Origin: Lacinutrix sp.
GTDB taxonomy: Bacteria; Bacteroidota; Bacteroidia; Flavobacteriales; Flavobacteriaceae
Reading direction: 5' to 3'
Length of the DNA stretch: 64,000 nucleotides
NCBI RefSeq assembly: GCF_029238095.1
Contig: NZ_JAQWGS010000024.1
Location: 78,568-142,567, forward strand
The stretch's first letter is position 1. The number at the start of each line of letters is the position of its first letter. The notes under the pieces were generated by a model. The model was not told the DNA's origin and searched no databases. It saw only the letters and a program-made list of their open reading frames with translations. Made by a program: the position numbers and the translations under genes. Below, one piece after another: positions 1-64,000 of this stretch.

Positions 1-492
1 ATTAATCGTTGCTCCACCAGAACCAAAGCCTGTAGATGTTTTTATAAAGTCTGCTCCAGAATTTATAGCCAACTCACTCGCTTTAATAATTTCAAGATCA
101 TCTAAATAGCAGGTTTCTAAAATAACTTTAAGTGTTTGGTTAGGCATAGTTTTTTTTACGGCCTCAATATCCTTACAAACAGCTACAAAATCTTTAGTTT
201 TAAGTAAACCAATATTTAAAACCATATCTATTTCATCTGCACCATCTTTAAGTGCTTGTTTTGTTTCTTCTACTTTTGCTTTAGTACTCATGGCACCAAG
301 TGGAAATCCAATAACACTACAAACTTTAATATCTGTATTCTTTAATTGTTCTTTTGCTAAAGAAACAAAGCACGAATTTACACAAACAGAAAAGAAATGA
401 TGTGCTTTAGCTTCTTCACAAAGTTGTATAATATCGTTTTTTGTAGCTGTAGCTTTTAATAATGTATGGTCTATATATTTGTTTAGTTTCAT
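1..492 (-). CDS. deoC: Deoxyribose-phosphate aldolase (3' part outside window)
   Basis: Class I aldolase that cleaves 2-deoxyribose 5-phosphate to glyceraldehyde 3-phosphate and acetaldehyde in cytosolic deoxynucleoside catabolism. The ORF track misses it because it has no stop codon in the window. From ATG at 492 the frame stays open for 164 codons to the window edge. It starts MKLNKYIDHTLLK and contains SVCVNS, SVIGFPLG, the active-site region DEIDMVLN and FIKTSTGFGSGG, where K151 is the expected Schiff-base lysine. Short-type DeoC proteins are about 215-220 residues, so roughly the last quarter, with the second conserved lysine, lies outside. It lies downstream of clpB on the same strand but beyond a strong terminator, so it is probably transcribed from its own promoter. 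Confidence 0.93.
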   Translation of the reverse strand, partial: MKLNKYIDHTLLKATATKNDIIQLCEEAKAHHFFSVCVNSCFVSLAKEQLKNTDIKVCSVIGFPLGAMSTKAKVEETKQALKDGADEIDMVLNIGLLKTKDFVAVCKDIEAVKKTMPNQTLKVILETCYLDDLEIIKASELAINSGADFIKTSTGFGSGGATIN

Positions 493-497
493 AAATA

Positions 498-505
498 CAA
501 AGTTA
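498..505 (-). promoter_or_regulatory. deoC: Candidate -7 box of deoC (TAACTTTG)
   Basis: TAACTTTG on the minus strand fits the Bacteroidota -7 consensus TAnnTTTG. It ends only five bases before the deoC ATG, so transcription would start at or very near the start codon, giving a leaderless or nearly leaderless mRNA. No TTG is seen at the usual distance upstream, so the call is tentative. Confidence 0.4.
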
Positions 506-603
506 CAGTTTTCATGATAGTTTTAATAGTATTTTTCTACCAGATATTTGTAGTCTACTACATAGAAAAAGTAATAGATTATTTTTCTGCATAAACTATA
601 AAA

Positions 604-642
604 AAAAAGCGACATTCAACTTTACGTTTTATGTCGCTTTTT
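604..642 (-). terminator. Terminator downstream of clpB
   Basis: Perfect stem AAAAAGCGACAT / ATGTCGCTTTTT with a 15-base loop. It is A-rich on one side and T-rich on the other, so it could act in both directions. It lies between the clpB stop and deoC and should end clpB transcripts. A run of TAAC tetranucleotides (about 646-664) follows next to it. Confidence 0.8.
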
Positions 643-722
643 CAAACTAACTAACTAACTAACCATTATTTTAAACCGAGGTGATTTCTCATTTAGTATA
701 CAGTAACATTATTTTGTGATTT

Positions 723-3329
723 TTAAAACTCTTCGGTTACTAAATCACCTTGGTTTCTAAATACTAATTGTTTATTGAAAGCATCTAATAATATAATGCT
801 ATCTGTTGTTACATTTCCAGAAAGAATTTCTTTACTCAAAGCATTTAAAACTTCTTTTTGTATCACGCGTTTAACAGGTCTTGCGCCATATTCAGGATTG
901 TACCCTTTATCGCCTAAATACGCTACTGCTTCTGGTGTTGCATCAAATGTTATACCTTGCTTCGCAATCATTTTAGTAACATTTTTTAGTTGTAGACTTA
1001 CAATTTCTATAATGTTTTCTTTAGTTAAAGGTGTAAATAAAACAGTATCATCAATTCGGTTTAAAAACTCTGGTCTTACCGTTTGTTTAAGTAAGCCTAA
1101 TACATCTATTTTAGCCGCTTCCATTGCGGTTTCAATATCTTTGGTTGCTACAAAACGTTCCTGAATTAAGTGACTTCCTATGTTAGAGGTCATGATAATT
1201 ATAGTGTTTTTAAAATCTGCAGTTCTCCCTTTATTATCTGTTAAATGACCTTCGTCTAATACTTGCAATAAAATATTAAAAGTATCTGGATGTGCTTTTT
1301 CAATTTCGTCTAATAATACAACAGAATATGGTTTACGTCTAACAGCTTCAGTTAATTGTCCTCCTTCATCGTAACCTACATATCCTGGAGGAGCACCAAT
1401 TAGTCTGCTTACAGCATGACGTTCTTGATATTCACTCATGTCTATTCTTGTCATAGCACTTTCGTCGTCAAAAAGATACTCAGCTAGAGCTTTTGCTAAT
1501 TCGGTTTTACCAACACCTGTGGTTCCTAAAAACAAGAAGGTTCCTATAGGTTTATGAGGATTTTGCAATCCGGCTCTAGAACGACGTACAGCATCACTAA
1601 CTGCAACAATAGCTTCTTCTTGTCCAACAACACGCTTGTGTAATTGGGCTTCTAGTTTTAACAATTTTTCACGTTCGCTTTGCAACATTTTAGTAACTGG
1701 AATACCTGTCCATTTTGCAACAACTTCTGCAATATCATCATAAGTTACTTCCTCTTTAATTAATGAAGTTTCCGACTGTGCTTTTAGATCTGATTGTAGC
1801 TTCTCTAAAGCCTCTTGTGCTTCTTTAATTTTACCGTAACGCAACTCTGCCACTTTTCCGTAATCGCCATCGCGTTCGGCTTTTTCAGCTTCTAGTTTAA
1901 AGTTTTCAATAGCTTGTTTAGTGTTTTGTATGTTATCTACAACCTCTTTTTCGCTTTTCCACTTCGCATTAATCTCGTTTCGTTCTTCTTTTAAATTGGC
2001 TAAATCGCTACGTAGAGACTTTAGTTTTACTTCATCTTTTTCCCTTTTTATAGCTTCAATTTCAATTTCTAGCTGCATGACCTTTCTGTCTAAAACATCT
2101 AACTCTTCTGGTTTAGAATTGATTTCCATACGTAATTTTGATGCCGCTTCATCCATTAAATCAATGGCTTTATCTGGTAAAAAACGATTGGTAATATAAC
2201 GTTGTGATAATTCTACAGCACCAATAATAGCTTCGTCTTTAATACGTACTTTATGGTGTGTTTCGTATTTTTCTTTAATACCTCTAAGAATAGATATCGC
2301 GCTTTCTGTGTCTGGTTCGTTAACCATAACTTTTTGGAAACGACGTTCTAAGGCTTTGTCTTTTTCAAAGTATTTTTGGTATTCGTCTAGAGTTGTGGCA
2401 CCAAAAGCACGTAACTCTCCACGCGCTAAAGCAGGTTTTAATATATTTGCTGCATCCATAGCGCCTTGTCCACCACCTGCACCAACAAGCGTATGGATTT
2501 CGTCTATAAACAAAACAATATCTCCTTCGCTATTGGTCACCTCTTTTATGACTGCTTTTAAACGTTCTTCAAACTCACCTTTAAATTTTGCTCCAGCAAT
2601 AAGCGCTCCCATGTCTAGTGCAAATATTTGCTTATCTACTAAATTTTCTGGGATGTCTCCATCTACAATTCTATGCGCTAAGCCTTCTGCAATTGCAGTT
2701 TTACCTGTTCCAGGTTCTCCAACTAATATTGGATTGTTTTTTGTTCTTCGTGATAAAATTTGAAGAATTCTACGTATTTCTTCATCTCGCCCAATTACTG
2801 GATCTAATTTTCCGTCTTTTGCTAATTGGTTTAAGTTTTTAGCATATTTATTAAGCGCATTATAGGTTTCTTCTTGACTCTGAGAAGTAATACGATCTCC
2901 TTGTCTTAATTCGTCTATTGAAGCTTTTAATCCTTTTTCTGTAACGCCTTGGTCTTTTAATACCTGAGCTATTTTGCTTTTAGATTTAAAAATGGCTAAA
3001 ATTAAATGTTCGATAGAAACATATTCATCGTTCATCTCTTTAGCAATAATTGAAGCTTCGTTTAATGTTTTTGATGCGTCTCGAGAAATGCCTAATTCGC
3101 CTCCAGAAACCTTTGAAAAACTTTCTATTTGTTTGTCTAAAATTTGTTTTAGTATTGGGAGATTTACATTCATTTTTTTTAAAATGAAAGGCAACACATT
3201 TTCATCAACCTCAAAAATAGCTTTAAAAATATGTTCGTTTTCTATTTGAACGTTTCCTAAGCCTTGTGCTAGCTGCTGAGCTTGCTGTATGGCTTCTTGT
3301 GATTTTATTGTATAATTATTTGGGTTCAT
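723..3329 (-). CDS. clpB: ATP-dependent disaggregase ClpB
   Basis: Cytosolic Hsp100 AAA+ unfoldase that rescues aggregated protein together with DnaK. Order of domains: Clp N-terminal repeats (first ~145 residues), NBD1 with Walker A GEPGTGKT and Walker B VLFIDEIH, a long coiled-coil middle domain (about 400-520, with LKSLRSDLANLKEERNEI), and NBD2 with GTTGVGKT and VVLLDEIEKAHP, then the C-terminal ClpB small domain. The track starts 17 codons upstream, but the family normally begins near MNPNNYTIKSQEA. I therefore choose ATG at 3329, giving 868 residues, the usual length. Two spaced inverted repeats lie about 100-140 bases upstream and are candidate control sites for this heat-shock-type gene. 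Confidence in function is very high; confidence in the start is good. Confidence 0.97.
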   Translation of the reverse strand: MNPNNYTIKSQEAIQQAQQLAQGLGNVQIENEHIFKAIFEVDENVLPFILKKMNVNLPILKQILDKQIESFSKVSGGELGISRDASKTLNEASIIAKEMNDEYVSIEHLILAIFKSKSKIAQVLKDQGVTEKGLKASIDELRQGDRITSQSQEETYNALNKYAKNLNQLAKDGKLDPVIGRDEEIRRILQILSRRTKNNPILVGEPGTGKTAIAEGLAHRIVDGDIPENLVDKQIFALDMGALIAGAKFKGEFEERLKAVIKEVTNSEGDIVLFIDEIHTLVGAGGGQGAMDAANILKPALARGELRAFGATTLDEYQKYFEKDKALERRFQKVMVNEPDTESAISILRGIKEKYETHHKVRIKDEAIIGAVELSQRYITNRFLPDKAIDLMDEAASKLRMEINSKPEELDVLDRKVMQLEIEIEAIKREKDEVKLKSLRSDLANLKEERNEINAKWKSEKEVVDNIQNTKQAIENFKLEAEKAERDGDYGKVAELRYGKIKEAQEALEKLQSDLKAQSETSLIKEEVTYDDIAEVVAKWTGIPVTKMLQSEREKLLKLEAQLHKRVVGQEEAIVAVSDAVRRSRAGLQNPHKPIGTFLFLGTTGVGKTELAKALAEYLFDDESAMTRIDMSEYQERHAVSRLIGAPPGYVGYDEGGQLTEAVRRKPYSVVLLDEIEKAHPDTFNILLQVLDEGHLTDNKGRTADFKNTIIIMTSNIGSHLIQERFVATKDIETAMEAAKIDVLGLLKQTVRPEFLNRIDDTVLFTPLTKENIIEIVSLQLKNVTKMIAKQGITFDATPEAVAYLGDKGYNPEYGARPVKRVIQKEVLNALSKEILSGNVTTDSIILLDAFNKQLVFRNQGDLVTEEF

Positions 3330-3423
3330 ATAGTATTTTTTGTTTTCCAATAAAGCGGAATAATTGTTTTTTATTTTCAATTTCAGTGTGTATAAATCAA
3401 TTATCTTACCATTAACAAATACG

Positions 3424-3468
3424 AGACAAAATGTCTGTTAGGTATTGATTTTAAATGACTTTTAGTCA
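3424..3468. promoter_or_regulatory. Pair of 13-bp inverted repeats (WGACW-N3-WGTCW)
   Basis: AGACA-AAA-TGTCT at 3424-3436 and TGACT-TTT-AGTCA at 3456-3468 are both perfect 5+3+5 palindromes. They share the pattern WGACW-N3-WGTCW, and their centres are 32 bases apart, about three helical turns on the same face. They lie in the divergent region between clpB and the GH16 gene. A dimeric regulator is a reasonable reading; no known regulator is assigned. Confidence 0.4.
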
Positions 3469-3559
3469 GTTTAGTCCTTAGGTGTTATAAATATTTACCT
3501 CAATTGTATTGTTTGGTTTTTGTATAGGTATTAATTTAGAATAAAATCCTTTGATAGGA

Positions 3560-3567
3560 TATCTTTG
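3560..3567 (+). promoter_or_regulatory. Candidate -7 box (TATCTTTG) of the GH16 gene
   Basis: TATCTTTG matches TAnnTTTG and sits 18 bases before the chosen ATG at 3586. No clear upstream TTG is seen at the expected 19-21 base distance. The longer start in the ORF track (3565) would fall inside this box, which supports the shorter start. Confidence 0.5.
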
Positions 3568-3585
3568 TTATTTAAAAAAAATACT

Positions 3586-5157
3586 ATGAAAAATTATTAC
3601 TTTCTTATTTCCATTGTTTTTTTGCTTGTTTTAAATCCTTCCTTTTCTCAGGAGATGCCAATAGATTTTTCTGATTCTTCAGATAATTTTACTGCCTTCT
3701 CTGGAAGTGGTTTTGCTTTTAATATAGATCCAAACGATAATACCAATCCAGTTGGTCAATTTTTTAACGATGGCGTAAATGCTTGGCAAGGCTTTACAAT
3801 TGATTTGTTAAGCCCAGTTGATTTAGATTTTCAGAATACAATTTCTTTATCATTTTATGGATTTGATCCTAATACTCATACTATACTTTTAAAATTAGAA
3901 AATGGAGCTAATGCAGATGTACAAGTGACACAAAATGTACCCTCTGGAGGCGGTTGGACAAATAATATAACTTTTAATTTTGCTAATGCAGTATTAAGTT
4001 CTGATGGTACAACGCCTATTAATGCTACAGGCACTTATAATAGGTTAACCATTTTTATTGATGGAGGTGTGACCACACCAGGAACTTATTTAATTGATAA
4101 TGTTGATGATGGTTCTATAGTAACTAATACTGATCCTGTTTATGATAATCTTGTTTGGTCAGACGAGTTTGACGGAACTGGACCAATTGATAGCAGTAAA
4201 TGGTACCAACAAACACAATTAATTGCAGGCGATAGTTGGGCAAATGGAGAACAACAGCATTATACAAACCGTATCGATAACTCGTTTAGAGATAATGGAA
4301 GCCTAAAAATTATTGCAAAAGGAGAAACATTTACTGACCAAGGTGTTACAAAACAATATACATCTGCTAGATTAAACTCTAAGTTTTCTTTTCAATATGG
4401 ACGTGTAGAGGTAAGAGCTAAACTACCATCTATAGCTGGAACTTGGCCAGCTATTTGGTTATTGGGTAAAAATATTAATGAAAATGGTGGTTATTGGGAT
4501 AATGAAGGTTTTGGAACCACCACTTGGCCAGCTTGCGGCGAAATAGATATTATGGAACCTAATATTGCTAAGACTCAAATTTTAGCAACCTGGCATTGGG
4601 ATAATGGAAGTGGTTATATGTATGATAGTAGTAGTATTGCAACTTCTAATACAGACACGTCTCAAAACTTTCATATTTACGAATTAATCTGGAGTCCGCA
4701 GAATATGAAAATTTACATGGATGGTATTTTAATAAATCAATTAGATTCTATAGATCCGTTTAATCAAGAATTTTATATTTTATTGAATGTTGCAATGGGT
4801 GGGAATTTAGGTGGTGCAATTCAACCTGGTTTTAACCAAGATACTATGGAAATTGACTATGTAAGAGTGTATCAAGAAACTCCATTATCAACAGAAGAAT
4901 TTACTAAAAATCCTATGATAAGTTTTTATCCTAATCCAGTAAGTACTGATTTAAATATCTCAATTAACGATTCAAACGACCAAAAAGGACAATTGCAAAT
5001 AATGGATGTTAGTGGTCGTATTATTAATAAAGCGTCATTTAAAGTCAGTGCTAATAAGTTTATTCATAACACCAATGGATTGCAATCTGGTTTGTATTTT
5101 ATGAAACTTTTGCTTGATAACGGAAAAGAACATACTTTTAAGTTTATAAAGAATTAA
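3586..5157 (+). CDS. Secreted GH16 family beta-glucanase (laminarinase-like) with T9SS sorting domain
   Basis: Predicted secreted endo-beta-glucanase, probably active on beta-1,3- or mixed-linkage glucans such as algal laminarin (specificity is inferred). The protein of about 523 residues has a signal peptide ending NPSFS|Q at residue 21, then an uncharacterised beta-rich or carbohydrate-binding-like region (about 22-190). The GH16 jelly-roll follows (about 195-440: LVWSDEFDG, then GEIDIME with catalytic E319 and E324 around D321). It ends with a type A T9SS C-terminal domain (ISFYPNPVSTDL to TFKFIKN), so it should cross the outer membrane by type IX secretion. ATG 3586 is preferred over the track start because it begins a normal leader, MKNYYFLISIVFL. 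It is divergent from clpB and not in an obvious polysaccharide utilisation locus. Confidence 0.93.
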   Translation: MKNYYFLISIVFLLVLNPSFSQEMPIDFSDSSDNFTAFSGSGFAFNIDPNDNTNPVGQFFNDGVNAWQGFTIDLLSPVDLDFQNTISLSFYGFDPNTHTILLKLENGANADVQVTQNVPSGGGWTNNITFNFANAVLSSDGTTPINATGTYNRLTIFIDGGVTTPGTYLIDNVDDGSIVTNTDPVYDNLVWSDEFDGTGPIDSSKWYQQTQLIAGDSWANGEQQHYTNRIDNSFRDNGSLKIIAKGETFTDQGVTKQYTSARLNSKFSFQYGRVEVRAKLPSIAGTWPAIWLLGKNINENGGYWDNEGFGTTTWPACGEIDIMEPNIAKTQILATWHWDNGSGYMYDSSSIATSNTDTSQNFHIYELIWSPQNMKIYMDGILINQLDSIDPFNQEFYILLNVAMGGNLGGAIQPGFNQDTMEIDYVRVYQETPLSTEEFTKNPMISFYPNPVSTDLNISINDSNDQKGQLQIMDVSGRIINKASFKVSANKFIHNTNGLQSGLYFMKLLLDNGKEHTFKFIKN

Positions 5158-5194
5158 TTTTGTAAGATTTAATGTATTATTCGACAATTATAAC

Positions 5195-5581
5195 ATGGGA
5201 TTTTTAAAAAATATATTAGGTGGTTCTTCTGAGCCAAAAGCTAAAAAATCACTTCCTTGGAAGCCTCTAACGGATTTAAGTCAGTTAAATGAAATAGAAG
5301 CATTGTCTAAAGGCAAAACACAAGTTGTCTTTAAACATTCTACAAGATGTGGAATAAGCAGTATGGTACTTAACCAATTTACTGATGCTTTTGATGTTAA
5401 TGCAAATTTAGATTTGTATTACTTAGATTTATTGAATTTTAGAGACGTTTCTAACGAGGCTGGTTACAAGTTTCAAGTATTGCACCAATCTCCTCAGCTT
5501 TTAGTTATTAAAAATGGAGTAGCAGTTGCTCATGCAAGTCATGGTGCTATTAATGAAATGGATTTGGCTCGGTTTGTGTAG
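5195..5581 (+). CDS. ytxJ: Bacillithiol-system redox protein YtxJ
   Basis: Small (128-residue) thioredoxin-fold protein of the YtxJ/DUF2847 family, found in organisms that make bacillithiol and thought to act as a monothiol bacilliredoxin that removes bacillithiol from proteins. The active-site segment is FKHSTRCGISSM, with single cysteine C52 and no second cysteine in a CXXC arrangement. The cis-Pro region SPQLLVIKNGVAV is typical of the fold. There is no signal peptide, so it is cytosolic. It starts 37 bases after the GH16 stop on the same strand and is followed by a strong terminator, so it may be read through from the GH16 promoter; I see no functional link between the two. Confidence 0.85.
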   Translation: MGFLKNILGGSSEPKAKKSLPWKPLTDLSQLNEIEALSKGKTQVVFKHSTRCGISSMVLNQFTDAFDVNANLDLYYLDLLNFRDVSNEAGYKFQVLHQSPQLLVIKNGVAVAHASHGAINEMDLARFV

Positions 5582-5612
5582 CAATAGAGTATAAACAAAT
5601 AATAATTGTAAA

Positions 5613-5640
5613 AAAAAAGCGACCATAAGGTCGCTTTTTT
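5613..5640. terminator. Bidirectional terminator between convergent genes
   Basis: AAAAAAGCGACC-ATAA-GGTCGCTTTTTT, a perfect 12-bp stem with a four-base loop, A-run on one side and T-run on the other. It serves ytxJ on the plus strand and the 5640-6821 lipoprotein gene on the minus strand, whose stop codon touches the T-run. Confidence 0.9.
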
Positions 5641-6821
5641 TAACTTTTAAAACTATAGCTTACAATAATGTTTTTTAGTTTCAGTTTTAAGTCTTCTGCT
5701 GTATCGAATACCATTTGCTCATTGCTTGGAAAATGTAACCTTTGGTTTTTTAGAATCTGTATATCTTCATTAGTTAAAGCTCTTCTATCTCCTCTTACAG
5801 TTGCATATAGGTTGTCGAATATAAATTCGCTATCTATTGGGAAGCTTTCTAAAACGTGATTTTGTTTTAAATCGGTATAAACAACCCTTGCAATAACTTG
5901 GGTTGATTTAAACTGGTTAAACTCATAAAACCTTGCTTTAGCTGTTATAATTTTATCTTGTTTTATATCGTTTCCAAGACTATCTTTTACTACATTCCCT
6001 TGTGCGTCTAATACATATTCCCAGCCATCAACTATATTCTTTTTTCTAATAATTTGCCTTTCGGTAATATGCTCAGGAGAAACGATTATTCGTGTTAATT
6101 GTAATGCCATTGCATAATCATATTCAATCTCTTGATTTGCATCTGCATGGTAAACTGTCCAAAAATCGTTTAATCCATAAGTATCAAAATTTAATAATTC
6201 GTTATGCAAACGTATTGGTATAATTTGATGCGTTTGATTTTCAATGTCAACAATTACGTAATCTGTTCCTTGATGATGAGCTATATCTATTAACTGTCTT
6301 ACATCTTTAAAATTTGGGTTTATATTTTCAATATAATTTAATATTTTAAAAGCATTTCTATTATCTATTTTATTTTCACTTTGCATTAAGGTAATTGCAG
6401 AGTCGTATTTATAGTTGGAAACCTTTGCTCTATATTCTACAATTTCATTTGTATAATCTTTAAAATTTAAAGTTAAAAGCTTTCCATTTACATGTAATGG
6501 CATTACTGCTTTTATTGCACGTTGTCTATCTTCTAGATCTAGATAGGTATTAAATATATTTTGATACAATTCTGGGTTTCCCTCTTTTTTTAGATGATTA
6601 ATAGTGTTGTGGTTTTCTTCAACTATTTTATAATAGGCATCTTGGAGCATTACAATGTAATCTTGCTTACGCTTTTTGTCTTTATTATGCTCTAATTTTT
6701 TAAGTGCATTACTAATAGCCTGATCATAGTTGCCAGAGTGTAGTTGTTTCTCAATTTGTTTTCTTCCAACACAAGATGTTAGTATTAGAAGAAGGACTGT
6801 AAATAGTGTAAAGTTTTTCAT
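5640..6821 (-). CDS. Lipoprotein of unknown function, TPR-like helical N-terminal half
   Basis: I do not recognise a named family. The leader MKNFTLFTVLLLILTSC is a clear lipoprotein signal with the lipobox cysteine at residue 17, so I use ATG 6821 rather than the track start 14 codons upstream. After the cysteine, helical stretches (QIEKQLHSGNYDQAISNALKKL, PELYQNIFNTYLDLEDRQRAI) look like tetratricopeptide-type repeats. The C-terminal part (about 200-390) is beta-rich. The protein is about 393 residues and probably periplasmic or on the cell surface. The upstream gene on the same strand ends in its own terminator at 6881-6917, so this gene has separate transcription. Confidence 0.75.
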   Translation of the reverse strand: MKNFTLFTVLLLILTSCVGRKQIEKQLHSGNYDQAISNALKKLEHNKDKKRKQDYIVMLQDAYYKIVEENHNTINHLKKEGNPELYQNIFNTYLDLEDRQRAIKAVMPLHVNGKLLTLNFKDYTNEIVEYRAKVSNYKYDSAITLMQSENKIDNRNAFKILNYIENINPNFKDVRQLIDIAHHQGTDYVIVDIENQTHQIIPIRLHNELLNFDTYGLNDFWTVYHADANQEIEYDYAMALQLTRIIVSPEHITERQIIRKKNIVDGWEYVLDAQGNVVKDSLGNDIKQDKIITAKARFYEFNQFKSTQVIARVVYTDLKQNHVLESFPIDSEFIFDNLYATVRGDRRALTNEDIQILKNQRLHFPSNEQMVFDTAEDLKLKLKNIIVSYSFKS

Positions 6822-6880
6822 CTTCTTCTGTTTTAATGGTTTATACTGTAAGTATAAAAACAATTAACATGCCAAAAAAG

Positions 6881-6917
6881 AAAAAGCCTTTAAACTGTAT
6901 GTGTTTAAAGGCTTTTT
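6881..6917 (-). terminator. Terminator of the 6937-9135 gene
   Basis: Perfect 15-bp stem AAAAAGCCTTTAAAC / GTTTAAAGGCTTTTT with a seven-base loop (TGTATGT), starting about 20 bases after the stop of the minus-strand gene. The A-run and T-run allow activity in either direction. Confidence 0.9.
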
Positions 6918-6936
6918 AGATTTTATTTTTTCTGGA

Positions 6937-9135
6937 TTAATTACTAGATAGTTTTATTATTTGTTCCTTGTAAATAGGTTTTCCATCTTCTGTAATACCA
7001 TTTATAATAAGCTTAACATTATCATAATCTCTTCGATTTATCTTTAAAAAATTATCTGCATTAGGTTCTATATTAAAATTAGGAACCCAATCTATAGTGC
7101 TAAAATTATCTATGGTTCTTTGGCTTGAAAATACAAGATCCGGAATTTCGTATTTTTCTTTAGGTTTAATAAAACCAAAAGTTGTATCAAACGCTTTTAC
7201 ATTTTTGTTTTTTGCAACTATTTTTTCTCCGTTATTTCCATTTTTAGACACAACGTGCAATACTCCATTTGGAAAATTTGAACCATAGCCAGCACCATTA
7301 ATGTTGAGCACTACATAATCAATCTCATCTGCATAAATAAAACCGAGTATCGATAAGTCTTGTAATATGGCTCCATCCCAAACAATAGCTAATGGAGGAT
7401 TTATTTGATCATTTATACTTCTTGGACCTCTAGTGTTTACAAGTTGTGGAGTACCATCTGACGTGTATACGACATTAGTACTAGGTAAAGTTTGCAAAAA
7501 TGTTAAAAATAATGTGTTATTAAACCCTGTGTCTTCTGGTTTAACAACTCTTGAAGCTGAAAGTCCTAAAATACCACTATTTTTTAATTGTTGTTTTAAT
7601 GCTAATTCTTTTTTCTCTTTGTAAACCTCAAGGCTAACTTCTTCTAATTGCTGTGCGCCATAAAATTCCGGAAGTCTAAGATTATCATTGCTTTTAGATA
7701 TTTTGTTTAAGCTATCTGTTTTTTTTAAATCTTCTTTTAAATTAATATCTATATTTAGAGTAGGATTAGCTCTGTAATCTATATATGTATTATATACATA
7801 GAAGCTTGCTTTTTCAATTTTTCCTTTCTCATTAATAAGTGATAGGCTATATTTTGTAGGATGATTTAATAGTAATTTATCGAACTGAAATTTTCTATCG
7901 CTATCAATTTCGGTTAAAGCTGTAATTTTATTATCAGGAGAAGATAGCATGATTTTATATTTCGATAAATCTTTCTCATTTGTTGTCACTTTTCCATTTA
8001 AAGTAATGCCTCCTTCGCTAGCGTATGGTATACTTTTATCTGTTAATGTATTATAAACAAAGAGATTGTTTTTTGCTTCTAATTGAGTGATAGCATCTAA
8101 ATCTTTTTCATTATAATTGATAATGCGCATTGCAGTATTATACTTATCGCTTTTTATGTAAGGCTTAATAAGGTAATCTGAAACAATATTAGATTGGTTT
8201 TTGTAAACGATTGTTTCCTCTGGTAATACCGAAACACTAATGTTAGCCATTTTAGTGTTTCCGTATAAATTAAAATTTAAGGTTAACGAATCTTCAGAAA
8301 CTTCATCTTTAATAATATTTAAAGAGATATTATTTTTATCGTATATGTAGAAATTTTTACTGTAAAGTACCTCTTTATTATCATTAAAAATAGAAATAGT
8401 ATTTAAGCCATCTAAAGCATCGTTTTTGGCAAAGTTAATTTTGTAAATCTCTTTATCTTTGTTAAATTTTATTGGTGCCATTGCTCGCAATGAACCTTCA
8501 CGATGCAAAACTGCAAAGCCATACGTGTTGTCTAATTTGTTTATTATAGCTGTTTTGGGCGAAATTTCGAATGCAATTGCATTATCGTTATTGACAGCTG
8601 ATCTAAATATTTCAAAACCTTCTTTACCTTCGTTAAACTTTGTTAAGTTTATAGTTTCAGATAATACTTCTTGATTAATATTTACTGTGTTAGCATCAGA
8701 TAGATCAACAATCTGAATTGGAAATATAGCTTTACGATTAAAGTTTTTATTCCATTGCGTATCTAATTGTAAATAGTAATTTCCGTTTTCTAATGTTTCA
8801 GGAAGTTCTAATTCTCCATAGGTTTTGCCATTTTCGGCATAAAACAAATTGCTAAGTACTAGTTTAAAGTTAGCATCGTATAGGTTTAAGTAAATATTTG
8901 CAGATTCTGTAAAGGCTGTATTAGAATCGTCTTCAGCAATATAGGCTTTAAACCATATTTTTTCACCTGCAAAATAAATAGTTTTATTGGTGTGAAGAGA
9001 AAATTTTTCAATTTTGTAGGTGTGAAAGTAGTCACTATTAACTAGTGACATTGCTTTGTCATTTACAGATTCTTGTGCAAAAATTATTTGAAATATTAGG
9101 CTTAGTATAAAGCTTAATAGAAGAGGTTTTTTCAT
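6937..9135 (-). CDS. Secreted MG2-like protein with TonB-plug-like C-terminal region
   Basis: A 732-residue exported protein with signal peptide MKKPLLLSFILSLIFQIIFA|Q. Residues about 40-150 (FSLHTNKTIYFAGEKIWFKAY, LPETLENGNYYLQL) resemble the alpha-2-macroglobulin MG2 fold used by large Bacteroidota envelope proteins. The middle is a series of beta-sandwich-like segments, with a regulatory-like segment near GGITLNGKVTTNEKD. The C-terminal part (about 590-660: PPLAIVWDGAILQDLS, YADEIDYVVLNINGAGYG, NGVLHVVSKNG) resembles the plug domain of TonB-dependent receptors, but no 22-strand barrel follows. Role unknown; it may be a periplasmic partner of outer-membrane transport. The gene stands alone with its own terminator. 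The family reading is inference. Confidence 0.7.
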   Translation of the reverse strand: MKKPLLLSFILSLIFQIIFAQESVNDKAMSLVNSDYFHTYKIEKFSLHTNKTIYFAGEKIWFKAYIAEDDSNTAFTESANIYLNLYDANFKLVLSNLFYAENGKTYGELELPETLENGNYYLQLDTQWNKNFNRKAIFPIQIVDLSDANTVNINQEVLSETINLTKFNEGKEGFEIFRSAVNNDNAIAFEISPKTAIINKLDNTYGFAVLHREGSLRAMAPIKFNKDKEIYKINFAKNDALDGLNTISIFNDNKEVLYSKNFYIYDKNNISLNIIKDEVSEDSLTLNFNLYGNTKMANISVSVLPEETIVYKNQSNIVSDYLIKPYIKSDKYNTAMRIINYNEKDLDAITQLEAKNNLFVYNTLTDKSIPYASEGGITLNGKVTTNEKDLSKYKIMLSSPDNKITALTEIDSDRKFQFDKLLLNHPTKYSLSLINEKGKIEKASFYVYNTYIDYRANPTLNIDINLKEDLKKTDSLNKISKSNDNLRLPEFYGAQQLEEVSLEVYKEKKELALKQQLKNSGILGLSASRVVKPEDTGFNNTLFLTFLQTLPSTNVVYTSDGTPQLVNTRGPRSINDQINPPLAIVWDGAILQDLSILGFIYADEIDYVVLNINGAGYGSNFPNGVLHVVSKNGNNGEKIVAKNKNVKAFDTTFGFIKPKEKYEIPDLVFSSQRTIDNFSTIDWVPNFNIEPNADNFLKINRRDYDNVKLIINGITEDGKPIYKEQIIKLSSN

Positions 9136-9216
9136 TTTTTTTAATAAAATTTATAAGATGAATTATTTAAATAAGACATCAAAAAAAGAAAAAGGTTTAA
9201 ACTGTAATTTTATTAT

Positions 9217-10518
9217 TTATACTGGTTTATTTGTTTTTTTAGGTTTAAACACTGGTAGAAGTTGCGTTTTAACTTCACCAAAACCAATTCGAGTACCATC
9301 TTTTTCGCAATAGCCTCTCATTATTACGGTGTCGAAGTCTTGTATAAATTTACGTTCCGTTCCATTATTTAATTTAACAGGTTTTTCTCCTCTCCAACTT
9401 AACTCTAGCATAGATCCATAAGAATCTGGTGTTGGTCCAGAAATTGTACCACTTCCCATCATATCTCCAGAGTTTATTGGGCAGCCATTAATGGTATGAT
9501 GCGTTAATTGTTGCGCCATACTCCAATACATATGTTTAAAGTTTGAACGGCTTACAATTGTTTCTTTAGCTTTTTCTGGCTGTATTGAAACTTCCAAATT
9601 AATATCAAAACTCTTTTTACCTTTTTGTTGTAAATAGCTTAGTTGTTTTTTTATAGGTTTAGGACTTTCAACTCTGTAAGGTTCTAAAGCGTCTAAAGTT
9701 ACAATCCATGGAGAAATAGAAGAAGCAAAACTTTTTGCTAAAAATGGACCTAATGGTACATATTCCCATTTTTGAATGTCTCTTGCGCTCCAATCGTTAA
9801 ACAACACTAAACCAAAAATGTACTCTTCTGCTTCTTCAAGAGGAATTGGTTCTCCTAAATCGTTTGCATCTGTAGTAATAAACGCCATTTCTAATTCAAA
9901 ATCTACTAATTTACTTGGTCCAAATACTGGCTCTGTTGCTCCAGCAGGCAAGGTTTGACCTTGTGGTCTATGTACAGGAATACCAGAAGGAATAATAGAA
10001 CTACTTCTACCATGATAGCCAACAGGAATATGTAGCCAGTTTGGTAATAATGCATTGTCAGGATCTCTAAACATGGTTCCAACATTTGTTGCATGCTCAA
10101 TACTAGAATAGAAATCTGTGTAATCACCAATTTGTACTGGTAATTGCATTTCTATTTCATCTAAACGAAACAATACCGTTTCTTTATGTTTAAGGTTTCC
10201 TTTCAGGCTTTCATTTTCTTCATCAAAAATCTGTGCAATTCTATTACGTACCAAGCGCCATGTTTTACGACCATCTGCAATAAAATCGTTTAAAGTATCT
10301 TGTAAGAAAATATCATCAGTTAATGGTATACCTTCAAAATAACCTAATTGATGTAAAGCGCCTAAATCTATAGCTGTATCTCCAATTCTAGTTCCAATGG
10401 TAATAATATCGTCTCTAGTTAAAAAAACACCAAAAGGAATATTTTGAATAGGAAAGTCTGAATTTTTATCGACGTGCAACCACGATTTTCGGTCTGGATT
10501 ATTTGCTGATAATGGCAT
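9217..10518 (-). CDS. fahA: Fumarylacetoacetase
   Basis: Hydrolyses fumarylacetoacetate to fumarate and acetoacetate, the last step of tyrosine and phenylalanine catabolism by the homogentisate route, in the cytosol. The 433-residue length matches the family. The N-terminal SH3-like domain (about 1-120: NIPFGVFLTR) is followed by the FAH catalytic domain, with DYTDFYSSIEHATNVGTMFR, the metal and substrate region FELEMAFITT, LVLFNDWSARDIQ and the C-terminal GDMMGSGTISGPTPDSYGSM. No other gene of the pathway (hmgA, hppD) is seen nearby. It is divergent from glyA with a 144-base spacer. Confidence 0.96.
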   Translation of the reverse strand: MPLSANNPDRKSWLHVDKNSDFPIQNIPFGVFLTRDDIITIGTRIGDTAIDLGALHQLGYFEGIPLTDDIFLQDTLNDFIADGRKTWRLVRNRIAQIFDEENESLKGNLKHKETVLFRLDEIEMQLPVQIGDYTDFYSSIEHATNVGTMFRDPDNALLPNWLHIPVGYHGRSSSIIPSGIPVHRPQGQTLPAGATEPVFGPSKLVDFELEMAFITTDANDLGEPIPLEEAEEYIFGLVLFNDWSARDIQKWEYVPLGPFLAKSFASSISPWIVTLDALEPYRVESPKPIKKQLSYLQQKGKKSFDINLEVSIQPEKAKETIVSRSNFKHMYWSMAQQLTHHTINGCPINSGDMMGSGTISGPTPDSYGSMLELSWRGEKPVKLNNGTERKFIQDFDTVIMRGYCEKDGTRIGFGEVKTQLLPVFKPKKTNKPV

Positions 10519-10630
10519 ATTTAAAATTGTTGATTTGTTGTTTATAAATTCTAAGTAAATATATGTTTTTTGAACTATTTACAAGGCTTATTTCTTATTT
10601 TTGATAAATTTTTAACTATTAATAGATTTT

Positions 10631-10638
10631 TACTTTTG
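10631..10638 (+). promoter_or_regulatory. glyA: Candidate -7 box of glyA (TACTTTTG)
   Basis: TACTTTTG matches TAnnTTTG and lies 24 bases before the glyA ATG, so transcription would start roughly 17-18 bases upstream of it. The nearest upstream TTG (10601-10603) is about 27 bases away, longer than usual. Confidence 0.5.
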
Positions 10639-10662
10639 TAAAAATTAATAAACAATATATTT

Positions 10663-11937
10663 ATGCAACGCGACGAACAAATATTTGAATTAATTCAAGC
10701 CGAAAAAGAAAGACAATTAAATGGTCTTGAGTTAATAGCATCAGAAAACTTTGTTAGTGACCAAGTTATGGAAGCTGCAGGTTCTGTTTTAACTAATAAA
10801 TATGCTGAAGGTTATCCTGGAAAGCGCTACTATGGAGGTTGTGAAGTAGTAGATGAAGTTGAGCAAATTGCTATTGATAGAGCTAAAACTTTATTTGGTG
10901 CTGCTTATGTAAATGTACAACCGCATTCTGGAAGTCAAGCAAATACAGCAGTGTATCATGCTTGTTTAAAACCAGGAGATAAAATTTTAGGTTTTGATTT
11001 GTCTCATGGTGGACATTTAACTCATGGTTCTCCTGTAAATTTCTCAGGTATAATCTATAATCCAGTATTTTATGGAGTAGAAGAAGCAACAGGTGTTTTA
11101 AATTACGATAAAATTCAAGACATAGCAACAAAAGAAAAACCACAATTAATAATTGCTGGTGCTTCTGCTTATTCTAGAGATATCGATTTTAAACGTTTTC
11201 GTGTAATTGCAGATAGTGTAGGAGCACTTTTACTAGCAGATATTTCTCATCCATCTGGTTTAATTGCCAAAGGGATATTAAACGATCCGCTTCCACATTG
11301 TCACATTGTAACAACAACAACTCACAAGACTTTACGAGGGCCAAGAGGAGGTATGATATTAATGGGAAAAGACTTCGATAACCCATTTGGATTAAAACTT
11401 AAAAACGGAAATTTACGTAAAATGTCATCCTTGTTAGATTCTGGAGTATTTCCTGGAAATCAGGGAGGGCCTTTGGAGCATATTATTGCCGCAAAAGCAA
11501 TCGCTTTTGGTGAAGCTTTAACAGATGAGTTTATGCATTATATGTTACAAGTTAAAAAGAATGCAGAGGCAATGGCAAAAGCTTTTGTGTCTAGAGATTA
11601 TAAAATTATTTCTGGAGGTACAGATAACCATATGATGCTTATTGATTTAAGAAACAAAAACATTACTGGAAAAGAAGCAGAGCAAGCGTTAGTTAAAGCA
11701 GATATTACTGTTAATAAAAACATGGTTCCTTTTGATGATAAGTCACCTTTTGTAACTTCTGGAATTAGAGTTGGTACAGCTGCAATTACAACACGTGGTT
11801 TAAAAGAAAATGAAATGGAAACTATTGTAGATTTAATAGATCAAGTTATTAATAACTACGATAATGAATCTGTTCTAGAAGAAGTAGCCACAAAAGTAAA
11901 TACTATGATGAGTGGTTTGCCTCTTTTTAAGATGTAA
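10663..11937 (+). CDS. glyA: Serine hydroxymethyltransferase
   Basis: PLP enzyme that interconverts serine plus tetrahydrofolate with glycine plus 5,10-methylene-tetrahydrofolate, the main source of one-carbon units. Its 424 residues span the full family length. Visible motifs are the opening [48 protein letters not shown], and the PLP lysine K222 in [14 protein letters not shown]. The glycine-rich [13 protein letters not shown] and [14 protein letters not shown] follow. It is cytosolic. The gene appears monocistronic: a separate -7 box lies after its stop, in front of the next gene. Confidence 0.98.
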
Positions 11938-11966
11938 CTCTTAAACTCATATTTTATAAATTATTA

Positions 11967-11974
11967 TATATTTG
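11967..11974 (+). promoter_or_regulatory. Candidate -7 box (TATATTTG) of the CRTAC1-like gene
   Basis: TATATTTG fits TAnnTTTG, 13 bases before the ATG at 11988 and 29 bases after the glyA stop. It suggests the downstream gene has its own promoter and a very short leader. No upstream TTG at standard spacing. Confidence 0.45.
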
Positions 11975-11987
11975 TAAAAAAGGTATT

Positions 11988-13703
11988 ATGTTGAGAATCT
12001 TTACTTTAATGGTTTTATTTTCTATAACTTTTAGTCATGCACAATTGTCTTTTCAAGACAGTGCAACAGCTAAAGGTGTTGGTTATTCTTATGGTGCTTC
12101 TATCTATGGTGGAGGTGTTTCGTTTTGCGATTTTAATGACGATGGTTGGGATGATTTAACATATTCTACAACAGATGGTCAGCAACTCAAGTTTTTTCAA
12201 AATAATAATGGCACTTTTATAGAAGTTGATTTAGGGATTTCTAATGTTGAAAGAGTAAAACAAGTCCTTTGGGTAGATTACGATAATGATGGTGATAAAG
12301 ATTTTATGGCCACGAGTATTTCTGGCTTTAATAAATACTACAGAAATGATGGTAATTTAACATTTACAGACGTTACAGCAACTATTGGTTTTTTTACTAA
12401 TAATTTATATACTTACGGCATTTCTTTTGGAGATATAGATAATGATGGTGATTTAGATGCTTTAATAGCAAATAGAGATAATGTAAATGCTAACAACTAC
12501 AGCTATTTATATAGAAACCAAGGCAATGGAACTTTTATTGAAATTACGGAGTCTGCTGGATTAAACCTAAATAATGAACTATCTTTTTGCTCAGCGTTCT
12601 TTGATTATGATAATGATGGTGATCAAGATATTTATATCGCAAACGATAAATCTCCTAATCCAAACAGATTGTACCAAAACGATGGTTCTGGAATGTTTAC
12701 AGATGTTTCAGCTATTAGTGGTTCTGGTATTATTATAGATGCCATGTCCACAACTATTGGAGACTACAACAACGATGGATGGTTTGACATTTATGTTACA
12801 AACACCACAGCTGGAAATGTTTTGCTTCAAAACAATGGAGATGGTTCTTTTTTAAATGTATCACCAACTGTAGGAACAGAGATGAATACCATTTCTTGGG
12901 GATCTGTATTTTTAGATGCAGATAACGATGCCGATTTAGACTTGTATGTAAGTAGTAGTATGACAGGTGTAATACCTACTTTAATGTCTTCTGCATTTTT
13001 TGAAAACGATGGTGTTAATAATTATAGCATTCCAGCTGGAGCTGGTTTTGCTAACGATACAAGAAAAAGTTTTGCAAATGCTATAGGAGATTTTAATAAT
13101 GATGGTTTACCAGACATTGTCGTTATGAATGATACAGATAATTATTTTCTCTGGGAAAACACAACAACAAATTCTAATAATTATTTAAAGGTAAAACTTG
13201 AGGGAACCACAAGTAATAAAGGAGGAATAGGTTCTAAAATAGAAGTTGCAATTAATGGCAATAGTCAATTTCGTTACACACTTTGCGGAGAAGGTTATAT
13301 ATCACAAAATTCAGGTACAGAAATTATAGGCTTTGGCTCTGCAACAGTTGCAGATTATGTAAAAGTAACATGGCCAAGCGGTATTGTAGATATTATTGAT
13401 AACGTAACAGCAAATCAAGTATTAACTGTAGTTGAAGGAAGCTCTCTATCTACCGAAACCTATAATATTGCCAATGGATTAAGTATACACCCAAATCCAA
13501 CACAAGGTATAGTAACAGTTAATAATTTAAAATCTAATGTAGAGCTTTCAATTTATAATATACTTGGAAAGCAATTAGCCACAAAAACATTAACTATGGT
13601 TAAAAATAAAGTAGATATTAGTAATTATTCTAAAGGTGTGTATTTATTTAGTTTAAAAGATCACGCTGGAAACTTAACCACTAAAAAAGTGGTGTTGCAA
13701 TAA
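11988..13703 (+). CDS. CRTAC1-family FG-GAP/VCBS repeat protein with ASPIC/UnbV domain and T9SS sorting domain
   Basis: Secreted 571-residue protein. The signal peptide ends at FSHA|Q (residue 18). FG-GAP/VCBS-type beta-propeller repeats follow, carrying repeated calcium-binding loops of the type DYDNDGDKD, DIDNDGDLD, DYDNDGDQD and DADNDADLD (about 40-390). An ASPIC/UnbV domain follows (about 395-480: KLEGTTSNKGGIGSKIEV, VKVTWPSGIVDII). The C-terminus LSIHPNPTQGIVTV to LTTKKVVLQ is a type A T9SS sorting domain. It is likely exposed on the cell surface or released, and may bind Ca2+. The ligand is unknown; proteins of this type are common in marine Flavobacteriaceae. A terminator follows 19 bases after the stop. 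Confidence 0.9.
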   Translation: MLRIFTLMVLFSITFSHAQLSFQDSATAKGVGYSYGASIYGGGVSFCDFNDDGWDDLTYSTTDGQQLKFFQNNNGTFIEVDLGISNVERVKQVLWVDYDNDGDKDFMATSISGFNKYYRNDGNLTFTDVTATIGFFTNNLYTYGISFGDIDNDGDLDALIANRDNVNANNYSYLYRNQGNGTFIEITESAGLNLNNELSFCSAFFDYDNDGDQDIYIANDKSPNPNRLYQNDGSGMFTDVSAISGSGIIIDAMSTTIGDYNNDGWFDIYVTNTTAGNVLLQNNGDGSFLNVSPTVGTEMNTISWGSVFLDADNDADLDLYVSSSMTGVIPTLMSSAFFENDGVNNYSIPAGAGFANDTRKSFANAIGDFNNDGLPDIVVMNDTDNYFLWENTTTNSNNYLKVKLEGTTSNKGGIGSKIEVAINGNSQFRYTLCGEGYISQNSGTEIIGFGSATVADYVKVTWPSGIVDIIDNVTANQVLTVVEGSSLSTETYNIANGLSIHPNPTQGIVTVNNLKSNVELSIYNILGKQLATKTLTMVKNKVDISNYSKGVYLFSLKDHAGNLTTKKVVLQ

Positions 13704-13722
13704 CAATATTTATATAAAATAT

Positions 13723-13752
13723 AAAAATCCCATTCGAAAGCATGGGATTTTT
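13723..13752. terminator. Bidirectional terminator between convergent genes
   Basis: AAAAATCCCAT / ATGGGATTTTT, a perfect 11-bp stem with an eight-base loop. It lies between the CRTAC1-like gene (plus) and the 13753-14448 gene (minus), whose stop codon directly adjoins it. Confidence 0.85.
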
Positions 13753-14448
13753 TTAGTTTGTAGGAACTGTAATAATTAAAGGGCAAGGTTTTACTAAATT
13801 GAGTTTAACTGCTACTTGTTTGATTTTTTTTAATTTGTGGTGATTGGTAATTTTATCGTTATGATTGTAAAAAAAATATTCTTTATAAATTCCATTGGGA
13901 ATATTATTTTCTTTTTTCCATTCGTTATAGGTTAAAGGATGTGTTAGGATAGGCAAGTGGTATTCTGTGTTGTTTTTAATAATGTAGTGATTTGTGCCTA
14001 TTTTATTTTTCTTTTTTTTTCTTTTACTTTTAAGGTATTTAAGTGTGTAACTTTTATATGTTTTAGAACTTATTATAGTATCGGATTGAATTGTAAAAGC
14101 ATAGTTTCTAATTTTAGATTTGTATCTATTTGTCATTTTATGAACATTCTTACAATTATCGATGCTAATTAAATTAAAATTAAACAATTGGCTTCTTAAA
14201 ACTTTTACAACAGAATGATAGTTGTCTATATCCGCAAATTCTAAAGAATAGTTTAATTTATCATGTCCTCTTACAGTTATATAATAACTATTGTCTTTAG
14301 AATTAGTATAAATGTATTGTGTAACTAACGTATCAGATTTAGAAGTATTAAATCTACACTCATACTCTAAAAGTGTATCAAATTCGTATGATTTTTGTCC
14401 GAATGAGAATGAGAAACTCATAAATAAAACAAAGGCTGTTATTCTCAT
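13753..14448 (-). CDS. Exported protein of unknown function
   Basis: No family recognised. It has 231 residues with a short signal peptide MRITAFVLFMSFSFSFG|Q. The mature part is beta-rich and very lysine- and asparagine-rich, with a basic stretch LKSKRKKKKNKIG in the middle and a basic C-terminal segment (HHKLKKIKQVAVKLNLVK). There is no lipobox, transmembrane segment or T9SS domain, so it is probably periplasmic. The gene lies 18 bases downstream of the beta-helix lipoprotein gene on the same strand (stop of that gene at 14467, start here at 14448), so the two are probably co-transcribed. Function open. Confidence 0.65.
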   Translation of the reverse strand: MRITAFVLFMSFSFSFGQKSYEFDTLLEYECRFNTSKSDTLVTQYIYTNSKDNSYYITVRGHDKLNYSLEFADIDNYHSVVKVLRSQLFNFNLISIDNCKNVHKMTNRYKSKIRNYAFTIQSDTIISSKTYKSYTLKYLKSKRKKKKNKIGTNHYIIKNNTEYHLPILTHPLTYNEWKKENNIPNGIYKEYFFYNHNDKITNHHKLKKIKQVAVKLNLVKPCPLIITVPTN

Positions 14449-14466
14449 AAAAAATTAAAATATGAT

Positions 14467-16023
14467 TTAATCAAAAGTAATATGCTGATAAGCTCCTAAG
14501 TCTGGAGATGCAGTTCTACTAACGCCTAAAATGTCTTGAGGTACTTGAGAGGCAAATGTTGAATTACCAGCTCCATTGGCAAAAGAATCGTCACCAATTA
14601 ATAAATCGTTTTCAAAAGGTGCTCTAAAATTAGGATCTTGATTACGGAAAAAACTTTCGTAATGTGTTACATCGTTAAAATCGTAATTTACACCATCTGG
14701 ATTACCTGAAGAATCAGAAAAACGCGCTAAACAATTTGTGAATTTAAAATTAAAAACGACTCCACTGTCAACCACTTCATCAATTATAAACTCAGGATTA
14801 TCGTTTCCGTAGATTATAGAATTATTAAAATTACATTCGGTTAAGTCTGCTAAAAAGGTTGTTCCTTCTCCATCTTGAACAAAATTATTAATTAAAAGCG
14901 CTGGAAACTGTCTAAAACTATTATTCCAATAATTTACAATAGTACTGTGCGTAAAGTTATATTTTCCGCCTAGAGTTAAAGCAACAGAAGATTGTCCAGC
15001 ATTATTAACCACTAAATTTTCTGCTTTTATAGATGAGTTTCTTGCTAAAATACCATAATTGCCAAAATTGTATAATTGCGAATTTGTAATGGTTAATTTA
15101 TTAAGAGGCGCATCAGTATTGCCATCGCTTAAAATACCTACTGTTCCGTTTTTTATTGTGGCATGATTAATAACATTGTTAACACTATTCTCGAAAAGCC
15201 ATATGGTTCCCCATTGTCCAGGAACATCTGCAAAAGCAGGTTCTAGTCTGTCGCTTTCAAAAATAACTTCGTTTTCTAAGAGTTCTTCATCTGCACTTAA
15301 GCTTCCATTAACTTGTAAGCTAGCGTTTTCTGAAACTAAAAGACCAGAATTGGCATGAAAATGTACTCTTGCTCCAGCATCTATGGTTAGTGTTTCTCCA
15401 TTTGGTACAGCAGCATAGCCATAAATAACGTATGGTCTTTGGTTGGTAAAATTTAATTCGGAAGGTAATAACTCACGACCTTGTATTTCGGTTTCAACAG
15501 TTTCTCCATCAATATTTAGGGTGAGTGTTTCTATAACACCAGTCGTATTATCTCGATCTGGATAAATAAATACTGCATCTTTAACTAAGGTAACTAGCTC
15601 TACGGTTTGTAGGTTGCTTCCAGCATCAAAATTTATTCTATCTGTATATAAAAACTCATTATCTAACAGTGTTTGGTCTTCAATATCTATTGTTGTTTCT
15701 ACAAAAATAAATAAGCTGTCTTTGGCTTGTATTTCTACATTATTAAAGGTTTGTCCTGGATTTCCGTCTACATTTAACCTGTAGTTTGAAGTTTGACCTC
15801 GTTCTAGACCAATAGTAGGAATAGAGATGTCGTTATCACTTCTATTATAGACTTTTAGGTTATACGTACTCGAACCAATGTTTGTAAAAACAGTATCTAA
15901 ATAGACGGTGTCTTTAGAAAACTCGAGACTTCCAGTACTAGGAGCGAAGTCAAAATCTTGACGACAAGAACTCCAAAATAATAAAAATCCGAAAATGGTA
16001 AGAAAGTAAACTATGCGTTTCAT
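14467..16023 (-). CDS. Lipoprotein with right-handed parallel beta-helix
   Basis: A 518-residue envelope lipoprotein; leader MKRIVYFLTIFGFLLFWSSC with lipobox cysteine at residue 20. Residues about 30-190 form beta-sandwich-like segments, with GSLEFSKDTVYLDTVFTNIG typical of an N-terminal immunoglobulin-like domain. From about 200 to 480 there are repeated short beta-strand/turn units (LLVSENASLQVNGSL, NHATIKNGTVGILSDGN, YGILARNSSIKAENLVV, NFNNSIIYGNDNPEF) of the pectate-lyase-like beta-helix type. It probably sits on the outer membrane surface. No catalytic residues can be assigned; a structural or glycan-binding role is as likely as enzyme activity. Confidence 0.8.
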   Translation of the reverse strand: MKRIVYFLTIFGFLLFWSSCRQDFDFAPSTGSLEFSKDTVYLDTVFTNIGSSTYNLKVYNRSDNDISIPTIGLERGQTSNYRLNVDGNPGQTFNNVEIQAKDSLFIFVETTIDIEDQTLLDNEFLYTDRINFDAGSNLQTVELVTLVKDAVFIYPDRDNTTGVIETLTLNIDGETVETEIQGRELLPSELNFTNQRPYVIYGYAAVPNGETLTIDAGARVHFHANSGLLVSENASLQVNGSLSADEELLENEVIFESDRLEPAFADVPGQWGTIWLFENSVNNVINHATIKNGTVGILSDGNTDAPLNKLTITNSQLYNFGNYGILARNSSIKAENLVVNNAGQSSVALTLGGKYNFTHSTIVNYWNNSFRQFPALLINNFVQDGEGTTFLADLTECNFNNSIIYGNDNPEFIIDEVVDSGVVFNFKFTNCLARFSDSSGNPDGVNYDFNDVTHYESFFRNQDPNFRAPFENDLLIGDDSFANGAGNSTFASQVPQDILGVSRTASPDLGAYQHITFD

Positions 16024-16105
16024 ATTATGTTTTTGCTTTAACAGGACTAAAATATAACTTTTGCATTTATGTTTTAGTATTTATAGCCTTTAATTATTAA
16101 AATCT

Positions 16106-16858
16106 TTAATCTGTTTTATTTTTTTTAAAGTTCGCTATAATGGTAGTAAATTCATTACCTATAGTAATAATGTTTTCTAAAAGTTCCAATTCATTTTTGT
16201 CTTCTAGTAGTTTGCTATTTATGCTTTTAGCTTCACAAAGTTCGAAAAATAGAAACTTATTTTCCAGGTCTATATTAAGGGTTTCTATTAAAAGGGCATC
16301 ATTAAAAAGTTTATTAGTACCATTAAATAAGGAAACTAGATCTTGGTAAACTATAGGTTTAAATGGTTCTGCTTTATTCTTGTTTTTAAATAGCTTGCCA
16401 ATTAATCCTATTATTTTAATAAAATCTATATTGCCACTTGGTGCTTTGCCATAAAGGTGAGGGTTCCTTTTTATGTCTTCAAGAATTTGATTTCGCATAG
16501 ACACGTTAATCGTTTTAATATCTGCTATTTTCTCCTTCTGGTTTCCATTAATGCTAACTTCTTCTAAAGTGTTATTTGCTTTTTTAAGTTGAATAACAAA
16601 AGGCTCTTTTTCGTAAATATGTTTCACAACAATTAGTTGAGTAATATAAAATATAGCGCTTACTTTTAAAGTGTCTTTAGCTTTTGCAGAAATGGTAAAT
16701 GCTCCATTTTTATTGGAGAAAGTTGATTGTTTTGTGGTAAGATTTTCTATTTTAATATCTTCAACCTTAGACGTTGCATTGTAAACGACACCACTAATTT
16801 TTTGTGCTGTAACTGTAATACAACTAAATAAAGTAAAAAGGATGAAGAATTGTTTCAA
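16106..16858 (-). CDS. Exported protein with carboxypeptidase-regulatory-like domain (TTG start)
   Basis: A 250-residue exported protein. The leader MKQFFILFTLFSCITVTA|Q is followed by a CarboxypepD_reg-like beta-sandwich (about 20-105: KISGVVYNATSKVEDIKIENL, STFSNKNGAFTISAKAKD, LKVSAIFY, EPFVIQLKKANNTLEEVSI). A helical C-terminal half of unknown role follows. The start codon is TTG: the preceding in-frame codons contain no ATG or GTG before a stop, and the signal peptide begins exactly here. Similar proteins are frequent in Flavobacteriaceae; the plug-free domain arrangement suggests a periplasmic role. Function not assigned. Confidence 0.75.
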   Translation of the reverse strand: MKQFFILFTLFSCITVTAQKISGVVYNATSKVEDIKIENLTTKQSTFSNKNGAFTISAKAKDTLKVSAIFYITQLIVVKHIYEKEPFVIQLKKANNTLEEVSINGNQKEKIADIKTINVSMRNQILEDIKRNPHLYGKAPSGNIDFIKIIGLIGKLFKNKNKAEPFKPIVYQDLVSLFNGTNKLFNDALLIETLNIDLENKFLFFELCEAKSINSKLLEDKNELELLENIITIGNEFTTIIANFKKNKTD

Positions 16859-16956
16859 AGACCAAAGACAATGGATTAAAAACCAAAAATAGAATTATCA
16901 ACTAATATCTTGAAACATTTAAGATAGTTTTATAACTTGAATTAAATTACTATGGA

Positions 16957-17985
16957 TTATTCTTCAATAATTTTAACTTCAAATAATTTATCCCAACGTT
17001 TTCCGGTAACAAAAATAGTTTGTGTTTCTGGATTATAAGCAATACCATTTAAAACGTCTAAGCCTTTGTGTTTTGTAACACGTTCTTTTAAAGGCGAGAA
17101 GTCAATAACTGCTTCTGTTGCTCCATTTTCTGGATTAATAATAACAACACCATTTTTTTGGTAGATGTTAGCATAAATTTTTCCGTTAATCCATTCTAAC
17201 TCGTTAAGCTTTCCTATTTTACCTTTATTGGTATAGACTTGTATGTAATCGTCTTCAACTAAAGTTTCAGGATTTAAAAGCCATATTTTTTCTGTGCCAT
17301 CACTTTTATAAAGCATGTTGCCATCGTTGCAAATTCCCCAACCTTCTTGGCTTTTACCAAATTTAAAAGTGCTTTTACGTTCGAAACTTTTAGGATTATA
17401 AACAAAACCTTTACCACTTAACCATGTTAACAGATAGAGGTTATCATTTAGCACTGTTAAACCTTCGCCAAAATAATTATCGGCTAAGTTTACGTTTTTA
17501 AGTACTTCGCCAGTTTTATAGTTTACTTTACGTAATTTACTTTCCCCTTTTTGTCCTGTACTTTCATACAATTCACCATTATAAAACTCTAAACCTTGAG
17601 TGTAAGACGTGATGTCGTGTGGATAGGTGTTTATAATTTGGTAACCAAAAACTTTAGGTGTTTCTGCATTTACTATTGAAATGGATTGTGTTACAATTTC
17701 TGTTTCTCTATCGTACTTAATGGTAGCAATAATATCATGACTTCCTAATTTAAAATTAGAAAGCGGTGTTTTTTCTTCAATATTTTTACCATCCAATGTA
17801 TAGCTAATAGAATCTACTTCAAGATTATTAGGGTTTTTAATATTGAGTTCTAATACTTGGTTTAAAGCTATGGTGTTATTTTTAGCATTTGTAGAAATAC
17901 CAAAATTTTTTTTATCTGAATTGTCTCCACAATTAGAAAGCGAAAATGCTAAAATTATGATAATAAGGTGTTTAAATCCGTTCAT
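16957..17985 (-). CDS. Glutaminyl-peptide cyclotransferase lipoprotein (plant-type fold)
   Basis: Converts N-terminal Gln of exported proteins to pyroglutamate, releasing ammonia. It has 342 residues. The lipoprotein leader MNGFKHLIIIILAFSLSNC anchors it, so it probably works at the periplasmic membrane face. After an Ig-like stretch (about 30-110) comes the five-bladed propeller of the papaya-type QC family (about 115-340). Visible signatures are INTYPHDITSYTQGLEF, ESTGQKGESKLRKVNYKTG, YFGEGLTVLNDNLYLLTW, KSQEGWGICNDG, LNELEWINGKIYANIY and KGLDVLNGIAYNPETQTIFV. Its likely substrates are abundant here: nine signal peptidase I leaders in this window all leave Gln at +1. It appears to be a single-gene unit. 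Confidence 0.9.
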   Translation of the reverse strand: MNGFKHLIIIILAFSLSNCGDNSDKKNFGISTNAKNNTIALNQVLELNIKNPNNLEVDSISYTLDGKNIEEKTPLSNFKLGSHDIIATIKYDRETEIVTQSISIVNAETPKVFGYQIINTYPHDITSYTQGLEFYNGELYESTGQKGESKLRKVNYKTGEVLKNVNLADNYFGEGLTVLNDNLYLLTWLSGKGFVYNPKSFERKSTFKFGKSQEGWGICNDGNMLYKSDGTEKIWLLNPETLVEDDYIQVYTNKGKIGKLNELEWINGKIYANIYQKNGVVIINPENGATEAVIDFSPLKERVTKHKGLDVLNGIAYNPETQTIFVTGKRWDKLFEVKIIEE

Positions 17986-18038
17986 TTTAAAATTGTAATT
18001 TTAAGCAAGATATTTATTAAAATTCAGTTTAAAAAATA

Positions 18039-18068
18039 TTGTGATAAATTTAAAAGATTGTATCTTTG
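18039..18068 (+). promoter_or_regulatory. ffs: Promoter of the SRP RNA gene (TTG-N19-TATCTTTG)
   Basis: TTG at 18039-18041, 19 bases, then TATCTTTG at 18061-18068. This is an exact fit to the Bacteroidota TTG / TAnnTTTG promoter and the strongest promoter match in the window, as expected for an abundant RNA. Confidence 0.85.
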
Positions 18069-18072
18069 CAAC

Positions 18073-18173
18073 GGCAAGTCCTACACAACCAGCTCCTGTT
18101 GAATCCTCCAGGTCGGGAACGAAGCAAAGGTAAATGGTTGTAGCGGTGTGATGTAGGTAGCTTGCCTTTTTTT
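18073..18173 (+). ncRNA. ffs: Signal recognition particle RNA (small bacterial type)
   Basis: RNA partner of Ffh that targets nascent membrane and secreted proteins. The 5' GGCAAG (18073) pairs with 3' CTTGCC (18161). Inside, CCTACA pairs with TGTAGG and ACAACCA with TGGTTGT, giving one long hairpin. At its tip is the conserved domain IV: CCAGGTCGGGAACGAAGCA, with the GGAA tetraloop and the asymmetric Ffh-binding bulge. A T-run (18167-18173) ends the gene, and a consensus promoter lies just upstream. Ends are accurate to a few bases. The minus-strand ORF in the track over this region is a shadow. Confidence 0.93.
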
Positions 18174-18242
18174 GTGCCCAAAAGTCTCGTAATATTCTTC
18201 ACTTTAATTATGTATTTTTGGTGTTTATAAAGCAAAACATTT

Positions 18243-19043
18243 ATGTCTAAAGTTATACTAATTACAGGAGGATCATCAGGAATAGGAAAATCTATAGGTA
18301 TCTTTTTAAAACAACATGGTTTTATAGTCTATGGTACAAGCCGAAGTCCTCAAAACTATACTAATCATCCTTTTAAAATTTTAGGTTTAGATGTAAAAGA
18401 TGTGACTTCAATAGACAAAGCAGTTGCAGAGGTTATTACTGCTGAAGGGCAACTAGATGTACTTATAAATAATGCAGGTGTTGGTATTACTGGACCTATT
18501 GAGGAAATACCAGAAACAGAAATACTTAACAATTTTAACACCAATCTATTTGGACCCATAAACGTTATTAAAGCTGTTTTACCTCAAATGCGTAAACAAC
18601 ATAGTGGTTTAATAATTAATATCACTTCTATTGCAGGATATATGGGATTGCCATATAGAGGTGTTTATAGTGCTAGTAAAGGCGCACTAGAATTGTTAAC
18701 CGAAGCTTTTAGAATTGAGATTAAAGATTTTGATATAAACATGGCTAATATTGCGCCTGGTGATTTTGCTACAAATATTGCTGCTGGTCGCTATCATGCA
18801 CCTCTAAAAGAAGAGTCTCCTTATAAAAAATATGGAAGTGTTTTAAACGATATAGACGAGCACGTTAATAAAAGTAGCGATCCTATAGCTGTTGCTAAAA
18901 TGGTATTAAAAGTTATTAATACTAAAAAGCCCAAAACACATTATAAAGTTGGTGCTTTTATGCAAAAATTCTCGATTGTTTTAAGGTTTCTATTACCAGA
19001 TAAGGTTTATGAGAAGATGTTAATCAATCATTATAAGTTGTAA
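18243..19043 (+). CDS. SDR family oxidoreductase
   Basis: Short-chain dehydrogenase of 266 residues, classical type. It has the NAD(P)-binding TGGSSGIGKSIG (residues ~8-19), NNAGVG, and the catalytic YSASKGA with a Ser about 13 residues before the Tyr (INITSIAG). Arg after the second strand (GTSRSP) suggests NADP preference. The C-terminal extension ending KVYEKMLINHYKL is typical of the family that acts on lipid-like or unknown alcohols. Substrate not predictable. A TATTTTTG box at 18213-18220 gives it a likely promoter, separate from the SRP RNA gene 70 bases upstream. Confidence 0.88.
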   Translation: MSKVILITGGSSGIGKSIGIFLKQHGFIVYGTSRSPQNYTNHPFKILGLDVKDVTSIDKAVAEVITAEGQLDVLINNAGVGITGPIEEIPETEILNNFNTNLFGPINVIKAVLPQMRKQHSGLIINITSIAGYMGLPYRGVYSASKGALELLTEAFRIEIKDFDINMANIAPGDFATNIAAGRYHAPLKEESPYKKYGSVLNDIDEHVNKSSDPIAVAKMVLKVINTKKPKTHYKVGAFMQKFSIVLRFLLPDKVYEKMLINHYKL

Positions 19044-19067
19044 AAACAAGCCCCAAATTTCAAAAAC

Positions 19068-19114
19068 TAAATTCCAAAGCAGAATTGCTATTTATTGATG
19101 TAGTTTGGAATTTA
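19068..19114. repeat. 11-bp inverted repeat after the SDR gene
   Basis: TAAATTCCAAA at 19068-19078 and TTTGGAATTTA at 19104-19114, perfect arms with a 25-base loop. It could be a weak terminator for the SDR gene, but no T-run follows. It could also be a decayed intergenic element. Confidence 0.4.
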
Positions 19115-19217
19115 TAGAAATCTAATATTTTTGTTTTGTTAATATCATTTCATATCATTTTTTAATGAAAGTAAAGAGAAGTTGTAACTTCGCAATTGTA
19201 AAACAAACACAATACTT

Positions 19218-19871
19218 ATGAAATTTTTTATAGACACAGCTAATCTTGCTCAAATTAAAGAAGCCGAAGATTTAGGAATCTTAGATGGAGTAACTACAAA
19301 TCCATCTTTAATGGCTAAAGAAGGTATAACTGGAACAGATAATATTTTAAAGCATTATGTAGCTATTTGTAATCTTGTTTCAGGAGATGTCAGTGCAGAA
19401 GTTATTGCTACAGATTTTGAGGGTATGGTTAGAGAAGGAGAGGCTCTTGCTGAACTTCACGAACAAATTGTAGTAAAATTACCTATGATTAAAGATGGTA
19501 TAAAAGCTTGTAAATATTTTAGCGATAGAGGTATAAAAACAAATGTAACCTTAGTGTTTTCTCCAGGACAAGCATTATTGGCTGCAAAAGCAGGAGCAAC
19601 TTACGTGTCTCCTTTTATTGGTCGTTTAGATGACATATCTACAGATGGTTTAAATCTTATAGCAGAAATAAGACACATATACGATAATTACGCTTTCGAT
19701 ACCCAAATATTAGCAGCTTCTGTGCGTCATACAATGCATGTAATTGACTGTGCTAAATTAGGAGCAGATGTAATGACAGGTCCTTTGAGTTCTATTGAAG
19801 GTTTATTAAAACATCCACTTACAGATATAGGCTTAGCAAAGTTTTTAGAAGATTATAAAAAAGGAAACTAA
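19218..19871 (+). CDS. fsa: Transaldolase family protein (fructose-6-phosphate aldolase-like)
   Basis: Small (217-residue) member of the transaldolase TalC/FSA group, a cytosolic Schiff-base aldolase of the pentose phosphate or dihydroxyacetone pathways. Motifs: [31 protein letters not shown], the Schiff-base lysine K87 in [32 protein letters not shown], and SPFIGRLDD. Short proteins like this are annotated either as transaldolase (talC) or fructose-6-phosphate aldolase; the sequence alone does not decide, and in Bacteroidota transaldolase activity is plausible. The upstream TAACTTCGCAA is a near-consensus -7 box identical to the one in front of uvrA. Confidence 0.92.
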
Positions 19872-19894
19872 AGACTTTAAGCTAGTGTAGAAGT

Positions 19895-19935
19895 AAAAAA
19901 AACGCCTGAAAATTAAATTTTCAGGCGTTTTTTTT
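19895..19935. terminator. Bidirectional terminator between convergent genes
   Basis: Long stem AAAACGCCTGAAAA / TTTTCAGGCGTTTT, extended by flanking A/T runs to about 18 pairs, with loop TTAAA. It separates the aldolase gene (plus) and the TlpA-like gene (minus). Confidence 0.92.
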
Positions 19936-19948
19936 AAAATATTTTAAA

Positions 19949-21376
19949 TTATTGGTTAAGTAAACCTAGTAACTCTTGTTCAAAGGTTATGTTGAACATG
20001 TTTGCTTTTGCATTTACTATTTCTCCTTTTTTGTTAAGTATAAACACTTTTAAAATAGGTTTTACAGATAGTGTCTCTCTGGATTGTTTTGGTGTTTTAA
20101 AACGGTATTCGTTTTCTATTCTAACATCATAATGTTTCAAAATATTAACTTGTTCTTCGTAAGAAATAGAGTCAACATTTATAGCTACAATATGAAATTC
20201 AGGATATTTTACATTAAGCTCCTTAGTTCGTTTATGAGAAGATATTAATTGGTTCTTATTGTTTTTGGTCCAAAAATAAATTATCGTAGGTTTTTTAATT
20301 AGCTCATAAATGCTAATTTCTTTTTCATTCTTATTGAGTAATTTTACGTTAGGAATTTTATTTCCTGGCTTTAACATTTTGTAAGAAATAACAAAATTTG
20401 TTGCTATTTCTTTATCCTTAGTATTTGTGCTTTTAGATTTAAAAGACTGCAGCATCTCGTCATAATCCTCTGTGTTTTTTGAGATGTTTACAAATTGACC
20501 CAAAACATATTTTAATAAGTCATTTTTAATTTCCTCATTAGTAACCGTTTCATCAATAAGTTTAAGTTTGTCTAGGTTGTAATGTAAATCTAACCTGTCA
20601 TAAACACTATCTTTAGAATGCTTGAAATGATTTTGTAATGCAAGATTATTAAAATGAAATCTTAAAAATGAAAGATATGGACTATATTCTTTTAAGGCTT
20701 CATTGTTGTAGTCTATACTCTCTCGATAGCTGTAAAAGTCTTCCGGAAGACTGTTAAATGCATCTAATTCTGATATTTTATAGTTAGCTAATGGATACAA
20801 TTCTTTATGTGCATAGTATTCGTAATTAATACTAGCTTCAGCGATTTCATCGAATAAAGCAGAAGTCTCATTTTTTAATCTAAAACGTTTTAACTTTTCA
20901 AGCTTTAGATCTCTAGATATCTTATAAATACTATCAAACTCTTCTGCTGTTTTTTGCCCTAATCCTAGAATTTTGTCATCTTCTAGCTCATTTAGCAAAT
21001 ACATTTCCATTAAAAAATTATTTTCTTTTGCACCTTTGCCTGTAAAGACTAAAGACTCATCAAAGTCTAATGTATTTAGACGAAGCATCAAGCTATCATT
21101 ATGTTCAATTAAAAAATTTTGATATTCTCTACCATCAAAAAACCCATATAGTCCAGGCACAAAATCTGTAAACTTGTAAGAAAATCTATTGTTGTTATTA
21201 AGGTAGATGGTATCTATTGTAGCGCCAGATTTTATAATATAAATAGCGTTACTGTTTGGGTTTATAATTTCTCCTCCAAAGTATGCTTGGTTAGATGCAA
21301 TATCTGCTTGGTCTTTTTTACAAGACGTAAAGAAACTTGTTAATATTATTAAAGAAAATAAAAAATTAAACTTCAT
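19949..21376 (-). CDS. TlpA-like lipoprotein lacking the redox CXXC
   Basis: Envelope lipoprotein of 475 residues (leader MKFNFLFSLIILTSFFTSC). An N-terminal DUF4369-like beta domain (about 30-130: YFGGEIINPNSNAIYIIKSG) and a long helical linker precede a C-terminal thioredoxin-like domain (about 340-475: PGNKIPNVKLLNKNEKEISI, KPTIIYFWTKNNKNQL, FHIVAINVDSISYEEQ, VKPILKVFILNKKGEIV). Active TlpA/ResA proteins have WCxxC after the first strand. Here the same place reads WTKNNK, so both catalytic cysteines are lost. It is therefore probably a binding or scaffold protein rather than a thiol oxidoreductase. It is transcribed alone toward a strong terminator. Confidence 0.82.
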   Translation of the reverse strand: MKFNFLFSLIILTSFFTSCKKDQADIASNQAYFGGEIINPNSNAIYIIKSGATIDTIYLNNNNRFSYKFTDFVPGLYGFFDGREYQNFLIEHNDSLMLRLNTLDFDESLVFTGKGAKENNFLMEMYLLNELEDDKILGLGQKTAEEFDSIYKISRDLKLEKLKRFRLKNETSALFDEIAEASINYEYYAHKELYPLANYKISELDAFNSLPEDFYSYRESIDYNNEALKEYSPYLSFLRFHFNNLALQNHFKHSKDSVYDRLDLHYNLDKLKLIDETVTNEEIKNDLLKYVLGQFVNISKNTEDYDEMLQSFKSKSTNTKDKEIATNFVISYKMLKPGNKIPNVKLLNKNEKEISIYELIKKPTIIYFWTKNNKNQLISSHKRTKELNVKYPEFHIVAINVDSISYEEQVNILKHYDVRIENEYRFKTPKQSRETLSVKPILKVFILNKKGEIVNAKANMFNITFEQELLGLLNQ

Positions 21377-21540
21377 AGTAAAAAATGCATCAATTTAATA
21401 AACAAATTTATGTTTTGTAAATGAACAGTGGTGTTAATGCGTTGTTAAATTGAAAATAAAAAAGTTAGTTATATAGTTTTAAGACTATTGGTAAACTTTA
21501 TATAAGAGTGGTTTTGTTTTTTCAAACCGAAGATATTATT

Positions 21541-21548
21541 TACTTTTG
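21541..21548 (+). promoter_or_regulatory. Candidate -7 box of the ABC-F gene (TACTTTTG)
   Basis: TACTTTTG matches TAnnTTTG. The gene start is 110 bases downstream, so the mRNA leader is unusually long (about 100 bases) for this genome, where most other promoters found lie 12-28 bases from the start codon. Confidence 0.5.
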
Positions 21549-21568
21549 CAAAACTTAAACGCGCTTTT

Positions 21569-21604
21569 ATGTCGAGGAATAGCAGTGCTAAGTTTCAAGT
21601 TTAA
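21569..21604 (+). promoter_or_regulatory. Possible leader peptide and attenuator in the ABC-F 5' leader
   Basis: A complete small ORF (MSRNSSAKFQV, 11 codons plus TAA) lies in the leader of the ABC-F gene. Four short complementary segments surround it: AAACTT at 21551, AAGTTT at 21590 and 21597, AAACTTT at 21606. The first can pair with the second and the third with the fourth, or 2 with 4, as in translation-controlled attenuators. Too short for sequence proof; presented as a candidate. Confidence 0.3.
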
Positions 21605-21643
21605 AAAACTTTATAGTAAAAGAGTAAAAACCATCTGAGATAA

Positions 21644-23278
<1,635 letters not shown>

Positions 23279-23298
23279 TAGGCAGATAACACTATAAA

Positions 23299-23333
23299 AA
23301 AACGCTCAAAAATCTCAGCTTTTTGAGCGTTTT
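23299..23333. terminator. Terminator of the ABC-F gene
   Basis: AAAACGCTCAAAAA / TTTTTGAGCGTTTT with loop TCTCAGC, a 14-bp perfect stem followed by further T/A-rich sequence, 20 bases after the ABC-F stop. The convergent DUF2007 gene ends at 23388. Confidence 0.88.
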
Positions 23334-23387
23334 AATTATTATTTACTTGAGTAAGTGACTGCCAACTGAAGACTACTTTACTGCTTA

Positions 23388-23627
23388 CTAACCAGCTTCC
23401 ATTTCACTTCTTACAGTTTCAACAATCCTAACAGCAACAGCTGTTTCGCTTTCATGGACGAAAACTTCTGGTTGCCCAATTAATGTTGCTCCAAATCCAG
23501 CTAACCTGCCAGATTCCGTTTCATCTTTAATTATTGGGTTTATACCTTCAGCTTCCAAACGTTGTTTGATTATTTGAACTATTATAGTTCCACCTGTATA
23601 AATTTTTATGTATTCAGAATCTGTCAT
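23388..23627 (-). CDS. DUF2007 domain protein
   Basis: A 79-residue protein that matches the small DUF2007 (putative signal-transducing) family: YIKIYTGGTIIVQIIKQRLEAEGINPIIKDE, then a GFGATLIGQPEVFVHESETAVAVRIV core. The fold is ferredoxin-like or GlnB-like; biochemical role unknown. No signal peptide or membrane segment. It is the third gene of the minus-strand run pheT - small membrane protein - DUF2007, but 98 bases separate it from the membrane protein gene. Confidence 0.8.
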   Translation of the reverse strand: MTDSEYIKIYTGGTIIVQIIKQRLEAEGINPIIKDETESGRLAGFGATLIGQPEVFVHESETAVAVRIVETVRSEMEAG

Positions 23628-23725
23628 AGCTTTGTGTATTAAAGGTTATACTTAAATATACGAAATAAATAGCATAACATAACAAATACAGGCTACTATA
23701 GTTTATGTTTTGTAAGAATTAAAAA

Positions 23726-23917
23726 TTACTCTGCACTAAAGTAATTATAAAGTCTATACGCTCCATAACCAACCATAGCAATAGCAAGTACAAGTCTCAT
23801 AGTTGAAACTGTTTCGTCTTCGAAAAAGTGTCTGTAAACAATATAACTTCCTAGTCCAGAAAATATCATTCCTGAGACTAAAATAAAAATACTTTTTTTA
23901 GGTGTTTGATTTTCCAT
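23726..23917 (-). CDS. Small two-helix membrane protein
   Basis: 63 residues with two hydrophobic segments, IFILVSGMIFSGLGSYIVY (about 10-28) and LVLAIAMVGYGAYRLYNYF (about 43-61), and a short charged loop between them. Probably an inner-membrane hairpin. No known domain recognised. It starts 11 bases after the pheT stop, so it is almost certainly co-transcribed with pheT. Real gene rather than a shadow because of its spacing and coding pattern. Confidence 0.7.
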   Translation of the reverse strand: MENQTPKKSIFILVSGMIFSGLGSYIVYRHFFEDETVSTMRLVLAIAMVGYGAYRLYNYFSAE

Positions 23918-23928
23918 GGTTCTCTTTT

Positions 23929-26355
23929 TTATCTTAATTCTGCTCCTAATTTACTTTCAAAATTATGTTGAAGCTTATTCATTATCTTGTCTACTATTTT
24001 GTCTGTTAGTGTTTTGTGCTCATCTTGAAACATAAAACTAACAGCATAACTCTTTTTGCCATTTGGTAAGTTTTTACCTTGGTAGACATCAAATAAACTC
24101 ACGTTTTTAAGCAGTTGTTTTTCTGTTTGTTTTGCAATTGTGCTAATGTCTTCAAACTTAACTTTTTCATCTAATAACAAGGCGAAATCACGTCTAACTT
24201 CAGGGTATTTAGGAATTGCTGTAAACTTAATGTTATTGCGCTTTGCAACTTCAATAATATTATCCCAATTAAAATCTGCATATAAAACCACTTGGTTAAT
24301 ACCAAAATGCTTAGTAATTTTTGTTTTTACTATTCCAAAATCTACTAAAACTGTTTTACCTTGTCTGTATTGCATACCTTCAGAGAATACATCGTTTTTT
24401 GTAGCTGTGGATTTAAAACGCGAAACACCTAAGCGTTCTAAGGCAGCTTCAATAGTGCCTTTTAGATAAAAGAAATCACCTTTTTCTTGAACAGCTGTCC
24501 AGCTTTCTTGTGTTTTATTTCCAGTTACAAATAAGGTAAGGTGTTTATATTCTTCTCTTTCGCTGTTGTAATCGTGATAGGTTTTTCCAAATTCAAAAAA
24601 CTTTAAATCATTTCGTCTTCTATTAATATTATAAGACACAGCTTCTAAGCCAGAAAATAATAACGATTGTCTCATTACAGATAAATCGTTACTTAAAGGA
24701 TTTAACATGGTAATGTTATGTTCTTCCTTTAATTGTTCGCTTAGTGAAATATAATTTGGATTGGTTAATGAATTAGCCATAATCTCGTAGAATCCTCGAG
24801 AGGCTAATTGGTTACCAACTACATTTTGTAATTTGTGGTCATCAAATTTTGAAGCATTAGAAATAGAGGCATTAAGCTTTGTTGTGGTTTTTATATTATT
24901 GTAACCATATACACGAAGTATTTCTTCTATTACATCGGCTTCACGTTGTACATCGTTTCTGTAAGCAGGAATGGTTAAACCTAAACCAGTTTCTGTAACG
25001 TTTTTAACTTTGATTTCTAATGAAGATAAAATATCTTTTATGGTTTCCTTTGGGATTTCTTGACCAATTAGTTTTGTTACTTTATCGAAAGTAATATGAA
25101 CTTGAAAATCTTCAATTTTTGTAGGATAAGCATCAGAAACATCACTTGTAATTTCTCCTCCTGCAACTTCTTTGATTAAAAGCGCAGCACGTTTTAAGGC
25201 ATACTCAGTGATATTTGGGTCAATACCACGTTCAAATCTAAATGAAGCATCTGTGTTTAACGCATGACGTTTAGCTGTTTTTCTAACACTAACAGGATTA
25301 AAGTAAGCACTTTCTAAAAATATGTTTGTGGTGTTTTCTGAAACTCCAGAGTCTAATCCGCCAAAAACACCAGCGATACAGAGTGGTTTTTTTGTGTCAC
25401 AAATCATTAAATCGTCTTCATGTAATTCACGTTCAACACCATCTAAAGTTGTAAACTTTGTACCTTTTGCAACTGTTTTAACTTCAATTTTATTACCTGT
25501 AATCTTATTAGCATCAAAGGCGTGTAATGGTTGTCCTAATTCGTGCAATACGTAGTTAGTTGCATCTACAATATTGTTTATTGGTGTTAAACCAATAGCT
25601 TTTAACCTATGCTGCATCCAAGCTGGAGATTCTGCAACCTTAACGCCAGATATGGTTACACCACAATAACGAGGTGCTAATTCTTTATCTATTACTTCAA
25701 CATCAACCTTAAGCGAACGACTATCTACATGAAAGGCGCTAACAGAAGGTGTAATTAACTCTATATTAATATCCTTATGTTGTAAACCAGCTTTTAAATC
25801 TCGAGCAGTCCCAAAATGACTCATAGCATCTGCTCTGTTTGGAGTGAGGCCAATTTCGAAAACTTGATCGTTTTCAATGTTAAAAAGGTCTGCACAAGCG
25901 CTTCCAACAACAGTGTCTTCTGGTAAAACCATAATGCCATCGTGAGATTTACCAAGACCTAATTCGTCTTCGGCACAAATCATTCCAAAGCTTTCTTCAC
26001 CTCGTATTTTACCTTTTTTAATGGTCCAAGCTTCGCCTTCTTCAGTATATAAAGTGGTTCCAATAGTGGCAACAGGTACTTTTTGACCAACAGCTACATT
26101 TGGTGCGCCACAAACTATTTGTACAGGTATATTAGCACCAATATTTACAGTTGTAACTTTTAATTTATCTGCGTTACTATGTTGTTCGCAAGTTAAAACC
26201 TCGCCAACAACAACGCCTTGTAATCCGCCTTTTATGCTTTGGTATGTTTCTAAACCTTCTACTTCAAGACCTAAATCTGTAAGCAATTCGCTAGTTTGTT
26301 CTGGTGTCCAATCAGTTTTTATAAACTGTTTTATCCAGTTGTAAGAAATCTTCAT
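23929..26355 (-). CDS. pheT: Phenylalanyl-tRNA synthetase beta subunit
   Basis: Beta subunit of the (alpha-beta)2 enzyme that charges tRNA-Phe. At 808 residues it is the usual full size. Domains: N-terminal start MKISYNWIKQFI; EMAP/OB-fold tRNA-binding (about 40-150: VVGEVLTCEQHSNADKLKVTTV); the B3/B4 editing domain (about 210-385, IVDATNYVLHELGQPLHAFD); B5 (about 410-480); the catalytic-like core (about 490-700); and the C-terminal ferredoxin-fold anticodon-binding domain (about 715-808, AIPKYPEVRRDFALLLD). pheS is not adjacent, so the alpha subunit is encoded elsewhere. It heads a short run of three genes. Confidence 0.97.
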   Translation of the reverse strand: MKISYNWIKQFIKTDWTPEQTSELLTDLGLEVEGLETYQSIKGGLQGVVVGEVLTCEQHSNADKLKVTTVNIGANIPVQIVCGAPNVAVGQKVPVATIGTTLYTEEGEAWTIKKGKIRGEESFGMICAEDELGLGKSHDGIMVLPEDTVVGSACADLFNIENDQVFEIGLTPNRADAMSHFGTARDLKAGLQHKDINIELITPSVSAFHVDSRSLKVDVEVIDKELAPRYCGVTISGVKVAESPAWMQHRLKAIGLTPINNIVDATNYVLHELGQPLHAFDANKITGNKIEVKTVAKGTKFTTLDGVERELHEDDLMICDTKKPLCIAGVFGGLDSGVSENTTNIFLESAYFNPVSVRKTAKRHALNTDASFRFERGIDPNITEYALKRAALLIKEVAGGEITSDVSDAYPTKIEDFQVHITFDKVTKLIGQEIPKETIKDILSSLEIKVKNVTETGLGLTIPAYRNDVQREADVIEEILRVYGYNNIKTTTKLNASISNASKFDDHKLQNVVGNQLASRGFYEIMANSLTNPNYISLSEQLKEEHNITMLNPLSNDLSVMRQSLLFSGLEAVSYNINRRRNDLKFFEFGKTYHDYNSEREEYKHLTLFVTGNKTQESWTAVQEKGDFFYLKGTIEAALERLGVSRFKSTATKNDVFSEGMQYRQGKTVLVDFGIVKTKITKHFGINQVVLYADFNWDNIIEVAKRNNIKFTAIPKYPEVRRDFALLLDEKVKFEDISTIAKQTEKQLLKNVSLFDVYQGKNLPNGKKSYAVSFMFQDEHKTLTDKIVDKIMNKLQHNFESKLGAELR

Positions 26356-26374
26356 GTATTATACTTTAAGTGCG

Positions 26375-26382
26375 CAAATATA
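26375..26382 (-). promoter_or_regulatory. pheT: Candidate -7 box of pheT (TATATTTG)
   Basis: TATATTTG on the minus strand, 19 bases before the pheT ATG. It matches TAnnTTTG; no upstream TTG at 19-21 bases. Confidence 0.5.
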
Positions 26383-26473
26383 ACAATAGTTATGGCTTAA
26401 TTAAATTGAATATATGCTTTTTATTGTGAGGATTATGTTGTTATTTCGACTACTAAATTAAAAAAATAGAAAA

Positions 26474-27685
26474 ATGCGTTATATTTTTATCTTATTAATA
26501 TTATCAATAGTGTTTTCTTGTGAACAGAAACAGCCTCAAGAATTTCTTACTTTTGGTGACTACAGAGCAGAATTACAAGTTAGTGATACCGACCTATTGC
26601 CATTTACCTTTAAAGTAAAAGACGCTAATAGGCTTATTGTTTTTAATGCCGAAGAACAAATTGAAGTCAACGAAATAGAATACCGTAACGATTCTGTATT
26701 TATACAAATGCCAGTTTTTGAAGCGCTTTTAGCTGCAAAAATTGAAAACAAAACACTAAACGGAAATTTTATTATTGAGGGTAAAGATAGAGTAGTGCCT
26801 TTTAAAGCTGAAAAAAATAACACACGTTTTAATGTTACTACTAATGCTAAAGCTAATATCTCTGGAAGTTGGGAAACCGTTTTTAGTCCAAATTCTGAAA
26901 ACGATAAATATAATGCTAAAGGCGTTTTTAAACAAAACGGAAACCAAGTTACAGGCACTTTTTTAACAGAAACTGGAGATTATCGTTTTCTAGAAGGTGT
27001 GGTTGATGGAGACCAATTAAAGCTTTCAACTTTTGATGGTTCTCATGCTTTTTTGTTTACAGCCAAAGTAACCGATTCTACTATTAACGGAACTTTTTAT
27101 TCAGGTAACCACTGGAAAGAACCTTTCACGGCAAAACGAAATGATAATTATAATTTGCCAAGTGCAGATGCATTAACGTATTTAAAAGAAGGTTTTGATA
27201 GCTTAGACTTTACTTTTCCAGATGCAAATGGAAATTTGCTATCTCTACAAGATGAACGTTTTAAAAACAAAGTTGTTCTCGTGCAAATTATGGGAACTTG
27301 GTGTCCTAATTGTTTAGATGAAAGCAAGTACTATGCTGAGGTTTACAAACAATACAACGAAAAGGGTCTCGAAATTGTAGCTTTAGCTTTCGAATACGCT
27401 AAAACTAAAGAGAAAGCCTTTGCAGGTATTAAGCGCCTACAAGATAGAATAGATATAAACTATCCAATTTTATTAGCGCAAACAGGAACAACAAGTAAAA
27501 CTAAAGCACAAGAAAAATTACCAATGCTAAATCATGTGTTAAGTTACCCAACTACAGTATTTGTAGATAAAAAGGGTAAAGTACGTAAAATACACACTGG
27601 CTTTAATGGACCTGCCACAGGAGAAAAGTTTGAAGAGTTTAAAGCTGAGTTTACAGAGTTTGTTGGTGTGTTATTGGAAGAGTAA
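26474..27685 (+). CDS. Thioredoxin-like (TlpA/ResA) lipoprotein
   Basis: Envelope thiol oxidoreductase of 403 residues. Lipoprotein leader MRYIFILLILSIVFSC; a beta-rich N-terminal region (about 20-235) with repeated strand pairs and lipocalin-like pieces (SGSWETVFSPNSENDKYNAKGVF); then an AhpC/TSA-TlpA domain (about 240-400: DFTFPDANGNLLSLQDERF, VVLVQIMGTWCPNCLDES). The redox pair is C277-C280 in WCPNC, intact, unlike the 19949 protein. The cis-Pro segment LSYPTTVFVDKKG is present. It probably reduces disulfides in envelope proteins or cytochrome c maturation substrates. It is divergent from pheT with a 118-base spacer, apparently alone. Confidence 0.88.
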   Translation: MRYIFILLILSIVFSCEQKQPQEFLTFGDYRAELQVSDTDLLPFTFKVKDANRLIVFNAEEQIEVNEIEYRNDSVFIQMPVFEALLAAKIENKTLNGNFIIEGKDRVVPFKAEKNNTRFNVTTNAKANISGSWETVFSPNSENDKYNAKGVFKQNGNQVTGTFLTETGDYRFLEGVVDGDQLKLSTFDGSHAFLFTAKVTDSTINGTFYSGNHWKEPFTAKRNDNYNLPSADALTYLKEGFDSLDFTFPDANGNLLSLQDERFKNKVVLVQIMGTWCPNCLDESKYYAEVYKQYNEKGLEIVALAFEYAKTKEKAFAGIKRLQDRIDINYPILLAQTGTTSKTKAQEKLPMLNHVLSYPTTVFVDKKGKVRKIHTGFNGPATGEKFEEFKAEFTEFVGVLLEE

Positions 27686-27710
27686 TAAACGGTCACAACG
27701 ATGTTATTTC

Positions 27711-28400
27711 TTATTTATTAATCGCTAAAAACGACTCTCCGTTAGATCCGTTATTTTCGATTAAACATGGAGCAAGTGCACCAGGTAAAACAGCTTCTAC
27801 AGCATGTTCTGCAAATTCACCACCTAAATCTGTTCGTAACCAACCTGGATCTAAAGTGTTTATTCTCACGTTTGTATTTTTTAGCTTAATCGCAAGATCA
27901 TCTGTTAGTTTTATTAAAGCCCATTTAGAAGCGCCATAAGGTGCTAACTCAGGTTCGTGTTTTATACCAGATATAACATTTATTATACGTCCAAAGTTAT
28001 TTTCTAACATTAAAGGTATAAATGCGGTACATAAGCTATATACAGCAAAAACGTTAACTTTCATACTTAACATCCAGTCTTCCCAACTGTGATTAAAATA
28101 ATCTGCTTTATAAGGTGTCATGAGACCAGCATTATTATATAATATGTCAATCTCTATATTTAAATTTTTTACTTGTTTTATAATGTTTACCACATCTTCT
28201 TCAATAGATAATTCGCCATAAACACAAAAGGTTTTAATATTAAATTGTTTTAAAATATTTTGAGTGTTAATACAACTTTGTTTGGTTCTCCCATGAATAA
28301 CAATGTTACATCCTAAATTAGCTAGACCAATAGCAATTTGTTGCCCAATTCCTCTGCTAGAACCAGTTATAAATGCATTTTTACCACTTATATCAATCAT
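27711..28400 (-). CDS. SDR family oxidoreductase
   Basis: Classical short-chain dehydrogenase of 229 residues: TGSSRGIGQQIAIGLA (NAD(P) site), IHGRTKQ (Arg supporting NADP), NNAGLM, and YGASKWALIKLTDDLA with an upstream Ser in VISGIKHE. LDPGWLRTDLGGE is the usual substrate-loop motif. Cytosolic; substrate unknown. The CIA30-type gene ends 12 bases upstream of this start, so the two form an operon and may act on the same pathway. Confidence 0.86.
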   Translation of the reverse strand: MIDISGKNAFITGSSRGIGQQIAIGLANLGCNIVIHGRTKQSCINTQNILKQFNIKTFCVYGELSIEEDVVNIIKQVKNLNIEIDILYNNAGLMTPYKADYFNHSWEDWMLSMKVNVFAVYSLCTAFIPLMLENNFGRIINVISGIKHEPELAPYGASKWALIKLTDDLAIKLKNTNVRINTLDPGWLRTDLGGEFAEHAVEAVLPGALAPCLIENNGSNGESFLAINK

Positions 28401-28412
28401 ATATTAATTCTT

Positions 28413-28946
28413 TTATTTTTCTAAAGTGATACTATCTATAAGTAGTTTAAAATCTTCTGCTTTTTTGTTTCCAATCAAAAAGGCTAATTCTTCAATAGTT
28501 GTTTTATCAAAGTTTGGGTAGTTTAAAGTTCTGCCTCTAAAAGCTGGATATAGCTCTTTTAAATTGATTGTAATGGTTTCCCATTCGCCAGAAGTTTTAA
28601 ATGTAGTAATGTAAGAGTAACGCTGGTTTCTATCTGCTTTAATTCTAAATTGGTAGTTTTTACCATCGCCTTTTAATTTAATGCATACTTTGGTATTTCT
28701 AGCAATATCTATAGTTTCTGTAATGTAGCGTAAAGAAGAAAATCCACCATTGTTTTCTAGAGATACTTTACCGCTAAAAACACCATGACCATCTTTGTTT
28801 AATTCAAAATTTCCGTTAGAGCGTCCTCCCATTACAACGTCGTCTACAATGCGCCAATTAGAAATGTTTGCCTCTTTTGTAAAGTTAAAAATAGGAGTAG
28901 AAGTCATAGTTATAGAGAATAATAAAATGAAGGCTAATGGTTTCAT
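28413..28946 (-). CDS. CIA30 family protein
   Basis: 177-residue member of the CIA30 family (complex I intermediate-associated protein 30 fold, a galactose-binding-like jelly roll). Diagnostic stretches are WRIVDDVVMGGRSNGNFEL, GVFSGKVSLENNGGFSSLRY, IKLKGDGKNYQFRIKADRN and the C-terminal IEELAFLIGNKKAEDFKLLIDSI. The N-terminus MKPLAFILLFSITMTSTPIFNF is hydrophobic and may be a signal peptide, unusual because it lacks a Gln after the cleavage point. Role in bacteria unclear. First gene of the pair with the SDR gene. Confidence 0.85.
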   Translation of the reverse strand: MKPLAFILLFSITMTSTPIFNFTKEANISNWRIVDDVVMGGRSNGNFELNKDGHGVFSGKVSLENNGGFSSLRYITETIDIARNTKVCIKLKGDGKNYQFRIKADRNQRYSYITTFKTSGEWETITINLKELYPAFRGRTLNYPNFDKTTIEELAFLIGNKKAEDFKLLIDSITLEK

Positions 28947-29143
28947 AGCTTGTTTTTCTTCAAATTTACAACTTAAGCTTTAGTGATTTTCAAAACAAAA
29001 CGTTAAAAACAATTGTAAAAAGTATTTAGAAAAATAGTAAATATTATTGAAGAGATTGCCATTTCGTTTTCTGTCACTTAAGGCTATGACATTTGAATTA
29101 TAATAAACAGTTATTTACTTTTACTTCTAACGATTCACTATAA

Positions 29144-29731
29144 TTAACCATGAATAGTTTCGCTCTTGCCATAACTCTTTATCAATTCGCCTTCAAAAGC
29201 AACGAGTTCTTGCCAGCGCTTATCGACGTCGATGTCTTTTCCGTATTGTCTTGCAAAGGTGATAAATGTGGTGTAATGTCCAGCTTCGCTAATCATTAAA
29301 TCGTGATAAAATTTAGAGAGTTCATCATCATTTATGCGTTGAGATAATAATTTAAAACGTTCGCAGCTTCTGGCTTCTATCATAGCAGAAAACAGCAATC
29401 TATCTACAAAGCTTTGTTGTCTGCTTCCACCTTTATTCATAAACTTATAGAGTTGGTTTACATAATGGTCTTTACGTTCTCTGCCTAATGTATAACCACG
29501 TTTTTTAATAATGTCGTGTACCATTTCAAAATGCTCCAACTCTTCTTTGGCAAGTTTTAAAAGCTCGGTTACTAGTTCTGGATATTCGCTATTATGCGTA
29601 ATTATGGTAATAGCATTTGTTGCGGCTTTTTGCTCACACCAAGCGTGGTCTGTTAATATTTCTTCAATATTACTTTCTACAATGGTTACCCAACGTGGAT
29701 CGGTTTCTAGTTTAAGGTGGAGTATGCTCAT
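29144..29731 (-). CDS. miaE: tRNA-(ms2io6A37) hydroxylase
   Basis: Non-haem di-iron monooxygenase that hydroxylates the isopentenyl group of ms2i6A37 in tRNAs reading UNN codons. It has 195 residues, normal for the family. The four-helix ferritin-like bundle carries carboxylate/His ligands in DHAWCEQKAATNA, AKEELEHFEMVHDII, MIEARSCERFKLLSQ and MISEAGHYTTFITFARQYG. The N-terminal opening MSILHLKLETDPRWV is common in Bacteroidota homologues. Cytosolic. It lies on the same strand as the amine oxidase gene but is separated from it by a palindromic repeat, so it is probably independently transcribed. Confidence 0.92.
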   Translation of the reverse strand: MSILHLKLETDPRWVTIVESNIEEILTDHAWCEQKAATNAITIITHNSEYPELVTELLKLAKEELEHFEMVHDIIKKRGYTLGRERKDHYVNQLYKFMNKGGSRQQSFVDRLLFSAMIEARSCERFKLLSQRINDDELSKFYHDLMISEAGHYTTFITFARQYGKDIDVDKRWQELVAFEGELIKSYGKSETIHG

Positions 29732-29779
29732 AGTTTACTATTTTTTGTAAAGATAATTATTATAGAAATTAAAATGCAG

Positions 29780-29885
29780 TGTCACTTCGAGTGAATTTTT
29801 TTTTTTAGAATTTTGTATCGAGAAGTTACAAGCTATAAGGCTTCTCGATACAATTTTTCGTGCCTCAAAATTACTCGAACTGACA
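29780..29885. repeat. Nested palindromic repeat (REP/MITE-like element)
   Basis: The outer arms TGTCACTTCGAGTGAATTTT (29780) and AAAATTACTCGAACTGACA (29867) are near-perfect inverted copies. The inner arms TTGTATCGAGAAG (29813) and CTTCTCGATACAA (29841) are a perfect 13-bp stem with a 15-base loop. The whole 106-base unit folds into a two-level hairpin. It belongs to a class of short intergenic palindromes common in flavobacterial chromosomes; a half-arm relative is at 62353. Confidence 0.8.
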
Positions 29886-29892
29886 AAACCAG

Positions 29893-30639
29893 TTACTTAT
29901 CATAAATGGTCTTTAGTTTCTTGAAAACAAATTGTGCACTTGTAATTGCGCCTTCCATTTTACCAGAAAATACTGGGCTTGTTTCTGCTCCAGCAATAAA
30001 TAACCTATTGTTTAAATATGTGTTTTGATACAATGGATGACCATTATTAGTTTGAGGCATTAAAAACGTGTCGTTACCAACTAAAGTCTGCTTTTCATCT
30101 TTCCAAACACATTCTTCATAGCTGTCGTATTCAAGTGCTTGATCACCATAAAAAGTTTGTAATTGTTTAATTATTAGTGCTTTTCTCTGGTCTCTAGTGT
30201 AGTCACTAGATTTACTATTTATAAAACCACTTAAAGCGAATAAGCTGTTATTTGCATTAGAATGATCGTAAAACTCTTGAATTGGTTCTGCGCTGCTGTA
30301 AATTGTGCCACTAGTATTTTTATTTTGCCAAAATGCATTTTTATAAGTGATGCCAACTCGAATAGAGTCTTGCATCCAAGTATGTGTGTTCAGAATTAGT
30401 TGCTTTATGTCTTTTGATAATGTAGGTTCAGTAGTTATAGTTTTTGAGAATAATGAAGGTGGAAGTGTTGCTATAACGTGTTTGCAATGGTATTTATAAG
30501 TTGTTGCCTCTATTTCTAAACCACCATTATGTGTTTTAATAGATTGAACACTTTGATTACAGTCAATTGAATTCTCTGGAAGCTTTTCAACTAAAGCCTT
30601 GATTACAGAATAGGTGCCGTCTTCAATACGATAACTCAC
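29893..30639 (-). CDS. FAD-dependent amine oxidase, C-terminal fragment
   Basis: C-terminal two-thirds of a flavin amine oxidase. Signatures: YRIEDGTYSVIKALVEKL, HVIATLPPSLFSK, and the FAD-binding end RLFIAGAETSPVFSGKMEGAITSAQFV. Translation could begin at GTG 30639, which overlaps the stop of the N-terminal fragment by four bases (GTGA). More likely it is the continuation of one gene broken by a single-base deletion in the A5 run near 30649-30653: one extra A would fuse KLP-KNNAVSYRIEDG into one protein of about 360 residues. Substrate unknown. Confidence 0.8.
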   Translation of the reverse strand: MSYRIEDGTYSVIKALVEKLPENSIDCNQSVQSIKTHNGGLEIEATTYKYHCKHVIATLPPSLFSKTITTEPTLSKDIKQLILNTHTWMQDSIRVGITYKNAFWQNKNTSGTIYSSAEPIQEFYDHSNANNSLFALSGFINSKSSDYTRDQRKALIIKQLQTFYGDQALEYDSYEECVWKDEKQTLVGNDTFLMPQTNNGHPLYQNTYLNNRLFIAGAETSPVFSGKMEGAITSAQFVFKKLKTIYDK

Positions 30640-30965
30640 TGCATTGTTTTTGGTAACTTAACTAACTGTGCAGCTTGCATCTGGTTAGGTTGGTATATAG
30701 CTGTTTTACCATAGTATTGCTTAAAAACACGAATGTTGAGCTCTTTTAATAGTTTTATAGCTGCGACTTGTTGTTCTATAAGCCATGTTGCACCTAGCTC
30801 AATAGGAGCTTGGTTAGTATTGTATTTCGTTTTTATTCTACCACCAATAGTAGGTCGAGCTTCTGTAATTTTAAAAGATATATTTAGGTTTTTTAGGTAG
30901 TAAGCTAGTGTTAAACCCGTTAATCCTGCACCAATTATTAGTATATCTGTTTTAATTGTATTCAT
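30636..30965 (-). CDS. FAD-dependent amine oxidase, N-terminal fragment
   Basis: N-terminal 109 residues of the same oxidase. The Rossmann dinucleotide motif ILIIGAGLTGLTLAYYL is followed by KITEARPTIGGRIKTKYN and the amine-oxidase element PIELGATWLIEQQ. It ends at TGA inside the overlap with the C-terminal part. On its own it would lack the substrate and C-terminal FAD-binding parts. The gene starts only three bases after the recG stop, so it is cotranscribed with recG. Whether the break is real, programmed or a sequencing error cannot be told from here. Confidence 0.8.
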   Translation of the reverse strand: MNTIKTDILIIGAGLTGLTLAYYLKNLNISFKITEARPTIGGRIKTKYNTNQAPIELGATWLIEQQVAAIKLLKELNIRVFKQYYGKTAIYQPNQMQAAQLVKLPKTMQ

Positions 30966-30968
30966 TGG

Positions 30969-33071
30969 CTACGAAATATAGTTCCAAATATTCTTGTATC
31001 TGCTCATTTGTCTATAGGTTTCTAGAATCTCTGCGTTTTCTTCATGAATAAGAGATGGATCTTTTTCTAAAATGGTTTTAGCGTAATAGCGAGCATGTTT
31101 TAATATGTCGTTATCTTTTACAATATCTGCTATTCTAAGATTTAAAATACCACTCTGTTGTGTTCCCATAATATCTCCAGGACCACGCAATCTTAAATCG
31201 ACTTCTGCAATCTCAAAACCATCATTGGTTCGAACCATAGTTTCTATGCGTTTTTTACTGTTTTCAGACTGTTTGTGGCTCGTCATTAAAATACAATAGC
31301 TTTGTTCTGCACCTCTACCAACACGTCCTCGTAATTGGTGTAATTGCGATAAGCCAAAACGTTCTGCGCTTTCAATAATCATGACTGAAGCATTGGGTAC
31401 ATTTACGCCAACTTCTATTACAGTTGTTGCCACCATTATTTGCGTTTGGCCTTTAATAAAACGTTGCATTTCGAACTCCTTATCTGGTGGTTTCATTTTG
31501 CCATGTACAATAGAAATTTGATACTCTGGAGCAGGAAAATCTCGAGCGATACTTTCGTAGCCATCCATTAAATCTTTATAGTCCATTTGTGCACTTTCTT
31601 GTATTAATGGATACACAATATACACCTGTCTTTTTTTCTTGATTTCTTCTCTTATAAATCTAAAAACTTTTAGTCTATTTGAGTCGTATCTGTGTACTGT
31701 TTTTATGGCCTTTCTTCCTGGTGGTAATTCGTCTATAATTGAGATGTCTAAATCACCATAAACAGACATGGCTAAAGTTCGTGGAATTGGTGTTGCAGTC
31801 ATAACCAAAACGTGAGGAGGAAAGGTGTTTTTTTTCCATAATTTAGAACGTTGCTTTACTCCAAATCTGTGTTGCTCGTCTATAATTGCTAAGCCTAAAT
31901 TTTTAAATTTTACCTTATCTTCAAGTAATGCATGTGTACCAATTAAGATGTCTAACTTGCCATTTTCGAGCATTTCGTGAATTTCTCGTCTTTCTGAAGT
32001 TTTACTTGAACCTGTGATTATTTTTATGCTGATTTCTAGATTTTTACATAATTCATTTAATCCGTTATAGTGTTGTACTGACAAAATTTCAGTAGGTGCC
32101 ATTAAGCAGGCTTGAAAACCGTTGTCAAGCGCTATTAGCATTGACATTAGAGCTACTATTGTTTTTCCAGAGCCAACATCGCCTTGTAATAAGCGATTCA
32201 TTTGTGCGTTACTGCCCAAATCTGCTCTAATTTCTTTTAGCACTCTTTTTTGTGCACCAGTTAATTCGAATGGTAAATGATTATTAAAAAATGAATTAAA
32301 GTGCGCTCCAACGGTTTGAAAAGGAAAGCCTTTTATTTTCGATTTATGGATTAAATTTTTTAAAATTAATTGTAATTGTATATAAAATAACTCTTCAAAT
32401 TTTAGTCTAAATTCTGCCTTAGAAAGTGCTTCAGAATCTTTAGGAAAATGAATGTTTAAAAGCGCTTCAGATTTAGAGATTAATTTAAGATTTTCAAGTA
32501 GGTTTTTTGATAGCGTTTCAACAAATTTTCCGTTAGTTTCAAGGAATAAATTTTGCATGATTTTTATCATCAAACGATTGGTAATTCCTCTGTTGGATAA
32601 CTTCTCTGTTGAAGGATAAATAGGTTGTAAAGTTGAGCGTAAATTTTGCTCGTGTTCGGTAAGTAATTCTATGTCTGGATGTGCCATATTATACTTCCCT
32701 CCAAAATTGTTTACTTTACCAAAAACAACATAAGGTACATTTATTTTTAAGCTTTCTCTAATCCATTTTTGTCCTCTAAACCAAACTAATTCCATAACAC
32801 TAGTATCGTCTTGAAAAGTAGCAACTAAACGCTTTCCTTTTTTTTGAGCGATTTCTTTAAAACCAGTTATTTTTCCAATTATTTGAACTTCGGCAGTGTT
32901 AGGATATAATGTGTTTACTTTATAATACTTTGTACGGTCCAGATAGCGATTAGGAAATAAGTTAATGAGGTCTTGATAGGTATGAATACCAAGTTCTTTT
33001 CGGAGCAAATCGGCACGATTTGGTCCAACACCTTTTAAATAATCAATAGGAGTTTGTAAATTGGTAGCCAT
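30969..33071 (-). CDS. recG: ATP-dependent DNA helicase RecG
   Basis: Monomeric dsDNA translocase that regresses stalled forks and processes Holliday junctions. Full length at 700 residues. The N-terminal wedge/OB domain (about 1-240: TPIDYLKGVGPNRADLLRKELG) precedes helicase motifs: I GDVGSGKTIVALMS, Ia MAPTEILSVQHY, II IDEQHRFGVKQR, III MTATPIPRT, IV-VI VYPLIQES, VATTVIEVGVNVPNA and QLRGRVGRG. It leads the run recG - amine oxidase. The upstream sequence has TAAATTCG in the -7 position, like the TAACTTCG before uvrA. Confidence 0.97.
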   Translation of the reverse strand: MATNLQTPIDYLKGVGPNRADLLRKELGIHTYQDLINLFPNRYLDRTKYYKVNTLYPNTAEVQIIGKITGFKEIAQKKGKRLVATFQDDTSVMELVWFRGQKWIRESLKINVPYVVFGKVNNFGGKYNMAHPDIELLTEHEQNLRSTLQPIYPSTEKLSNRGITNRLMIKIMQNLFLETNGKFVETLSKNLLENLKLISKSEALLNIHFPKDSEALSKAEFRLKFEELFYIQLQLILKNLIHKSKIKGFPFQTVGAHFNSFFNNHLPFELTGAQKRVLKEIRADLGSNAQMNRLLQGDVGSGKTIVALMSMLIALDNGFQACLMAPTEILSVQHYNGLNELCKNLEISIKIITGSSKTSERREIHEMLENGKLDILIGTHALLEDKVKFKNLGLAIIDEQHRFGVKQRSKLWKKNTFPPHVLVMTATPIPRTLAMSVYGDLDISIIDELPPGRKAIKTVHRYDSNRLKVFRFIREEIKKKRQVYIVYPLIQESAQMDYKDLMDGYESIARDFPAPEYQISIVHGKMKPPDKEFEMQRFIKGQTQIMVATTVIEVGVNVPNASVMIIESAERFGLSQLHQLRGRVGRGAEQSYCILMTSHKQSENSKKRIETMVRTNDGFEIAEVDLRLRGPGDIMGTQQSGILNLRIADIVKDNDILKHARYYAKTILEKDPSLIHEENAEILETYRQMSRYKNIWNYIS

Positions 33072-33121
33072 AATACAACGAATTTAATGTATTTCTCTTT
33101 AAAGTTAAAGTGGTTTATAAC

Positions 33122-33153
33122 AAAAAAGACCACCATTTCTGGTAGTCTTTTTT
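33122..33153 (-). terminator. Terminator of the universal stress protein gene
   Basis: AAAAAAGACCACCA / TGGTAGTCTTTTTT, 14-bp stem with one mismatch, loop TTTC, 23 bases after the stop of the minus-strand gene and before the recG start region. Confidence 0.85.
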
Positions 33154-33175
33154 AATATTATGAATTCTAATATGT

Positions 33176-33937
33176 TTATTGCTCTCCCTTAAGGACTAAT
33201 AAAGGTTTTCTGCTTTCAAAATCAGATTTTCTAACACTATTATCGTTTAATGTTTCGCTCCATAATTTCTCGAAGAATCCACGTTTACGTCTAAAAACAC
33301 AAATAAGGTCTGGTTCTACAACATGAATATACTCTAGAAGACCTTGAAACAATGTTGCGTTTTCAGATGAATAATATTTAGAAGTTAAAATAGCTAAATC
33401 TTTATCGAACATTAAATCTTCTGGGAGGTAATCTGGAGTTTTAACTTGTAAAAGCGTCATTTGAGCTTTAAGTTGTAAAAGTATTGTTTCTATAGGCTTT
33501 GTAGCACCTTCTTCTTTAACAATACCAGATTTTATAGCAGTTAATACGGTATTTATGGTTTTAAATTTATAATCCTCAGGAACTAATAAAACAGGCATGT
33601 CTGTTTTTCTAACGATGCTTCCAGATAAATCATCTAAAAATAATTTTTCGTTTGTTTTAGGTGTTCTTGCAGAGGCAACAATTAAATCTACATTAAAATC
33701 TGTACAAAACTCTTTTATGTATTCTAAAGTTTCACCTTCAAAATAACGGAAGTTTATATCAATACCTTGATTTTTAGCATGTGCTATAATTTCTTCTAAA
33801 TGGTCTTTCTCATCAATTTCTGTTAATTGAATACCATAAATCATATCTGCTCCAACGGCTTTAGCAAAGTCTATGGCGTAAATTAGTGTCGCTTTTTTCT
33901 CCTTTAAAGAGCTAATTGGTACTAAGAATGTTTTCAT
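33176..33937 (-). CDS. Universal stress protein family, tandem-domain type
   Basis: 253 residues, about the size of two UspA-like halves. The first half (MKTFLVPISSLKEKKATLIYAIDFAKAVGADMIYGIQL, FNVDLIVASARTPKTNEKLFLDDLSGSIVRKTDMPVLLVP) is a good Usp domain, although the usual ATP loop GxxGx9G is not clear. The second half is divergent (ETILLQLKAQMTLLQVKTP, HVVEPDLICVFRRKRGFFEKL, KPLLVLKGEQ). Cytosolic. Candidate TACTTTTG -7 box at 33958-33965 gives a leader of about 14 bases. Monocistronic by position. Confidence 0.82.
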   Translation of the reverse strand: MKTFLVPISSLKEKKATLIYAIDFAKAVGADMIYGIQLTEIDEKDHLEEIIAHAKNQGIDINFRYFEGETLEYIKEFCTDFNVDLIVASARTPKTNEKLFLDDLSGSIVRKTDMPVLLVPEDYKFKTINTVLTAIKSGIVKEEGATKPIETILLQLKAQMTLLQVKTPDYLPEDLMFDKDLAILTSKYYSSENATLFQGLLEYIHVVEPDLICVFRRKRGFFEKLWSETLNDNSVRKSDFESRKPLLVLKGEQ

Positions 33938-33957
33938 ATTATACTCTAAATTTTTTG

Positions 33958-33965
33958 CAAAAGTA
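33958..33965 (-). promoter_or_regulatory. Candidate -7 box of the universal stress protein gene
   Basis: TACTTTTG on the minus strand, 20 bases before the ATG at 33937; fits TAnnTTTG without a clear upstream TTG. Confidence 0.5.
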
Positions 33966-34112
33966 GTTTTTTTAATAGAATTATTAGCATAGTTGCTAAT
34001 ATTTCGTTGAAATGCAGATATTTAGTGTAATCAGATTTTAATTACTAAGGTATAGTTAATTGTAAATTGTTTAAAAATTGTATTTTGGTCTAATACTTGT
34101 TTTACAATTTTT

Positions 34113-36173
34113 ATGAAACACATTTTATTTATTTTCCTCTTGTTTATTTGTTTTACTATTCAGGCACAACAGACTGAATATGTTGATTTTAAAACTGTAA
34201 AAGCATCATTGTATATTGATTTAATCAAAGCAGAGGTTACCGGTTCTGTTGAATATAGTTTTGACATTTTAAAGGCAACAGATTCTATATTTTTAGATAG
34301 TCCAAACATAATCTATGACAGTATTGAAATAAATGGTTTAAATAATTTTAATCTAAATAGTGAAGCGATAGTATTAAATGGAATAGTAAAGAGAAATTTT
34401 GTTCAATCTAAAGATAATGTCATGGTAGTTAAGTATCATGTTAAACCCAAAAAAGCGCTGTATTTTATTAATAAAGATGAAGGAATTCAGGCCTGGACAC
34501 AAGGTCAAGGTAAATATACTAGCAACTGGTTGCCAAGTCTAGATGATACTAATGATAAGATGGAATTTGATTTAAGCATTAAAGCTGATTCAGATTATCA
34601 AGTAATTTCTAATGGACAGCTATTAAATATAGAAAAATCAGAAGGTTACAATACCTGGCATTACGATATGCAAAAGCCAATGTCAAGTTACTTAGTTGCA
34701 TTAACTATAGGCAAATACAATAAACAAGAACTTACTTCTAAAAGTGGCATACCAATAGAATTGTACTATTATCCAGAAGACTCTGCTAGAGTAGAACCAA
34801 CGTATCGCTATACCAAAAAGATGTTCGATTTTCTAGAAGAAGAAATAGGTGTGCCTTATCCTTGGCAAAACTATAAACAAGTGCCAGTAAAAGATTTTTT
34901 GTATTCTGGAATGGAGAATACAAGTCTCACAATTTTTAGTGATGATTTTATGATAGACGAGACTTCATTTGTAGATAAGAACTACGTAAATGTTAACGCT
35001 CATGAATTAGCACACCAGTGGTTTGGAGATTTTGTTACAGCTACAGAAGGTAAGCACCATTGGCTGCAAGAAGGTTTTGCGACCTATTATGCTTTGCTAG
35101 CAGAACACGAAGTTTTTGGAGACGATTATTATTATAATAGATTGTACGAATATGCAAAAGAGCTTATAGTTCAAGAGCAAGAAGATCAAGCAACAGCTTT
35201 ATTAGACGCAAAGGCGAGTAGTACAACGTTTTATAAAAAAGGAGCATGGGCTTTACACATGTTAAAGGAAATAGTTGGCGAGCAAGTGTTTAAACAAGCC
35301 GTTAAAAATTATTTAAACGCTTATGCTTATAAAAATGTAGAGACTCAAGATTTTATTACTGAAGTCGAAAAACTTTATGGACAGAATTTAAATAGTTTTG
35401 AGAACGAATGGTTACTAAGTAAAACGCTGCCATTAGCTAAAATGAGAGCAACATTAAAGCAAAATGAAAGTATTGCTTTTTTAGAAACCATAGAGCACTC
35501 TGCCTATTTAAGCTATAGAACAGACAATAATGGTTATGTGCCTTCAAGTTTGGTTACAGAGTTGCCAAAAGGCTTTTATACTGAAAGACTTGCCGTTTTA
35601 CGTGAGGCTTTAAAGAAGCCAGATTACCCAACATATAAAGATTTAATAGATGAAGCCTTTAATTCTAATGAAATTAAAACACGACAGTTACTAGCACAAC
35701 GCATACCTGAAGGTTTTAAAGCACAAAACGAGTCCTTATTAAAAGATGCTTCTTATTTAACTGTAGAATATGCATTAATGAATTTATGGTCTAAATTCCC
35801 AAAAGACAGAGCTAAATATCTTGAAACTACCAAAGAAATTATTGGTTTTAACGATAAAAATGTAAGGTGTTTATGGTTAACTTTAGCCTTAATAACACCA
35901 GAATATAATCCAGCATTTAACGATGTTTACTTAAGAGAATTAAAAGACTACACATCGTCTCAATATGGTTTTAAAACACGTCAAAATGCTTTTTCTTATA
36001 TTAACAACATTCAAATTTTTGATTTCGAAACTTTAGCTAATCTTATTGATGCCACAAATCATCATAATTGGAGATTTAAGAGTTTTGCAAGCGATTTATT
36101 ACAATCTTTGAGTGAAGACCAAAAATATAAGTCTATAATTAGTGATTTGCAGGAACAATTAAAAAACAAATAA
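34113..36173 (+). CDS. M1 family metallo-aminopeptidase
   Basis: Exported zinc aminopeptidase of 686 residues. Signal peptide MKHILFIFLLFICFTIQA|Q. The N-terminal beta domain (about 20-230) has typical GQGKYTSNWLPSLDDTNDKM. The catalytic domain has the exopeptidase motif GMENTS and the zinc site HELAHQW: H297, H301 and E320 are the ligands, E298 the base (19 residues separate H301 and E320, as required). The C-terminal helical domain (about 450-686) is of ERAP type. It likely degrades peptides in the periplasm. No other gene shares its strand closely except the patatin gene 62 bases downstream. Confidence 0.95.
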   Translation: MKHILFIFLLFICFTIQAQQTEYVDFKTVKASLYIDLIKAEVTGSVEYSFDILKATDSIFLDSPNIIYDSIEINGLNNFNLNSEAIVLNGIVKRNFVQSKDNVMVVKYHVKPKKALYFINKDEGIQAWTQGQGKYTSNWLPSLDDTNDKMEFDLSIKADSDYQVISNGQLLNIEKSEGYNTWHYDMQKPMSSYLVALTIGKYNKQELTSKSGIPIELYYYPEDSARVEPTYRYTKKMFDFLEEEIGVPYPWQNYKQVPVKDFLYSGMENTSLTIFSDDFMIDETSFVDKNYVNVNAHELAHQWFGDFVTATEGKHHWLQEGFATYYALLAEHEVFGDDYYYNRLYEYAKELIVQEQEDQATALLDAKASSTTFYKKGAWALHMLKEIVGEQVFKQAVKNYLNAYAYKNVETQDFITEVEKLYGQNLNSFENEWLLSKTLPLAKMRATLKQNESIAFLETIEHSAYLSYRTDNNGYVPSSLVTELPKGFYTERLAVLREALKKPDYPTYKDLIDEAFNSNEIKTRQLLAQRIPEGFKAQNESLLKDASYLTVEYALMNLWSKFPKDRAKYLETTKEIIGFNDKNVRCLWLTLALITPEYNPAFNDVYLRELKDYTSSQYGFKTRQNAFSYINNIQIFDFETLANLIDATNHHNWRFKSFASDLLQSLSEDQKYKSIISDLQEQLKNK

Positions 36174-36235
36174 ATTAGATTTTCATCTTTGCTAAAATTA
36201 ATTTAGCTTAAACTAGAAAACATAAAACGATACTT

Positions 36236-37162
36236 TTGAAAGCATTAGTAATATCTGGAGGAGGAAGTAAAGGCGCATTTGCTGGAGGCGTTGCTCAATA
36301 CCTTATTGAACAAAAAGGAAGAGCGTACGATATGTTTTTAGGCACCTCAACAGGTATCTTATTAGTACCACATTTAGCATCTAACGATATTGGTAAGTTG
36401 TATGATGTGTTTACTAATGTAAATCAAAATTCTATATTTAGTATTAATCCATTTGTTGTAAAAAAGAAAAATGGTAGAGAATATGTTTATATAAACTACT
36501 TAAGTACTATACTTCAGTTTATAAAGAGAAAACGTACGTTTGGTGAAAGTAAATCATTAAGAAAATCTATTAAAAAAAACTTTACTCAAGAAGAATTTAA
36601 TCGTATTCGTGAAACTAAAGAAGATGTAGTTGTAACCGTTGCAAATTTGTCTAAAAATAGAACCGAATATAAATCTATTAACGATTTTAGTTATGAAGAA
36701 TTTTGCGATTGGATTTGGATTTCGTGTAATTACATTCCTTTTATGTCTTTGGTAAAAAGAAATGGTTTTGAATATGCAGATGGAGGTTTAGGCTGTGTTG
36801 TGCCTATTAGAGAAGCTATAAATAGAGGCGCAACAGAAGTTGATGCTATTATTTTAGAAAGCGAAAATCTTGAATACAATAAAGTACTTGGTAAAAACCC
36901 GTTTTCTTTAATGATAAACCTTTTTGGGCACTTGCTAGATCAGGTTGAAAAAGGAGACATTACAATTGGTAAATTAGCTGCGTTACATAAAAATGTTACA
37001 CTAAACTTATATTATACACCAACAAAATTAACCGAAAACTCTCTTATTTTCAATAAGGTTTTAATGGAGAAATGGTGGATGGAAGGTTTTTTATATGCTC
37101 AAGAAAAGCATGAAGACGATAATCCTCTAAGTTCTACTGTACCAATTAGGCCAGAAATCTAA
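36236..37162 (+). CDS. Patatin-like phospholipase (TTG start)
   Basis: 308-residue patatin family acyl hydrolase. The oxyanion motif ISGGGSKGAFAGG (residues 6-18) is followed by the nucleophile elbow GTSTG with S38, and the catalytic aspartate D182 lies in ADGGLG, so the Ser-Asp dyad is intact. No signal peptide or beta-barrel, so it is cytosolic or loosely membrane-associated. The start codon is TTG: no ATG lies between the upstream stop and the glycine-rich motif, and the next ATG (residue 33) would remove that motif. Probably acts on phospholipids; substrate not known. Confidence 0.88.
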   Translation: MKALVISGGGSKGAFAGGVAQYLIEQKGRAYDMFLGTSTGILLVPHLASNDIGKLYDVFTNVNQNSIFSINPFVVKKKNGREYVYINYLSTILQFIKRKRTFGESKSLRKSIKKNFTQEEFNRIRETKEDVVVTVANLSKNRTEYKSINDFSYEEFCDWIWISCNYIPFMSLVKRNGFEYADGGLGCVVPIREAINRGATEVDAIILESENLEYNKVLGKNPFSLMINLFGHLLDQVEKGDITIGKLAALHKNVTLNLYYTPTKLTENSLIFNKVLMEKWWMEGFLYAQEKHEDDNPLSSTVPIRPEI

Positions 37163-37191
37163 CGATAGACTTTAAACTTCAAATCTTTACT

Positions 37192-37713
37192 TTACTGCCA
37201 AAGATTGCTAACTTCTTCTTTAATAAAGGATAATCCTGCATGACTTGGTGGAACTTTATCTATCATATCTTTTAAAATAACTTCTCTTAGTTTATCTGCA
37301 GAATCTACAGTATCACTCGTAGAAGCTTTTCTAATAAGTTGAATCGTTGCATTTTTTGAAGCATTAATAAGCGTCCAGCAATCAGTAGTCACATAAATTT
37401 GTTGCGATAAATTATGTTCGAATTCTTGTTCTATACTATTAGTAAGTAGGCTTTCGTAATCGTCTTTATTAGAAGATATTGGCGCTACTCTTGTTAAAAG
37501 TTTGTTTGGCGAAATGCGCTCCAAAAATAACGAAAAGCGTTCGTAAGCTTGTAAACGTTGTGGTAAAGCTTCTTTTTGTAATTGCTTTAACATTAAAAAT
37601 CGACGTCTATTATCTTCATTTTGAACATGCTCTCTAAAAAATAAAAAAGCTATGGCACCAACAATTAAAGAAGGGATTACAAACATGAGTAAGTTAAGTA
37701 ATTGGTCTTCCAT
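37192..37713 (-). CDS. Membrane-anchored protein of unknown function
   Basis: 173 residues. One N-terminal transmembrane segment (LLNLLMFVIPSLIVGAIAFLFF, about 5-26) is followed by a charged helical cytosolic domain (DNRRRFLMLKQLQKEALPQRLQAYERFSLFLERI). The rest is helical (EFEHNLSQQIYVTTDCWTLINASKNATIQLIRKAS). Homologous small proteins seem conserved in Flavobacteriia but I cannot assign a named role. Convergent with the patatin gene, 29 bases apart. Confidence 0.7.
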   Translation of the reverse strand: MEDQLLNLLMFVIPSLIVGAIAFLFFREHVQNEDNRRRFLMLKQLQKEALPQRLQAYERFSLFLERISPNKLLTRVAPISSNKDDYESLLTNSIEQEFEHNLSQQIYVTTDCWTLINASKNATIQLIRKASTSDTVDSADKLREVILKDMIDKVPPSHAGLSFIKEEVSNLWQ

Positions 37714-37892
37714 ATATATCGTCTTTAGGTTTTAGCAAACTTAATATGTTTTTAATTAGTGTACAAGAAAAACCGTTAATGGAATGAACACTGTTTTTTA
37801 TAGAATGAAAACGCTAGGAGGTAAAATGGTAGTATTTTTCTTATAACAACTAAAGTATATTTGAATTATTGCTATTACCTGTATTAATTAAT

Positions 37893-37929
37893 AATCGTCA
37901 GTTTTAGTAATACATTTTAACCGACGATT
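37893..37929 (+). promoter_or_regulatory. Hairpin before the DUF7619 gene
   Basis: AATCGTCaGTT / AACcGACGATT followed by TTTTTC, 27 bases before the ATG at 37957. It could be a terminator for unseen upstream transcription or a structured 5' leader. The upstream region (37714-37892) has no gene. Confidence 0.4.
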
Positions 37930-37956
37930 TTTCTAAAACTATTAAACCTTGTACTT

Positions 37957-39753
37957 ATGAAAACAAAACTACTTTTAAAATTTCTCTTCTGTCTATTAGC
38001 TTTTAATTTATCATTTAGCCAAAATACACCTTTACCAAATGGTAGTTTTAATAATGCTGTTGATATTGGTTTTTGGTCTGTAGCCTCAAGTAATGCAACA
38101 AAATCTTGGTTTAATGGTGGTTGTCAATCTCTTTTTGTCGATAACTTACCAAACAATCCTAGTAATTTAAGTACAACAATTACATCATCTGTTTTTAGTG
38201 TTGGTTTATCTGGAAATTACGAATTAGAATTAGAGTATGGATTAATTTATTCTGGAACAGCACCTATTTTTGAATTTATAGATTCCTCTAATGCAGTTAT
38301 TAGTCCTACATCAACAACAACAGTTGCTGGAACTTGTACAGATTGGCCAAATGCTAAAAATAGTAAATTAGTTTTTTCCAATTTAAGCTCAGGGAATTAC
38401 CAATTAAGAATAACCATACCTAAATCACAGTTTTTTCTAGATGGAGCAGCATTAGGAGCTTATAATCCTATAACTGTAAGCGGTAGTGTAAACAATGCTG
38501 GTTGTTCAAATAGTAATATGTTGAATAATTTTCCAATGAAAATTACAAATCTAGGTGATAACTCAACAGCTTACACATCAACCATAAATGGAAATTACAC
38601 GTTTATGTTACCCGAAACTACAGGGAATTTTTTAATAGAGCCAGTTTCTAGCGGAAATATTGTAGCTACGCCAAATAGTATAAGTTTAACAATTAACTCT
38701 TTTTCTAGCTCTTATTTAAATAATGATTTTTGTTTAACAAGTAATATTAGCGGAATAGATGTTGAAACACAATTAGTTGCCCAAAACCTGGCAAGACCAG
38801 GATTTGTTGCTAATTATAATTTAATTTATAAAAATAATGGCGATACCACAACAGGAAATGAAACTATAGTTTTAAATTTTGATAGTTCTAAAATAGCGTA
38901 TGTTGCTGCATCTGCTTCAATTACACCAACAAGTACATCAAGTAATTCTATAACTTGGAATTATAGTAATTTAACTGCTCTAGAAATTAGAAATATAACA
39001 CTATCTTTTAATGTATTATCTCCACCAACGGTTAATGGTGGAGACCTTTTAAGTTTTACAGGAATTATTACATCAGTTTCAGATGCTAATCCAGTTAATA
39101 ATAGCATTAACTTAAATCAAACCGTTGTAAATGCTTATGACCCTAATGATGTGTTATGTTTGAAAGGCGATGAGATTTCACCATCACAAATAGGAGACTA
39201 TTTAACCTACAGAATCCGTTTTCAAAATACAGGAACTGCTTCTGCTGTAAATATTTCGGTTAAAACAGATTTAGATGCAGATTTAGATTGGACTACGTTT
39301 CAGCCAATTTCTGCTTCACACGCTTACACAACGTCTATAACCAACGGGAATGAATTAACATACAGTTTTAATACTATCAATTTGGCAGATAGTACATCAG
39401 ACGAGTCTAATAGTCATGGGTGGATTTTTTATAAAATTAAACCTAAAAATACAACAGTTGTAGGTGATGCGTTTGATGCTACAGCAAGTATTTATTTCGA
39501 TTTTAATCCAGCAGTAGTTACAAATACTTATACAACTACTATTGTTTCACCTTCAACTTATGTGCCAGACGATAATTTTGAAAACTATTTAGAAACACAC
39601 GATGCTAATGCAAATGTAGTTACTGTTGGAGATCCAACAAGTATACGGTTAAAAGGTAATTCTTCTCTGTTATTAGCCACAAAATATTGTCTCATTTCTG
39701 GACCAATACTTTCTAGCCAATATCGTATATGTCCAACAATAGGAAAGTTGTGA
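37957..39753 (+). pseudogene. Secreted DUF7619/leucine-rich repeat protein, 3' end deleted
   Basis: 598-codon ORF. Signal peptide MKTKLLLKFLFCLLAFNLSFS|Q, then an N-terminal beta region, a SdrD/B-like repeat region (about 170-260), a conserved-repeat domain typical of adhesins (about 265-390: ARPGFVANYNLIYKNNGD) and the DUF7619 domain (about 392-530: YDPNDVLCLKGDEISP, DYLTYRIRFQNTGTA, SNSHGWIFYKIKPK). Such proteins normally continue VPDDNFENYLETHDANG into leucine-rich repeats and a T9SS domain. Here VTVGDPTS (to about 39642) is followed by IRLKGNSS..., which is antisense of another gene. The repeats and sorting domain are gone, so secretion by T9SS is probably lost. Confidence 0.8.
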
Positions 39754-39863
39754 CTTATTGTATGTTTTTTTTGAAAGACATCACGAATAGCTATAATTAC
39801 TAAAACAATAATAATCCAAAGCCACCAAGAGATTGAAGATAGAAAGTTAAGAATGGTATTCAT
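39642..39863 (-). pseudogene. FMN-binding glutamate synthase family protein, N-terminal remnant
   Basis: First ~74 codons of a GltB-like glutamate synthase family protein: one transmembrane segment (MNTILNFLSSISWWLWIIIVLVIIAI) and the very characteristic KKHTISHNFPIVGHIRYWLESIGPEMRQYF and EELPFNR. Full-length family members are above 500 residues with a large FMN and Fe-S domain. After FNRI the frame turns into LVGSPTVTTF, which is the reverse strand of the DUF7619 gene, and stops. The ORF track reports the chimeric 92-codon frame 39585-39863. Only the N-terminal part is real; no enzyme function is possible. Confidence 0.8.
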
Positions 39864-39997
39864 ATTTCAATAAAATTTCTCAAAAATAAGGATATTCTTT
39901 ATTTTTAGATAGCATATAGTAAAAAACAAACGTCTTTTTTTATATTAATTGTTTATAATTATTAATAAAACCAATGGGTTTAAACCTTAGCAATAGT

Positions 39998-40005
39998 TAT
40001 TTTTG
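39998..40005 (+). promoter_or_regulatory. Candidate -7 box of the uvrD-like gene (TATTTTTG)
   Basis: TATTTTTG matches TAnnTTTG and ends 22 bases before the TTG start at 40028. No upstream TTG at standard spacing. Confidence 0.45.
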
Positions 40006-40027
40006 AAGCTTAAAAACGTAAAGAGAT

Positions 40028-42367
40028 TTGGAAAAATATTTAAGTCAGTTAAATGAAGCGCAATATGAACCAACAGTCCAAAAAAATGGACCTATGATTA
40101 TTATTGCAGGTGCAGGATCTGGTAAAACACGTGTTTTAACCTACAGAATAGCTTACTTAATGAGCCAAGGCATAGATGCTTTTAATATTCTTGCTTTAAC
40201 TTTTACAAATAAAGCTGCCAAAGAAATGAAAGGCAGAATAGCTGATATAGTTGGTGATGGAGAAGCTAAAAACTTATGGATGGGAACATTTCACTCTGTT
40301 TTTGCTAAGATTTTACGTTTTGAAGGACACCATTTAGGGTTTCCAAGTAACTTTACAATTTACGATACCCAAGATTCTCAAAAACTTTTAGGCTCCATTA
40401 TTAAAGAAATGGGCTTAGATAAGGATATTTATAAAACCAAGCAGGTTTACAGTAGGATTTCCTCATATAAAAATAGTTTAATTACTGTAAAAGCATACTT
40501 TAAAAATCCAGAGCTTCTAGAAGCTGATGCCATGGCTCGTAGACCAAAAATGGGAGACATTTATGCAGAATATGTAAACCGTTGTTTTAAAGCTGGAGCC
40601 ATGGATTTTGATGATTTATTATTAAGAACCAACGAATTATTAACTCGTTTTCCAGCTGTTTTAGCAAAATATCAAGATAAGTTTCGTTACATTTTAGTAG
40701 ATGAGTATCAAGATACAAACCACTCTCAATATCTTATTGTAAGAGCCTTGGCAGACCGTTTTCAAAATATATGCGTTGTTGGAGACGATGCGCAAAGTAT
40801 TTATGCTTTTCGTGGAGCAAACATAAACAACATCTTAAATTTCCAGAAAGATTACGACAATGTTAAAATGTACCGTTTAGAACAAAATTACCGTTCTACA
40901 AAAAACATAGTAGGTGCAGCAAATTCAGTAATCGAACATAATAAAACCAAATTAGATAAAATAGTTTGGACTGCTAACGACGAAGGTGAAAAAGTAAAAG
41001 TGCATCGCTCTTTAACTGATGGAGATGAAGGACGTTACGTTGCAAGTACTATTTGGGAAGAAAAAATGAACAACCAATTGCTAAACAGTGATTTTGCCAT
41101 TTTATACCGTACCAATTCGCAATCACGTGCTATGGAAGATGCTTTACGCAAGCGAAATATACCTTATCGTATTTATGGAGGTACTTCATTTTACCAGCGT
41201 AAAGAAATAAAAGACGTTACTGCGTATTTGCGTTTAATATTAAATTCGGCAGATGAAGAAGCTTTAAAACGAGTTATTAATTTTCCAGGTCGTGGTATTG
41301 GGCAAACAACAATAGATCGATTAGTAGTAGCAGCAAATGAAACTGGCAAAACCATTTTTGGTTTATTAAAGGAGATTGATACTATCACTATTAATATTAA
41401 TAATGGTACCAAAAACAAACTAAAAGACTTTGTTACTTTAATTGAGAGTTATCAAGTATTAAATCAAACAGCAAATGCTTTTGACCTAGCAGAGCATGTT
41501 ACTAAAACGAGTGGTTTAATTAGAGAGTTTAATAAAGATGGAACACCAGAAGGTGTTATGCGACTGGAAAATGTAGAAGAACTCTTAAACGGTATCAAAG
41601 ACTTTGTTGAAGGCCAATTAGAAATAGCAGATTCTAAAGATGACTTGGCAGAATTTTTAGAAGATGTCGCATTAGCTACAGATTTAGATGGAGATAAAGG
41701 CGATCCAAATCATGTGGCATTAATGACAATTCATTCGTCTAAAGGCTTAGAATTTAATCATGTATTTATTGTTGGTCTAGAAGAAGACTTATTTCCAAGT
41801 GCCATGAGCATGAATACAAGAAGTGAACTAGAAGAAGAAAGACGATTATTTTATGTAGCTTTGACAAGAGCAGAGAAAAAAGCACATTTAACCTATGCTT
41901 TATCTCGATACCGTTGGGGAAAATTAGTAGATTCTGAGCCAAGTCGTTTTATAGAAGAAATAGAAGACGAGTTTTTAGATATCATTACTCCAATAGAAGA
42001 ACGTCGCATTAACCCAATGTTATCAGCAGATATTTTTGGTGATGTAGAACCTAATACAATAAGATTTAAAAAAGCAGTACAACCTAAATTTATTAAGAAA
42101 GTGGCAAAAAAGAAAGAACCTGTAAACTTTGAAATAAGTGCTCCAAAAAAAATGAAAAAAGCGTCAGAAGTAGAAATACCAGCAGATGCTAATTTGTTTG
42201 ATGGAGAACTTACCGTTGGAAATAGAGTAAAACACTTAAAATTTGGTAGAGGAGAAGTGTTAAAAATTGAAGGAAAAGGTGCAGATAAAAAAGCCGAAAT
42301 TGATTTTGAATTTGGTGGCTTAAAAAAGCTGCTACTAAGGTTTGCTAAATTAGAAGTTATAGGTTAA
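40028..42367 (+). CDS. UvrD/PcrA-type 3'-5' DNA helicase (TTG start)
   Basis: SF1A helicase of 779 residues used in repair and in clearing RecA or RNA polymerase. Q-motif LNEAQYEP; Walker A GAGSGKTR (K33); Ia LTFTNKAAKEMK; II FRYILVDEYQDTN; III VVGDDAQSIYAFRGA; IV YRLEQNYRSTKNIV; V VALMTIHSSKGLEFNHVFIVG; VI ERRLFYVALTRAEK. The C-terminus carries a Tudor-like domain (about 730-779: VGNRVKHLKFGRGEVLKI) found in UvrD/PcrA proteins that bind RNA polymerase. Start: TTG 40028 (MEKYLSQLNEAQYEP), placing the Q-motif at its normal distance; no ATG in frame is suitable. Symbol pcrA or uvrD not decided. Confidence 0.95.
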   Translation: MEKYLSQLNEAQYEPTVQKNGPMIIIAGAGSGKTRVLTYRIAYLMSQGIDAFNILALTFTNKAAKEMKGRIADIVGDGEAKNLWMGTFHSVFAKILRFEGHHLGFPSNFTIYDTQDSQKLLGSIIKEMGLDKDIYKTKQVYSRISSYKNSLITVKAYFKNPELLEADAMARRPKMGDIYAEYVNRCFKAGAMDFDDLLLRTNELLTRFPAVLAKYQDKFRYILVDEYQDTNHSQYLIVRALADRFQNICVVGDDAQSIYAFRGANINNILNFQKDYDNVKMYRLEQNYRSTKNIVGAANSVIEHNKTKLDKIVWTANDEGEKVKVHRSLTDGDEGRYVASTIWEEKMNNQLLNSDFAILYRTNSQSRAMEDALRKRNIPYRIYGGTSFYQRKEIKDVTAYLRLILNSADEEALKRVINFPGRGIGQTTIDRLVVAANETGKTIFGLLKEIDTITININNGTKNKLKDFVTLIESYQVLNQTANAFDLAEHVTKTSGLIREFNKDGTPEGVMRLENVEELLNGIKDFVEGQLEIADSKDDLAEFLEDVALATDLDGDKGDPNHVALMTIHSSKGLEFNHVFIVGLEEDLFPSAMSMNTRSELEEERRLFYVALTRAEKKAHLTYALSRYRWGKLVDSEPSRFIEEIEDEFLDIITPIEERRINPMLSADIFGDVEPNTIRFKKAVQPKFIKKVAKKKEPVNFEISAPKKMKKASEVEIPADANLFDGELTVGNRVKHLKFGRGEVLKIEGKGADKKAEIDFEFGGLKKLLLRFAKLEVIG

Positions 42368-42394
42368 AATAACTTTAGATAAAAATATCTAGCC

Positions 42395-43015
42395 ATGGCA
42401 GACTTAATTAAAATATATGAAGAGAATCCAAATCCTAAAGCGATTAAAAAAGTAATCGACGTTTTAAAACAAGGAGGCTTGGTAATTTATCCAACAGATA
42501 CTGTTTATGGTTTGGGTTGCGATATCAATAACTCTAAAGCCTTAGAGAGAATAGCAAGAATAAAAGGTGTTAAACTAGAAAAAGCTAAATTGTCTTTTAT
42601 ATGTTATGATTTGAGTAATTTAAGCGATTATGTAAAGCAGATAGATTCAAGCACCTTTAAAATTCTTAAACGTGCATTACCAGGACCTTATACTTTTATT
42701 TTACCTGGATCGAAGTCTTTACCATCTGTTTTTAAAAAGAAAAAAGAAGTAGGAATAAGAATTCCAAATAACAATATTACATTAGAGATTGTAAAAGCTT
42801 TAGGTAATCCTTTAGTGTCTACATCTATTCGTGACGAAGACGAAATTTTAGATTACACTACAGATCCAGAATTAATACTTGAAAAGTGGGATAATTTGGT
42901 CGATTTAGTTATAGATGGTGGTTATGGAGGTAACGAAGGTTCAACCATAGTAGATTTATCTAAAGACGAGCCCGAAGTAATAAGAGAAGGTAAAGGAAGT
43001 TTAGATATTTTTTAA
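42395..43015 (+). CDS. L-threonylcarbamoyladenylate synthase (Sua5/YrdC family)
   Basis: Makes threonylcarbamoyl-AMP from threonine, bicarbonate and ATP, the first step of t6A37 tRNA modification. 206 residues; single YrdC domain without the Sua5 C-terminal extension. Visible core: GGLVIYPTDTVYGLGCDINNSKALERIARIKG, LSFICYDLSNLSDY, LKRALPGPYTFILPGSKSLP, EVGIRIPNNN, LVSTSIRDEDE and GGNEGSTIVDLSKDEPEVIREGKG. The usual KxR and SxN sites are in these segments. It is 27 bases downstream of the helicase gene, so probably co-transcribed, though the functions are different. Confidence 0.93.
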   Translation: MADLIKIYEENPNPKAIKKVIDVLKQGGLVIYPTDTVYGLGCDINNSKALERIARIKGVKLEKAKLSFICYDLSNLSDYVKQIDSSTFKILKRALPGPYTFILPGSKSLPSVFKKKKEVGIRIPNNNITLEIVKALGNPLVSTSIRDEDEILDYTTDPELILEKWDNLVDLVIDGGYGGNEGSTIVDLSKDEPEVIREGKGSLDIF

Positions 43016-43132
43016 AAAATGAAAAAACCTGTAAACAATAGTACAAACTATGTTGGGTTAAAGCTTACGATTTAAATAAAAAACATTCTACAAAAGCACT
43101 TTTAATTGGACTTTTGCTAATTAGTTTTAATA

Positions 43133-43162
43133 AAAAAGCTCAACCAAAAGGTTGAGCTTTTT
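43133..43162. terminator. Bidirectional terminator between convergent genes
   Basis: AAAAAGCTCAACC-AAAA-GGTTGAGCTTTTT, perfect 13-bp stem, between the Sua5-like gene (plus) and the OmpA lipoprotein gene (minus). Confidence 0.92.
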
Positions 43163-43185
43163 ACTATGTATTAAAATCTAAAAAA

Positions 43186-44064
43186 TTACTCTTCTTTAGA
43201 TAAATTTTTCATTTCAGTTTCAATCATTTCATAAAACTGATCGATTTTTGGAAGAATGTATATTTTAGTTCTTCTGTTAATGGCTTTATTTGTAGGAGAG
43301 TCATTAGCTACTAAAGGTAAATGATCTCCACGACCAGCAGCAATTAGTTGTTCTGGTTTAACACCTAGTTCTTGAAGCGCTCTAACAATAGCTGTACTAC
43401 GTTTTACACTTAAATCCCAGTTATCTAATAAAACACCTTTACTATATGGTACATTGTCTGTATGACCTTCTACCATTGCTTCAAAGTTAGGCTTGCCATT
43501 TATTACGGTTGCTACTTTTCCTAAGATTTCATTTGCTCTTGGCGAAATGTTATAGCTTCCAGTTTGAAACAGTAACTTATCTGATAAAGAGATGAAAACA
43601 ACACTTTTTTCAACATTTATTTCAATGTCTTCGTCATTTAAACCAACTTCTTTTTTTAAGCTTGTTACTAAAGCAATTGTTACACTGTCTTTTTTGGTTA
43701 AAGCGTCTTGTAATCTAGATATTTTTAACTCTTTTTCTCTTATGCTTTCTAAAGACTTCTCTAAGTTTTTGGCACCTTGCGTTGTTAAAACAGTCATGTC
43801 TTTTGAACTTTCGATGAGAGCTTTGTTGCTAGATTTTAAATCTGTTAAGGCATCTTTAGCGTCTTTTAATCGTTGATTTATCTCTATAATACGTGCAGAA
43901 GCTGCTGCTTCATCTGCTAAACATTTGTTTAGTTTAACAGTTGCAGTATTTAAAAGGTCTTGTGTGTTTTTTTGTTTTTCTTCAAGTGCCATAAAGTCTT
44001 TTTTAGAGACACATGAACTTAATGTTAATAGTGCTACAGCACTAAGTACTAATAGTTTTTTCAT
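43186..44064 (-). CDS. OmpA family peptidoglycan-binding lipoprotein
   Basis: 292-residue outer-membrane-associated lipoprotein. Leader MKKLLVLSAVALLTLSSC; then a coiled coil of about 100 residues (KKDFMALEEKQKNTQDLLNTATVKL, LKDAKDALTDLKSSNKAL, LEKSLESIREKELKISRLQDAL). The C-terminal OmpA domain follows (about 150-275: VFISLSDKLLFQTGSYNISPRANEIL, VEGHTDNVPYS, LSVKRSTAIVRALQELGV, IAAGRGDHLPLVANDSPTNKAINRRTKI). It resembles the MotB/OmpA and Pal-type proteins that tie the outer membrane to the wall. A short C-terminal tail is acidic. Its promoter has both boxes (TTG-N21-TACTTTTG). Confidence 0.92.
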   Translation of the reverse strand: MKKLLVLSAVALLTLSSCVSKKDFMALEEKQKNTQDLLNTATVKLNKCLADEAAASARIIEINQRLKDAKDALTDLKSSNKALIESSKDMTVLTTQGAKNLEKSLESIREKELKISRLQDALTKKDSVTIALVTSLKKEVGLNDEDIEINVEKSVVFISLSDKLLFQTGSYNISPRANEILGKVATVINGKPNFEAMVEGHTDNVPYSKGVLLDNWDLSVKRSTAIVRALQELGVKPEQLIAAGRGDHLPLVANDSPTNKAINRRTKIYILPKIDQFYEMIETEMKNLSKEE

Positions 44065-44098
44065 AATTATTTATAGATAAAATTAAATTTTAACATAC

Positions 44099-44130
44099 CA
44101 AAAGTAGCTATTTTTAAAATGTTAAAACAA
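44099..44130 (-). promoter_or_regulatory. Promoter of the OmpA lipoprotein gene
   Basis: On the minus strand, TTG (44130-44128), 21 bases, then TACTTTTG (44106-44099). The start codon at 44064 lies about 34 bases downstream of the -7 box. This is a good match to the Bacteroidota consensus. Confidence 0.65.
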
Positions 44131-44157
44131 GTATTAACAAAATTTTTGCTAAAACTT

Positions 44158-45150
44158 TTATAAGTCTGTAAAATGTTTCTTACGGCTAGCAAAATAAGAC
44201 CATACAACAGATTTTGTTTTATAATATTTTACTGTATTTTGAGTAAGTGTTTTTCTTAGTTTCAATAACTTAGGTAGTCTTGTATAAAAACTAAAGTGCG
44301 CTCTTAATATAGCAAAAATATGAGAGAATTTCAAGCTTAAAAGAAACTTAAAAGCGGCTAAACCATCTAAAGTTAGTCTTGAAAAAAGCAAGAAGAATAG
44401 ATTGCCAGAAGCATTTTTGGTAAGTGTAGCAAGACTATTTCTAAAATTTAAGTATGTTTTTTTTGGGTTTGTAGCATTTAAAGTAGCACCACCAACATGA
44501 TAAACAGTAGATTCTGCAATATATTTTGTTTGATAACCCAAATTAAAAGCACGCCAGCACAAATCTATTTCTTCCATGTGTGCAAAAAATGTTTCATCGA
44601 AACCTTTTAAGGTCTTATAAACATCTTTTCTTATAAAAAAACATGCACCAGAAGCCCACAATATTTTAGAGCTATCATTGTATTGGCCTCTGTCTTCCTC
44701 TATGGTATCGAAAATACGACCTCTACAAAAGGGATAACCATATTTATCTATAAAACCACCAGCAGCTCCAGCATACTCAAAATAAGATTTTTTTTTGTAA
44801 TCTAATATTTTAGGCTGTATAATTGCTGTGTTTTCTTCAGTTTTAAAGGTGTTAATAATAGGATTTAACCAATTTTTGGTCACTTCTACATCACTATTTA
44901 CCAAACAAAATATATCTTCATCTAAATGTTTAAGTGCATCATTATAACCTTTAGCATAGCCTCCATTTAGCGTGTTTTGTATAATTTTTATTTGAGGAAA
45001 TTCTGCTTTTAAAAAACAAATAGAATCGTCTGTAGAGGCATTATCTGCAACGTAAACAGTTGCATCTTGAGTATTAGCAATAATAGATGGTAAGAACTCT
45101 TTAAGTAACGCTTTTCCATTCCAGTTTAATATGACTACTGCTATTTTCAA
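44158..45150 (-). CDS. Glycosyltransferase family 2
   Basis: 330-residue inverting GT-A enzyme, probably rhamnosyltransferase-like, building a cell-surface polysaccharide or glycolipid (inferred). Nucleotide-sugar-binding start KIAVVILNWNGKALLKEFL, VYVADNASTDDSICFLKAEF, GGYAKGYNDAL, and the DXD-like metal motif NSDVEV; FMHMEEIDLCWRAFNLGY-like acceptor element reads FAHMEEIDLCWRAFNLGY. A C-terminal helix (about 240-290) has a hydrophobic stretch suggesting membrane association. The gene follows the HsdR-N-like gene by 52 bases and precedes the OmpA gene, which has its own promoter. Confidence 0.9.
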   Translation of the reverse strand: MKIAVVILNWNGKALLKEFLPSIIANTQDATVYVADNASTDDSICFLKAEFPQIKIIQNTLNGGYAKGYNDALKHLDEDIFCLVNSDVEVTKNWLNPIINTFKTEENTAIIQPKILDYKKKSYFEYAGAAGGFIDKYGYPFCRGRIFDTIEEDRGQYNDSSKILWASGACFFIRKDVYKTLKGFDETFFAHMEEIDLCWRAFNLGYQTKYIAESTVYHVGGATLNATNPKKTYLNFRNSLATLTKNASGNLFFLLFSRLTLDGLAAFKFLLSLKFSHIFAILRAHFSFYTRLPKLLKLRKTLTQNTVKYYKTKSVVWSYFASRKKHFTDL

Positions 45151-45202
45151 TTTTTTTTATAAAATGTTATGAGTTAAATTAATGAACATTGCCTTTCAAT
45201 TA

Positions 45203-45649
45203 TTATTTATTAAAATAAGGAATATCCTCTAAAAACCGATATTTTTCAGCTTTAAAATCCATTACACAATAATAATGGTTTAATCCATTAGTCACCATTA
45301 AATAAGTTGCATTTAACGCCAAATTGTAGCGTGCCACTTGATCGAACGTGTTTTGTTTTATTTTAATATTTGGCGCTTTACATTCTACAATTAAGTGAAT
45401 ACTACCATCTGTATTAAAAATAACAATATCGTAACGTTTCTTTAAATCGTTAACTTTTAGTTCTTTTTCTACGTTAATTAATGATTTGGGATAGTTTTTT
45501 ACTTTAATTAAATAATGTACACAATGTTGCCTCACCCATTCTTCGGGTTGTAAAATCACAAATTTTTTACGAATAGCATCGAATATAGATACTTTATTTT
45601 CGCTATTTTTGAAACGGAACGTATATGTAGGAAAATTTAATTCTTGCAC
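45203..45649 (-). CDS. Solo HsdR-N-type nuclease-like domain protein (GTG start)
   Basis: 148 residues matching the restriction-enzyme type I N-terminal domain family (HSDR_N_2). The PD-(D/E)xK core is visible: E residue in the N-terminal helix (EEWVRQHCVHYLIKV), the D in KKRYDIVIFNTDG and the ExK in IHLIVECKAPN, followed by the helix IKQNTFDQVARYNLAL. The ATPase and specificity parts of a type I system are absent here. Translation starts at GTG. Small proteins of this kind occur next to holA in many Bacteroidota; function unknown, possibly a nuclease acting on DNA. It is divergent from holA across a palindromic repeat. Confidence 0.82.
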   Translation of the reverse strand: MQELNFPTYTFRFKNSENKVSIFDAIRKKFVILQPEEWVRQHCVHYLIKVKNYPKSLINVEKELKVNDLKKRYDIVIFNTDGSIHLIVECKAPNIKIKQNTFDQVARYNLALNATYLMVTNGLNHYYCVMDFKAEKYRFLEDIPYFNK

Positions 45650-45670
45650 TATACAAATTTATAACTATAA

Positions 45671-45750
45671 CGTCATTTCGAGTTATTATTAGAGAAAAAT
45701 TTATCGGGAAATTCTTGATATTACAAAAAAAGCCTCAACTCGCAATGACA
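45671..45750. repeat. Diverged palindromic repeat between the HsdR-N gene and holA
   Basis: Outer arms GTCATTTCGAGT (45672-45683) and ACTCGCAATGAC (45738-45749) pair with one mismatch. The 54 bases between contain a weak second stem near TTATCGGGAAATTCTTGATA. It resembles the common bacterial TCATTGCGAG type intergenic palindrome and lies in the region where the holA promoter should be. Confidence 0.65.
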
Positions 45751-45769
45751 ACACAATGTAAACACTATT

Positions 45770-46774
45770 TTGGACGACGTTAAAAAACTAGTTACAGACA
45801 TCAATAATAAAAATCTTGCACCTATTTATTTACTAATGGGTGAGGAAGCTTATTATATAGATAAAATTTCAGATTATATTGAAGCTAATGTTTTAGCCGA
45901 AGAAGAGAAAGGTTTTAACCAAATGGTGTTGTATGGTCGAGATGTAACAATAGAGGATATAGTTGGTAATGCTAAACGTTTTCCTATGATGGCAGATAAG
46001 CAAGTTGTTATTGTAAAGGAAGCACAAGATTTATGGCGTACTATCGAGAAGTTAGTAGATTATGCTAAAAATCCGCAACCATCTACCGTTTTAGTGCTTT
46101 GTTATAAATATAAAACAGTAGATAAGCGTAAGGCACTTTATAAAGCTATAAATAAAGCAGGAGTTGTTTTTGAAAGTAAAAAGTTTTACGATAATCAAGT
46201 TCCAGATTGGATTAGAAGAACATTGTCTACAAAAGGCTACAAAATAACACCTAAAGCTTCTTTAATGCTTGTAGAATTTTTAGGTACAGATTTAAGTAAA
46301 ATTAATAACGAATTAGAAAAACTTCAAATTGTTTTACCACAAGGCACAGAGATTTCACCATCTCATGTTGAAGAGAATATAGGTATTAGTAAAGATTATA
46401 ATAATTTTGAATTACGTAAAGCTATTGGCTCTCGCGATGATATTAAAGCCTTTAAAATCGTGAATTATTTTGGAGACAATCCAAAAGACAACCCAATGGT
46501 AGTAACGGTTTCTTTACTTTTTAGTTTCTTTTCACAGTTATTGCAACTGCATGGCATGACAGATAAATCACCAAGAAATATTACGTCTGCTTTGCGTGTA
46601 AACCCTTATTTTGTTAGCGAATATTTAGATGCTGCACGTAACTTTCCAATGCGCAAAGTAAGTGGTATAATTGCTACCATTCGAGAATTCGATTTAAAGA
46701 GTAAAGGTGTTAACGCTAATGCTGTGCCGCAAAAAGATTTGTTGAAAGAATTGGTAGTGAGAATACTTAATTAA
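45770..46774 (+). CDS. holA: DNA polymerase III delta subunit (TTG start)
   Basis: Clamp-loader delta subunit that opens the beta clamp; 334 residues, normal length. N-terminal AAA+-like fold without Walker A, as is usual for delta: LAPIYLLMGEEAYYIDKISDYI, FNQMVLYGRDVTIEDIVGNAKRFPMMADKQVVIVKEAQ, then KLVDYAKNPQPSTVLVLCYKYKTVDKRKALYKAI. The lid and C-terminal collar are in SLMLVEFLGTDLSKINNELEKLQ and NNFELRKAIGSRDDIKAFKIVNYF. The start is TTG 45770 (MDDVKKLV); no ATG is in frame before it. Confidence 0.93.
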   Translation: MDDVKKLVTDINNKNLAPIYLLMGEEAYYIDKISDYIEANVLAEEEKGFNQMVLYGRDVTIEDIVGNAKRFPMMADKQVVIVKEAQDLWRTIEKLVDYAKNPQPSTVLVLCYKYKTVDKRKALYKAINKAGVVFESKKFYDNQVPDWIRRTLSTKGYKITPKASLMLVEFLGTDLSKINNELEKLQIVLPQGTEISPSHVEENIGISKDYNNFELRKAIGSRDDIKAFKIVNYFGDNPKDNPMVVTVSLLFSFFSQLLQLHGMTDKSPRNITSALRVNPYFVSEYLDAARNFPMRKVSGIIATIREFDLKSKGVNANAVPQKDLLKELVVRILN

Positions 46775-46869
46775 TTTAAGATTTCTAAATTTTAAAAACA
46801 ACTTCAACAATCTAATGTATTTAGTTTAATTATTATTTAAACACCAAGCCTGAATTTAGAAATTTTAAA

Positions 46870-47232
46870 ATGAAAAACACTTTATTATTACTAGCCTTTG
46901 TATTTGTTTCATGTAAAACCACACAAATACTTCCAGATCCTTTAGAAGCTGGTTGGGAAGGTGAAAAAGTATGCGAAGTTTTAAGCGATACAAAAAAGCA
47001 ACGCGTTTTAAAATGTACCTTTCCACCTAATGTAGGACACCAAAAACATTACCATAAACCACATTTTGGTTACACAATAGCTGGAAGTACGTTCCAGATT
47101 ACAGACAATAAAGGAATACGTAATGTGCCAGTAGCAACAGGTGTAAACTGGTATAAAGCCGAATTAAGCGAGCACGAAGTGTTTAACGTTGGTGATAGTA
47201 CTGCTGTGTTTTTAATTATTGAACCAAAATAA
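46870..47232 (+). CDS. Cupin-domain lipoprotein
   Basis: 120-residue protein with leader MKNTLLLLAFVFVSC (lipobox Cys at residue 15) and a single cupin barrel: GHQKHYHKPHFGYTIAGSTFQI (first cupin box with H-x-H-like metal ligands) and GVNWYKAELSEHEVFNVGDSTAVFLII (second box). Probably an outer-membrane-anchored small-molecule-binding protein or dioxygenase; substrate unknown. It lies 95 bases after holA on the same strand; no functional link is evident. Confidence 0.82.
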   Translation: MKNTLLLLAFVFVSCKTTQILPDPLEAGWEGEKVCEVLSDTKKQRVLKCTFPPNVGHQKHYHKPHFGYTIAGSTFQITDNKGIRNVPVATGVNWYKAELSEHEVFNVGDSTAVFLIIEPK

Positions 47233-47253
47233 TTATAGTTTAGTATTAAAATA

Positions 47254-47925
47254 TTAAATCATTCTGTAAAGCGTTGTCACAATTACACCTTTAGTATCAT
47301 CCAAAACTACAGATAGTAATAGTTTTTCTTCTTTTACTTTAAAATTAAAAGGCGAGGCTAATGGGTTGACACCACTTTGTTTTTTTAGTCTAATGCCTTG
47401 TCCAGAGATAATATCTTTATTAGGTTTAAAATCAATTTTTGGTAGATGTTCTGTTAAAATAATGTATTTATATTGGCTTAGTTTGCTCAGTATTTGTTGT
47501 ATTTCATTATTAGATAGATGTTGCAATACTTGTCTTAATATAGCGCAATCTCCAGCTGGTAAATTATCTTTTGCTATATCCAAACAGTTAAATTCTAAAT
47601 TATCTGCTATAAATGTTTTTTTGTTATACTCAATAAGCTCTTCTACAATATCTACAGCGATATATTTTTTGGTATGTTTTACTAATTGATTTCCTATATT
47701 AAAATCGCCACAACCTAAATCGCAAACTACTAGAGGTGTTTTAAAAGACTTTAAAAAGCGAGTTACAATTTCAATATATGAATTTACTAATTCTGGTAGA
47801 TGAGAGCCTTCTCCAGAGTAAAAAAGACTGTTATTATTTCCCCAAAGATTTTTGTTGTAGACTTGAGCCATTGCTGCTTGAGTTGGCCATGGTTTCTTTT
47901 TAATTATTTTATCTTTTTTATTCAT
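47254..47925 (-). CDS. Class I SAM-dependent methyltransferase
   Basis: 223 residues. Motif I VVCDLGCGDFNIGNQLVKH, motif II acidic KYIAVDIVEELIEYNKK, then LEFNCLDIAKDNLPAGDCAILRQVLQHLSNNEIQQIL. The order fits a small-molecule methyltransferase. It is the last gene of a minus-strand operon headed by another methyltransferase (49015-50613), with the gap to the preceding 156-aa gene only 17 bases. Substrate unknown. Confidence 0.88.
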   Translation of the reverse strand: MNKKDKIIKKKPWPTQAAMAQVYNKNLWGNNNSLFYSGEGSHLPELVNSYIEIVTRFLKSFKTPLVVCDLGCGDFNIGNQLVKHTKKYIAVDIVEELIEYNKKTFIADNLEFNCLDIAKDNLPAGDCAILRQVLQHLSNNEIQQILSKLSQYKYIILTEHLPKIDFKPNKDIISGQGIRLKKQSGVNPLASPFNFKVKEEKLLLSVVLDDTKGVIVTTLYRMI

Positions 47926-47942
47926 GAAAAGTAAGCCTAAGT

Positions 47943-48413
47943 TTACAGGTCTTCTATTGCCAAACTGTAATCGTACTGTAAATCTTTATGTAAAGCCAAT
48001 ATTTTTTTTGTGATGGCTTCAATGTTTCTATCGTAAATATTAGTAAGTGTGGTGTTTCTGGAAATTGAAGGTTTCATGGTCTTCAGTTTTTTGCAAAAGT
48101 AGAGTAGGAGTTCTACTTCTGTTTCTTTGTTTAGTGAATACCTGATATATTTTTTAGTGTTTCGAAGTATTTTACGCACACTTTTTTTTATGTAGAAAAA
48201 ACTATCTGTGTTTATAAGTTCGAATTGTTCGTCTATTTCTTGTTTTACGGTTTCAATATATCCAGCTTCACTATCTGCTTCAAAAAGCAAATAAGTAAGT
48301 AACTCCTTATTTTCTTTTTTAAAACGTGACAAACGTAAGCAAAGCTCTGCAAGCTCTTGGTTAGACTTGTGTTTTAATTCTTTTCTAATAGTAACTACAG
48401 ATACTGCTTTCAT
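47943..48413 (-). CDS. Helical protein of unknown function in the methyltransferase operon
   Basis: 156 residues, no known domain. Almost entirely helical and charged: KELKHKSNQELAELCLRLSRFKKENKELLTYLLFEAD and EQFELINTDSFFYIKKSVRKILRNTKKYIRYSLNKETEVELLLYFCKKLK. No signal peptide or membrane helix, so cytosolic. Its ATG is six bases after the end of a decayed kinase gene and it precedes the methyltransferase gene, so it was once translated from one mRNA with both. Function not inferable. Confidence 0.72.
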   Translation of the reverse strand: MKAVSVVTIRKELKHKSNQELAELCLRLSRFKKENKELLTYLLFEADSEAGYIETVKQEIDEQFELINTDSFFYIKKSVRKILRNTKKYIRYSLNKETEVELLLYFCKKLKTMKPSISRNTTLTNIYDRNIEAITKKILALHKDLQYDYSLAIEDL

Positions 48414-48419
48414 TTAATA

Positions 48420-48750
48420 TTATTCTGTTATTTGAATACTGTTTCTTAATTCCTCTTTTCTTGGTGTTTCAAACTAAGTTTACATAAAATTAAAATTGGC
48501 TCCAGAAACTTCAAACTCAAAAGTATTGTTTTCTTTTAATTGTAAAACTAAATCTAAAATTAAAGTTTCTGATCTCTCAATACGTTCTAAAAACCAATTT
48601 AAACCACCAGATTTGTTTTTATCTTTTAAAAATAACGTCTTATTCCATTTTTCTATTGAAACCACAGTACCTTTAGATTTCTTTTTTTAATTGATTTACG
48701 TAAGTTGTTTTACTAGAACCAGTCCTGCTAACTATTAAGTGCAATATCAT
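48420..48750 (-). pseudogene. Decayed P-loop (AAA_33-type) kinase gene
   Basis: Not complete in the ORF track (only the fragment 48480-48665 is listed). It starts ATG 48750, overlapping the DUF202 stop by ATGA. The opening MILHLIVSRTGSSKTTYVNQ is a P-loop start with both key glycines of GxxGxGKT-type changed to Ser. A frameshift in an A7 run follows. The next frame has VSIEKWNKTLFLKDK and LNWFLERIERSETLILDLV, typical of AAA_33-family ATPases/kinases. It then jumps directly to the C-terminal KENNTFEFEVSGANFNFM, with about 50 residues missing. Two in-frame stops split the tail FETPRKEELRNSIQITE, which ends at 48420. Full-length relatives are about 160 residues. Confidence 0.75.
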
Positions 48751-49010
48751 AACTTATAGTGTTTTTTTATTGTGCTTTTTACTTTAAATAGGCGTATTAA
48801 TCCAATACATAAAATTACTGGAGCAATTATAACTAAAGCAATTCCTAAACTTTTTAACTCTGTTAAAAACTCAAGTTTAAGTATGGTAATTCCAGATCCT
48901 AAAAACACGACAAAGGTTCTAAAATAGGCTAAAAAAGTGCGTTCATTTGCAAGTTTAGTTCGTTCTATGGCAAGCCAATCTCTTGTGGTTAAGTCGTTTT
49001 TTTCTATCAT
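48747..49010 (-). CDS. DUF202 family inner-membrane protein
   Basis: 87 residues of the DUF202 family: the signature LTTRDWLAIERTKLANERTFLAYFRT is followed by two hydrophobic helices (about 31-49 and 55-73) and a basic tail KVKSTIKKHYKL. Inner membrane; function unknown in general. It starts four bases after the stop of the 532-residue methyltransferase gene and its own stop overlaps the decayed kinase gene, so it is in the middle of a five-gene transcription unit. Confidence 0.88.
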   Translation of the reverse strand: MIEKNDLTTRDWLAIERTKLANERTFLAYFRTFVVFLGSGITILKLEFLTELKSLGIALVIIAPVILCIGLIRLFKVKSTIKKHYKL

Positions 49011-49014
49011 AAAT

Positions 49015-50613
49015 TTATCCTTTAAGCAAATTTACACTTACTGTAGCTAGATCACTGTCTGGAAATCTTGAAAAATGATTACTATCTGGTTTTAAACCTG
49101 CTTCTTCTGCAATAGAATTAAATACATTAACTTCCAAAATATATTGGTCACTATAACCATGTGTTGCATCGTAAGCCGTTGCAGCAGTTTTACTAATGTT
49201 TTTCGCGGTTAATTTTGGATTGATAGTATGTAATTCTATAATTAATAATCCAAATTGTTCAACATATGGTTTCCACTTTTGCAAATGTTCTAACAAAGAG
49301 TCTTCAACTAAATTATTACTTATTCGTTTGCCTTGATATGCAAATGCTCCTGAAGATTTACTCATTCTATTTGTTGTTTTTTTTGGTGTTTCCCAAATAC
49401 GATTATGGTCTAAAAATGTACGTACATTAAGTAAATCTTTAAGCGCGATATTATAATCTTCGCGTAAATCGTTTGCTAATAAATCTGGTCTGCCTATGTC
49501 TCCCCAAATTACTTTTGCCCAAATATCTGCTTTTATTAAATTAGCTCGTGTTACTTTTAAAGCAGCTTTATTAAAATCTGCACCAACCAGTAATAATGGA
49601 TGTTCTTCTAGTAATTTCCCTCTTAGCGTTTGGTGTTCTATTACCTCAAATATATGTTGTATAAAGGCGCCATTGCCACAACCCATATCTAAAATGCCTT
49701 TAGGCTGCTCGTCTATTGGTTTATTAAAAAGTTTGATAATTACTTGATCTATAACCTTAAAATAGGTGGAATGTGCACCACCACTTCCCCAAACATTCAT
49801 TTCTCTATGGACGTGTTTTTCGGTTTCTCCTTCATCAGATTTTAAGACTAATGGATTACCAAAAAGTAGTTCGTCTAATTGTAAAAAGGTTGGTAAATAA
49901 GACACTGTTACACCATAAGCCGACGCACGTTTAGCAAAAAACAAACCTTGATCTGTAAATTGGTAGTTTCCGTTTTTCTTTTTAAACCAACCTAAATCAC
50001 TTAAGAAATCTAATATTTTTTTAAAGCTCTCTGGATCTTTATGGTATTCTTCAGCAGAAAACGAAGCTTCCATAAAGTATTTATGAAACAAGCCATTAAC
50101 ACCTAAAAGTACTGTAATAGGTGCAACTATGCAACCTTCAATATGTTTTAAAACTTGAAAAGTTACAGTGTTTTCTTCTGCTTTTTTCAAACCATAATTA
50201 TCATTGTATTTTTTAAAGATGTTTTCTAATACTATAAACGCATCACTACCAATACGTTCTTCTGGAAATCGTACAGCGTAGTTTAATACATTTACAGCGT
50301 CTTTATAAAGATGGGCGAGTGTAAATGCAGTTTCGCTGTTTTTGTTTGTGCTGTATTTTACATTATTGTTTTTGTTATCGATGTCTTGTTCTAACCAACC
50401 TTGAGAACATAACACTCTTAATGCGACGTTTAAATAGCCTTCATTAGCTTTAAATTGAGTGACTAATTTTGAGAGTTCTATTGTTTTGTTTTTTAAAATA
50501 AACGTTAATACACCTTTTTTATGTAAAGCATACATTGTGGTTGCTGTTGCTATACCATCAAGATGTCTAAAAATGGTGCCTCTAAGTTGTGCTTTATCTT
50601 TTTTTGTTAGCAT
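49015..50613 (-). CDS. Class I SAM-dependent methyltransferase, large two-part type
   Basis: 532 residues. The N-terminal part (about 1-230) has two winged-helix-like dimerisation segments (TATTMYALHKKGVLTFIL, NEGYLNVALRVLCSQGWLEQ; FLSDLGWFKKKNGNYQFTDQGLFFAKRAS). The C-terminal catalytic domain has motif I ILDMGCGNGAFIQHIFEVI and LVGADFNKAALKVTRANL, then VRTFLDHNRIW and the C-terminal YDATHGYSDQYILEVNVF. The overall layout recalls the AprA-type methyltransferases of polyketide loading modules; this is a weak inference. It heads the operon to 47254, which contains a second methyltransferase. Cytosolic. Confidence 0.82.
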   Translation of the reverse strand: MLTKKDKAQLRGTIFRHLDGIATATTMYALHKKGVLTFILKNKTIELSKLVTQFKANEGYLNVALRVLCSQGWLEQDIDNKNNNVKYSTNKNSETAFTLAHLYKDAVNVLNYAVRFPEERIGSDAFIVLENIFKKYNDNYGLKKAEENTVTFQVLKHIEGCIVAPITVLLGVNGLFHKYFMEASFSAEEYHKDPESFKKILDFLSDLGWFKKKNGNYQFTDQGLFFAKRASAYGVTVSYLPTFLQLDELLFGNPLVLKSDEGETEKHVHREMNVWGSGGAHSTYFKVIDQVIIKLFNKPIDEQPKGILDMGCGNGAFIQHIFEVIEHQTLRGKLLEEHPLLLVGADFNKAALKVTRANLIKADIWAKVIWGDIGRPDLLANDLREDYNIALKDLLNVRTFLDHNRIWETPKKTTNRMSKSSGAFAYQGKRISNNLVEDSLLEHLQKWKPYVEQFGLLIIELHTINPKLTAKNISKTAATAYDATHGYSDQYILEVNVFNSIAEEAGLKPDSNHFSRFPDSDLATVSVNLLKG

Positions 50614-50643
50614 TATATTTAAGTTAGAATTTAAAGATATAAA

Positions 50644-50674
50644 AAAAAGCGCTTACTAGATGTAAACGCTTTTT
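50644..50674 (-). terminator. Terminator of the dihaem peroxidase gene
   Basis: AAAAAGCGcTTAC-TAGAT-GTAAaCGCTTTTT, 13-base arms with one internal mismatch and a five-base loop, 20 bases after the stop at 50695 (minus strand) and just upstream of the methyltransferase operon. Confidence 0.75.
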
Positions 50675-50694
50675 GTGTAAATTTTTGCAATTAA

Positions 50695-51885
50695 CTAATT
50701 TATAAAAGGATCACTCCATTTTTCGTCTGTGTAAACGTTAGCACCTGCTAACGTATTTAAAAATGCGATTACAGCATCTTTTTCTGTTTGGGTCATGTTT
50801 AATTGTTGCCCAATACCATTTGGTCTTAATCTTGGATCTAAGTTTGGGTTTCCATTGGTGTTAATAACATCGTAATGATTTAATACCGTTATTAAATTAG
50901 AACTAACACCAATATGCATAAATTGCCCGTTAGCAGTACCATCTATTTTTACAACGTCTCTAAGACTTGGAGATCTAGTATTTGTAAAATCTGTACCAAT
51001 ACCACTAGCAGTGCCTATTATTCCATTGTTTAATGTGTTTGGATCGATATCAAATTCTGGTGCTTGATGGCAGCCTACACAACCTATACCACCAGAAATT
51101 CTAACACCTTGATTGTTAAAATTTGCAGGTTGTAAAAACAGTTGTTTTCCTTGATTTTCTTGGGCAGTAAAGTTGGTAAATGGCTGTGCATCATTATTTG
51201 CAAGAAGTCTTCCATCATCATATTTACTGTCGAAAGATTGGATACTTCTAATGAATTGTGATAATGCATTTTGTATTCTAAACTCTGAAATTTCTTCACT
51301 ACCAAAAGCAAAATTAAATAAGTCTGGATAATATGATGTATTTTCTAGTTTCGTAATTAAATCGTTGAAATTTAAATCGCCATTTTCGCCACTAAAGCCC
51401 ATTTCTATATGATCTGGAATTGGCATTGTGGTTTGTGCTTCTAAAGAGTTCGCACGTTCATCCCAAAAAAATCTATTCTCATTTGAAAAACGTATATTTA
51501 TTAATCGCATAGAATGCCTTCCTGTAACACCATCTACGCCAGAACTCACACTATTGTTGTCTCCAAAGGCTAATTCTTGTTTGTGGCAACTTGCACAAGC
51601 TATAGTATTATTTACAGATAGGTTTTTATCGTAAAACAATACACGACCTAAAGTAGCAGCTTCGTTTGTAATAGGATTTCCTGCAGGAGTATTATCTTTT
51701 GTGATGTAAACTGGGATGTATTTATCATTATAATTAAACAGACTGCTAAAATCAATATCTAATATATTAGAAAAATCTAAGGTTGCGTTTTGATCTTGGG
51801 TTTGTGTTGTTTCGGAGTTAATGTTGTTGTCGTCAGAACAGCTAACTATTATAATAATTGACACTAAAAAAAAGAACCTTTTCAT
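50695..51885 (-). CDS. Dihaem cytochrome c peroxidase lipoprotein
   Basis: 396-residue CcpA/MauG-family protein with two c-type haem sites: CASCH (C97, C100, H101) and CVGCH (C269, C272, H273). The lipoprotein leader is MKRFFFLVSIIIIVSC. Conserved surrounding elements: EAATLGRVLFYDKNLSVNNTIACASCHKQELAFGD, RHSMRLINIRFSNENRFFWDERANSLEAQTTMPI and the C-terminal LNMTQTEKDAVIAFLNTL. It likely reduces H2O2 with electrons from cytochrome c in the periplasm, or oxidises another substrate. It lies downstream of the E1 gene on the same strand, 68 bases apart. Confidence 0.93.
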   Translation of the reverse strand: MKRFFFLVSIIIIVSCSDDNNINSETTQTQDQNATLDFSNILDIDFSSLFNYNDKYIPVYITKDNTPAGNPITNEAATLGRVLFYDKNLSVNNTIACASCHKQELAFGDNNSVSSGVDGVTGRHSMRLINIRFSNENRFFWDERANSLEAQTTMPIPDHIEMGFSGENGDLNFNDLITKLENTSYYPDLFNFAFGSEEISEFRIQNALSQFIRSIQSFDSKYDDGRLLANNDAQPFTNFTAQENQGKQLFLQPANFNNQGVRISGGIGCVGCHQAPEFDIDPNTLNNGIIGTASGIGTDFTNTRSPSLRDVVKIDGTANGQFMHIGVSSNLITVLNHYDVINTNGNPNLDPRLRPNGIGQQLNMTQTEKDAVIAFLNTLAGANVYTDEKWSDPFIN

Positions 51886-51953
51886 AAGTAATGTGCATTG
51901 GTTATAACTTAAGACAAGATTCTTTTGTAAAGGTTTAATTGGTAATTGAAAAA

Positions 51954-54365
51954 TTATCTCAATTTTGGAAAATCAACAGGATTTGCTTCGTGCATAACAG
52001 CATATATAGCTTCATAAATATCTTCTGCAGATGGTTTGGAGAAATAGTCTCCATCTGTTCCATAAGCAGGTCTATGTGCTTTAGCTGTAACTGTTTTTGG
52101 CGCACTATCTAGATGTTGGTAACCGTTTTGTTTGTTTAATATTTGGTCTAATAAATAGGCTGAAGCTCCTCCTGGAACATCTTCATCTATAATCATTAAA
52201 CGATTGGTTTTTGCTAAACTTTTTACAACATCATGGTTTAAATCGAAAGGTAATAATGATTGTGCATCTATAACTTCTGCATCGATACCAACTTGTATTA
52301 ATTCTTTAGCAACGTCTTGTACAATTCTTAAGGTAGAACCGTAAGACACTATAGTAATATCGTTTCCTTCTTTTACAGTTTCTACAACACCAATAGGTGT
52401 TTTAAAAGCGCCAAAGTTAGTTGGTTTTGGTTCTTTTAAACGATACCCATTTAAACATTCCACAACCAAAGCAGGTTCGTCGCTTTCTAATAAAGTATTA
52501 TAAAAACCAGCAGCTTTAGTCATGTTTCTTGGAACCAAAACATGAATACCACGTATAAGGTTTAAAACGCCACCCATTTGTGAACCAGAATGCCAAATAC
52601 CTTCTAGTCTGTGACCACGAGTTCTTACAATTAATGGTGCTTTTTGACGGCCTTTTGTTCTGTAATGTAAAGTTGCTAGATCATCGCTCATTATTTGAAG
52701 TGCATACATGATATAATCTAAATACTGAATCTCAGCAATAGGTTTTAAACCTCGCATTGCCATACCAATACCTTGACCAATAATTGTAGCTTCACGAATT
52801 CCAGCATCTGCAACGCGTAACTCGCCATATTTTTCTTGTAATCCTTCTAATCCTTGATTTACATCTCCAATATTTCCAGCGTCTTCACCAAAAATTAAAG
52901 CTTCGGGATATTTACTAAAAATAGCATCAAAATTATCCCTTAAAATAACACGACCATCAACCTCTTCTTTATTGGGATTGAAAACAGGACTTACTTCTTC
53001 GACATGTTTTGCAGCAGTTTCAGTTTCATTATGTAAATGCGAACTGTATTTTGGCTGCACAACACTAAAGTAAGTGTCTATCCATTGTAATAATTTTGTT
53101 TTAGCAGAAGAATTTTCAGTAACTACATATCTTAAAACACGTCTAGCTGCAGATATTACATCTTTTCGAGCAGGTTCTACAATGGCTAACATGTCATTAT
53201 TTATTTTCTCTATAAATTCTCTGTTTGCACTTGCTGTAGCAACTTCTGTTATTAAAGATGAAGCTTCTTTACGTTCAGCTATAATAGGATTTAGGTAAGC
53301 ATTCCAAGCGGCTTTTTTTCCCTCTCGAACCGCTTTTTTGATTTCTTTCTCTTTAGTAGATAATTCTTCGTCTGTAGAAATTCCAGTTTCTATCATCCAC
53401 TCACGTAATTTTACATTACAATCTGTTTTTGCTTCCCATTCTAAACGTTCTTTATCTTTATAACGTTCGTGAGAACCAGAAGTAGAGTGGCCTTGTGGTT
53501 GTGTTAATTCGTTTACATGCACTAAAACAGGCACATGCTCTGTTCTAGCAATTTTTGCAGCTTCTTGGTAGGTTTCAATAAGTGACACATAATCCCAACC
53601 TTTAACACGTAGAATTTCGTAGCCATTATTATTTTCATCACGTTGGAAGCCACTTAAAATTTCAGAGATGTTTTCTTTTGTTGTTTGATGTCTTGCGTGA
53701 ACAGAAATGCCGTATTCGTCATCCCAAACACTTATTACCATTGGTACTTGTAATACACCAGCTGCATTTATAGTTTCGAAAAAGAGACCTTCACTTGTAC
53801 TAGCATTACCTATGGTTCCCCAAGCAATTTCGTTTCCTTTTTCAGAAAAGTTTGTAGTATCTATACCTTTTACATTTCTGTAAATTTTAGAGGCTTGAGC
53901 TAAACCTAACAATCTTGGCATTTGCCCAGCAGTAGGCGAAATATCTGAACTTGAATTTTTTTGTTTTGTTAAATTATTCCAATTTCCATTTTCATCTAAA
54001 CTAAATGTAGAGAAGTGTCCACCCATTTGGCGACCTCCTGACATTGGTTCTAATTTTATGTCTGTATTGGCATATAAACCTGCAAAAAATGTTTCGATGT
54101 TTAGTTCTCCAATAGCCATCATAAAGGTTTGGTCTCTGTAATAACCAGATCTAAAATCTCCATTAGCAAAGGCTTTTGCCCATGCTAATTGTGGTACTTC
54201 TTTTCCGTCACCAAAAATACCAAACTTGGCTTTTCCTGTTAAGACCTCGCGACGTCCAAGTAAGCTACATTCTCGACTTGTAACAGCAATTTTATAATCT
54301 TCAATAACTTGCGCTTTAAAATCGCTAAAGGATAACTCTTTTTTTAAGTCGGAATTTAAACTCAT
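51954..54365 (-). CDS. Fused alpha/beta E1 component of a branched-chain-type 2-oxoacid dehydrogenase
   Basis: TPP-dependent decarboxylase of 803 residues in which the E1 alpha and beta chains are one polypeptide, the Bacteroidota form. Alpha half (about 1-370): PMSGGRQMGGHFS, AWGTIGNASTSEGLFFETINAA (TPP/Mg site), VISVWDDEYGISV, HVNELTQPQGHSTSGSHERYKD. Beta half (about 475-800): VILRDNFDAIFSKYPEALIFGEDAGNIGDVNQGLEGLQ, DAGIREATIIGQGIGMAMRGLKPI, IQYLDYIMYALQIMSDDLATL, LVPRNMTKAAGFYNTLL. Probable substrate: 2-oxoisovalerate or related branched-chain oxoacids; E2/E3 are not in the window. ATG 54365 is chosen over the track start for its distance to the promoter (TTG-N20-TAAATTTG). Confidence 0.93.
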   Translation of the reverse strand: MSLNSDLKKELSFSDFKAQVIEDYKIAVTSRECSLLGRREVLTGKAKFGIFGDGKEVPQLAWAKAFANGDFRSGYYRDQTFMMAIGELNIETFFAGLYANTDIKLEPMSGGRQMGGHFSTFSLDENGNWNNLTKQKNSSSDISPTAGQMPRLLGLAQASKIYRNVKGIDTTNFSEKGNEIAWGTIGNASTSEGLFFETINAAGVLQVPMVISVWDDEYGISVHARHQTTKENISEILSGFQRDENNNGYEILRVKGWDYVSLIETYQEAAKIARTEHVPVLVHVNELTQPQGHSTSGSHERYKDKERLEWEAKTDCNVKLREWMIETGISTDEELSTKEKEIKKAVREGKKAAWNAYLNPIIAERKEASSLITEVATASANREFIEKINNDMLAIVEPARKDVISAARRVLRYVVTENSSAKTKLLQWIDTYFSVVQPKYSSHLHNETETAAKHVEEVSPVFNPNKEEVDGRVILRDNFDAIFSKYPEALIFGEDAGNIGDVNQGLEGLQEKYGELRVADAGIREATIIGQGIGMAMRGLKPIAEIQYLDYIMYALQIMSDDLATLHYRTKGRQKAPLIVRTRGHRLEGIWHSGSQMGGVLNLIRGIHVLVPRNMTKAAGFYNTLLESDEPALVVECLNGYRLKEPKPTNFGAFKTPIGVVETVKEGNDITIVSYGSTLRIVQDVAKELIQVGIDAEVIDAQSLLPFDLNHDVVKSLAKTNRLMIIDEDVPGGASAYLLDQILNKQNGYQHLDSAPKTVTAKAHRPAYGTDGDYFSKPSAEDIYEAIYAVMHEANPVDFPKLR

Positions 54366-54383
54366 AGTCGTTTGTTTGAAGTA

Positions 54384-54414
54384 CAAATTTAGATAATAAA
54401 AGTGATTTTAGCAA
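54384..54414 (-). promoter_or_regulatory. Promoter of the E1 gene (TTG-N20-TAAATTTG)
   Basis: On the minus strand TTG (54414-54412), 20 bases, TAAATTTG (54391-54384), then 18 bases to ATG 54365. This is a full match to the Bacteroidota consensus and rules out the upstream track start at 54386, which would lie inside the promoter. Confidence 0.75.
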
Positions 54415-54524
54415 TACGAAATTATCTTAAAAAAATGTCAAATTTTTAATAATAAGACAATTTAATTGCGAATAATTTAGAATTATGTAATTATATAAAA
54501 TTCTATTGAGGATTACTCAACTCA

Positions 54525-57362
54525 TTAATACCATCTTCTTGTAAATAATGAGAGTAATGTTTTAGGAGATAATGTCACAATAAAACGAATGCTTTGGTCA
54601 TAATTAGGTTGTGCAATTTCCCATCCTAGATTAGAATATACAGGAAGATAGAGTTCAAAATAGTCTTCTACTAAATTTAGACGAATACCTGCATCGTAAA
54701 CAAATTTTGGATTTCTATGATGGTTTTTTACCATACCAACATCGCCATAGGCCATAATGTAACGCCAAATAGTTGTACTTGAATTGGCTGTTGTAATCCA
54801 TTGGTTTGCAAAAGCTGGTTCTAATTGCGATTTAAAACCACCTTCTGAAACAATTAATTGCTGACTCAATACTCCTGCTTCTTCAGAACGACCTAAATAA
54901 TCGTAATCGAATAAGTAATCTGTTGGTCTATCTAGAGCAAAACTGAAGAAGTTTGTAGTTTCGTAGGTTTTGTTGTATAAAAACGAACCTGCAAATAAGC
55001 GTAAGTTGTATTGCCTGTTACCTTCTGTAAGTTTTCTAAATTCTGCTGTTGCAGAGATCTTTCCAAAATTTTTAGCCAACTGTAGGTCTGTGTCCCAGTA
55101 ACTAAAGTTTTTTAAATTAGGATCGCTTTTTCCATATTTTATGTTAAGTACGCTGTATTTAGGTTCGCCATCTGTTTCAAACTCTCCAGTAATATCGACT
55201 TCTCTATCTATGTTTACATATCTTAAGTTTAAATAACTTCTTTTATTATCTCTTAAATTATCTGGATCTCTAAATCTAAAGTCAATATAAGGCGTGTAAG
55301 AAGTGTAAGATAGGTTAGGAGCATAGTTGTAATACTCTCCACCAATGCCATATTTAGTGTAAAAATTTCTAGAATTCTCCTTTCTATCAGCAAAACTAAT
55401 TGAAGCGCTACCAACTAATTGCTTACTTTTAATAGCATATTTTGGACTAATGCGGTAAAGAAAATTTTTAGTTAAAATAGTCTTATTGTACAATTTTATT
55501 CCAGGTGAAAAACCATCGTAAAAATTATAAGCAAACTCTGGCATAAAAAATACCTGGCTATAATTTGGGTCTTCTATGTCTTTAAATAACCTAAACTGTA
55601 ATGGTTTGTTGTTAGATAAAAAACCACCTAAAGATTTCCAGTTGTTTCTTAAATTCATTTCTGGAATGGTAGTATCGTAATTAAGGGCTAATTTATCAGC
55701 ATCATTATTAGCAATGGTGATTTTTTTATAGCCTTTAAAGCCTTCTATCCATTGTTTAGATAAAACACTATCGTCTTTAATTGTAAATAAAGAGACAGGC
55801 ATTAAATGGTCTTTTTTGTTTTTAATGGTAATGGTTAGGGAGTCTTCAGTTTTTTCAACTTTTTTAATTTTAAAGTCAATTTTCATACTACTTCCTACAT
55901 AATCTTCAAAAAACCAATCTATATTCTTATCTGTCTTTTCTGTAATATAATTTTTAAACGCTTCAGAATTTGTAGTTTTTAATTTATTTTCTTTTAGAAA
56001 CTGTGTTAGCATAACATCCATTGCATTATTTTCCATGTATTGATCTAAGTAATTTAAACCAACTCCTGCTTTGTATTTGTTTGCAATATTTTTATTGAAT
56101 TTAAGAAGCGAATCTTTAGGCATATTTAATGGTTGATCTAAATTAGAACGTGCCATATGCATATATAAAAAGTTATACTGATCGTTGAATTTTAAGTCTG
56201 CAGCATGAAAAGCACGAACTCCCCAAATATTGGCAAGATTTCCAAGAATTTTCATGTCTGGATAGTTCTCTTCAACGTATTTCATTAAATAATAGGTTTG
56301 AATACCATCTATAATCCATTGGTCTTCTCTAGGATTTATGAGTACTGTGTTTTCAAGATAATTAAGTAATGTGGTTTTAAGTATTTTTAATTCGTATTGA
56401 AAAGTATCTGAAAACGGACGCACAAAGTCTGGTAATAAGTTTAGACCATAAATAGGATTTTTTTTGTAGTCTATTTTAGTAAGTAGTACTTTTTTATGTG
56501 GATAATCGCCTAGGTTTTCTGTTATAAATCGAGCAACTTTGTCTGTTATTACTGCAATTTCTTCTGGTTTTAAGTTTTCTTCATCGATATTAGACTCTAC
56601 AGTGAAATAGTCTGTTTCAACCGTTTTGTAGGTATCTCTTTTATTTAGAAATAATTTAGAGTTTACACGGTTATTGCCTTTTAGTTGTGTTGTTTTAGTT
56701 CCGTTTCCATTAATATCTTCAGTGTAAACTTCATCTAATTCACTTATTAAAGTGAATGTGTATGGATAATTTACTTTTAAATTAATATCTGCTTTTGGAA
56801 CATAAGCATCATCTAAATTTTTATTACTAAAGTAATGCCATTCACCATCAAAATATGCTGGAGTTATATACCAATACCTTAAATTATAATCGCCTTCGTT
56901 TGTTAAACCATAACGTGTAAATTTATCGTTTGGAACACGAACAATATAATTAAGTTTAAGTGTGTAGCTTTCATTAGGTTGTATTTTTTGTCTTAAAGCT
57001 ACTTTAATAATATCTGGATTGTTTGTTACTCTTGTGTAATTTGTTTCAGTATCATTTTCTTTAATAGAATTAATAATAGTAAATCCTCGATCTTGTTCTT
57101 TAGCGAAATGAAAGGTGTTTTTAAACTCATCTGCAAATCGCTCTGCTAAAGGCGTGTCTTTTTCTGAATAACTATGACTCCAATCTGTTAAGTAAATATA
57201 ATCTATAGCAGTATTAGAGGTGTTTAAATATTCTATTGTTTGTTCTATACTAATGCTTTTGTTTTCGACATCGAAAGTAGCATTAATGTTAAGTTTGTTT
57301 TGGCTTGATGCCGAAAAACAAACGAATAGACACAAAATAAATGAAGTGAATTTTAGATTCAA
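54525..57362 (-). CDS. M1-peptidase-like protein lacking the zinc site, fused to an outer-membrane beta-barrel (TTG start)
   Basis: 945-residue exported protein. Signal peptide MNLKFTSFILCLFVCFSASS|Q. Residues about 25-560 follow the plan of the M1 aminopeptidase N- and catalytic domains (LRYWYITPAYFDGEWHYFSNKNLDDAYVPKADI, YKKNPIYGLNLLPDFVRPFS, then DQWIIDGIQTYYLMKYV at the position of the E-containing helix). The HExxH zinc helix is replaced by a sequence without His, so peptidase activity is unlikely. The C-terminal third (about 600-945) is a repeated beta-strand pattern of a membrane barrel ending in RRWY. It starts at TTG, overlapping the stop of the EEP gene by TTGA, so it is coupled to that gene. 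Role unknown. Confidence 0.82.
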   Translation of the reverse strand: MNLKFTSFILCLFVCFSASSQNKLNINATFDVENKSISIEQTIEYLNTSNTAIDYIYLTDWSHSYSEKDTPLAERFADEFKNTFHFAKEQDRGFTIINSIKENDTETNYTRVTNNPDIIKVALRQKIQPNESYTLKLNYIVRVPNDKFTRYGLTNEGDYNLRYWYITPAYFDGEWHYFSNKNLDDAYVPKADINLKVNYPYTFTLISELDEVYTEDINGNGTKTTQLKGNNRVNSKLFLNKRDTYKTVETDYFTVESNIDEENLKPEEIAVITDKVARFITENLGDYPHKKVLLTKIDYKKNPIYGLNLLPDFVRPFSDTFQYELKILKTTLLNYLENTVLINPREDQWIIDGIQTYYLMKYVEENYPDMKILGNLANIWGVRAFHAADLKFNDQYNFLYMHMARSNLDQPLNMPKDSLLKFNKNIANKYKAGVGLNYLDQYMENNAMDVMLTQFLKENKLKTTNSEAFKNYITEKTDKNIDWFFEDYVGSSMKIDFKIKKVEKTEDSLTITIKNKKDHLMPVSLFTIKDDSVLSKQWIEGFKGYKKITIANNDADKLALNYDTTIPEMNLRNNWKSLGGFLSNNKPLQFRLFKDIEDPNYSQVFFMPEFAYNFYDGFSPGIKLYNKTILTKNFLYRISPKYAIKSKQLVGSASISFADRKENSRNFYTKYGIGGEYYNYAPNLSYTSYTPYIDFRFRDPDNLRDNKRSYLNLRYVNIDREVDITGEFETDGEPKYSVLNIKYGKSDPNLKNFSYWDTDLQLAKNFGKISATAEFRKLTEGNRQYNLRLFAGSFLYNKTYETTNFFSFALDRPTDYLFDYDYLGRSEEAGVLSQQLIVSEGGFKSQLEPAFANQWITTANSSTTIWRYIMAYGDVGMVKNHHRNPKFVYDAGIRLNLVEDYFELYLPVYSNLGWEIAQPNYDQSIRFIVTLSPKTLLSLFTRRWY

Positions 57363-58633
57363 TTGACTTTTACAAATTTTAAAGGTTTAACATTTACACC
57401 ATTTAGTACAACATAATACATTCCGTTTGAATATGAAGAAGTATTAATAATTAATTCTTCATTGTCTTTTATAGAAATTACATCTATGGTTTGCCCAATG
57501 GTATTAGATATACTTACGTAATTAGAAAAAGTTGGTTTTCTGTTTGCTTTAATTTTAAGCTGGTTGTTAACAATATTTGTTCCTAATATTTTAAAGGTTA
57601 TTTCACTTTCTGTAAATTCATTAACATTTAAAAGGCTTTCTGTAGTTGTGATATTTATAGTAACGGGAAGATGATCGCTAAAATTGTGTAGTGCATTTCT
57701 AATGGCAAAACTATAATCTGTCCCATCACAATCTGTAGAATTAATAGCACTATTATAACAATTAATATTTGAATTGTTTCCAAATACTTTATAACTACCA
57801 TTTTCGAATTGCAATTCTGGATTATTTTGCATGTTATCTGAGGTTAGAATAAAATCAAAACGATCATCAAAGCCTCCAGCAGCACCTCCTAACGAAGTTG
57901 TGGTTCTGGTAGATTGTGTAAATACATCTACATAACTAGTGTTATTATGCCAACTGCCAATACGGTTTGCAGGATCTATAAAAGTAATGTTGTTATTGGT
58001 GTTTAAAAATTCTTGAAAACCTGCTTCACTAGATGTGTAAAAATTAAAATCGCCTCCAAATAACACATATTCTGAACTTGAAAAGGTATCTAAATATGTA
58101 GTTAAATCTTGAGCCATTTGAAAGCGTAGCGCTTGATTATCTGTTCCACTAGAAGCTTTTAAATGTCCAACGATTACATTTAATAGAATTGGATTTGTTA
58201 CCTGATTAACTGTGTTAAGCTTTAAAATATAGTGATTAAAATCTCTATAAATGGTTGTTACTTCTGTTTGAGATTCTAAGTTAAATTTAGAACTGTCGTA
58301 ATATATTAGGTTTTGTAAATCGTTTTGGTCGCTTATGGTATCGTCTGATGTGTTTAATACAAAATTTGCCATTTCGTAATTAACATTAATACTTTGCTTC
58401 ATCATATTTAATATGGTAGTAGCTCCACTAACATTATTAAGTTCGCAAACCATAAATAAATCGGGTTGATAATGAGATAAAACAGTCTCTAACTCATTTA
58501 ACCTTGAGGCAGCAGGCTCTTGCAAAGGAAAGTTAAGCAAGTTATAAAACATAGCTTTAAACGTTTCTTGAGCAAAAGAAATATTGCAACTTAAGGCAAT
58601 AAAAAACAGAATTATGGACAATTTACTTTTCAT
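57359..58633 (-). CDS. Secreted endonuclease/exonuclease/phosphatase (EEP) family protein with T9SS domain
   Basis: 424 residues. Signal peptide MKSKLSIILFFIALSCNISFA|Q; the EEP domain (about 25-320) shows AMFYNLLNFPLQEPAASRLNELETVLSHYQPDLFMVCELNN (Mg-binding Glu), VLFGGDFNFYTSS, FDDRFDFILTSDNM and the His of FSDHLPVTI. A C-terminal type A sorting domain (VISIKDNEELIINTSSYSNGMYYVVL, KPLKFVKVN) targets it to type IX secretion. Probably a surface DNase, phosphatase or sphingomyelinase-like hydrolase; DNase is a reasonable guess. Its stop overlaps the TTG start of the M1-like barrel gene. Confidence 0.9.
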   Translation of the reverse strand: MKSKLSIILFFIALSCNISFAQETFKAMFYNLLNFPLQEPAASRLNELETVLSHYQPDLFMVCELNNVSGATTILNMMKQSINVNYEMANFVLNTSDDTISDQNDLQNLIYYDSSKFNLESQTEVTTIYRDFNHYILKLNTVNQVTNPILLNVIVGHLKASSGTDNQALRFQMAQDLTTYLDTFSSSEYVLFGGDFNFYTSSEAGFQEFLNTNNNITFIDPANRIGSWHNNTSYVDVFTQSTRTTTSLGGAAGGFDDRFDFILTSDNMQNNPELQFENGSYKVFGNNSNINCYNSAINSTDCDGTDYSFAIRNALHNFSDHLPVTINITTTESLLNVNEFTESEITFKILGTNIVNNQLKIKANRKPTFSNYVSISNTIGQTIDVISIKDNEELIINTSSYSNGMYYVVLNGVNVKPLKFVKVN

Positions 58634-58655
58634 TATTTAACCGACTTGAACAGTA

Positions 58656-59345
58656 TTAGAAATTAGGACTTAAGCCATATTCTTTATAGAAAGAATCTAA
58701 GATATTTACAACTTCTTCTTCTGTATCTACTAAATGAATTAAATCTATATCTCCAGGACTTACATTGCTAAACTTATCTAACATTGTTTCTTTTATCCAA
58801 TCCATTAATCCAGACCAAAAATCTGTACCTACTAGAATGATTGGGAATTTTTCTATTTTATTGGTTTGAATCAAAGTAATGGCTTCAAATAATTCGTCTA
58901 AAGTTCCAAATCCTCCTGGCATAACTACAAAACCTTGAGAGTATTTTACAAACATTACCTTTCTAACAAAGAAATAGTCGAAATCTAAGCTTTTATCATT
59001 ATCTATATAAGGATTGTCGTGTTGCTCGAAAGGTAAGTCTATATTTAATCCTACCGAAGTTCCTCCAGCCAAATGTGCACCTTTATTTCCAGCTTCCATT
59101 ATACCAGGACCACCACCTGTAATAACACCATAACCAGCTTCGCAAATGCTTTTTGCAACGCTTTCTGCTAGTTTGTAATATATATGGTCTGGTTTTGTTC
59201 TTGCAGAACCAAAAATAGAGACACATGGTCCTATTTGACTCATTTTTTCAAATCCGTTAACAAACTCTCCCATAATCTTGAAGATTGCCCAGGAATCGTT
59301 TGTTTTATTTTCATTCCAACCTTTGTGGTGATGTTCTTCTCTCAT
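58656..59345 (-). CDS. LOG family Rossmann-fold protein (TIGR00730)
   Basis: 229 residues. LOG family (cytokinin riboside 5'-monophosphate phosphoribohydrolase-like nucleosidase): SIFGSARTKPDHIYYKLAE, GVITGGGPGIMEAGNKGAHLAGG, GLNIDLPFEQHDNPYID, and the characteristic VVMPGGFGTLDELFEAITLIQTNKI (PGGxGTxxE). In bacteria these enzymes hydrolyse AMP or related nucleotides to free the base, usually a housekeeping role. Cytosolic. It lies 30 bases downstream of uvrA and 22 upstream of the EEP gene, in the same operon run. Confidence 0.92.
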   Translation of the reverse strand: MREEHHHKGWNENKTNDSWAIFKIMGEFVNGFEKMSQIGPCVSIFGSARTKPDHIYYKLAESVAKSICEAGYGVITGGGPGIMEAGNKGAHLAGGTSVGLNIDLPFEQHDNPYIDNDKSLDFDYFFVRKVMFVKYSQGFVVMPGGFGTLDELFEAITLIQTNKIEKFPIILVGTDFWSGLMDWIKETMLDKFSNVSPGDIDLIHLVDTEEEVVNILDSFYKEYGLSPNF

Positions 59346-59375
59346 AATATTGTGTATTCAGTATTCTTCAACTTG

Positions 59376-62207
59376 CTAATTTAGTTCTTTTTTTAAAAAT
59401 TTAGCGGTATAACTTTTTTTATGTTTTGCTACTTGTTCTGGTGTGCCTTCAACAATTATTTGTCCTCCACCTTGACCACCTTCGTAACCAACATCTATAA
59501 TATGGTCGACCGTTTTTATAACATCTAAATTGTGTTCAATAATTAACACAGTATTACCTTTGTTAGCTAATTTATTTAAAACGATCATTAACACGCGAAT
59601 GTCTTCAAAATGCAATCCAGTGGTTGGTTCGTCTAATATATAAAATGTGTTTCCAGTATCGCGTTTACTTAATTCTGTTGCAAGCTTAATACGTTGCGCT
59701 TCTCCTCCTGAGAGAGTGGTGCTTTGTTGTCCTAAGGTAATGTAACCCAAGCCTACATCTTTAATAGTTTTAAGTTTTTTATAGATTTTAGGAATGTTCT
59801 CGAAAAAGTCTACACCTTCATTAATGGTCATGTTTAAAACATCGCTTATACTTTTTCCTTTGTAACGAATTTCTAAAGTTTCACGATTAAAACGTTTGCC
59901 TTGGCAGGTTTCACATTCTACATAAACATCTGGTAAAAAATTCATTTCTATTACACGTAATCCACCACCTTTGCAAGTTTCGCAACGACCACCAGCAACA
60001 TTAAAACTAAAACGACCAGGTTTGTAACCTCGTATCATGGCTTCTGGAATTTTAGCAAAAAGGCTTCTTATTTCTCCAAAAGTACCTGTGTAAGTTGCAG
60101 GATTACTTCGAGGTGTTCTACCAATTGGAGACTGATTTATATCGATTACCTTATCGCAATGTTCTAAACCCTTTATACTCTTATATGGCATTGGTTTTTT
60201 AACACCATTAAAGTAATAAGTATTAAGAATAGGATAGAGGGTTTCGTTAATTAAAGTCGATTTTCCGCTTCCTGAAACACCTGTAACACCAATCATTTTT
60301 CCTAAAGGTAATTTAACCGAAACATTTTTTAGGTTATTACCTGTACAGCCTTTAAGTTCAATATATTTTCCATTGCCTTCTCGACGTGTTTTTGGGACTT
60401 CAATTTTCTTTTTACCGTTAAGATATTCTGCTGTAAGTGTTTTTTCCTTTAACAACTCTTCTGGTGTTCCTTGACTTATAATTTCGCCACCATGTTTTCC
60501 AGCTCGTGGACCAATATCTATAACATGGTCTGCACGCTCAATCATATCTTTATCGTGTTCTACAACAATTACAGAGTTTCCAATATCTCGTAAAGCAACT
60601 AATGAATTTATTAGTTTTTCGTTATCGCGTTGGTGTAAACCTATACTTGGTTCATCTAATATATATAGCACTCCAACCAACTGCGAGCCTATTTGTGTTG
60701 CTAAACGAATGCGTTGTGCTTCTCCACCAGAGAGCGATTTAGAGCTGCGATTTAAAGATAAATAGTTTAAACCAACATCTAATAAAAACTGAAGTCGGAC
60801 TTTTATTTCTTTAATTATTTCTTCGGCTATTTTAATTTGTTTTTCTGAAAGGCTTTTTTCTAATCCATTAAACCATTCAGCTAAATCAACAATGTCTTTA
60901 TTTGCTAATTCTGAAATATTTTGTCCAGCAACTTTAAAGTAAAGCGATTCTTTTCTTAAACGAGAGCCTTCACAAACAGGACATTCTACTTTGTCCATAT
61001 ACTCTTTTGCCCAACGTTTTAATGAGGTAGATTCTGCATTTTTGTATTGATTGTCTATAAAATTAGCAACACCTTCAAAATCTATTTTATAGTCTCTTGT
61101 AACACCAAGTGTTTTACTTTCTACAGAAAACTTATCGTTTCCTCCATACAAAATAATCTGTTTTGCTTCTTTCGGGATATCCTTATAAGCATCTGTCATT
61201 TTAAAGTTAAAACGCTCTGCAATGAGTTCTAGCTGCTTAAAAATCCAGCTTTTCTTTTCTGGTCCATGAGGTGCTAAAGCACCATTTTTAATAGACAAAC
61301 CATCGTCTGGAACTATTTTATTCTCATTAACTTGATATAAATTACCAATACCATTACAATTGCTACAAGCGCCTTTTGGAGAGTTGAAAGAAAAATTATT
61401 AGGTTCTGGGTTAGGATATGAAATTCCAGTACTCGCACACATTAAACTTCTACTAAAATAACGTGCCTTTTGAGTGTCTTGGTCTATAACCATTAAAATA
61501 TCATCACCATGATACATTGCTGTGTTTATGGATTCGTCTAAGCGTTTATCATTAGTAATGGTGTCGTCAATTTTAAGTCTATCAATTACAATTTCAATAT
61601 CATGATTTTTATATCGATCTAACTTCATACCTTTAACTAGATCCTTAAGCTCTCCATCTGTTCTTACCTTAACAAAACCTTGTTTTGCAATTTGTTCAAA
61701 CAACTCACGATAATGTCCCTTACGAGATCGCACAACAGGAGATAATATATTTATTTTTTTGCCTTTATAGCTTTCAATAATTAGTGATTTTATTTGCTCA
61801 TCGCTATAACTCACCATTTTTTCTCCAGTGTTGTAACTGTAAGCATCACTGGCTCTTGCATAAAGCAAACGTAAAAAGTCGTAAATTTCTGTAATGGTAC
61901 CAACAGTAGATCTTGGCGATTTACTCGTGGTTTTTTGTTCAATAGCAATCACAGGAGAAAGTCCATCGATTTTATCTACATCAGGACGTTCTAATCCACC
62001 TAAAAACTGTCTAGCATAAGCCGAAAATGTTTCTATATAACGACGTTGTCCTTCCGCATAAATCGTATCAAAAGCCAATGATGATTTTCCACTACCAGAT
62101 AAACCTGTAATAACTACTAGTTTTTCACGTGGAATGGTAACATCTATATTTTTTAGATTATGTTCTCTGGCACCTTGTACCTCAATGTTTTCCTCAAAAT
62201 TTGTCAT
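59376..62207 (-). CDS. uvrA: Excinuclease ABC subunit A
   Basis: Damage-recognition ATPase of nucleotide excision repair, 943 residues. Two ABC ATPase halves: Walker A1 [14 protein letters not shown], signature 1 [18 protein letters not shown], Walker B1 [15 protein letters not shown]; Walker A2 [14 protein letters not shown], signature 2 [18 protein letters not shown], Walker B2 [14 protein letters not shown]. Zinc modules: the CSNCNGIG region near 280 and [17 protein letters not shown] near 740. The first gene of the run uvrA - LOG - EEP - M1-like barrel. Its upstream region has TAACTTCGCAA (TAnnTTCG variant of the -7 box), shared exactly with the aldolase gene at 19218. Confidence 0.98.
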
Positions 62208-62352
62208 AGTAATCGCAAAATTTCGTCTCTTTTTAAACAGATTTGCGAAGTTACGGTTTTAGCTTATCAATGTAAAATGGATTTAGTTAGGATTTTATTA
62301 AAATTAATATGGGTTTTGCGATTTAATTTTTAACTTCGATTTTCAATTTTTT

Positions 62353-62369
62353 TGTCTGTTCGAGTGGTT
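62353..62369. repeat. Solo half-arm of the palindromic repeat family
   Basis: TGTCTGTTCGAGTGGTT is very similar to the outer arm TGTCACTTCGAGTG of the repeat at 29780 (one or two changes). A further inverted pair GGTTCT...AGAACC lies just downstream (62366-62399). The rest of 62208-62480 contains no gene I can support apart from the ORF below. Confidence 0.45.
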
Positions 62370-62480
62370 CTGTTTTTAATTAGAATTGTTTGGAGAACCG
62401 TTTTGTTTTTTGAAAAATGAAAGCTTTTCGATATTTTTTTGCTTTAAAAAGCAGTTGAGGAGACAAAAGTAAAAGCAATA

Positions 62481-63008
62481 ATTATTAAAATACTAGGAAT
62501 AGGCTCAAGAATAAGCCATAAAGAACACGGAAAAGGAGTAGTTACTAATGTTGATAATCAGCAGTACTGGGTTACGTTTATTGAAAACGGATTAGAAACC
62601 ATTTCGCTTGATGAAGACATAGACATTATTGAAGCTGCCGAAAACGAAGTCGATACGGTAAGTTTTTTTGATGTAGAAAGTAGCTTGGTTCGTATTTTAA
62701 AAAAGTATAGCGACGTTACTGAAATTGTACATATTGGTGACAAATGGAAAGGTGTTAAACTTATTTTAGAACCTGCAGATACTAATTTGAAGAGTAAAGA
62801 GGTTAAAATTGAAGATTTCTTTCATAAAATAACAATGGTTCGAGATCGTTTACGTGTTATGGAACAAAAAGTAAATTCTAGTACTCTTGAAGAGCATGAA
62901 AAGATTGATTTGCAGCAATACATTACTCGTATTTATGGGAGTTTAACTACTTTTAACGTGTTGTTTAAGTTGAAGGAACAGCAGTTTGTTGGGCAGAAAT
63001 CTAAGTAG
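62481..63008 (+). CDS. Small protein with Tudor-like N-terminus, start codon unclear
   Basis: The ORF track gives 62685-63008 from a TTG, but the same frame is clearly coding further upstream: GIGSRISHKEHGKGVVTNVDNQQYWVTFIENGLETISLDEDIDIIEAAENEVDTVSFFDVESS joins directly to LVRILKKYSDV. No ATG, GTG or TTG exists between the upstream stop (about 62446) and that TTG. The likely start is therefore a rare ATT (62481 or 62484), or the true start was lost. The N-terminal GSRISHKEHGKGVV resembles the UvrD C-terminal Tudor fold. The helical C-terminal half (FFHKITMVRDRLRVMEQKVNSST, QQYITRIYGSLTTFNVLFKLKEQQF) is coiled-coil-like. Function unknown; cytosolic. Confidence 0.7.
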   Translation: MIKILGIGSRISHKEHGKGVVTNVDNQQYWVTFIENGLETISLDEDIDIIEAAENEVDTVSFFDVESSLVRILKKYSDVTEIVHIGDKWKGVKLILEPADTNLKSKEVKIEDFFHKITMVRDRLRVMEQKVNSSTLEEHEKIDLQQYITRIYGSLTTFNVLFKLKEQQFVGQKSK

Positions 63009-63017
63009 TAAAGTTAT

Positions 63018-63749
63018 CTATTTAGTCTTAATCACATCAATCTCCAATCCTAAAACCAGCATTTTATGAAACGTTGGTAACATAGCTCCAGTTTCGGTAG
63101 TCGTCCAATGACTCCAAGTTGCTTCTAAGCCATCTATTGGTAAAATAGACGTCCACATTTGAAAACTTTTTGGCTTTCCTTTTTCATCTAAATGCCATAA
63201 ATAAGAATCTCCAGGAGTAGAGCCACCAGTAGTGTAAGTGACTAATAAAGCTATTTCATCGTTTTCTAAAGTTACTAAACTACGTTTTGTGCCTTGATCA
63301 AACACTTTGTAAGGTGCTACTAGCCAGAATGTATCGTTGTTGAAGTAGCTTATTGCTTTCTCTATTAGCTCTTGAGTATCTTTACCTTCAATTTTTAAGT
63401 CATTTTTAAAAGCTTCGCTTTTAGAGTTGTCATTCAATTCTAAATATACTTTGTAGTTTTTCCAATAGACTTCGCAGGTGTTTTTAGTCTTATTCCATTT
63501 ATAATGATGACGCTTTTTAAAAGTAAATTCTATATAATCTGTTGTTTTATAGGCGTCATAATTTAATGCATCAAGCATTCTTTTTGCAAGTACATCTGCT
63601 TGTTCTGTTTTTGCTCCAACAGGTAAGACTTCATTATACTTAAAATATAAAAATCCAAATAGTAAAAGTGATGGTAACGTAATGAAGATTATTATTCCTG
63701 TTACTATTTTTAATACTCTTTTGAGCGTTAGTTTTTTCTTTTTTCTCAT
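63018..63749 (-). CDS. Membrane-anchored protein of unknown function
   Basis: About 243 residues from ATG 63749, chosen over the track start (63776) because it begins MRKKKKLTLKRVLKIVTGIIIFITLPSLLLFGFLYFKY, a normal signal-anchor with one transmembrane helix (about 14-38). The rest is probably periplasmic, with beta-rich segments (EFTFKKRHHYKWNKTKNTCEVYWKNYKVYLELND, RSLVTLENDEIALLVTYTTGGSTPGDSYLWHLDEKGK, MWTSILPIDGLEATWSHW). No known family recognised. Convergent with the preceding gene, nine bases between stops. Confidence 0.68.
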   Translation of the reverse strand: MRKKKKLTLKRVLKIVTGIIIFITLPSLLLFGFLYFKYNEVLPVGAKTEQADVLAKRMLDALNYDAYKTTDYIEFTFKKRHHYKWNKTKNTCEVYWKNYKVYLELNDNSKSEAFKNDLKIEGKDTQELIEKAISYFNNDTFWLVAPYKVFDQGTKRSLVTLENDEIALLVTYTTGGSTPGDSYLWHLDEKGKPKSFQMWTSILPIDGLEATWSHWTTTETGAMLPTFHKMLVLGLEIDVIKTK

Positions 63750-63781
63750 TAAATTTAATTTTAGCAACCAAATCATTACCC

Positions 63782-63811
63782 AAAACGCCTAAACTTTCGT
63801 TTAGGCGTTTT
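63782..63811. terminator. Terminator before the window-edge gene
   Basis: AAAACGCCTAAAC-TTTC-GTTTAGGCGTTTT, a perfect 13-bp stem just after the stop of the minus-strand T9SS type B gene. It should end that transcript before 63749. Confidence 0.9.
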
Positions 63812-63814
63812 ATT

Positions 63815-64000
63815 TTATCTTTTTAGTGTAAAATGCGCTCTTATGGTTTTCTTTTCATTAGTAGTTGGTTCTCTGTATTCTACTGTAAACCAGTAGTCGC
63901 TTGTTGGCATTGGGTTACCATTGTAGGTTCCATCCCACCCTGCGCCTGTTGGGCTTAATTGCTTTAAGAGTTTGCCATAACGATCAAATATATATATTAC
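63815..64000 (-). CDS. T9SS type B sorting-domain protein (3' end only)
   Basis: Not in the ORF track. The minus strand is open for 61 codons from the window edge to TAA at 63817-63815: VIYIFDRYGKLLKQLSP, GWDGTYNGNPMPTSDYWF, VEYREP, IRAHFTLKR. This is the gliding motility-associated (type B) C-terminal sorting domain that ends large Flavobacteriaceae surface proteins secreted by the type IX machinery. The family or N-terminal part of the protein is outside the window. The gene ends in the strong terminator at 63782. Confidence 0.9.
   Translation of the reverse strand, partial: VIYIFDRYGKLLKQLSPTGAGWDGTYNGNPMPTSDYWFTVEYREPTTNEKKTIRAHFTLKR

Follow-up and report, generated by a model that had tools for sequence, protein, structure and literature searches.

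A probable recent deletion joining two truncated convergent genes in a Lacinutrix-group flavobacterium

In a marine flavobacterium from the Lacinutrix group, two convergent genes with conserved neighbours on either side are cut at one point, and both stumps were very probably made by illegitimate (short-homology) recombination that recently deleted part of the chromosome. The junction lies in a 64-kb window (the whole stretch of DNA analysed) from an assembly of 27 contigs that is 89% complete. On the plus strand it ends the 5′ portion of a DUF7619 surface-protein gene (37957–39644, 562 native codons), and on the minus strand it ends a gltS-like gene, which in intact form encodes a Glu_synthase domain, after its first 74 codons (39642–39863). 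Both genes are intact and convergent in Oceanihabitans sp. 2_MG-2023, and the parts missing from the window are absent from the rest of the assembly. From these observations we infer a single event, acting through short homology, that would have left both products non-functional, one without its catalytic domain and the other without its T9SS sorting signal.

Two reading frames with antisense tails

The plus-strand open reading frame (37957–39753) encodes 598 residues, with a signal-like N terminus and a DUF7619 domain (PF24595) at residues 395–528 (Pfam, E 2e-52), followed by the motif VPDDNFENYLETHDA...DPTS. Native surface-protein homology stops at codon 562 (AGT, 39640–39642). The last 36 codons and the stop (39643–39753) are the surface-protein frame read into reversed gltS-like sequence, and residues 559–598 match the gltS-like gene on the opposite strand by tblastn. 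A first-pass annotation made from the sequence had predicted that the protein should run on into leucine-rich repeats (LRRs) and a T9SS domain, as is the case in relatives: in a family homologue of 1746 aa (G112) the same DPTS motif is followed by LRRs and a sorting-type C terminus, and LRR_4 and Por_Secre_tail are both present in the Oceanihabitans orthologue. This orthologue is 76–77% identical to the window protein (77% over residues 21–545), and the start of its LRRs differs from the window gene after residue 545. Compared with proteins of the DUF7619 (PF24595)–LRR–T9SS type A (PF18962/TIGR04183) architecture, the window protein thus retains the N-terminal region and DUF7619 but lacks the LRR region and the sorting domain, with neither an LRR nor a Por_Secre_tail match to Pfam in the 598-residue frame. 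T9SS sorting domains function in export, and on this basis the stump should not pass through the T9SS.

The minus-strand open reading frame (39863–39585) encodes 92 residues, of which residues 1–74 are the N terminus of the gltS-like protein, a member of the FMN-binding glutamate synthase family, as the first-pass annotation had recognised. Ten of 12 same-genus genomes encode an intact protein, with an open frame of 520–537 aa, that these residues match at 77–88% identity; in G007 the match is 46% and the frame 532 aa, and the G008 copy is frameshifted. At the same locus in G008 (L207, G008:C1:3838000-3847000), the gltS-like, uvrD, patatin, and lipoprotein genes are all frameshifted, a pattern that suggests many assembly errors and not gene decay. 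Residues 75–92 of the stump, encoded with the stop at 39585–39641, are 18 non-native codons antisense to the surface-protein gene. In the intact protein of ~520 aa the Glu_synthase domain (PF01645) occupies residues 141–464. The stump shares the 74 N-terminal residues of these Flavobacteriaceae proteins but lacks the conserved domain and ~445 C-terminal residues, and the 92-residue frame has no Pfam match of any kind. The truncation therefore removed, as first proposed, both the surface-protein C terminus and the enzyme.

A full-length gltS-like frame (514–534 aa) is found in 78 of 80 named Flavobacteriaceae loci, and in the remaining two the contig ends inside the gene. By hand count, a strong gltS-like match is present in about 214 of the 301 family genomes and is absent or replaced by a weak, GltB-level one in the others, so the gene is dispensable. 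In the window, the 74-codon stump has a dN/dS of ~0.05–0.11 against relatives, 12 of its 16 lineage-specific changes (relative to G006 and outgroups) fall at third positions, and it contains neither a stop nor a frameshift. Judged from these substitution patterns, the stump appears still to be constrained, with most of its divergence predating the truncation, and the loss of the gltS-like gene would therefore be recent.

The junction at base level

Alignment with relatives places the junction at 39642–39644. The DNA matches surface-protein genes through 39644 and gltS-like genes from 39642, so that, as had been claimed, both genes lose their 3′ ends at one point. At the breakpoint, the sequence is AGTATGGG in all 11 intact LRR starts that were compared, (T/C)TCTATACG(A/G)TTAAA in most of the gltS-like genes of the genus, and AACAAGTATACGGTTAAAAGG in the window. 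The only sequence common to both parents is TAT, a 3-bp microhomology, and the breakpoint therefore lies inside it. The first-pass annotation had placed the breakpoint in or beside the palindrome GTATAC (39641–39646); TAT does fall within it, but the palindrome is itself a product of the join (AAGTAT + TATACGG) with only TAT being parental, and we therefore rejected GTATAC as a pre-existing hot spot. Given the base composition, three or more shared bases are expected at ~7% of random joins, so the microhomology proves little. No terminator or promoter signal above chance was found at the junction, and base composition shows no step across it. A search for the same junction in a second genome found none in the named collection, which may omit the window's own genome.

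The scar resembles pseudogene pairs and chimeric open reading frames that result from a single illegitimate deletion in its one-point truncation, its few-base microhomology, and its collinear flanks. It differs from them in that the window genes are convergent, each reading into the antisense strand of the other, with no sense fusion. In Salmonella, confirmed spontaneous deletions had microhomologies of ~8 bp or more, and a threshold of ~8 bp separated true deletions from library chimeras (PMC3411829). The window junction, at 3 bp, is shorter than those of the confirmed deletions, falls below this threshold, and is no longer than the microhomologies of artificial chimeras.

A conserved locus with a variable spacer

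The stumps are flanked on the left by a DUF7935 gene (37192–37713, minus strand) and on the right by a uvrD-type helicase gene (40028–42367, plus strand). Among 80 named Flavobacteriaceae loci, the nearest being that of Lacinutrix sp. g3_MAG_00006, the uvrD, gltS-like, DUF7935, and patatin genes stand in the same order in most. The gltS-like and DUF7935 genes share a strand in all 85 loci measured, and the spacer between them can be as short as 13 bp or as long as 15 kb. Lipoprotein genes and a LytTR two-component pair occupy it in several Lacinutrix genomes, and the cargo islands that other Lacinutrix carry there, compared with the window, reach 13.7 kb. In Oceanihabitans sp. 2_MG-2023 the convergent gltS-like gene and DUF7619–LRR–T9SS orthologue lie between uvrD and DUF7935, in a spacer that contains, in order, a T9SS protein, a two-component pair, lipoproteins, the DUF7619–LRR–T9SS orthologue, an LRR–T9SS gene, and a second DUF7619 gene (the two-component pair and lipoproteins being named from reading their translations). 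Relatives thus have longer versions of both genes.

Oceanihabitans sp. 2_MG-2023, from the one related genus in which the intact pair was seen, gives through its gene content the nearest view at hand of how the parental locus may have looked. The first-pass annotation had proposed one deletion between convergent neighbours. The relatives support the deletion, but in Oceanihabitans ~6.8 kb of other genes separates the gltS-like gene from the DUF7619–LRR–T9SS orthologue, so the parental genes need not have adjoined. Between uvrD and DUF7935 the ancestor would have had the gltS-like gene, still intact, and convergent with it a DUF7619–LRR–T9SS gene, possibly with further genes between the pair. 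Of the two deletion ends, one would follow codon 74 in the gltS-like gene and one would fall where the LRR region begins, and joining of the ends at the common TAT would have left each stump to run into the antisense of the other up to a chance stop, giving the 92- and 598-residue frames. At least ~2.5 kb would have been lost if the two genes were direct neighbours, and perhaps ~9 kb, as the points equivalent to the breakpoints in Oceanihabitans are ~9.3 kb apart. The ~6.8 kb of intervening Oceanihabitans genes and the Lacinutrix islands mean that the loss may exceed the two gene ends.

The spacer itself (window 37714–39641; L199:1791-16740; L200-L203) carries varied secreted-protein and two-component cargo and is a possible insertion and deletion hot spot. 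Tentatively, it may be a site of turnover for DUF7619/LRR/T9SS arrays, lipoproteins, and the LytTR pair, in which the scar would record one event that deleted cargo together with part of a conserved neighbour. We also considered an Oceanihabitans-like donor for the gltS-like stump, because of a shared LESIGPEM motif, and dropped the idea since the motif occurs in 72 of the 80 family loci.

Deletion and its alternatives

The main competing explanation, already raised in the first-pass annotation, is an assembly or library artefact in which both genes are really intact and the DNA separating them was passed over by a misjoin or a chimeric read. The assembly is incomplete and in many contigs, a short microhomology fits a chimera, a further gene, 9 kb away, has a frameshift when compared with relatives, and a constrained, undecayed stump is what would be expected were the gltS-like gene in fact intact. 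Against this, both flanks keep the gene order and orientation seen in many relatives. The shared 3 bp is also too short an overlap for the usual kind of assembler misjoin within the 64-kb window, in which no 14-mer from around the junction recurs. A search for the missing halves, which could lie in sequence that the 89% complete assembly lacks, found them on no other contig: there is no remainder of the gltS-like gene, the best match to the missing part being a GltB-type protein at 31% identity on contig C27, no LRR tail after the VPDDNFE motif, and no close copy of the two genes that occupy the spacer in other Lacinutrix. Contig C1 was considered as the home of the lost cargo and rejected, as it holds an 824-aa paralogue, 40% identical, that adjoins a saccharopine dehydrogenase-like gene on a 5-kb contig. 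The collinear flanks, the halves missing from the assembly, and the lack of a long repeat at the junction lead us to favour deletion, and an artefact, for which there is little positive support, is unlikely.

Elsewhere in the window, a flavin amine oxidase gene (PF01593; 29893–30965, minus strand) is split into two open reading frames by a frameshift. Its parts are in one frame, at the same place beside recG, in four same-genus genomes, and the split is either a second recent pseudogene or a sequence error; an internal deletion was rejected, as there is a frameshift only.

Insertion of a pre-truncated surface-protein fragment that replaced the 3′ part of the gltS-like gene is very improbable. 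Spacer cargo differs greatly among species, with genes that come and go, and the LRR onset is unlike that of the Oceanihabitans orthologue, but the scheme requires a separate truncation and an insertion that also removed 1.3 kb of gltS-like sequence, and the surface gene retains its own start ~240 bp from DUF7935, like the nearest gene in the intact Oceanihabitans array. That the short products function in their own right can practically be dismissed: both frames are open and the enzyme stump has a purifying pattern, but the enzyme domain and the sorting domain are wholly missing, the tails are antisense sequence, and recent loss explains the purifying pattern.

The scar is a clear, well-resolved example of an ordinary and already known kind of gene loss. 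For annotators it is a warning that both open reading frames are stumps with antisense tails. Read as a deletion, it shows gene loss of recent date, with a junction resolved to the base and a parental state that can be inferred, and one event would have removed an enzyme kept by many Flavobacteriaceae and disarmed a T9SS surface protein.

Follow-up and report, generated by a model that had tools for sequence, protein, structure and literature searches.

A zinc-less M1-fold domain on a predicted Omp85-like barrel: a candidate outer-membrane biogenesis factor in Flavobacteriaceae

What is the role of a protein that resembles an M1 aminopeptidase without its zinc site, ends in a predicted outer-membrane barrel, and is encoded in overlap with the gene of a secreted enzyme? 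The question arises from a 64,000-nucleotide stretch of DNA (the window), part of a 2.3-Mb draft genome from a member of the Flavobacteriaceae near Lacinutrix. A first-pass annotation of the window had described a 945-residue surface protein with a dead peptidase fold on a barrel, paired with an EEP-family enzyme, and suggested that it could serve that enzyme as a substrate receptor or chaperone. Its coordinates, lengths and start/stop overlap were all exact on recheck. The dead M1 fold, the barrel and the EEP neighbor held up in our analysis, whereas the surface location and the EEP-substrate role did not. The features discussed below are:

54525..57362, minus strand: gene for the M1-like/Omp85-like outer-membrane protein, 945 residues, TTG start (sequence and AlphaFold2 model)
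57359..58633, minus strand: gene for the EEP-family enzyme, an optional partner of the M1-barrel gene (sequence, Pfam and NCBIfam profiles)
57359..57362, minus strand: TTGA overlap of 4 bases between the EEP stop and the M1-barrel start
57300..57362, minus strand: signal peptide, residues ~1-21, with nearly invariant Q21 and no lipobox (sequence, orthologue alignment)
55638..57299, minus strand: M1-fold domains, residues 22-575, predicted periplasmic (AlphaFold2, Foldseek against the PDB)
56430..56450, minus strand: YGLNLLP, residues 305-311, replacing the GxMEN exopeptidase motif (alignment)
56307..56378, minus strand: dead zinc site, residues 329-352 (alignment: K329, T330, L333 and D352 for H, E, H and E)
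54573..55565, minus strand: Omp85-like barrel, residues about 600-930, ~16 strands (models, fold search, profile comparison)
54813..54947, minus strand: long, conserved loop that links strand 11 to strand 12, residues 806-850, at the position of Omp85 loop 6 (alignment and AlphaFold2)
54735..54743, minus strand: D874-x-G876 of strand 13, in the register of Omp85 xDxG (alignments)
54528..54566, minus strand: C-terminal helix, residues 933-945, with conserved R942 and W944 (AlphaFold2 and alignment)
58656..59345, minus strand: LOG-family gene, the conserved upstream neighbor (sequence, neighborhood comparison)
51954..54386, minus strand: putative fused 2-oxoacid dehydrogenase E1 gene, the conserved downstream neighbor (product predicted from sequence)

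The M1 layout described in the first-pass annotation was borne out by the predicted fold, though the sequence match alone is weak: the Peptidase_M1 profile (PF01433) scored 15.5 bits on residues 339-488 of the 945-residue protein (cut-off, 27.7) and matched 19 of 42 orthologues at E<=0.01. An AlphaFold2 model built from these 42 orthologues (pLDDT 84.4, pTM 0.84) contained both an M1 fold and a barrel. All 50 of the 50 PDB matches listed for this model by Foldseek were M1 aminopeptidases of the ERAP/IRAP type, with IRAP the best (E 1.6e-19); in the model, the M1 fold is carried by residues 22-575.

The zinc site of this fold is gone. HExxH occurred in none of the 103 family members aligned, the window protein included. 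The corresponding stretch of the window protein, KTTLLNYLENTVLINPREDQWIIDG, forms a gapless alignment with active relatives over their HEVGHNWFYGILGSNERxHPWMDEG, so that KTTLL stands where these have HExxH: the first histidine is replaced by K329, the catalytic glutamate by T330, the second histidine by L333 and the third ligand, a glutamate, by D352. The loss of HExxH reported by the first-pass annotation thus extends to every zinc ligand. GxMEN was also lost, with GGMEYP of the active relatives represented by YGLNLLP. We considered and rejected a zinc site elsewhere in the protein, since no column anywhere in the 42-orthologue alignment held His or Cys at 90% conservation, which argues against a conserved alternative. 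The former catalytic cleft has nonetheless stayed conserved with new residues (Y305, G306, L310, P311, K329 and W349 are invariant, K329 across the 42 family orthologues), a pattern which suggests that the dead cleft may retain a binding function.

Relatives in other Bacteroidia families (~1000 residues) have the M1-barrel architecture in common with the window protein and keep HExxH intact, and PF01433 recognized them above its cut-off (49-63 bits). A tree of 103 proteins, built with the active-site columns left out, separated active from dead members by one branch and hence one change (SH-aLRT 99). The dead side comprised Flavobacteriaceae, the order families f2, f64, f65, f68 and f73, and one protein from an f76 draft genome; the active side comprised every class-level relative included, together with the order lineages f66, f67, f72 and f75 and a second f76 genome. 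Since M1 had the zinc site ancestrally, this topology is most simply explained by a single loss of catalysis, which these sequences would place in part of Flavobacteriales. The loop-6 region and the D-x-G strand of the barrel are among the regions retained across the divide from active to dead proteins. A wider search with the profile of active members also returned long matches in another class (f78).

Within the family, the M1-barrel gene is a core gene: its product was found in 147 of 151 genomes, mostly as one copy, a few of these being weak or partial matches. Gene order is conserved as uvrA-LOG-[EEP]-M1-barrel gene-2-oxoacid dehydrogenase, where the brackets mark the variable presence of EEP.

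The C-terminal portion of the model forms a barrel of ~16 strands (residues about 600-930) followed by a helix. The barrel of the first-pass annotation therefore stood, while its aromatic terminal strand did not, as the model ends in helix 933-945. Modeled alone (pLDDT 74.5), the barrel found only members of the Omp85 superfamily (TamA, Sam50, BamA, FhaC or alike) among the 50 PDB fold matches listed; the best was Pseudomonas aeruginosa TamA (E 2.8e-7), and TM-scores were moderate, mostly 0.4-0.5. We also compared a profile of 202 family barrels with BamA, TamL and TamA barrels, which gave a local score of 38.9 and a global score of 31.4 in a version restricted to query columns that was picked after the results of two others (a shallow profile gave no signal and a deeper one with default columns a weak signal, while the restricted version was clear over controls). 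Block-shuffled queries (60) reached at most 24.3 local and 15.9 global, and reversing the query gave 15.9 and 2.9. Two further Bacteroidota barrel families served as controls: FadL scored 23.8 and 3.0, and PorP/SprF 26.9 and 12.6. The signal of active members alone was weaker (28.7 local and 21.2 global, against 26.8 and 3.6 for PorP).

Individual positions match this resemblance in part. The loop after strand 11 is conserved and spans about 55 residues in the model; D815, Y816, R825, G841 and G842 are invariant in this loop 6 region, the last two within GGF. Farther along, YGDVG (with D874 invariant) aligns with FxDAG of Omp85 strand 13, and xDxG is present. The canonical [VI]RG[FY] loop-6 motif is absent as such from the long loop of the window protein, and the Pfam Omp85 profile (PF01103) did not match the window protein. 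The AlphaFold2 model contains no POTRA domain, with residues 490-575 forming strands without helices, and POTRA domains are not obligatory within the superfamily (PMC4104836). PDB sequence searches with the window protein and its profile detected no solved relative, known BAM subunits included. Given the weaker signal of active members and the missing Pfam match, we term the barrel Omp85-like, in the sense that its model resembles Omp85 barrels, and do not claim proven membership.

The three longest barrel loops follow strands 7, 11 and 15 (counted from the strand list of the model) and thus lie together on the face of the barrel away from the N-terminal domain. Under the customary topology rule, this places the M1-like domain in the periplasm, so that the "surface protein" of the first-pass annotation is not supported by prediction; the domain should be periplasmic unless it is threaded outside as proposed for PlpD. 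The M1-barrel architecture as a whole is well supported by prediction.

Could the protein be a dedicated partner of the EEP enzyme, receiving, anchoring or delivering its substrate or helping its export? The neighbor largely fits its first description: its gene overlaps, its catalytic set (N31, E64, H157, D195, N197, D260, D320 and H321) is intact and invariant in 17 orthologues, PF03372 matched at E 2e-4 (just below the Pfam cut-off), and a putative T9SS-type C-terminal tail, scoring below both profile cut-offs, lies at the expected place (PF18962, 20.7 bits vs 27; TIGR04183, 16.2 vs 23). Full-length EEP occurred in 37 of the 151 family genomes, always at the M1-barrel locus and never elsewhere, and directly upstream of the M1-barrel gene in 36 of them; 15 of 22 loci with EEP retained the TTGA overlap, at identities as low as about 38%, and EEP and M1 divergence were correlated (r 0.90). 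The distribution of this pair was nevertheless asymmetric, since the M1-barrel gene stood without EEP in about 110 genomes. Several Lacinutrix relatives carried decayed EEP remnants with stops upstream of an intact M1-barrel gene, and in the one remaining genome of the 37, a draft, EEP was at the locus and the M1-barrel gene was missing. EEP presence required 11 changes on the family tree, which, like the r of 0.90, is expected from joint inheritance with repeated EEP loss, and the overlap may reflect no other cause. We rejected the overlap as proof of coupling: it is real, yet at EEP-less loci of the family the M1-barrel gene usually starts with TTG as well, so that this start codon alone does not indicate a link to EEP. 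The M1 domain is, moreover, predicted on the periplasmic side. EEP is tied to the M1-barrel locus and not vice versa, a link that is real but one-sided; the M1-barrel protein probably does not mainly serve the secreted enzyme, and a role as its dedicated partner is improbable.

The barrel itself allows two other readings. The first, in which it is an outer-membrane channel of unrelated origin that takes up, for instance, peptides or nutrients and its likeness to Omp85 is generic barrel similarity, would fit the moderate TM-scores, the missing Pfam match and the lack of [VI]RG[FY] as such; we consider it unlikely given that all 50 fold matches listed were to the Omp85 superfamily and that FadL and PorP controls fell far lower over the whole barrel (global 3.0 and 12.6 vs 31.4). 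Alternatively, the barrel could export the M1-like domain attached to it in a type Vd-like manner, yielding a surface-displayed or released pseudopeptidase. The order of passenger and then Omp85-type barrel is that of PlpD (PMC4104836), and the fold match to Omp85 agrees with it, but the model has no POTRA domain, the barrel would need to let ~550 folded residues through, and no cleavage site was seen, making this reading somewhat less probable still. Least credible is peptidase activity retained through another metal site or mechanism: we found no supporting point for it, zinc ligands, general base and GxMEN are all replaced, and His or Cys is never conserved at 90% in the 42 orthologues, so that we give it almost no weight.

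The genes around active relatives point in another direction. In 25 of 34 class-level genomes, spanning 14 families, the next gene downstream of the active M1-barrel gene encoded an LpxH-like protein (tallied across two neighborhood listings). The LpxH-like protein has roughly 250 residues and scored under the equivalog cut-off of NCBIfam LpxH, with E-values between 1.8e-20 and 1.9e-28; all PDB matches of two examples were LpxH, and lpxH functions in lipid A synthesis. A DUF4369-thioredoxin (TlpA-like) gene commonly precedes the active M1-barrel gene, and a PspC-family gene is an upstream neighbor in several order-level lineages. Together, these neighbors point to envelope biogenesis and homeostasis. 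The lpxH linkage is limited to active relatives; in the family of the window protein, the neighbors are instead LOG and the dehydrogenase.

We infer from these data a role in outer-membrane biogenesis. Our preferred reading, held at somewhat less than an even chance, is that the window protein places a periplasmic M1 fold on an Omp85-like barrel and serves in the biogenesis or quality control of the outer membrane, having become a pseudopeptidase. The ancestral, active form would have fixed a zinc peptidase at the periplasmic mouth of a POTRA-less, Omp85-like barrel and would have been co-expressed with lipid A synthesis, probably helping to assemble outer-membrane components and to control their quality. 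Catalysis may then have been lost once, in the ancestor of most Flavobacteriales, with the cleft kept and new residues fixed in it (YGLNQLP and K329). The dead protein would most likely hold or bind substrates without cutting them, in a chaperone, scaffold or insertase role. A broader and more tentative proposal is that the M1-barrel proteins constitute a hitherto unrecognized subfamily of Omp85 that is widespread in Bacteroidia, in which an M1 peptidase replaces POTRA domains and which acts as an LPS-linked or assembly factor that became a pseudoprotease once and is core in Flavobacteriales.

The outer-membrane assembly machinery of Bacteroidota has been remodeled, and parts of it are still being found. 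If our reading is true, a core M1-Omp85 protein would join the candidates for such parts. The protein would also offer a natural test of which function is dispensable in a protease-barrel fusion, since catalysis has gone and barrel and cleft have stayed.

Our searches of open-licence papers returned no experiment on this protein and no account of an M1-Omp85 fusion, which is no proof of novelty. A survey of Omp85 proteins distinguished ten subfamilies, including those with patatin and PF00149 ('Metallo') N-terminal domains; it does not mention an M1 fusion, and an M1-fold N-terminal domain falls outside these ten (PMC4104836). In the available parts of two further papers, the M1-barrel protein is not among the Flavobacterium johnsoniae BAM subunits (PMC12611786) and is not mentioned in connection with TamL (PMC12045153). 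The gluzincin elastase FP0506 was rejected as an M1-barrel protein, being a different, 296-residue lipoprotein.

Among known systems, M1 aminopeptidases (ERAP1/2 and IRAP) are like the window protein in the fold of residues 22-575 and in the spacing of the two zinc helices, but the window protein lacks zinc ligands, general base and GxMEN and is fused to a barrel. It shares with Omp85/TpsB proteins (BamA, TamA, Sam50 and FhaC) the ~16 predicted strands, the long loop between strands 11 and 12 and the strand-13 D-x-G, and departs from them in having no POTRA, no [VI]RG[FY] as such, no Pfam Omp85 match and an M1-fold N-terminal domain. BamG, BamH, BamM and BamP of F. johnsoniae are outer-membrane biogenesis proteins outside the canonical Escherichia coli set (PMC12611786); BamG is a FadL-type barrel, unlike the Omp85-like barrel here. 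The likeness to E. coli BepA would be one of working principle: at the BAM complex, this periplasmic metallopeptidase promotes the assembly of LptD in a chaperone-like way and, as a protease, degrades LptD that has stalled (PMC8423444), but it belongs to M48 rather than M1, has no barrel and is catalytically active. PlpD and the 'Metallo' Omp85 proteins likewise set an enzyme-type N-terminal domain before an Omp85 barrel, though theirs is a patatin or PF00149 domain rather than M1 and they are not described as dead enzymes (PMC4104836).

A TTG start codon, unusual for a core gene, is conserved in most family members of the M1-barrel gene (54525-57362, minus strand, in the window), and this start may limit the gene's expression.

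Among orthologues of the neighbouring EEP gene (57359-58633, minus strand), three cysteines are invariant: C63, and C292 and C302, which lie near each other in sequence. C292 and C302 possibly form a disulfide, as would be expected of an exported enzyme. Close relatives in Lacinutrix (loci L036, L037, L038, and L052) retain EEP pseudogene remnants between LOG and the M1-barrel gene, most carrying in-frame stops and differing among loci in their stage of decay; shorter EEP traces occur at L040 and L047. At L221 (G090:C145, 6190-6400), in a draft genome, the order is uvrA-LOG-EEP-dehydrogenase, and the missing M1-barrel gene reflects either a deletion or an assembly fault.

The draft genome G346 (L157), from the Flavobacteriales family f76, encodes a dead-type protein, attributable either to horizontal transfer or to contamination; f76 otherwise has the active type (L193), with HExxH intact. 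A PspC-domain gene lies upstream of the M1-barrel gene, adjoining or near it, in some Flavobacteriales families (L184, L185, L198, and L201), preceded at the latter three loci by a small gene of ~125 codons. The order TlpA-like thioredoxin, M1-barrel, LpxH-like is conserved across many Bacteroidia families (L121-L145 and L203-L217).
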